Below, piece by piece: positions 1 to 32,089 of a DNA stretch of 32,089 nucleotides. The notes below the pieces were generated by a model. The model was not told the DNA's origin, made no database searches, and saw only the letters and a program-made list of their open reading frames with translations. The first letter of the stretch is position 1. The number at the start of each line of letters is the position of its first letter. This DNA comes from Candidatus Magasanikiibacteriota bacterium (GTDB lineage: Bacteria > Patescibacteriota > Patescibacteriia > Magasanikbacterales > UBA922). The DNA is taken from positions 1-32,089 of the forward strand of contig JAAZJX010000012.1 of the NCBI GenBank assembly GCA_012800155.1, in the 5' to 3' direction. Both the position numbers and the translations under genes were made by a program.

Positions 1-17
1 TATAAAAAGCCCGAGTG

Positions 18-37
18 CCTGCCTGCCGGTAGGCAGG
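18..37. repeat. GC-rich near-palindrome CCTGCCTGCCGGTAGGCAGG inserted in a partial tRNA-Leu 5' copy (1-45)
   Basis: 1-17 and 38-45 are identical to 111-127 and 128-135; the 20 bp between are a near-perfect inverted repeat. Confidence 0.7.
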
Positions 38-118
38 GCGGAATTATTCCGCCTCTTAAAAATAAAAACCTATTTTCTTGAAAAAGAAATAATATAAATA
101 AACAAAAAATTATAAAAA

Positions 119-199
119 GCCCGAGTGGCGGAATTGGTAGACGCGCACGACTCAAAATCGTGTTCCTCTGGAGTGAGAGTTCAATTCTCTCCTCGGGCA
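119..199 (+). tRNA. tRNA-Leu (anticodon CAA)
   Basis: gcccgag...ctcgggc acceptor stem; cacga-ctcaaaa-tcgtg anticodon arm (CAA); gagag-ttcaatt-ctctc T arm; extended variable region. Confidence 0.95.
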
Positions 200-221
200 C
201 TCTTTCTCTGCAAAATTATCT

Positions 222-1187
222 ATGAATATATTTTTTGATATTCAAATTGCAATTCTTGTTATAATAACTGCTTTACCTGCGGTTATTTTATTATTAAATA
301 AACATAAAAAAAATACTTGGGAAAATAAACATAAAAAATTTATTTCCTTTTTAGTTACTCTTCTTTTATTAGGAACTTTAATTATAATCTACGGTAGTTT
401 CATAGAACCAAGATTAATTATTATAAATCAACAAAAAATAAACTTAGCTAAAATTACTGAACCAATAAAAATTGTTTTTATAGCTGATTATCAAGTAGGA
501 AAATATAAACAAGAAAAGTTTGTTGAAAAAACAGTAGAAAAAATAATTGCCCAAAATCCTGATCTTATTTTATTTGGTGGAGATATGATTGATAATGAAA
601 TTTATAATGAAAAGGAAATAAATTTTTTAAAACCCTTAGAAAAATTAACTGCTAAATATCCAGTTTATGCTATACAAGGTAATCATGAATATGGTATTGG
701 TGGAGGTAAAAGTTTAAGAGACTCAAATTATCGTGTCGCTGATATGAGTTTAGAAACAAAAAATTATTTAGAAAATATTGGAATAAATTTTTTAGAAAAT
801 CAACTAACAGAAATAAATATAAAAAATCAATCATTCTATCTTTTTGGTGGAGATGATTTTTGGGCTAATAAACTTAATTTAGAACCTTTAAAAAATAGAG
901 AAAAAGATCTTGCTACAATTGCTTTAATTCACAATCCTCTAGCTGCTTATGCAGTAGCCAAAGAAAATGTTGATTTAATGCTTTCGGGACACACTCATGG
1001 TGGACAAATTCGTTTACCCTTTATTGGTCCTCTTGGTAAAGTTGATAGCATCACTCCAAAAACTTGGTATCAAGGTTGGAATAATATTGATGAAATGAAA
1101 TTATTTGTAACCAGCGGAATTGGTGAATCTGGAACAAGAGCTCGTCTTTTTAATCCACCAGAAATAGTAATTTTAACTCTAGAATAA
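222..1187 (+). CDS. membrane-anchored metallophosphoesterase (calcineurin-like, YkuE/YaeI type)
   Basis: GGDMIDN, GNHEYG, SGHTHGGQIRLP motifs; N-terminal hydrophobic helices. Confidence 0.9.
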   Translation: MNIFFDIQIAILVIITALPAVILLLNKHKKNTWENKHKKFISFLVTLLLLGTLIIIYGSFIEPRLIIINQQKINLAKITEPIKIVFIADYQVGKYKQEKFVEKTVEKIIAQNPDLILFGGDMIDNEIYNEKEINFLKPLEKLTAKYPVYAIQGNHEYGIGGGKSLRDSNYRVADMSLETKNYLENIGINFLENQLTEINIKNQSFYLFGGDDFWANKLNLEPLKNREKDLATIALIHNPLAAYAVAKENVDLMLSGHTHGGQIRLPFIGPLGKVDSITPKTWYQGWNNIDEMKLFVTSGIGESGTRARLFNPPEIVILTLE

Positions 1188-1189
1188 TT

Positions 1190-1221
1190 AAAAAACCACT
1201 AAACAAAATTAGTGGTTTTTT
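1190..1221. terminator. bidirectional intrinsic terminator between convergent genes
   Basis: AAAAACCACTAA-acaaaa-TTAGTGGTTTTTT, 12-bp stem plus U tract. Confidence 0.85.
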
Positions 1222-1308
1222 ATTTTAAATACATTTTTAATAAAACATGAATTTAACCAACTAAACAAATTTAAAAGAATTTTTGTTTTAATTCGTAAAA
1301 TTTATATT

Positions 1309-1926
1309 CTATTTCTTAATATCATTTTTAATCATTTTTATAATCTCTGGAAATTCAGCTATTTTAAAATGTCCATTTTTACTTGGATAAATTATTATAA
1401 TAGCTTTTTTTAGTTTTTTTCTATATTTTTCAGCATGAGCAACAGGAGTAACATCATCATCTTTTGAAAATAATAAATATAAATTTTTTGTGTTTTCTTC
1501 CAAAAGAGATAAATCTGATTTTAGTTTAAATCCTCCCACTAAATCTTCTTCAAAACAAGTATTATCAAAAGGTGGACAAACTAAATAAACTGATAATATT
1601 TTTTTAGGAAACTTATGTTCAGATAAATATTTAGCAAGAAAAGTTCCACCTAAAGATACACCAATCAAAATAATATTATTTTTCAAAAAAGGAATATATC
1701 TTTCAAAATTAATCTTCCATTCTTTATATTTAGCATTATCAGACAAAGGCATTCGTGGTCTAATAATATCAAAATCTTTACCTAATTTTTTATTTATAAA
1801 TTCATTTGACCATCTTTTTTTTGATTCAATGGATATTTCTCGAGTTTTCAAAAAATTTAAATAATCTTTTTTATTTTTAAAAGTCATCCCTCCATGAACT
1901 ATAAATATTTGTCTTTTGTTTTTCAT
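1309..1926 (-). CDS. alpha/beta hydrolase (RBBP9/YdeN-like serine hydrolase)
   Basis: FIVHGG oxyanion region, GVSLGG nucleophile elbow, DDDVTP and NGHF acid/His motifs. Confidence 0.8.
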   Translation of the reverse strand: MKNKRQIFIVHGGMTFKNKKDYLNFLKTREISIESKKRWSNEFINKKLGKDFDIIRPRMPLSDNAKYKEWKINFERYIPFLKNNIILIGVSLGGTFLAKYLSEHKFPKKILSVYLVCPPFDNTCFEEDLVGGFKLKSDLSLLEENTKNLYLLFSKDDDVTPVAHAEKYRKKLKKAIIIIYPSKNGHFKIAEFPEIIKMIKNDIKK

Positions 1927-1933
1927 ATATTAT

Positions 1934-2437
1934 TTATATTAACCATCTTATTGTTCCTCCGGCAAATAAAGTAATAAAAGTAACAATAGTCGCTGCTAAA
2001 CAAACTCCTGCCAAAATAAGAGGAGCAGATTTACGAAAAGGAATATTAAAAATAAAAGCAACTAAAGCTCCTGTCCAAGCGCCCGTTAAAGGCAAAGGAA
2101 TCCCAATAAAAATTATCAAAGCAATCGCTCCATATTTAGCATACTGACCAGAAAATTTTTTTTCCGCTAATTCCATTTTTTTTCGTAAAAAACTACCAAT
2201 AAATTTTTTCTTTATCAACCAATCATGAAAAATTGGAAACAAATATAAAATAAAAAAAATAGGCAACATATTACCCGCTACGGCAATCAACCATGTCTGC
2301 CAAACAGACATTTTATAAACTTCTAAAGCAATTGGAATTGAAGCTCGTAATTCTGTCAAAGGAATCATTGAAATAAAAAAAGTTGCCCATTCAGGTGATA
2401 AATCTGTAAACCATTGAATTGGATTTAAATCAAACAT
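1934..2437 (-). CDS. small multidrug export family protein (COG2426-like membrane protein)
   Basis: PLTELRASIPIAL...GNMLPIFFI...GIPLPLTGAWTGAL family-typical motifs. Confidence 0.8.
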   Translation of the reverse strand: MFDLNPIQWFTDLSPEWATFFISMIPLTELRASIPIALEVYKMSVWQTWLIAVAGNMLPIFFILYLFPIFHDWLIKKKFIGSFLRKKMELAEKKFSGQYAKYGAIALIIFIGIPLPLTGAWTGALVAFIFNIPFRKSAPLILAGVCLAATIVTFITLFAGGTIRWLI

Positions 2438-2439
2438 AA

Positions 2440-3546
2440 TTAATCTGTTATAGCCAAACTATTTGAAGCTATTGAAAAATTATTATTTATATTATTATCA
2501 ATTGTAGAAGTTGTAGTGTTTTCATCACCAGGCCATTTATAATTAGCAAAAACCCAATTAGCTACATCACGCGCTTCAGTAAATCTTTTTTCATGTTCTT
2601 TTGCGCCCAAAATTACTACATTTAATAAATGATTATTTTTACCAACTTGCATTACAAAATTATATCCAGAAGCAGTAATAAATCCAGTTTTACCTCCATT
2701 CAAAATTTCAAAATCATTGGGAATCCAACCAAGTAATAACCAATTAGTATTCCAAAGATGATGTTTTAATTTTCTTTCTACTGAATATAAATTTAATTCT
2801 GGAGTTAAAACAGCTAATTTTATCTTAGATTGTTTCAAAGCTTCTTCTAAGAGAATAGCTAAATCAGAAGGTGTAGAAATATTAGTATCATTTAAACCTG
2901 AAGGATCAGTAAAAAAAGTATCTATCATTCCTAATTCTAAAGCCTTTTGATTCATACGCTCAACAAAAGCTTCTATTGGCCAATCCAAAGCATTGGCTAA
3001 ACTAATAATAGCCTTATTGGAAGAACCAATCAAAGTAGCCTGCCATAATTGTTCCAAAGTATAAGTATCCCCAGCATAAACATGAGTATCCAATGAATCT
3101 GCTCCAATAACTGTAGTAGTAGAAGACCAATCTGGATTTTTTTCTAATAATACCAAAGCACTCATTAATTTAGTCACACTAGCAATAGGTCTTTTTTCAT
3201 ATTCATTTTTGGCATACAAAACTGAACCAGTTTCCTTATCTTTGACAATTATTCCTTGAGCAGTAAAAATATTTGAATCCAACATTTCTCCTTGTAATTT
3301 TGGTAATAATGGTTTGGAAATTTCTGGTGGATTTATTTCAATATCCCCTCCTATTTGAGGAATAAAAGATTCTACTATTTTAATTGGAGTAATAACTTTA
3401 GTAATAAAATAATCAGTTTTATTTTTATTGAAATTTAAAAAAATAAAAAATCCACCAAAAATAATTACAAAAATTAAAATCAAACTGCGTAAAATATTTG
3501 CTTTATCATCTTTTAATGGATCTGGTGGTAAAAAATTATTGGTCAT
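2440..3546 (-). CDS. D-alanyl-D-alanine carboxypeptidase (peptidase S11)
   Basis: SVTK, SSN and KTG active-site motifs; N-terminal membrane anchor. Confidence 0.93.
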   Translation of the reverse strand: MTNNFLPPDPLKDDKANILRSLILIFVIIFGGFFIFLNFNKNKTDYFITKVITPIKIVESFIPQIGGDIEINPPEISKPLLPKLQGEMLDSNIFTAQGIIVKDKETGSVLYAKNEYEKRPIASVTKLMSALVLLEKNPDWSSTTTVIGADSLDTHVYAGDTYTLEQLWQATLIGSSNKAIISLANALDWPIEAFVERMNQKALELGMIDTFFTDPSGLNDTNISTPSDLAILLEEALKQSKIKLAVLTPELNLYSVERKLKHHLWNTNWLLLGWIPNDFEILNGGKTGFITASGYNFVMQVGKNNHLLNVVILGAKEHEKRFTEARDVANWVFANYKWPGDENTTTSTIDNNINNNFSIASNSLAITD

Positions 3547-4084
3547 TTTCTTTATTATTTAAAATATTTTCAATATATTCATGTTTATGAATTATTTCAT
3601 AGTCTGGCAAATTTTCCACTGAATCAATACCTAAATGTCGTAAAGCTTCCAAAGATACAAAATACAAAGGCAATATTTTATTTTCTTCTTCTTTTTCTTC
3701 TATCAATCCTCGCACTAATAAATTACGAATAATCAAAGAACAATTAACTCCACGAATTTGTTCTAATTCTGGACGAGTGATTGGTCCCCGATAAGCTATT
3801 ACTGTCAAAGTTTCCAATTGAGCTTTGGTCAATTCTCCACTAACTTCATCTTTAATAAATAAATCAACATATTCAACATTTTCTGGAGCAGTAGACATTT
3901 GTATTAATTCTTCAGAAAAAAGAATCCTAATACCAGAATTATCCTGATTATATTTCATTTTCAAAGTTTCCAAAGCCTCCCTAACATCTATTTCTTTAAC
4001 AGAAATTGTTTTAACAATTTGTTTTATTGACAACGGTTTAGAAGCAACAAACAAAATTGATTCGATTTTTGAAATTATAGACAT
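3536..4084 (-). CDS. scpB: segregation and condensation protein B
   Basis: ScpB-like sequence (ESILFVASKPLS..., TLTVIAYRGPITRPELEQIRGV) downstream of scpA. Confidence 0.93.
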   Translation of the reverse strand: MSIISKIESILFVASKPLSIKQIVKTISVKEIDVREALETLKMKYNQDNSGIRILFSEELIQMSTAPENVEYVDLFIKDEVSGELTKAQLETLTVIAYRGPITRPELEQIRGVNCSLIIRNLLVRGLIEEKEEENKILPLYFVSLEALRHLGIDSVENLPDYEIIHKHEYIENILNNKENDQ

Positions 4085-4108
4085 AATTTATATAGAATAA
4101 CAAAATTT

Positions 4109-4801
4109 TTAAATTTTTTCAATTAAAATATCAGAAAAATTATTATTTTGTTTTAAAGATAAATTTTTTATTTTAACTAATTCCAACAAAGACAAAAAAG
4201 TTACAATTACTTCTGTTTTATTTTGAGAATCATTGAGAATTTGTGATAAAGTAAAACTTTTTTTCTCTTTCAACCAAGCGCGAATTTGATTTATTTTTTC
4301 TTTCATTAATATTGCCTTATCAATATGAGTCTTAGGCAATGGTTTAGGCGGTTTTATTCGATGAAGTAATTTTTCAATAGATTTTTGTAAATTAGAAATA
4401 GAAAGATTGGTTGGTGGATAAAATTCATTTCTTTTTCTTGTTGGCTCAATACGAAAAACTCCCCGTTTATCTTCAAGCCAATTTTTATTTAATTTTTTAG
4501 CTACTTCAATAAATTTTTTATATAATCGCAATTGTTCTTCTAAACTAGGACCTTCATCTTCTTCTGAAGAAAATTGAGGTAAAAGTTGTTTAGATTTGAG
4601 TAATAATAATCTAGTCGCCACTACTAAAAAATCTGCCATTTCTTCTGATTCTTTTTCTTCCATCTTATCTAAATAATCTAAATATTGCTCAGTTACTTGT
4701 GATAAAGCTAATTCGCTCAAAGATAATTTTTGTTCATCAACCAAAGATAAAAGCAAGTCCAAAGGACCGCTAAATTGTGCTAATTTAAACTCCGTTTTCA
4801 T
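4109..4801 (-). CDS. scpA: segregation and condensation protein A; start moved to internal Met (MKTEFKLAQFSGPLDLLLSLV)
   Basis: FSGPLDLLLSLV kleisin N-terminus; the ORF-track 32-aa extension overlaps the upstream gene. Confidence 0.9.
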   Translation of the reverse strand: MKTEFKLAQFSGPLDLLLSLVDEQKLSLSELALSQVTEQYLDYLDKMEEKESEEMADFLVVATRLLLLKSKQLLPQFSSEEDEGPSLEEQLRLYKKFIEVAKKLNKNWLEDKRGVFRIEPTRKRNEFYPPTNLSISNLQKSIEKLLHRIKPPKPLPKTHIDKAILMKEKINQIRAWLKEKKSFTLSQILNDSQNKTEVIVTFLSLLELVKIKNLSLKQNNNFSDILIEKI

Positions 4802-4803
4802 AA

Positions 4804-5100
4804 TTATTTTAAAGGTAATTTTCTTTGTCTTTCTAATAAAATTTGCTCTGCCAATTTTAATCCATTTTTGGTAAGCTGAACATGAGTAATAAACCATTTA
4901 TGCGTTGTTCTTTTGCCAAAACCAATCATAAATTCTCGATCAATTAATCTTTCTAAACTTTTGGTAATAATACTTTCATGATATTTCTTTTTGGTTTTTT
5001 TAATTTGTTTTTTATAAAACTGATGAAAGATTTTTCTATCCACTTTCATTTTCCCTAAACAAGTTACTATAATAAATTTTTGTAAGGGACTTAATTTCAT
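4804..5100 (-). CDS. 98-aa basic hypothetical protein, winged-helix-like
   Basis: intact ORF ending 2 nt before the scpA start; ITKSLERLIDREFMIGFGKRTTHKWFITHVQLTKNGLKLAEQIL resembles a wHTH wing and helix. Confidence 0.6.
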   Translation of the reverse strand: MKLSPLQKFIIVTCLGKMKVDRKIFHQFYKKQIKKTKKKYHESIITKSLERLIDREFMIGFGKRTTHKWFITHVQLTKNGLKLAEQILLERQRKLPLK

Positions 5101-5179
5101 AATATCTAATCATCAATCTATTTAATAACTAATAAAATATCTAATATCAAATTATAAATTTGACTTTTTCTTTTTATTT

Positions 5180-6937
5180 TTATTCTAAAATTTTTATCTT
5201 TAATTCTGCTAATTGTTTTTGTTCAACTTCACTTGGACTACCCATCATTGGTTCTTCAGCTTTTTGATTCTTAGGAAATGGAATTACAGAACGAATATTT
5301 TTTTCTCCCAATAAAACCATCATCAATCTTTCAATTCCTGGAGCAAATCCACAATGTGGCGGCGCTCCAAATTCAAAAGCCTTTATCATGTGACCAAATT
5401 TATTATCTACTACTTGTTTATCATAACCAGCAATTTCAAAAGCTTTATACATAATTTCAGGATTCATATTACGTACTGCTCCTGAAGATAATTCCAAACC
5501 ATTACCAATAATATCATATTGATAAGCTAAAATATCCAAAGGATTTTTAGTTTGTAAAGCTTCCATACCTCCTTGAGGCATAGAAAATGGATTATGACCA
5601 AAATCTATTTTATTTTCTCGTTCATTAAATTCATACATTGGAAAATCTACAATCCAAGCCCAAGCAATTAAATTTGGATCTTTTAAATTTAATTTTTCCC
5701 CTGCTAAATCACGCACTGCTCCAAGAGCTAGACAAGATACTCGCCAATTATCAGCGGAAAAAAATATAATTCCATTTTTATCAATTGCTAATAAATTTTT
5801 TAATTCTGCTAATTGTTCTGAAGTAAAAAACTTAGTCACTCCACCTTCAAAAGTATTATTTTCAAATTTAATCCAAGCCAAACCTTTGGCTCCAATTCGT
5901 TTAGCTTTATCAGTAAATTCCTCATCAATTTCTTTACGAGTAAAAACTTCTCCACCTGGTACAAATAAAGCTCTAATAAATTCTGCTTCTACAAAAACTT
6001 TAAAATCTGTTTTCTTTGCCCAAGTGCTAACCTCAATCATTTTTAAATCAAAACGCAAATCTGGACGATCAGAACCATAATCTTCAAAAACTTGCTTGAA
6101 AGGAATTCTTGGAAAAGGTTTTTGCCAAACTTTTTTATTAGCTATTTTTTCTGTTAATTCAATAAAAAGAGGTTCCATTTCTTGAAAAAATTCTTCTGGT
6201 TCCAAAAAACTAGTTTCTACATCAAGCTGATAAAATTCGCCCGGACTACGATCAGCTCGAGGATCTTCATCACGCATACAAACAGCAATTTGATAATAAC
6301 GATCAAAACCAGCTACCATCAAAAGTTGTTTATATTGTTGTGGAGCTTGTGGTAAAGCATAAAATTTTCCTGGATGAATCCTACTAGGAACAAGAAAATC
6401 ACGAGCGCCTTCTGGTGAAGAAACAGTTAAAACAGGAGTAGCAATATCTACAAAACCTCGCTTATCCATAAAATCACGAATATGACGAATCATTTTTGCG
6501 CGAAACAAAATATTATTTTTCAATTTTTCACGACGCAATTCTAAATAACGATGTTTCAAACGCAATTCTTCATCTTCTTCCTCTTTATGAGCATCAAAAA
6601 TTTCAAAAGGTAAAGTTTTGGCTTTGCTCAAAATAGTTATTTCTTCAGCAATAACTTCTATTTCACCAGTTGAAATATTTTTATTAAAATTTTCTTCTTT
6701 TCTCTTTTCTACTTTTCCTTTTATTCTAATAACATATTCATATTTCAAACTTTCAACAATTGAAAAATCTTTTACTTGATCTGGACTAAAAACTACTTGA
6801 GTCAAACCATAACGATCACGCAAATCAATAAAAATTAAATTCCCCATCTTACGATGCTTGTGAACCCAACCAGACAAAACTACTTCTTGTCCTATAAAAG
6901 ATTTGTTCAATTCCCCACAAGTATTTGTTCTGTACAT
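5180..6937 (-). CDS. aspS: aspartyl-tRNA synthetase
   Basis: bacterial AspRS N-terminus (MYRTNTCGEL...GWVHKHRKMGNLIFIDLRDRYG) and class II motifs. Confidence 0.97.
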   Translation of the reverse strand: MYRTNTCGELNKSFIGQEVVLSGWVHKHRKMGNLIFIDLRDRYGLTQVVFSPDQVKDFSIVESLKYEYVIRIKGKVEKRKEENFNKNISTGEIEVIAEEITILSKAKTLPFEIFDAHKEEEDEELRLKHRYLELRREKLKNNILFRAKMIRHIRDFMDKRGFVDIATPVLTVSSPEGARDFLVPSRIHPGKFYALPQAPQQYKQLLMVAGFDRYYQIAVCMRDEDPRADRSPGEFYQLDVETSFLEPEEFFQEMEPLFIELTEKIANKKVWQKPFPRIPFKQVFEDYGSDRPDLRFDLKMIEVSTWAKKTDFKVFVEAEFIRALFVPGGEVFTRKEIDEEFTDKAKRIGAKGLAWIKFENNTFEGGVTKFFTSEQLAELKNLLAIDKNGIIFFSADNWRVSCLALGAVRDLAGEKLNLKDPNLIAWAWIVDFPMYEFNERENKIDFGHNPFSMPQGGMEALQTKNPLDILAYQYDIIGNGLELSSGAVRNMNPEIMYKAFEIAGYDKQVVDNKFGHMIKAFEFGAPPHCGFAPGIERLMMVLLGEKNIRSVIPFPKNQKAEEPMMGSPSEVEQKQLAELKIKILE

Positions 6938-7043
6938 ATAATGATTTTAATCTAAATAATATACTTATTTTAGCAAAAAAAATAACAAATATCAAATAAA
7001 TAATTATACTTTAAAAAATAGCTTAAATTAGCAACTTTTATAA

Positions 7044-8126
7044 TTATTCTAAAAATTTTTTTCTCATCTTTACTACAAAAAATCCTTCTATTTCCTTAGT
7101 AGGCATTATTCGTAAAGATTTTTTAATAACCTCTTTATTAATCTCTTTTTCATTCCAATTTTTTAAAATTGGCAAACATTTAAAATCTAATAAATCAATA
7201 TCCATTATTTCACAATCTTCTATTCTATCCATAAATCTAGTAATTTGTAATTCATTTTCTTCTGGAGAAAAAGTACAAGTAGAATAAACTAAAATTCCTC
7301 CCGGTTTCAAAGCCTTCCATGCAGATAATAATAATTGTCTTTGTTTATAGGCCATTTCTTTTATTTTTTGTTCTTTCCAATAACCATATGTTTTTGGTTC
7401 ACCTTCTATAAATCTAGCTTCTGCGCTACATGGAGCATCAAGTAAAATCTTATCAAAATATTCAGGATATTCCCGAGTCAAAACTGCACCATGTTCCATA
7501 CGCAATATAAATTTCCAATCATTATTTTGAACAAATTCATTTTTGGTTGAAACAGTCAAAGAATCTTTTTTATTTTTTAAAAGATCTTCTGTTTCTATTT
7601 TTCCAAAATTTTTCTCAGGATAACATAATACTCCTAATACTTCCATATTATGTTTAAGTTTAAAAAAACGAATTTTATTATTATCATTAGCTACTAATTC
7701 ACCTTGTTTATTCATCAAAGCCGCAATCTGAGAAGTCTTACTACCTGGCGCAGCTGTTAAATCCAAAACTTTTTCTCCTGATTTAAGATCCAAAACTAAT
7801 GGTGGCACCATACTAGCTAAACTTTGTATATATATTTTTCCTTCTTTATAAATATCAAGATCAGTCAAATCCCGCTTACTTTTATTTTTCAAAATAAAAG
7901 CTTCTTTATACCAAGATATTCTTTCAAATTTAAAACCATTTTGTTTCAATATCTCAATTACTTCAGTTTGATTAGCTTTTATAGTATTAATTCTAAAAGT
8001 AGTAGGGCGTTTTATAAAAGTAATTTTTATTTGATTAAATAAAGAAACGCCAAACATATTTGTTAGACGTTTTAAAAATTTTTCTGGAAGTCCTTGTAAT
8101 TGTTTTTTATTTTTGTTTTTCCCCAT
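7044..8126 (-). CDS. RsmB/RsmF (NOP2) family rRNA m5C methyltransferase
   Basis: LDLTAAPGSKTSQIAAL, LLDAPCSAEARF, VYSTCTFSPEENE motifs. Confidence 0.9.
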   Translation of the reverse strand: MGKNKNKKQLQGLPEKFLKRLTNMFGVSLFNQIKITFIKRPTTFRINTIKANQTEVIEILKQNGFKFERISWYKEAFILKNKSKRDLTDLDIYKEGKIYIQSLASMVPPLVLDLKSGEKVLDLTAAPGSKTSQIAALMNKQGELVANDNNKIRFFKLKHNMEVLGVLCYPEKNFGKIETEDLLKNKKDSLTVSTKNEFVQNNDWKFILRMEHGAVLTREYPEYFDKILLDAPCSAEARFIEGEPKTYGYWKEQKIKEMAYKQRQLLLSAWKALKPGGILVYSTCTFSPEENELQITRFMDRIEDCEIMDIDLLDFKCLPILKNWNEKEINKEVIKKSLRIMPTKEIEGFFVVKMRKKFLE

Positions 8127-8310
8127 AAATTAACAAAGTCTGATAATTTAATTTAATTTACTCAATCAACTACTTTCTCATTTCTAAATATTCATTATAT
8201 TCTAAATGCTCTTTATAATTATAGATAATTATCTTCCTTATTTTAAATTTATATTTTTAAAAAAAATAATCTTATTATCAATCTAAAATTATTACTAATA
8301 TTAAAGACAA

Positions 8311-9609
8311 TTAAGGTTTTAATCTATTAATCGTTCTAGGAAAAGGAATGCACTCACGAATATGTTCTACACCAGTCATCCAGCGTACCATTCTCTCTAC
8401 ACCAATTCCAAAACCAGAATGTGGAACAGAACCATATTTTCGTAAATCTAAATACCAAGAATATTCTTTTTCACTCATACCACTTTGTTTAATTCTAGAA
8501 AGAAGTAAATCAAAATCATCTTCACGCTGAGATCCACCAATTATTTCTCCAGCACCTTCAATTCCAATTAAATCATCATTCAAAACTCTTGAATCATCTT
8601 CTGGATCAATCTTCATATAAAATGGTTTGATATTTTTATCCCATTTTTCAATAAATACTGGCACTTCAGAATCTTGAGTCAATAATCCTTCATCATCATT
8701 ACCTAAATCTTCACCGTATTTAATATCTGAACCCAAACTTTGCAATTTATTAATTGCTTCTTTGTAAGTTAATCTAGTAAAAGACTTTTCCAAAACTTTT
8801 TTAAGTGGTTCAGTATTTCTCTCCAAAATTCCAAACTCAACTGTACATTCAACTAAACATTTTTTAATAATATATTTTATCAAACCCTCTTGAATTTTTA
8901 AATTTTCCTCATGTTCAATAAAAGCTCCCTCAGCATCCATCATCCAAAATTCTGATAAATGGCGCTTAGTTTTTGATTTTTCAGCTCTAAAGACTGGTCC
9001 AAAATCATAACAACGGCCTACACTTGCAATCGCTGCCTCAATATATAATTGACCAGATTGAGATAAATAAGCTATTCCTTCGTCAAAATATGGTACGGGA
9101 AACAAAGTAGTAGTCCCTTCACAAGCATTAGGAGTAAAAATTGGTGCATCTACTTTTATAAAACCTTCTTGATGTAAATACTCATTAATAGCAGTAATTA
9201 TTACATCACGCACTCGTAAAATTGCCCATTGTTTTTTGGATCGTAACCATAAATGACGATTATCCATAAGAAATTCTGGACCATGTTCTTTTGGACTAAT
9301 TGGATAATCTATTGCTTGTTGAATTAATTTAAAATTTTTAACTTGTAACTCAAAAACTCCTTCTTGTTTTGGATGTTTACTTACTATTCCAGAAATTTCA
9401 ACTGAAGATTCTTGAGTGGTTTTTTCTACCTGTTCCCACATTTCTTCAGAAATATCATTTTTAGAAACTACACATTGAATAAATCCTGATCCATCGCGTA
9501 ACTCTAAAAAAGTGATTGAGCCACTAGAGCGTTTATGATTAAGCCAACCTTTTAAAATCACTTCTTGATTAACAAATTGAGTTAAATCTTTAATAAATGT
9601 TTGTGACAT
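8311..9609 (-). CDS. asnS: asparaginyl-tRNA synthetase
   Basis: GWLNHKRSSGSITFLELRDGSG OB fold, class II motifs, GFGIGVERMVRWMTGVEHIRECIPFPR C-terminus. Confidence 0.95.
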   Translation of the reverse strand: MSQTFIKDLTQFVNQEVILKGWLNHKRSSGSITFLELRDGSGFIQCVVSKNDISEEMWEQVEKTTQESSVEISGIVSKHPKQEGVFELQVKNFKLIQQAIDYPISPKEHGPEFLMDNRHLWLRSKKQWAILRVRDVIITAINEYLHQEGFIKVDAPIFTPNACEGTTTLFPVPYFDEGIAYLSQSGQLYIEAAIASVGRCYDFGPVFRAEKSKTKRHLSEFWMMDAEGAFIEHEENLKIQEGLIKYIIKKCLVECTVEFGILERNTEPLKKVLEKSFTRLTYKEAINKLQSLGSDIKYGEDLGNDDEGLLTQDSEVPVFIEKWDKNIKPFYMKIDPEDDSRVLNDDLIGIEGAGEIIGGSQREDDFDLLLSRIKQSGMSEKEYSWYLDLRKYGSVPHSGFGIGVERMVRWMTGVEHIRECIPFPRTINRLKP

Positions 9610-9696
9610 AAAATTTTTATTAAAACTTAGTTAAATAATATCAAATTTAGCTAAAATATACAAGTTTTAAGACTTTTGGCATTGATCTTAAAAGTA

Positions 9697-9725
9697 TTGA
9701 CAAAATTCAAAAAATGTAATATATT
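9697..9725 (+). promoter_or_regulatory. sigma70-type promoter of the 9803 ORF
   Basis: TTGACA (9697-9702), 17-nt spacer, TATATT (9720-9725). Confidence 0.75.
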
Positions 9726-9802
9726 AAACTTGTTTTATATAAAATACCTAACATTATAAAATAACATATTTTATAATATTGGCTATTTTATAGGAGAAAA
9801 AA

Positions 9803-9961
9803 ATGAGCCAAACTGGATTGATTATTTTATCCTTTACAATCCTAATATTATTAATAACTTACAAAATAAAGCCATTGATATTAAAAATGGTCATTCAATT
9901 CGGAGTCCTTGCCTTAATATTAGGATTAACACTCTTTTTCTACTTTCAGTCATTAAAGTAG
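9803..9961 (+). CDS. 52-aa small membrane protein, two predicted hydrophobic helices (MSQTGLIILSFTILILLITYKIKPLILKMVIQFGVLALILGLTLFFYFQSLK)
   Basis: ATG preceded by AGGAG (9792-9796); promoter upstream; below the ORF-track length cut-off. Confidence 0.7.
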   Translation: MSQTGLIILSFTILILLITYKIKPLILKMVIQFGVLALILGLTLFFYFQSLK

Positions 9962-9968
9962 TAGCCAA

Positions 9969-9993
9969 GGGGGAGGAATGGAGAACCTCCCCC
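9969..9993 (+). other. GC-rich hairpin GGGGGAGG-aatggagaa-CCTCCCCC without U tract
   Basis: perfect 8-bp inverted repeat 7 nt after the 9803 ORF stop codon. Confidence 0.7.
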
Positions 9994-10053
9994 AAACCCC
10001 ATCATAAAAAGTGAATTAAATCACTCTTTCAAATTATTAAAATAATTAAAAAT

Positions 10054-10086
10054 ATATAAACCTGTATTGTTAATACAGGTTTATAT
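10054..10086. terminator. intrinsic terminator of the small-ORF unit, possibly bidirectional
   Basis: 15-bp stem around AAACCTGTATT-gtt-AATACAGGTTT, flanked by T-rich sequence on both strands. Confidence 0.75.
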
Positions 10087-10122
10087 TTTATTTTATCAAT
10101 TATTCCTTTTATTAATTATTAA

Positions 10123-10180
10123 AATCAAACCTACAACTTTATATTAACAATATATTGTTCTTGCAATTATTAGTTCAAAG
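10123..10180 (-). pseudogene. decayed tRNA-Asn-like copy A
   Basis: 34 of 46 aligned positions match the intact tRNA-Asn from AATTG to TTCGAG, with GTT anticodon retained and T stem lost. Confidence 0.65.
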
Positions 10181-10217
10181 TTAATTCATCTTAAACAAAA
10201 ATTACTTTAACTACCAA

Positions 10218-10265
10218 AATAAACTCAAACCTACAATAACCGCGTTAACCTGTCTACCAATCGCC
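10218..10265 (-). pseudogene. decayed tRNA-Asn-like copy B
   Basis: rc GATTGGTAGACAGGTTAACGCGGTTATTGTAGGTTTGAG aligns to tRNA-Asn with a 4-nt gap. Confidence 0.55.
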
Positions 10266-10268
10266 TTG

Positions 10269-10341
10269 CTCTCCCGGTAGGGCTCGAACCTACAACATCT
10301 GCATTAACAGTGCAGTGTTCTACCAATTGAACTACAGGAGA
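10269..10341 (-). tRNA. tRNA-Asn (anticodon GTT)
   Basis: TCTCCTG/CGGGAGA acceptor, GTTC/GAAC D stem, CTGCA-CTGTTAA-TGCAG anticodon arm, GTAGG-TTCGAGC-CCTAC T arm. Confidence 0.95.
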
Positions 10342-10392
10342 GCATGACGGACAGACAGCGCATTATTACACCAACTCAACTACTCAAAATAA

Positions 10393-10416
10393 AATACCCA
10401 CCGATCGGTGGGTATT
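10393..10416 (-). terminator. intrinsic terminator (3:4 hairpin) of a predicted Asn attenuator
   Basis: perfect palindrome AATACCCACCGATCGGTGGGTATT followed on the minus strand by TTATTTTG. Confidence 0.85.
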
Positions 10417-10433
10417 ATCTAAAAAAATAAAAA

Positions 10434-10511
10434 CTATACCACACCATCGGGAGATAACAAATTATTATTGTTATTTAATTGTCGCAAAGACAATTTTGAA
10501 TATAGTTTCAT
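10434..10511 (-). CDS. putative attenuation leader peptide MKLYSKLSLRQLNNNNNLLSPDGVV
   Basis: 25-codon ORF with five tandem Asn codons (AAT AAC AAT AAT AAT) between a promoter and an attenuator terminator, upstream of tRNA-Asn. Confidence 0.8.
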   Translation of the reverse strand: MKLYSKLSLRQLNNNNNLLSPDGVV

Positions 10512-10519
10512 ATATTTTT

Positions 10520-10547
10520 ATTTTAGCACTTAAATTTTAATTGTCAA
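10520..10547 (-). promoter_or_regulatory. sigma70-type promoter of the leader peptide/tRNA-Asn unit
   Basis: TTGACA, 16-nt spacer, TAAAAT on the minus strand. Confidence 0.75.
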
Positions 10548-10601
10548 ATATAACTGTTGATAAATAAAAATTACAAAAAAATATTATTATAAAATAAAAA
10601 A

Positions 10602-11225
10602 TCAAGAAAAAACAAAAGAACCCCAATCATTAATTTTTTTTCCAATTTGAAACACTAAAAATTTATAAATTAATCTATGCAATTTTTCATACTCTCCTTT
10701 TTCAAATTTCAAATTAAAAATCAATTGCCAATCTCCTTCTAATAAAATAGTCAAATCTTTTTTCAACTCCCTACTCGTTTTTTCTACAGAAACAATATCT
10801 AAACCAAGATAAAATAATAATTTCACCACAAAACCATCCACCATAACTAATTTTATCTCTGAACAATTATTCACAAATTTCAACCAACTTTTTAATAATA
10901 TAAAAATTCTTTTATCTTTTTCTTCTATTTCCAATATTTTATTTAATAAACTTACTATAAACCCAGCTATCAAACTTTTTTGTAAATCTTGTCTAATATT
11001 TATAAAATAATCTATACTCTGCACTGCACCTAAATGATTCAATTCTTTACCTTTAATAATTTCTAATTCAACATAGGAAAACGGCTCTAAATGAGCCGAA
11101 TTTTTACTAATTATTTTTTTTACTCCCTTAGCCAAAACTTCCATTTTTCCTTTTTCTAAAGTTAAAAAAGAAATAATTTGATCTGATTCACGAAAATCAC
11201 GGCGTGCTAAAATTATCGCTTGCAT
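10602..11225 (-). CDS. recO: DNA repair protein RecO
   Basis: RecO N-terminal OB domain (AIILARRDFRESDQIISFLTLEKGKMEVLAKGVKK). Confidence 0.85.
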   Translation of the reverse strand: MQAIILARRDFRESDQIISFLTLEKGKMEVLAKGVKKIISKNSAHLEPFSYVELEIIKGKELNHLGAVQSIDYFINIRQDLQKSLIAGFIVSLLNKILEIEEKDKRIFILLKSWLKFVNNCSEIKLVMVDGFVVKLLFYLGLDIVSVEKTSRELKKDLTILLEGDWQLIFNLKFEKGEYEKLHRLIYKFLVFQIGKKINDWGSFVFS

Positions 11226-11229
11226 ATAT

Positions 11230-11592
11230 TTATTTGTCTAAATAAGTTTGCAAAATAAGCATGGCAGCTTTTTCATCCAAACTAACTTCTCCTCCCATTT
11301 CCATCGCTTCTGCCGTAGTCAATCTCTCATCCGCAAAATCAACTTCTACCTCTGTTTGTTTTTTTAATTCCTCAGCAAATTTTCTAATTCGTTTAGTATT
11401 TTCATTTTCTCCCATATTTTCTAAACCAAGAGGAAGACCAAAAATAACTTTATCTATTTTTTCTTTCTTGATAAGTTTTACTAATTGATCCAAAGAATCT
11501 ACTAAACCATAAGGTAAAATAATATCCAATCCAGTTTGCATCCAAGCTAAACCAATTCTTTTTTTTCCATAATCAACTCCAAGTATATTCAT
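11230..11592 (-). CDS. ruvX: YqgF/RuvX-family putative Holliday junction resolvase; start moved to MNILGVDYG
   Basis: GVDYGKKRIGLAW, FGLPLGL, DERLTTAEA motifs; the ORF-track extension overlaps map. Confidence 0.92.
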   Translation of the reverse strand: MNILGVDYGKKRIGLAWMQTGLDIILPYGLVDSLDQLVKLIKKEKIDKVIFGLPLGLENMGENENTKRIRKFAEELKKQTEVEVDFADERLTTAEAMEMGGEVSLDEKAAMLILQTYLDK

Positions 11593-11593
11593 A

Positions 11594-12409
11594 TTAAAAT
11601 TTTTCTGATGGTCTTCTCGTGGCAACAATTGGACCATTCTTAGTAATAACAACTGTATGTTCAAAATGAGCTGATAAACTCTTGTCCACAGTAGAAATAC
11701 TCCAACCATCAGCAGCAGTTTCTACATTATAATCCCCCATAGTTACCATTGGTTCAATAGCAATCACCACTCCTTCATGTAAATCCCATTTTTGCAATTG
11801 CTGATCATAATAATTTGGCACTTTTGGATCTTCATGAACAGAATGTCCTACCCCATGACCTACTAAATCTCTCACAATTCCATAACCTTGTGGTTTAATA
11901 TAATCTTCTATTGTTTTACCAATATCAGCAATATTATTACCAACTACAGCAGCAGCAATCCCCTTTTCCAAAGACTCCTGAGTTACTGATAATAATTGTT
12001 TTATTTTTTGAGAAACTTCACCAACTGGAATTGTAATAGCTGTATCTGTAAAAAAACCATTGCCATTTTCTCCTAAACCAGAATTGACTGGCCATTGCAT
12101 ACCAATATCAATACTAAAAATATCTCCTTCTTTTAATATCTTCTCTTTAGAAGCAATTCCATGTACAACTTCTTCATTTACTGAAGCGCAAATTGTAGAA
12201 GGAAATGGCGGTTCACCTCTATAACTACGATAATTTTTGAAAGCTGGTCGTCCACCTGCCTCACGAATCAACTTTTCAGCTTCTTGATCTATTTCCCAAG
12301 CTGAAATACCCGGTTTAACCATTAAAGAAATTTTTTCTAAAATTTCCCCAATTATTTTTCCTCCTTCAATTATTTTGTTCACCTCTTCTGGTGATTTTAT
12401 ATATGCCAT
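11594..12409 (-). CDS. map: methionine aminopeptidase type I; start moved to MAYIKSPEEV
   Basis: NEEVVHGI, FSIDIG, GHGVGHSVHEDP, EPMV motifs. Confidence 0.95.
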   Translation of the reverse strand: MAYIKSPEEVNKIIEGGKIIGEILEKISLMVKPGISAWEIDQEAEKLIREAGGRPAFKNYRSYRGEPPFPSTICASVNEEVVHGIASKEKILKEGDIFSIDIGMQWPVNSGLGENGNGFFTDTAITIPVGEVSQKIKQLLSVTQESLEKGIAAAVVGNNIADIGKTIEDYIKPQGYGIVRDLVGHGVGHSVHEDPKVPNYYDQQLQKWDLHEGVVIAIEPMVTMGDYNVETAADGWSISTVDKSLSAHFEHTVVITKNGPIVATRRPSEKF

Positions 12410-12410
12410 A

Positions 12411-13073
12411 TTATGAAAGTAAAATTTTACAAACTTCTTCATCTACTTTGTCTATATTTTTTTCTCCATCCACATTTACCAAAAGACCTAATTCTTGATA
12501 ATAATTTAAAATTGGTTCAATTGCTTTATTACCTTGATCTTCAATTCTTTTTTTAATAGTATCAGGATTATCGTCTTTTCTAATAATTAATTTATCACCA
12601 CATTCTGGACAATCAATTTTTAATTCATTTTCTAATGAATAAGGTAAAATAAAACCACAACTTGGACAAACTTTTCTTTTTGTTAAACGATTCCAACTTG
12701 TTTCATCAGACAATTTTATTTCAATAACAATCACTTCATCTGCTACATTTTTTTTAATAAAAAACTTTTGATATTCTTTGGCTTGATCAACATTTCTAAT
12801 TGCTCCATCCAAAACAATTCCTTGATTATTATTTAAATATTTTTCAATTTCTTTAAATGCTAATTTGTAAATTAAATCATCAGCAACCAATTTGCCAGCT
12901 TTCATATCAGCTAACATTTTTTTATCTTCTAAATCGCCATCTGGATCAGCATCCAAAGCCCGCAATAAATCACCAGTTGAAATATGACCATAATTAAATT
13001 TTTGTTTTAATATTCGAGCTTGAGTTCCTTTTCCACTCCCTGGCACTCCCATTAATATTATAATTTTTTTCAT
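12411..13073 (-). CDS. adk: adenylate kinase with four-Cys zinc lid
   Basis: GVPGSGKGTQA P-loop; CPSCG...CPECG lid. Confidence 0.95.
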   Translation of the reverse strand: MKKIIILMGVPGSGKGTQARILKQKFNYGHISTGDLLRALDADPDGDLEDKKMLADMKAGKLVADDLIYKLAFKEIEKYLNNNQGIVLDGAIRNVDQAKEYQKFFIKKNVADEVIVIEIKLSDETSWNRLTKRKVCPSCGFILPYSLENELKIDCPECGDKLIIRKDDNPDTIKKRIEDQGNKAIEPILNYYQELGLLVNVDGEKNIDKVDEEVCKILLS

Positions 13074-13100
13074 AAAACTTAGCTTAAATTAGCCAAGATT

Positions 13101-13129
13101 ATGATAACATAATTATTTCTCTTTGACAA
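13101..13129 (-). promoter_or_regulatory. candidate promoter of adk-map-ruvX-recO
   Basis: TTGTCA, 17-nt spacer, TATCAT on the minus strand. Confidence 0.5.
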
Positions 13130-13186
13130 GGTTATAATTAAAATTTATTCAAAAAAAATAATTTTTAACCTTTAAATTTAATAAAA

Positions 13187-13214
13187 AAATAACCGATATT
13201 TAAATCGATTATTT
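13187..13214 (-). terminator. intrinsic terminator after secY
   Basis: AAATAATCGAT-loop-ATCGGTTATTT on the minus strand, followed by a T run. Confidence 0.65.
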
Positions 13215-13244
13215 TAATTTATAAAATTTATTATTTACTATTTT

Positions 13245-14516
13245 TTACATTCTATCATATTCATGAATCTCAATTTGAGAATCAATTTGTTTAGCTGTCT
13301 CAATAGCTACGGCAACAACAATCAATAAACTTGTACCTCCAATCACTAATGATTGAGAACCAGTAAAAGCTTTCAAAATTAATGGCAAAATAGCAATCAA
13401 ACCAAGAAATGTAGCACCAAGAAAAATCAATTTACTCATAGTTTTAGCTAAATATTCTTCAGTCTGTTTACCAGGACGAATACCTGGAATAAAACCACCT
13501 TGTCTTTGTAAATTTTCAGCAATCTTTTGAGGATGGAAAATAACTGCAGTATAAAAATAAGTAAAACCAAAAACTAATAAAAAATATAATATTGCGTAAA
13601 ATAATTGATTATTAAATAAATTAATAACTCCCAAAGATAATTTAGCCATTATTCCAGATCCATTAACAAAAAACTGAGCAATCATTGGTGGAAATAATAC
13701 TAATGAAATAGCAAAAATGATTGGAATTACCCCTGTCATATTTACTCTCAAAGGTAAATGAGTAGAACTACCACCATAAACTTTATTACCACGAATTTGT
13801 TTAGCATAACTTACTGGAATATTACGCTGTCCTTCAGAAATTATTACTACACCAACTATGGTAATTACTGCTACACCTAAAAATAATAAATAAGTATATA
13901 AATCAGCTGGATTATAATTGACTATTACATTTTGAACAACCTGTGGCAAACTAGAAACAATACCAGCAAAAATCAAAAGAGAAAGACCATTGCCAATCCC
14001 TTTTTCAGTAATCAATTCACCAATCCACATCAAAAATATCGTACCAGCAGTAATAGTAAGCATCACAGCAATCAAGTTAAATGTATTCAGATCTGGTAAA
14101 ATTCTATTTTGTGATTGTCCTAAAAGTTTTATCATTGCATAAGCTTGTAAAAAAGCTAGAGGTACAGTAGCCAAACGAGTATACATATTTATTTTTTGTC
14201 TTCCAGATTCACCTTCTTTTTGCATTTCTTCTAATCTAGGAACTACCATAGTTAAAAGTTGGAAAATAATAGAAGCTGTAATATATGGTGAAACACCAAG
14301 CATTACTACAGAAAAATTTTGCATAGTACCACCAGAAAAAATATTCATCAAACCTAAAATTTGATTACTAGCAAAATATTCTTTTAGAGCAAGAGAATCT
14401 ACTCCTGGAATAGGAATATGGGCAGCCAAGCGAAAAATTACCAACATACCTAAAACAAAAAGAATATTCCTACGAAGATCTTTTATATTCCAAATTTTTC
14501 TAATTTTTTCCCACAT
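13245..14516 (-). CDS. secY: protein translocase subunit SecY
   Basis: RLAAHIPIPGVD, GVSPYITASIIFQLL, EKGIGNG, PGIRPGKQT motifs. Confidence 0.97.
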   Translation of the reverse strand: MWEKIRKIWNIKDLRRNILFVLGMLVIFRLAAHIPIPGVDSLALKEYFASNQILGLMNIFSGGTMQNFSVVMLGVSPYITASIIFQLLTMVVPRLEEMQKEGESGRQKINMYTRLATVPLAFLQAYAMIKLLGQSQNRILPDLNTFNLIAVMLTITAGTIFLMWIGELITEKGIGNGLSLLIFAGIVSSLPQVVQNVIVNYNPADLYTYLLFLGVAVITIVGVVIISEGQRNIPVSYAKQIRGNKVYGGSSTHLPLRVNMTGVIPIIFAISLVLFPPMIAQFFVNGSGIMAKLSLGVINLFNNQLFYAILYFLLVFGFTYFYTAVIFHPQKIAENLQRQGGFIPGIRPGKQTEEYLAKTMSKLIFLGATFLGLIAILPLILKAFTGSQSLVIGGTSLLIVVAVAIETAKQIDSQIEIHEYDRM

Positions 14517-14587
14517 AAATTAACCAATATAGAATTTATGATTTTATTAATTTACAAAATTATAAATAAAAATCTATATACTCGTAA

Positions 14588-15031
14588 TTAGAATTTTATT
14601 GAACCACCCACTTTTTCAATCATTTCTACAGCTTTTTTACTAGCCAAACAACCATTAATTTCTACTTTCTTTTTTAATTCACCACTAGACACAATTTTTA
14701 CACCATTTTTAGCAGAAGAAATTACACCTTTTTTTTCTAAAAAAATTGGAGTAATAATTTTATTATCTTCAGCCACTTTTTCTAACATAGCCAAAGTAAC
14801 AGTTTCTTTTGTTTTTTGTAAAGTTTTGAAACCTCTCAATTTAGGTACTTTTTGTAAAGAAGCCTTGAAGGCTCTAATTTGTCGTCTACTTTTCCCTCCA
14901 GAACGAGCTTTTTGTCCTTTTGTACCACGCGCAGCAGTTGTACCTTTTCCAGAACCAATTCCCCTACCAAGACGCTTACTTTTTCTCTTAGCGCCTTTTG
15001 CTGGTTTAATTGTATTTGGAGATAAACTCAT
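14588..15031 (-). CDS. rplO: ribosomal protein L15
   Basis: RLGRGIGSGKGTTAARGTKGQKARSG. Confidence 0.95.
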   Translation of the reverse strand: MSLSPNTIKPAKGAKRKSKRLGRGIGSGKGTTAARGTKGQKARSGGKSRRQIRAFKASLQKVPKLRGFKTLQKTKETVTLAMLEKVAEDNKIITPIFLEKKGVISSAKNGVKIVSSGELKKKVEINGCLASKKAVEMIEKVGGSIKF

Positions 15032-15039
15032 ATTAAAAA

Positions 15040-15639
15040 TTATTTACTTTCTTTCTTAGTAGTTTTTATTTTTGTTTCAGTTTTAACTTTTTTGATAACT
15101 TTTTTTTCTTCTTTTTTAGGAGTAGTTACAATATCAGACTTTTTGTCAACTTTTTTAATTGCTTTTACTTTAAATTTTTTCAAAGCAGCAAAAGTAGCTT
15201 TGATATTATTCATTTTATTATTTGTTTTACCAAGTATTTTGGCAGATATATTTTGTATACCCGCCATTTCCAAAACTGCTCTAACTGAACCTCCAGCAAT
15301 AACTCCAGAACCTTGTGGAGCTGGTCTTAATAATACTTTTGCAGCTCCAAATTTAGCTTCAGACATATGAGGAATAGTACCATAAGTTGTAGGAATAGTA
15401 ATCAAATTTTTCTTAGCATGATTAACTGCTTTTTCAACTGCAATTTGCACATCTTTACCTTTTTCTACACCATAACCAACACGACCCTTATGATCACCTA
15501 TCAAAACAACAGCTCGAAAACTAAGTTGTTTTCCACCTTTGGTAACACGAGTAACACGAGCTAAGTCCACAATCTGTTGATCAAATTCTGGCTTTTCTTT
15601 AGGCATTTTTTTCTTTCTAAATTTATTATTGATAGCCAT
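15040..15639 (-). CDS. rpsE: ribosomal protein S5 with Lys-rich C-terminal tail
   Basis: VTRVTKGGKQLSFRAVVLIGDHKGRVGYG...GSGVIAGGSVRAVLEMAG. Confidence 0.96.
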   Translation of the reverse strand: MAINNKFRKKKMPKEKPEFDQQIVDLARVTRVTKGGKQLSFRAVVLIGDHKGRVGYGVEKGKDVQIAVEKAVNHAKKNLITIPTTYGTIPHMSEAKFGAAKVLLRPAPQGSGVIAGGSVRAVLEMAGIQNISAKILGKTNNKMNNIKATFAALKKFKVKAIKKVDKKSDIVTTPKKEEKKVIKKVKTETKIKTTKKESK

Positions 15640-15676
15640 AACAACTTATTATTATAAACAAAATAAAAATTTAAAA

Positions 15677-16039
15677 TTAAAATATTAAACCATTTTCACG
15701 AGCACCTTCTGCCAAAGCAGCAATTCTACCATGATATTTATTTCCTGCTCGGTCAAATACTATTTTAGTAATTCCTTTAGCTTTAGCTTGAGTAGCAATT
15801 TCTTTACCTACTAAATAAGCCAAAGCTGTTTTACCTTTATATTCTTTTGCTTCACCTGGTTTAATTTTTTTACTATGTACTGAAACAAGAGTCTTTCCTG
15901 CAACATCATCAATTAATTGAGCAAAAATATTTGTTAAACTACGATGAACATTTAATCTAGGTTTTTCAGCAGTACCAGAAATTTTTGCTCTAATTCTGTT
16001 TTTGCGTCTTTCTAATTTTAAACTTTTCTTATTAAGCAT
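15677..16039 (-). CDS. rplR: ribosomal protein L18
   Basis: [16 protein letters not shown]-type core and [24 protein letters not shown]. Confidence 0.95.
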
Positions 16040-16067
16040 ATTTTTAAAGAATTATTCCAAATGATTA

Positions 16068-16616
16068 TTATTCACCTTTACCAGCAGTCTTTCCAGCTTT
16101 ACGACGAATTACTTCTTCAACATACTTTATACCCTTACCTTTATAAGGTTCTGGTTTACGAACTGCTCTTAATTCAGAAGCTGTCTGTCCAACCAATTCT
16201 TTATTCACTCCTTCTAAAGTAATCACATTTTTTTCCACAGATGCTTGAACACCTTCAGGTATATTGAAAATAACTGGATGAGAAAATCCAACTTCTAATT
16301 TTAAATCTTTACCTTGCATTGCTACTTTATAACCAACACCATTAATTTCTAATTGTTTTTTAAATCCTTGAGAAACACCTAAAATCATATTTTTTAAATG
16401 TGAAGAATAAGTGCCCCAAAGTGATACTTCGTCTTTTTTTTCTTTATTTTTAATATCTACTCCAACAACATTATCTTCTTTAATCAAAATAACACGAGAA
16501 TCAAAAACACGTTCATTTTGACCTTTTGGTCCTTTTACCAAGATAGTATTATTCTCTTTAACTTCTACAGTAACACCAGCTGGTAATTCAATTTTTTGTT
16601 TTCCTATACGTGACAT
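16068..16616 (-). CDS. rplF: ribosomal protein L6; start at MSRIGKQKIELPAGV
   Basis: L6 N-terminus and RKPEPYKGKGIKY C-terminus. Confidence 0.95.
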   Translation of the reverse strand: MSRIGKQKIELPAGVTVEVKENNTILVKGPKGQNERVFDSRVILIKEDNVVGVDIKNKEKKDEVSLWGTYSSHLKNMILGVSQGFKKQLEINGVGYKVAMQGKDLKLEVGFSHPVIFNIPEGVQASVEKNVITLEGVNKELVGQTASELRAVRKPEPYKGKGIKYVEEVIRRKAGKTAGKGE

Positions 16617-16627
16617 AAAACAATTAA

Positions 16628-17017
16628 TTAGTAAACAGAACAAATAATTTCACCGCCAATTCCTTGAGCTCTAGCTTCTTTATTAGTCATAATGCCTTTG
16701 GAAGTAGAAATAATAGCAATTCCATAATCATTAAGAATTTTTGGTAAATCATTTTTTTGTAAATAAACACGATGTCCTGGCTTACTTTCACGTTTGAGAG
16801 ATTGAATCACAGGTTTTTTTCCATTATATTTCAATTCCACTATTAAAACAGGGTGAGTCTCTCCACTCTCTTCTACTTTTCCCACATAACCTTCTCTACT
16901 TAATAACTCAACAATTACCTTTTTTAATTTTGAAAAAGGAATTTCCACTGTTTTCTTGTGGCTTAATTGAGCATTTCGTATGCGAGTTAACATGTCAGCA
17001 ATTGGATCAGTCATCAT
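16628..17017 (-). CDS. rpsH: ribosomal protein S8
   Basis: DPIADMLTRIRNA...ISTSKGIMTNKEARAQGIGGEIICSVY. Confidence 0.96.
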   Translation of the reverse strand: MMTDPIADMLTRIRNAQLSHKKTVEIPFSKLKKVIVELLSREGYVGKVEESGETHPVLIVELKYNGKKPVIQSLKRESKPGHRVYLQKNDLPKILNDYGIAIISTSKGIMTNKEARAQGIGGEIICSVY

Positions 17018-17053
17018 ATTATATATTTGATATTTATCATTAAATTATTAAAA

Positions 17054-17248
17054 TTACCAACTGGATTTTCTAATTCCAGGCAATTTGCCATTATTAGCAA
17101 GTTCACGAAAACAAATACGACATAAACCAAACTTTCTCATAAACCCGCGTTTACGCCCACATCTCCAACAGCGTCTTACTATTCGTGTACTATATTTTGG
17201 TGTCTTATTTGATTTTGCTTTTTGTGATTGTGTAGCCATAGCTTCCAA
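17054..17248 (-). CDS. rpsN: ribosomal protein S14, zinc-binding type
   Basis: [25 protein letters not shown] four-Cys motif. Confidence 0.93.
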
Positions 17249-17250
17249 AA

Positions 17251-17802
17251 TTATTTATCATCTTTTTTAAATGGAAAACCCATTTTTTCTAATAAAGAAT
17301 AACCTTCTTTTTTATTTTTTGCAGTAGTATTGATCACCACTTGTAAACTATGAATCTGATCAATCGCATCACTTTTTATCTCTGGAAAAGCAATATTCTC
17401 TTTAAAACCAATAGAATAATTTCCATTAATATCAAATGATTTTGGATTTATTCCTCGAAAATCTCTTACTCGAGGCATAGTAACATTAATCAATTTATCA
17501 ATAAAATCATACATTTTTTTACCACGCAAAGTAACTGAAGCACCAATATTCATACCTTCTCTAATTTTAAAATTTGAAATTGATTTAGTAGCTTTATTAT
17601 GAACTGGTTTTTGTCCAGAAATAGCAGATAAAGTTCTTTCAACATTTTCTATAAAATTATTTTCTTTAGCATGCTTGCCATAACCAACATTCAAAGTTAC
17701 TTTAACAATTTTTGGCACTTGCATAGTATTTTTATAACCAAACTCTTCCTGCAAAGCTGGAACTACTTCTTCTTTATATTTTTTATACAATCTTGATTCC
17801 AT
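17251..17802 (-). CDS. rplE: ribosomal protein L5; start at MESRLYKKY
   Basis: L5 core ([14 protein letters not shown]..., [12 protein letters not shown]). Confidence 0.95.
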
Positions 17803-17824
17803 ATATAATATTTGAAAGTAATTA

Positions 17825-18145
17825 TTAATCAATATATTCTCCACTTACTTTGGCTACTCTTTTCTTTTCTTTGCCTTCAAATTTATAACCGATTCTAGTA
17901 GGTTTATTTGACTTAGGATCAATCAACATAACATTACTAATATTAATTGGAGCTGGCAATTCAATAATTCTACCTTTTTCACCTTCTCTACGAGGACGCA
18001 TATTTTTTTTCAAAATATTAACATTCTCTACTACAACATAACTTTGTCCTTTTTTATCATTAATAAAAACTTGAATTACTTTTCCAGTCTTTCCTTTATC
18101 TTTTCCTACTAATACTTTTACTTTGTCACCGGTTTTTATTTTCAT
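17825..18145 (-). CDS. rplX: ribosomal protein L24
   Basis: KIKTGDKVKVLVGKDKGKTGKV. Confidence 0.95.
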   Translation of the reverse strand: MKIKTGDKVKVLVGKDKGKTGKVIQVFINDKKGQSYVVVENVNILKKNMRPRREGEKGRIIELPAPINISNVMLIDPKSNKPTRIGYKFEGKEKKRVAKVSGEYID

Positions 18146-18242
18146 AATATTGATTTAAACTTATTTATACTGATTTTGCAAATTAATTTAACTTTTTAAT
18201 TACTCAATTAATTTATTATTTAATCTATAAATTATTAATTTT

Positions 18243-18614
18243 TTATAAAACTTCTGGAGCCAATGAAGCAATCTTCTGAAAACCCTTGTTTCTTAATTCT
18301 CTAGCAATCGGTCCAAAAACTCGTGTACCTTTCATTTCTTTATTCTTTTTATCTACTACCACAGCAGCATTATCATCAAAACGAATATAAGTACCATCTG
18401 GACGACGTTTTTCTTTTCTTTGTCTAACAATCACAGCATGAACAATATCACCTTTTTTGATAGCCGCTCTTGGCACAGCTTCTTTTACAGTACAAGTAAT
18501 TATATCACCAATTACAGCGTAACGCTTTTTATAACCACCTAAAACACGAATGCATTGTAATTTTTTAGCACCACTATTATCGGCAACTTTTAACATTGAT
18601 CTATGCTGAATCAT
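18243..18614 (-). CDS. rplN: ribosomal protein L14
   Basis: [27 protein letters not shown]. Confidence 0.97.
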
Positions 18615-18620
18615 ATTTTT

Positions 18621-18893
18621 TTATTTAACAGCTTTCTTTAAAATTTTTATCAATCTCCATTTTTTTGTTTTACTAATTGGACGACATTCTTGAAATAAAA
18701 CTATATCTCCTAATTGAGCTTCATTCTTTTCATCATGAACTGCATACTTACGAGAAGTAACATATTGTTTTTTATATTTTTCATGAAGCTTTGTTGTTTT
18801 AACCAAAACATGGATTGTTTTATTTTCCTTCACACTTACCACTTCACCTTCAAATTGAAAATGTATAGCTTCTTTTTTTTCTGTTTTAGTCAT
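18621..18893 (-). CDS. rpsQ: ribosomal protein S17
   Basis: position in operon; FQFEGEVVSVKENKTIHVLV...GDIVLFQECRPISKTKKW. Confidence 0.92.
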   Translation of the reverse strand: MTKTEKKEAIHFQFEGEVVSVKENKTIHVLVKTTKLHEKYKKQYVTSRKYAVHDEKNEAQLGDIVLFQECRPISKTKKWRLIKILKKAVK

Positions 18894-18898
18894 AACAT

Positions 18899-19102
18899 TT
18901 ATTTATTAGTTTGCTCTTCTTTTTTCTGATTTAATAAAGTCAAAATACGAGCAACTATTTTTTTATTCTTTTTAACCTCAGATAAATTTTTCATTTGCTT
19001 ACCACTAATCTTAAACTTCATTTCTCGTAGTTCATTTCTTTTTTCAGAAAGTAATTCATGTAAATCTCTTTCATTTTTATTTTTTAAATCCTTAAAATCC
19101 AT
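18899..19102 (-). CDS. rpmC: ribosomal protein L29
   Basis: short helical L29-like protein between rpsQ and rplP. Confidence 0.9.
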   Translation of the reverse strand: MDFKDLKNKNERDLHELLSEKRNELREMKFKISGKQMKNLSEVKKNKKIVARILTLLNQKKEEQTNK

Positions 19103-19106
19103 AGAA

Positions 19107-19520
19107 TTAATTTTTCTTAATAAATTTCGCCTTAACTGGTAATTTATAAATTGCCAAATTTATTGCTTCCCTTGCTTTATTTTCTGGAATACCTTCCATC
19201 TCAAACATTACAGTTCCTGGCTTAATAGTAGCAACATAATGATCAGGAGAACCTTTACCACCACCCATTGGAACCTCATTGCCTTTTTTGGTAACTGGAC
19301 GATCAGGAAATATTCTAATCCAAATCTTACCTCCACGTCTTACATAACGAGTTAAAACTTTTCTAACTGATTCTATTTGACGAGAAGTAACCCAACCATG
19401 TGTTTGTGAAACTAAACCAAAACTACCAAAATCTATTTTATTTGTTCTACTAGCAACTCCCTTATTTGCTCTTCTTGGCTTATGCCATTTTCTATGTTTT
19501 ACTTTTTTTGGTAATAACAT
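19107..19520 (-). CDS. rplP: ribosomal protein L16
   Basis: [14 protein letters not shown]...[23 protein letters not shown]. Confidence 0.97.
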
Positions 19521-19543
19521 ATTTCTAGATTACTTTCTTCAAA

Positions 19544-20251
19544 TTATTTATTAATATTTTTAGTTTCTTTCTTTTCAAGATTTTCATTTTTATCCATTTC
19601 AGTAAACTTATCTTTACGCCCAAATACTTCACCATGACAAATCCAAACTTTTACACCTATTTTTCCATAAATAGTATTAGCTTCTGAAAAAGCATAATCA
19701 ACATCTGAACGCAAAGTTATCAAAGGTACTGTACCAGCGGATAATTTTTCAGTTCGAGCAATTTCTACTCCATTTAAACGACCAGACATACAAATCTTTA
19801 CTCCCTTAGCTCCAGCTTTCATAGCTCTCTCAATACCTTGTTTCATAACTCTTCGAAAAGGCATACGGCGTTCAATATCAGCCACAAGAGTCTGAGACAA
19901 TACTTGAGCAGATAATGCTGGTGAAGAAACTTCTTTTATATTTAATTTTACTCGTAATGACATTTGTAAAAATTTTCTTTCAATTTCTTTTCGTAAATCA
20001 TCCAAACCTTTACCACCACGACCAATAATTAAACCTGGTTTTGCAGCCAAAATAGTGATAGTCATATCCTTTGGACTTCTTTCAATACTAAGAGAATCAA
20101 TATGAGCATCTTTAAATTTCTTTTTGAGATACTCACGTATTTTGATATCAGTTTCAATCATTTTAGGATAATTATTTTTCCCAAACCATTTGGAATCCCA
20201 AGTGTAAATGACTTGTATACGATGAATTTTTGGATGAACTTTATGACCCAT
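19544..20251 (-). CDS. rpsC: ribosomal protein S3
   Basis: MGHKVHP...GLIIGRGGKGLDDLRKE KH domain. Confidence 0.96.
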   Translation of the reverse strand: MGHKVHPKIHRIQVIYTWDSKWFGKNNYPKMIETDIKIREYLKKKFKDAHIDSLSIERSPKDMTITILAAKPGLIIGRGGKGLDDLRKEIERKFLQMSLRVKLNIKEVSSPALSAQVLSQTLVADIERRMPFRRVMKQGIERAMKAGAKGVKICMSGRLNGVEIARTEKLSAGTVPLITLRSDVDYAFSEANTIYGKIGVKVWICHGEVFGRKDKFTEMDKNENLEKKETKNINK

Positions 20252-20261
20252 AAAATATTAA

Positions 20262-20732
20262 TTATTTTTTACTTTCCTTCTTAATAGTCTTTTTGACCGT
20301 TGTCTTTTTTACATTTTTTTTATTTTCATTTTTAACTTCTTTATTTTCTTCTACTTTTACTTTTTCTTTTTTAATTTTCTTTTTACCTTCTTTCACTTCT
20401 CCTTCTAATATTAGAGTAACATGTGAAGTGTGTTTATGTATAGCTGAAGCTCTTCCCATAGCTCTTGGCATCCAACGCTTTAACATTGGTCCTTTATCAA
20501 CAAAAGTTGTTTTAACAATTAAAGTATTTTCATCTAAACCATCATTATGTACAGCATTGGCAACAGCTGATTTTAATAACTTTAATACTGGTCTAGAAGC
20601 ATCTTTTTGAGAATTTTCTAATTGAGCAATAGCTTCTTCAACTTTCAAACCACGAATCAAATCAATCAACAATCTCACCTTACGAGGAGATGTTCTCAAA
20701 TATCTAAGTTTTGCAATAGCTTGAGCTTTCAT
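20262..20732 (-). CDS. rplV: ribosomal protein L22 with Lys-rich C-terminal tail
   Basis: RYLRTSPRKVRLLIDLIRG...PMLKRWMPRAMGRASAIHKHTSHVTLIL. Confidence 0.96.
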   Translation of the reverse strand: MKAQAIAKLRYLRTSPRKVRLLIDLIRGLKVEEAIAQLENSQKDASRPVLKLLKSAVANAVHNDGLDENTLIVKTTFVDKGPMLKRWMPRAMGRASAIHKHTSHVTLILEGEVKEGKKKIKKEKVKVEENKEVKNENKKNVKKTTVKKTIKKESKK

Positions 20733-20735
20733 ATA

Positions 20736-21023
20736 TTATTTTGCTTTCTTTTGTTCTTTTGCCATTTTACCACCATGGCTTATAAATTTACGAGTTGGAG
20801 AAAATTCTCCCATTTTATGACCTACCATATTTTCATCTACATATACTGGTAAAAAATCTTTTCCATTATGAACAGAAAAAGTCATGCCTACCATTTCAGG
20901 AGTGATAGTACAAGCACGAGCCCAAGTTTTAATAGGCTTTCGTTCACCAGTTTTTATTGCATTCATGACCTTTTTTAAAAGTTTTTCATCTACATAAGGT
21001 CCTTTTTTCAAACTTCTTGACAT
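20736..21023 (-). CDS. rpsS: ribosomal protein S19
   Basis: [16 protein letters not shown]...[15 protein letters not shown]. Confidence 0.97.
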
Positions 21024-21051
21024 AACTTTTATTTAAACTATTTTTTAATTA

Positions 21052-21894
21052 TTATGTTTTTCTTTTTCTTCTTTGAACAATAAATTTATTACTCCACTTA
21101 TTTGGTTTTCTACTCTTAACACCGCGAGCCAATTTACCCCATTTTGTTTTTGGACCGCTCTTTAAACCAATTGGATTGCGTCCTTCACCACCACCATGAG
21201 GGTGATCGCAAGGATTCATACTCTTTCCTTTTACAGTAGGCTTAATACCTCTGTGTCTCATTCTTCCAGCTTTGCCCCATCTTACTAAAGAATAATCAGG
21301 ATTACTCACTTGTCCAATAGTAGCAAAACAATTTTTTAAAATTTTTCTTACTTCTCCAGAAGGTAATTTAATCTGAGCATAATCTCCTTCAATTACTTGT
21401 AACTGAGCAGAATTACCAGCACCACGAACTATTTGTCCACCTTTTCCAGGAGTTAATTCAATATTATGTACAAATAAACCAACTGGAATATTTTCCAAAG
21501 TTGTTCTATTACCAATCTTGGCTTCAATCTTTTTAGCACTAGATATTATTTTGTCACCTACTTTTATTCCATTTGGAGCCAAAAAATAAGCTTTTTTACC
21601 ATTAGTATATTCCACTAAGATTATTCTTGCTCCTCTATTTGGATCATATTCAATAGCTTTTACTTCAGCTTCAACATCAAAAATATTTCTTTTGAAATCA
21701 ACTTTTCTATACATTTTTTTAGCTCCACCGCCCTGATGACGAACAGTAATTCTTCCAGTATTATTTCTTCCAGCTTTCTTTTTTAATGGTTCAATCAATG
21801 ATTTTTCTGGAGTAGTTTTGGTAATATCAGAAAAATCTTGAACACTTGATTTGCGTCTGCCCGGTGTAGTTGGTTTGTGTAATTTAATAGTCAT
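21052..21894 (-). CDS. rplB: ribosomal protein L2
   Basis: [12 protein letters not shown]...[18 protein letters not shown]. Confidence 0.97.
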
Positions 21895-21899
21895 AAATA

Positions 21900-22322
21900 T
21901 TATACTCCTTCATGGATACTTATTGATTGTCCTGCAGGTAAGGTAACAATTGCTTTTTTCCATTCTTTTCTTTTACCTTTATTTCTGCCATGACGAACTT
22001 TTTTTCCTTCTACATTAATCATTCTTACATCTTTTGGTTTTATTCCATAAACTTCTTCAATAGCTTTTTTTACTTCTATTTTATTAGTTTTAGCATCAAC
22101 TACAAATACATAAGTCCCCTTACTTTCAGCAATAGCTGATTTTTCACTAATTAAAGGATTGATCAAAATAGAATATGAAATATTTTTTGTTTTTTTATTA
22201 GTAGAAACTTTTTTTACATTTTCTTCTTCTTTTTTATTAACTTTTTTGGCAATCTTAACATCAGTATCTTTGCTAACTGCTTTTTTATTATCTTTTTTTG
22301 TAATTTTATTTAATAAACCCAT
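21900..22322 (-). CDS. rplW: ribosomal protein L23 with Lys-rich N-terminal extension
   Basis: [37 protein letters not shown] core. Confidence 0.94.
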
Positions 22323-22323
22323 A

Positions 22324-22953
22324 TTATTTTGCTAAACGTTTTTCCAAAATTTCTATTCCTTTTTTAGTAATAATTATAAACTGATGATTAAGTAAATCTG
22401 CAACATTAACATCTTTTGCTTGTTGCATATTTAAATTTTTAATATTTCGTGTAGCTAAATTTAATTTTTGATTCACTTCATTAGCTAATAAAATTGTAGT
22501 TTTTCCAGCACCCGGTAATTTTGAACGTAAATCAGCTATTGGTTTTACTTTCCCTTCTACAGAAAAATCTTCAATAACAATCATTTTATTTTCAGCAACC
22601 TTATCACTTAAACACATTTTTACTGCCAAAGAATTCATTTTTTTATTAATTTTTTGTTTATAATTTCTAATGCTTAAAGGACCAAAAGTCACACCACCAC
22701 CAACCCACAAAGGTGAACGAATAGAACCATGACGAGCTCTACCTGTTCCCTTTTGTTTCCAAGGTTTTTTACCACCACCTCTTACCTCACTTCTATTTTT
22801 GGTATCAGCCCATGGTTCTCTAGAATTAGCAATAATTGCATTATACACTTGATAAACAACAGATAATTTTGGTTTAACACCAAAAATTGATTCATTCAAA
22901 TCTAAACTTCCACTTTCTTTACCTTCTTGATTGTAAACTTTTACTTTTAACAT
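22324..22953 (-). CDS. rplD: ribosomal protein L4
   Basis: GGGKKPWKQKGTGRARHGSIRSPLWVGGGVTFGP. Confidence 0.96.
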   Translation of the reverse strand: MLKVKVYNQEGKESGSLDLNESIFGVKPKLSVVYQVYNAIIANSREPWADTKNRSEVRGGGKKPWKQKGTGRARHGSIRSPLWVGGGVTFGPLSIRNYKQKINKKMNSLAVKMCLSDKVAENKMIVIEDFSVEGKVKPIADLRSKLPGAGKTTILLANEVNQKLNLATRNIKNLNMQQAKDVNVADLLNHQFIIITKKGIEILEKRLAK

Positions 22954-22958
22954 AACAA

Positions 22959-23732
22959 TTAATTTTGTTTATCTTCTGTAACTAAATTTGTCTCAGATTT
23001 TTCTTCTTTTTCTTCTACAACATCTGCAGGTTCTTCAATATTTTTTACTTCTGAAACAGTTTCTTTCTTAGCTTCTTCATTATTTTCATTTTCTACAATT
23101 ATTTCTCCATCATTACAACTAATCAAAATTAAACTATTTTTTGCACCTGGAACAGCTCCTTTTATTAAAATATCATTTGTTTCAGGTAAAACTTCTATAA
23201 TTTCTAAATTTTTAATAGTTACTTGTTCATCACCCATATGTCCACCCATTCTAGTACCCTTTAATACACGCTGATTGTCAATTGCACCAATAGAACCAGG
23301 CATGCGTAATTGATCTTTGTGACCATGAGTAGCCAAAGAACCTTTAAAACGATGTCTTTTAACTACACCTTGAAAACCTTTTCCTTTGGAAGTACCGGTA
23401 ACTTGTACTTTTTCACCAGGTGTAAAAATTTTAACAGTAAAAATATCGCCTTTTTTTAAATTATGTTTTTCTACTTTTATTTCTTGTAAATTTCTTGGAC
23501 TTTCTTTTTCATTCCAAGCCACATCTTTTAGATGACCTTGTAAAGCTTTTGATAAACGAAAATTTTTTTGTTTACCAAAACCAAATTGGACAGCATTTAC
23601 TCCATCTTTTTCTTTAGTTTTTACTTGAGTGACAACACAAGGACCGGCTTGAATACGAGTAACTGGAATTACAATTCCATCTTCTCTAAAAACTTGAGTC
23701 ATTCCCTGTTTTTTACCTAAAATAAATTTCAT
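22959..23732 (-). CDS. rplC: ribosomal protein L3 with acidic C-terminal tail
   Basis: GKKQGMTQVFREDG...GKGFQGVVKRH...GHMGDEQVTIKNLEI. Confidence 0.96.
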   Translation of the reverse strand: MKFILGKKQGMTQVFREDGIVIPVTRIQAGPCVVTQVKTKEKDGVNAVQFGFGKQKNFRLSKALQGHLKDVAWNEKESPRNLQEIKVEKHNLKKGDIFTVKIFTPGEKVQVTGTSKGKGFQGVVKRHRFKGSLATHGHKDQLRMPGSIGAIDNQRVLKGTRMGGHMGDEQVTIKNLEIIEVLPETNDILIKGAVPGAKNSLILISCNDGEIIVENENNEEAKKETVSEVKNIEEPADVVEEKEEKSETNLVTEDKQN

Positions 23733-23762
23733 ATATATTTTTAAGCTTCGGGTAACAAAAAA

Positions 23763-23802
23763 CTAGAAGCAAAATTTCAATAAATTAAAACTATGCTTCT
23801 AG
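23763..23802 (-). promoter_or_regulatory. terminator-like hairpin in the rplC 5' leader (candidate attenuator)
   Basis: CTAGAAGCA...TGCTTCTAG followed by TTTTTTG on the minus strand, upstream of rplC. Confidence 0.6.
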
Positions 23803-23948
23803 CCTCTATTTTCACACAGAAATATAATGGCTTATTTTAAAAATTTCAATTTGCAAATTACCTCACTATTTTCATTATCTTTGACCCAGATGTTTTCCTA
23901 TTAGGATCTTATCTGATTTAAATAAATGAAACCTTCTAAAGTGGCTAT

Positions 23949-23977
23949 ATTTTAGTCTAATTTAATATCATTGTCAA
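23949..23977 (-). promoter_or_regulatory. sigma70-type promoter of the rplC operon
   Basis: TTGACA, 17-nt spacer, TAAAAT on the minus strand. Confidence 0.75.
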
Positions 23978-24012
23978 GAGTGTATTTTCTTTCTTATCCA
24001 CAACTAGAAATT

Positions 24013-24351
24013 CTAATTCATCTTTATTTCAATATCAACACCACTTGGTAAATTTAAATTCATCAAAGCATCAATTGTTTTTGGATTTGGATCCAAAATA
24101 TCAATTAATCTTTTGTGAGTTCGCATTTCATATTGTTCAGAAGCTGTCTTATGAACAAAAGTAGAACGATTCACACTAAATTTATTCTTTTCAGTTGGTA
24201 ATGGTACTGGACCAACAACTTTGGCATTATTTCTTTCAGCTGTGTCAATGATAGTTTTAGTAGCTTTATCAATAATTTTATTATCGTAAGCTCTAATTTT
24301 GATACGAATTCTTTGACTATTTTCACTTTTACTCTTAACTGTATTATCCAT
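24013..24351 (-). CDS. rpsJ: ribosomal protein S10
   Basis: RIRIKIRAYDNKIIDKATKTIIDTAERNNAKVVGPVPLPT. Confidence 0.97.
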   Translation of the reverse strand: MDNTVKSKSENSQRIRIKIRAYDNKIIDKATKTIIDTAERNNAKVVGPVPLPTEKNKFSVNRSTFVHKTASEQYEMRTHKRLIDILDPNPKTIDALMNLNLPSGVDIEIKMN

Positions 24352-24387
24352 ATTAAAAAAATAAATGAACGTAATTAAGATAGAACA

Positions 24388-24414
24388 AGGAGGGTCTTTA
24401 ATTTAGACCCTCCT
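24388..24414 (-). other. GC-rich hairpin between tuf and rpsJ, no U tract
   Basis: AGGAGGGTCT-7 nt-AGACCCTCCT, 10-bp perfect stem. Confidence 0.75.
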
Positions 24415-24425
24415 CAATTCCATTA

Positions 24426-25616
24426 TTAAACAATAATTTTAGTTACTACACCAGCACCAACAGTGCGTCCACCTTCACGAATAGCAAAACGCATTTTTTC
24501 TTCCATAGCAACTGGTACAATCAATTTAACTTTAAAATTAACAGTATCACCAGGCATTACCATTTCAGTACCAGCTGGCAAAGTAACTTCACCAGTTACA
24601 TCAGTTGTACGAATATAAAATTGTGGTTTATAACCAGTGAAAAATGGTTTATGACGACCACCTTCTTCTTTTGTTAAAGCAATTACTTCAGCTTCAAATT
24701 CAGTATGAGGAGTAATAGTTCCTGGTTTAGCTAAAACTTGACCTCTTTCAACTTCATCTTTTTTGGTACTACGAAGCAAAATTCCAGCATTATCACCTGC
24801 TTCACCTTGTTGTAAACTTTTGTTAAACATTTCTACACCAGTAACAGTAGTTTTAGTAACTTCTGCACCCATACCAACAATTTCAACTTCATCACCAACT
24901 TTTATTAAACCTCTTTCAATACGTCCAGTAACTACAGTACCACGACCATCAATTGAAAAAACATCTTCAATTGGCATTAAAAAATCTTTATCTAAAGGTC
25001 TTTCTGGAGTTGGAATATATTCATCCATACTCTTCAAAAGATCCAAAATTGGTTTAGAAGCAGCTTCATCACTAGGATTTTCCAAAGCTTTCAAAGCTGA
25101 ACCACGAATAATAGGAGTCTTATCACCAGGAAAATTATATTTATTCAATAAATCTCTAACTTCTTCTTCAACCAAATCAATTAATTCTGGATCAGAAACT
25201 TGATCAACTTTATTTAAAAATACCACAATATAAGGCACACCTACTTGACGAGCAAGCAAAATATGTTCTCGAGTCTGTGGCATTGGACCATCAGCAGCAG
25301 AAACTACTAAAATAGCACCATCCATTTGAGCAGCACCAGTAATCATGTTTTTAACATAGTCAGCATGACCTGGACAATCTACATGAGCATAATGTCTAGC
25401 TTCAGACTCATATTCTACGTGAGTAGTGGAAATAGTAATACCACGAGCCTTCTCTTCTGGCGCAGCATCAATCTCATCAACATTTTTAGATTGAGCAAAC
25501 AAACCATGAGCAGCAGCTACTTTTAAAATAGAAGCTGTAAGAGTAGTCTTGCCGTGATCTACATGACCAATAGTACCCACATTAACGTGTGGCTTTGATC
25601 TTAAAAATTCTGCCAT
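24426..25616 (-). CDS. tuf: elongation factor Tu
   Basis: [40 protein letters not shown]. Confidence 0.98.
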
Positions 25617-25630
25617 ACGTACATTATTTT

Positions 25631-25676
25631 ACCGCATCAATTCGAGTGGTCGAAATTGATTTTGTTATCCAGCGGT
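25631..25676 (-). promoter_or_regulatory. structured element immediately upstream of the tuf start
   Basis: outer ACCGC/GCGGT and inner ATCAATTTCGA-CCAC-TCGAATTGAT inverted repeats. Confidence 0.5.
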
Positions 25677-25741
25677 GTATGTAATTTAAAAAATATATAA
25701 CATTTGGGATATTAAAAAATGCCCAAAATTAGACGGCTGTA

Positions 25742-25770
25742 ATTATAACTAAAATATTATAGAACGTCAA
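25742..25770 (-). promoter_or_regulatory. sigma70-type promoter of tuf
   Basis: TTGACG, 17-nt spacer, TATAAT on the minus strand. Confidence 0.75.
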
Positions 25771-25836
25771 GAGCATAAACTGGGGACAAAACATAAATAT
25801 AAATTATAAAACATAAATCAAAAAAATAAAATAATA

Positions 25837-25861
25837 AAATCACCCTACTTCAGGATGATTT
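25837..25861 (-). terminator. intrinsic terminator of the 25878 gene
   Basis: AAATCATCCT-gaagt-AGGGTGATTT then T-rich on the minus strand. Confidence 0.6.
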
Positions 25862-25877
25862 ATTTTTTATTTCTTCA

Positions 25878-26423
25878 TTAAACTGGTTCTTCATAAAAAA
25901 CTGGCTCCTCATCATTCACTAAATTATTTTCATTCCAATTAATCTCTGATTCTTCCTGTTTAAAAGGAACATTTTTTACTCCTTCATTTAAAAATTCTTC
26001 TCCTGTAATAGAAGAATAATTTTGATCATTTTCTTTTTTTGTTAATGAAATATTTTTAAATTTATCTTCCAAAATATCACCTGCTGTATGCCATTCTGTA
26101 GGATGATAATCAACTTCCGAAAAAGGATCAAAAGGCACAAGATCATCATATTCATCTTCTAAGATCATTTCATTTTCCCATTTTTCATCTAACTCTTTAT
26201 CTGCTCGCCAAATTGCAATATCACGATTAATTTGATCCAAAAGTTGTTCACTAGTCAAACCTCGAACATTACTATTTCTATAATTAATACTATTATTTTC
26301 TATTATTTTTTCATATTCCCCTACACTCATAATAACTATATCCCGATCTTCAAATGAATCATGGATAATAAGACGATCTCCTGTTCTTTTGGCTAAATTT
26401 ATTAAACGATCTAATGATGACAT
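25878..26423 (-). CDS. hypothetical protein; weak Phd/YefM-like N-terminus and acidic C-terminal half
   Basis: 181-aa ORF with TTGACT-N17-TATAAT promoter (26457-26485); DRLIIHDSFEDRDIVIMSVGEYEKI resembles an antitoxin-type segment. Confidence 0.6.
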   Translation of the reverse strand: MSSLDRLINLAKRTGDRLIIHDSFEDRDIVIMSVGEYEKIIENNSINYRNSNVRGLTSEQLLDQINRDIAIWRADKELDEKWENEMILEDEYDDLVPFDPFSEVDYHPTEWHTAGDILEDKFKNISLTKKENDQNYSSITGEEFLNEGVKNVPFKQEESEINWNENNLVNDEEPVFYEEPV

Positions 26424-26456
26424 ATTTTTTTAATTATTGATTTATTTTATTATAGA

Positions 26457-26485
26457 ATTATAACGAGAATATTAAATGGAGTCAA
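26457..26485 (-). promoter_or_regulatory. sigma70-type promoter of the 25878 gene
   Basis: TTGACT, 17-nt spacer, TATAAT. Confidence 0.75.
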
Positions 26486-26508
26486 GAAAAAAATATTAAC
26501 AAAAATAA

Positions 26509-26528
26509 AATCACCCTTTTAGGTGATT
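26509..26528 (-). terminator. intrinsic terminator of the 16S rRNA transcript
   Basis: AATCACC-6 nt-GGTGATT followed by a T-rich minus strand. Confidence 0.65.
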
Positions 26529-26645
26529 ATTTTATTTTCACGGCAAGAATGTGACAAAGATTTTTAACGTCTACTCTGACAATTTGATCCCGATCAAGAT
26601 CGGAACCAACTTATGGATATGTTCTGTTTTCACAGAAATTTCTCC

Positions 26646-28152
<1,507 letters not shown>

Positions 28153-28305
28153 AGTTTTAATCCTTCAAAATGAAGGTATATAATTCATTGTACGAAATAG
28201 ACGTCTTGTTTCAATAAATTGAAACTTGTCTTTGTCACATTCTTGATGTGAATTTTTATACTATAATTATTGGAAGAAATAATTATAGTTTTGTGGTTGT
28301 TAAAT

Positions 28306-28317
28306 TGTTAAAGTTCA
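28306..28317 (-). promoter_or_regulatory. boxA-like antitermination site in the 16S leader
   Basis: TGAACTTTAACA, 10 of 12 positions match E. coli rrn boxA TGCTCTTTAACA. Confidence 0.5.
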
Positions 28318-28515
28318 TTTCTAATTTAGTAAAATATTTTACTAGTAAAGAAAAAAGAGAAACCCATTATTTTCCTTCAATATACCGAGGACAAGAGTTG
28401 CTCTTTTTTCTTCCCAGTTTAGTTTGCTAAAACTTTAATAAAAATAATTATCTAACTTAAATACTCTAACTACTTAAGAAAATTTAAATTGTAAATATTT
28501 TTTACTTGCTTGATA

Positions 28516-28544
28516 ATTTTATATTAAATCAAAAAACTTGTCAA
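28516..28544 (-). promoter_or_regulatory. sigma70-type promoter of 16S rRNA
   Basis: TTGACA, 17-nt spacer, TAAAAT on the minus strand. Confidence 0.75.
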
Positions 28545-28619
28545 GAGAAAGATATGCACAGTTTTGGGGATAAAATAAAAAAATCTAAAAACAAAGACTA
28601 AACTACCTAAATATTTATT

Positions 28620-29387
28620 TTATTTTTTAATTTGATTTTTCCTCCATTCTGCAATCTTTTTATGATCACCGCTTAACAAAATTTCTGGAACTTTCCAACC
28701 TTTAAAATCAGCTGGCTTAGTATATTGAGGATATTCTTTTAAAAATTCCCAATCTAAATTTTCAATTTCTAATTTATTATTTTGATTTTTCAAATTTAAA
28801 TTTATTTTATTATTCCCACCAAAAGTTTCTTCTAATAATGAATCTTCATTACCAAGTACTCCCGGTATTAAACGAGAAATACTTTCAATCATAACTAAAG
28901 CAGGTAATTCTCCTCCGGCCAACACATAAGGACCAACCGAAACTTCTTCATCTACCATATAATCAACTACTCGCTGATCAATACCTTCATAACGGCCACA
29001 CACAAAAGTAATTTCATCTAATTTACTTAAACGTTCTGCCATTCGCTGATCAAATTGTTGACCACGAGGTGATAATAAAATTGTGCGTTTTTTCTTTTGT
29101 AAATCACCAGTAAAAATTTTCTTTACTTTTATTAAACTATCATCTTTGCTAAAAGGAATTGCTCCTAAACTTTTCAAAGCTTTGTAAAATGGTTCAGGTT
29201 TCATTACCATTCCTGCTCCTCCACCATATGGTGTATCATCAACTGTTTGTCTTTTATCATCAGTAAAATCGCGCAAATTAACAGGATTGATTTGAAGCAA
29301 ATTATTTTTTTGAGCACGATCAAGAATAGTTTCTGAACAATAAGAACTTATAATTTTAGGAAAGATGGTTATAATATTAAAACGCAT
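28620..29387 (-). CDS. trmD: tRNA (guanine-N1)-methyltransferase
   Basis: DDTPYGGGAGMVMKPEP, CGRYEGIDQRV, GPYVLAGGELPA motifs. Confidence 0.96.
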   Translation of the reverse strand: MRFNIITIFPKIISSYCSETILDRAQKNNLLQINPVNLRDFTDDKRQTVDDTPYGGGAGMVMKPEPFYKALKSLGAIPFSKDDSLIKVKKIFTGDLQKKKRTILLSPRGQQFDQRMAERLSKLDEITFVCGRYEGIDQRVVDYMVDEEVSVGPYVLAGGELPALVMIESISRLIPGVLGNEDSLLEETFGGNNKINLNLKNQNNKLEIENLDWEFLKEYPQYTKPADFKGWKVPEILLSGDHKKIAEWRKNQIKK

Positions 29388-29511
29388 AATATTTATTAAA
29401 AAATATTTAATAATTCCAAAATTTAAATTTCTAATATTAAATTAAATTCAAAATAATAATTTTAAATTTATTTTAAAAATCTTAATACTTAATGTAAAAC
29501 TAAAATAAATT

Positions 29512-30780
<1,269 letters not shown>

Positions 30781-30817
30781 TTAAATTTGTGTTCTTAAAC
30801 ACAATTTATTAAATAAA

Positions 30818-32071
30818 TTAATTATACTTAAAAAGTATAGAATATTTAGCAATTGGTTTCTTACTTAAAAAATAATAAGTTTCACCTACTCCACCATGAA
30901 CACTTGATACTGCTTTTTGATTTTTATAATTATACAATTTTTTAATTGTTAAAATAAGTTCTTCATTTTTTGGTTGTATAATTCTAACTTTATCTCCCAC
31001 TCGCAAAGCATTATGCGGTATAATACAAACTTTTTCATTTTCATAATTCACTACTTCACCAACAAATTTTTCTTCACTAAGAAGATGGCTAAACTCTGTA
31101 TTTTGTTCAACAGTCTCTCTACCAAACAAAAAGCCAGTAGTATAACCGCGAGTCATTAAATTATCTAAATATTTTTTCTTCAATTGTTTTAATTTTTTCT
31201 TTTTTTCAACAAGAGAAATTTTACTCTTAACAATGTCTAATCCCAAACGATAAGTTTTTACAATAGTAGATAAATAAGCTACACTCTTAGCTCGACCTTC
31301 TATTTTAAAACTTATTACTCCAGCTTCAATCAATTCATTCAAATATTCAATCATACATATATCTTTGGAATTAAAAATATAAGTACCATTTTTATCTTCT
31401 TCAACTGGTATTTTTATTCCTAAATGATTTTGATCTTCAATTTCTACATTTATGTTATTTATATTATATTTCCAACGACAAGGTTGAGAACAATCACCTA
31501 AATTAGCTGAACGACCAGACAACCAAGCGCTCAACATACATCTTCCTGAATAACTCATACACATCGCCCCATGAGCAAAATATTCTAATTCTACTTTTGG
31601 CACTCGTTTATGAATTTCTTTTATTTCTTCAAGAGTTACTTCTCTACCTAAAACTACTCGTTTCACTCCCTGTTCATACCAAAATTTTACAGCTTGCCAA
31701 TTAGTCGCATTAGCTTGAGTGGAAAGATGAATAATTAAATTTGGAGCATATTTTTTTACCATTTGTAAAATTCCTGGATCAGAAACTAATAATCCATCTG
31801 GTTTCCAATCATTTAATTTTTTTAAATAAATTGGTAATTTTTCTAAATGTTGATTATGGGCATAAATATTTACTGTCACATAAATTTTCTTTTTTAATTT
31901 ATGTGCTTCTTCTATAGCTTGTCTAACATCATCCAAAGTAAATTTATTTATACGCACACGCAAACTAAAATCTGGAATGCCCATATATACAGCATCAGCA
32001 CCATAAGCAAAAGCATAACGCATTTTTTCCAGACTACCCGCTGGAGCTAAAAGTTCTATTTTCTTAATCAT
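30818..32071 (-). CDS. peptidase U32 family protein, TrhP (YegQ)-like tRNA hydroxylation enzyme
   Basis: ELLAPAGSLEKMRYAFAYGADAVYMG; ELEYFAHGAMCMSYSGRCMLS; GDCSQPCRW. Confidence 0.88.
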   Translation of the reverse strand: MIKKIELLAPAGSLEKMRYAFAYGADAVYMGIPDFSLRVRINKFTLDDVRQAIEEAHKLKKKIYVTVNIYAHNQHLEKLPIYLKKLNDWKPDGLLVSDPGILQMVKKYAPNLIIHLSTQANATNWQAVKFWYEQGVKRVVLGREVTLEEIKEIHKRVPKVELEYFAHGAMCMSYSGRCMLSAWLSGRSANLGDCSQPCRWKYNINNINVEIEDQNHLGIKIPVEEDKNGTYIFNSKDICMIEYLNELIEAGVISFKIEGRAKSVAYLSTIVKTYRLGLDIVKSKISLVEKKKKLKQLKKKYLDNLMTRGYTTGFLFGRETVEQNTEFSHLLSEEKFVGEVVNYENEKVCIIPHNALRVGDKVRIIQPKNEELILTIKKLYNYKNQKAVSSVHGGVGETYYFLSKKPIAKYSILFKYN

Positions 32072-32089
32072 AATATATTTAATATATAA

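Follow-up and report, generated by a model that had tools for sequence, protein, structure and literature searches.

Upstream of a tRNA-Asn gene in a Candidatus Magasanikiibacteriota genome lies a short open reading frame (ORF) rich in asparagine codons and followed by a terminator. This locus raises the question of whether the tRNA gene is controlled by ribosomes that translate the very codons its product reads. The window, i.e., the whole stretch of DNA that was analysed, comprises 32,089 nucleotides (contig JAAZJX010000012.1 of assembly GCA_012800155.1), and the locus is read on its minus strand. The sequence makes it very probable that a ribosome-mediated transcription attenuator controls the tRNA-Asn gene.

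Organization of the leader region

The predicted regulatory region consists of the following elements:

10434-10511, minus strand: leader peptide ORF MKLYSKLSLRQLNNNNNLLSPDGVV plus stop codon TAG; 25 codons, with ATG at 10511-10509 and TAG at 10436-10434
10461-10475, minus strand: five Asn codons in a row, AAT AAC AAT AAT AAT, the putative sensing codons, read from the sequence
10501-10508, minus strand: strand 1, AAACTATA, whose partner is TATAGTTT at 10438-10431 (duplex of -13.8 kcal/mol)
10430-10446, minus strand: strand 2, TGGTGTGGTATAGTTTT, the 5′ arm of the predicted antiterminator, overlapping the stop codon; it forms in a simulated stall at the first Asn codon
10407-10421, minus strand: strand 3, TAGATAATACCCACC, common to antiterminator and terminator according to duplex and masked folding
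10385-10416, minus strand: intrinsic terminator AATACCCACC-GATC-GGTGGGTATT (strands 3:4), with the hairpin at 10416-10393 and the T-rich tail TTATTTTG (-15.1 kcal/mol)
10268-10341, minus strand: tRNA-Asn(GUU), the putatively regulated gene, the only tRNA-Asn found in the window's genome

The leader ORF with its five Asn codons, strand 1 and its partner, the terminator with its T-rich tail, and tRNA-Asn(GUU) as the next gene were all found on the minus strand where the initial annotation had placed them. For the 2:3 pairing, the GGTG(U)GGTAT arm (GGTGTGGTAT, 10445-10436) was likewise retained, but the strand-3 segment ATACCCACC had been placed one base off and lies at 10415-10407, not at 10416-10408. 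Thus, the leader, three alternative hairpins, and the terminator stand directly upstream of tRNA-Asn in the window. Three terminator-like sites were found in the region versus 0.1 expected in shuffles. Three features had been overlooked by the initial annotation: the promoter of the leader, the decayed halves of an outer tRNA-Asn, and the terminator that separates tRNA-Asn from asnS.

Proposed mechanism

RNA polymerase would start a few bases before the AUG of the short Asn-rich ORF, and a ribosome would follow the polymerase on a nearly leaderless transcript. When Asn-charged tRNA is plentiful, the ribosome would proceed to the stop codon and cover strand 2, strands 3 and 4 would pair, and transcription would terminate just before the tRNA. 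A ribosome stalled on the Asn codons would leave strand 2 free to pair with strand 3; the terminator would not form, and transcription would continue into tRNA-Asn and, in some lineages, into asnS as well. Slow decoding of Asn codons would, in effect, yield more tRNA-Asn. Because the product tRNA reads the leader's own codons, the circuit would represent a negative feedback on Asn decoding capacity. We infer leaderless translation, stalling, read-through, and the dependence of read-through on charging from the sequence, and the anatomy of the leader suggests that the charging of Asn-tRNA is what would be sensed. Against this mechanism, it can be argued that extra tRNA would be of no help when asparagine itself is short.

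Two kinds of tRNA-Asn and conservation of the leader

The tRNA-Asn genes collected from the family, order, and class of the window's organism amount to 104 distinct loci and are of two kinds according to the D arm: the first carries TAGTTCA/GAAC and variants, and the second carries TAGCTCA/GAGC. A short upstream ORF with at least four Asn in nine codons was found at 51 of 59 loci of the first kind versus 0 of 44 of the second (Fisher p 3e-21). Both kinds of tRNA-Asn(GUU) occur together in genomes G020, G044, G054, G090, G118, G172, and others. In these genomes, the leader was found only at the first kind. AsnRS scored above the curated cut-off in all 30 tested genomes that have tRNA-Asn of the TAGTTCA/GAAC kind; in the seven tested genomes that lack AsnRS, only the TAGCTCA/GAGC kind was observed, and GatB is present almost everywhere. 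Because no tRNA-Asn of the first kind was found without AsnRS, the two kinds may be charged by different routes, namely by AsnRS or by Asp-tRNA amidation.

Asn-rich leaders that differ in sequence (MKYQRTNNSNNNRLLKIG, MKNLRNNNSNNNCLLKIG, MIYQIHINNNNGNNNCH) were already present in the first three relatives in which tRNA-Asn was seen a short distance before asnS, and a strong Asn run is also seen in the leader of locus L157 (MKFTRQNNNNNNNNRYMAG). An extended set, composed of the class loci and named loci, comprises 84 distinct loci of the TAGTTCA/GAAC kind, and at 77 of them a short ORF rich in Asn precedes an intrinsic terminator. The terminator lies between leader and tRNA-Asn in all 77 leaders (48 of 48 in a smaller set). 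Runs of at least five AAY codons occur only three times on both strands of a 984-kb relative (G027); together with the 77 of 84 loci that have an Asn-rich leader and a terminator, this rarity places the arrangement in the window beyond chance. Several apparent exceptions have the leader further upstream; at L094 and L180, which carry tRNA-Asn of the first kind, no leader was seen.

The 77 leaders encode 75 different peptides in which the Asn run is kept and the remaining peptide is not. A run of at least five Asn is present in 64 leaders, while the corresponding counts are two each for Ile and Gly and zero for Lys, Phe, Leu, Thr, Ser, and others. In one set of 48 leaders, AAT was used 216 times and AAC 65 times. 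Conservation of the run in relatives, in frame with the ATG and within an otherwise variable peptide, bears out the initial annotation. As for frame-disrupting substitutions, the run is in frame generally, and a single leader departs from this: upstream of tRNA-Asn at L156 (G090), the run is one base out of frame with the ATG, at a homopolymer of seven A, which possibly reflects an assembly or sequencing error or else a frameshift-dependent leader.

These peptides bear directly on an alternative in which the nascent leader peptide arrests the ribosome, or in which slow translation in general, and not the supply of Asn-tRNA, is what the leader responds to. Any ribosome stall upstream of strand 2 would also free strand 2, and drug-sensing leaders work in this way. 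However, arrest by a peptide depends on conserved residues in set positions, whereas the 75 peptides have just Asn codons in common and are enriched in no other residue, which makes this explanation unlikely. As for the attenuator predicted to respond to Asn decoding, the comparison shows that it is not peculiar to a single locus but recurs in many genomes of the class.

Distribution across lineages and other tRNA genes

One genome per species (85,462 species) was scanned for four consecutive Asn codons located 68-98 nt before the conserved part of tRNA-Asn. The pattern was found in 37 places: three elsewhere and 34 in Patescibacteria records, two of which are titled only 'bacterium' and were assigned to Patescibacteria by the leader and tRNA that they carry. 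The 34 matches belong to Magasanikbacteria, Komeilibacteria, Kuenenbacteria, and Kerfeldbacteria or come from records whose names say no more than Parcubacteria, Patescibacteria, or bacterium. Although the pattern is blind to frame, the run is in frame with an ATG in all 34. The matches in Klebsiella (L198), Clostridium (L209), and Chryseobacterium (L211) were rejected as due to chance, as they have no leader ORF or no tRNA-Asn. The 77 leader loci described above likewise all come from Patescibacteria (Ca. Magasanikbacteria, Komeilibacteria, Kuenenbacteria, Kerfeldbacteria, and kin), and a related pattern was found in none of about 350 genomes of Patescibacteria outside the window's class. Judging by the record names, this class probably corresponds to ABY1 in GTDB.

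The loci examined in the window's genome contain 43 distinct tRNA genes, one of them tRNA-Asn, and no cognate-codon leader was found at the others. A match at the Leu(GAG) tRNA (6 Leu) was discarded, as it appears to fall within the 3′ end of the preceding gene, read in a different frame. A search of the complete relative G027 (984 kb) for leaderless leader-terminator units yielded 48 candidates, most of them weak, among which the Asn unit is the only codon run of such a kind before a tRNA.

Co-variation and geometry of the alternative pairings

The initial annotation described three mutually exclusive pairings, and this description holds across genomes: 2:3 and 1:2 co-vary, and 3:4 is the terminator in every leader. 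When strands were swapped between genomes, the 2:3 pairing averaged -15.18 kcal/mol for own strands versus -9.09 kcal/mol for swapped strands (z -18.7, 0 of 20,000 permutations). A shuffled strand 3 gave a z of -0.9 to -2.4 and a reversed one a z of -5.9; in a dereplicated set with one leader per terminator 5′ 7-mer (n = 60), it was -16.7. Base composition as the cause of the effect was ruled out because strand shuffling removes it. The swap test is independent evidence for the predicted 2:3 pairing. The 1:2 pairing gave z values of -7.1 to -8.7, the latter for the extended set, with an effect of approximately zero when shuffled; it is weaker and less universal than 2:3, and its strength is lower in some species than in others.

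The position of strand 2 relative to the Asn codons and the stop codon also agrees with the classical mechanism, as had been claimed. In particular, the distance to the beginning of strand 2 is 30 nt from the first Asn codon and 13 nt from the start of the last one, and strand 2 spans -4 to +11 relative to the stop codon (all medians). Masking the first Asn codon as if occupied by a ribosome led to a predicted antiterminator 2:3 in 75 of 75 leaders before strand 4 exists, and masking the stop codon in the same manner led to a predicted terminator 3:4 in 75 of 75; as the limits of strand 2 were taken from the best 2:3 duplex, this masked folding is a consistency check and not an independent proof. 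Folding without a ribosome gave 3:4 in 32 and 2:3 in 48 of the 75. The RNA of the window, folded in this way, adopts 2:3 rather than 1:2 plus 3:4, and its no-translation state might correspond to read-through. Taken together, conservation of the Asn run, its frame, co-variation, the terminators, and the geometry support the initial reading of the locus as a classical attenuator acting on tRNA-Asn.

Putative promoter and probably near-leaderless transcript

A putative promoter lies immediately upstream of the leader:

10520-10547, minus strand: TTGACA - 16 nt - TAAAAT, with TG before the -10 hexamer; 11/12 consensus, -10 ending 8 nt before the ATG

Because the -10 box lies so close to the ATG, the mRNA of the window is probably almost leaderless. 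Across 48 leaders, TTGACA-17-TATxxT predominated among the best promoters, and the median distance from the -10 to the ATG was 9 nt; in almost all cases the leader ATG is 5-11 nt downstream of a near-consensus promoter. Given the usual start distances, we infer that the transcript starts within a few nucleotides of the AUG. Leaderless leader mRNAs are known from Sinorhizobium trpL (PMC7298713) and Streptomyces lividans (PMC8079986). Moreover, the terminator ends at most 35 nt before the tRNA at 55 of 77 loci, which leaves no room for a separate promoter.

It could be argued that the short ORF is untranslated and that the locus combines an ordinary terminator of an upstream transcript with an AT-rich repeat, tRNA-Asn having a promoter of its own; after all, the genome is AT-rich, and AAT repeats can come from slippage. 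Both the near-consensus promoter found just before the ATG in nearly all loci and the short distance from terminator to tRNA speak against this view. It is rendered very unlikely as well by the 34 of 34 runs in frame with the ATG, the mixture of AAT and AAC codons, the co-variation of the strands, and the absence of the leader from tRNA-Asn of the TAGCTCA/GAGC kind.

Equally little weight is given to the proposal that the terminated leader RNA or the Asn-rich peptide acts in trans, with attenuation of tRNA-Asn being secondary. The leader transcript probably starts near its own AUG, as does rnTrpL of Sinorhizobium (PMC7298713), and a role in trans has been reported for the rnTrpL/peTrpL system of that organism. 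However, peptide and RNA sequences are unconserved outside the Asn run and the pairing strands. Least credible of all is direct binding of uncharged tRNA-Asn by the leader RNA, be it a T-box riboswitch or some other element: in Firmicutes, aminoacyl-tRNA synthetase genes, asnS included, are regulated by T-boxes, but no T-box was found in the window at Rfam gathering thresholds or in 10200-10560 at E ≤ 5, no other Rfam element was found either, and the leader is just ~120 nt long, with a coding run as its conserved element.

Genes probably under control of the attenuator

Two features downstream of tRNA-Asn define what the putative attenuator may control in the window:

8311-9609, minus strand: asnS, asparagine--tRNA ligase (equivalog match), the next protein gene; directly after tRNA-Asn in some relatives
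10054-10086, strand not assigned: bidirectional terminator between tRNA-Asn and asnS, from a terminator search

In the window, asnS is located 659 nt from tRNA-Asn and beyond this terminator; thus, it is probably outside the transcript. It follows tRNA-Asn within 160 nt at seven loci, which are members of at least two families, and at most other loci no asnS was found within the downstream stretch examined. These arrangements support the view that the attenuator would act on tRNA-Asn by itself in most genomes, with asnS also included in some. In G040, G045, G047, G050, G204, G250, and G165, a second class II synthetase-like gene of ~455 codons, ~30% identical to asnS, stands beside asnS. The window's genome also contains a 339-codon asnS-like gene (G000:C80:1014-1943) with a weak AsnRS family match (46 bits), whose product is possibly asparagine synthetase A of the AsnRS-derived type.

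Nested tRNA-Asn copies

The intact tRNA-Asn of the window is flanked by two remnants, both identified by eye:

10354-10390 (approximate ends), minus strand: decayed 5′ half of an outer tRNA-Asn that carries the intact gene in its anticodon loop; an intact version of this arrangement is present in L053
10215-10249 (approximate ends), minus strand: decayed 3′ half of the outer tRNA-Asn (GTTAACGCGG...GTAGGTTTGAG)

A tRNA-Asn inside the anticodon loop of a split outer tRNA-Asn-like sequence is observed in the window (10390-10215) and at L053, L039, L057, L117, and L168. The outer tRNA is decayed in the window, while in L053 all four of its stems (acceptor, D, anticodon, and T) appear to be intact. 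The nesting suggests that tRNA copies inserted repeatedly into a tRNA gene governed by the same attenuator. Upstream of tRNA-Asn at L112, L039, L057, and L158, small palindromic repeats (CCGCCCAAGGCGG...CCGCCTTGGGCGG) are situated in the D loops of outer decaying tRNA copies, as if a miniature hairpin element targeted tRNA genes.

Comparison with known attenuators

Within a class of small-genome bacteria, almost every tRNA-Asn of one kind has the leader, and this turns homeostasis of tRNA supply by decoding demand into a testable idea. It would also imply that leaderless translation is coupled to transcription in these cells, and it raises the question of why asparagine only.

Leader-peptide attenuation is textbook knowledge for amino-acid operons and some synthetases; E. 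coli pheST is an example of an aminoacyl-tRNA synthetase gene with an attenuator. With attenuators of the trpL, hisL, leuL, and thrL types, the predicted leader shares a short ORF with a run of regulatory codons, the 1:2, 2:3, and 3:4 pairings, the terminator, and the position of strand 2 at the stop codon. It differs from them in that a tRNA instead of a biosynthetic enzyme would be regulated, the codons are those of Asn, the mRNA is probably nearly leaderless, and the hosts are Patescibacteria. Synthetase attenuators have been described for leuS, trpS, alaS, and thrS of Streptomyces lividans (PMC8079986) and for hisS of bacilli (PMC2965389). They too have a cognate-codon-rich leader peptide upstream of the translation machinery for that amino acid, and several of the Streptomyces leaders are also leaderless; here, in contrast, the first and usually only regulated gene would be a tRNA, asnS lying within 160 nt in the seven loci only. 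The rnTrpL/peTrpL system of Sinorhizobium meliloti (PMC7298713) resembles the present one in that its attenuator RNA begins at the leader's own ATG, but it regulates the Trp biosynthesis gene trpE(G) in an alphaproteobacterium. T-box riboswitches likewise couple tRNA charging to transcription of aminoacyl-tRNA synthetase genes; however, they sense the tRNA by direct binding, and the window locus has no T-box match.

A survey of attenuation by premature terminators (PMC2965389), published in 2010, makes no mention of tRNA genes, and leader peptides were known from Proteobacteria and Actinobacteria only before it added hisS of Firmicutes. Among the open-access papers that were searched, which exclude most subscription journals, no report was found of leader-peptide attenuation of a tRNA gene, of an Asn leader, or of a case in the Candidate Phyla Radiation, in line with the earlier statement that no described tRNA-Asn or CPR case was known. 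It is likely that nearly leaderless attenuation of tRNA-Asn is an old, class-wide system of Patescibacteria, in which a tRNA gene would set its own expression by the decoding speed of its own codons, and that it is the first described case where the regulated product is the tRNA measured by the leader. As far as could be found, the mechanism is a known one, and its target gene, amino acid, and phylum are new.
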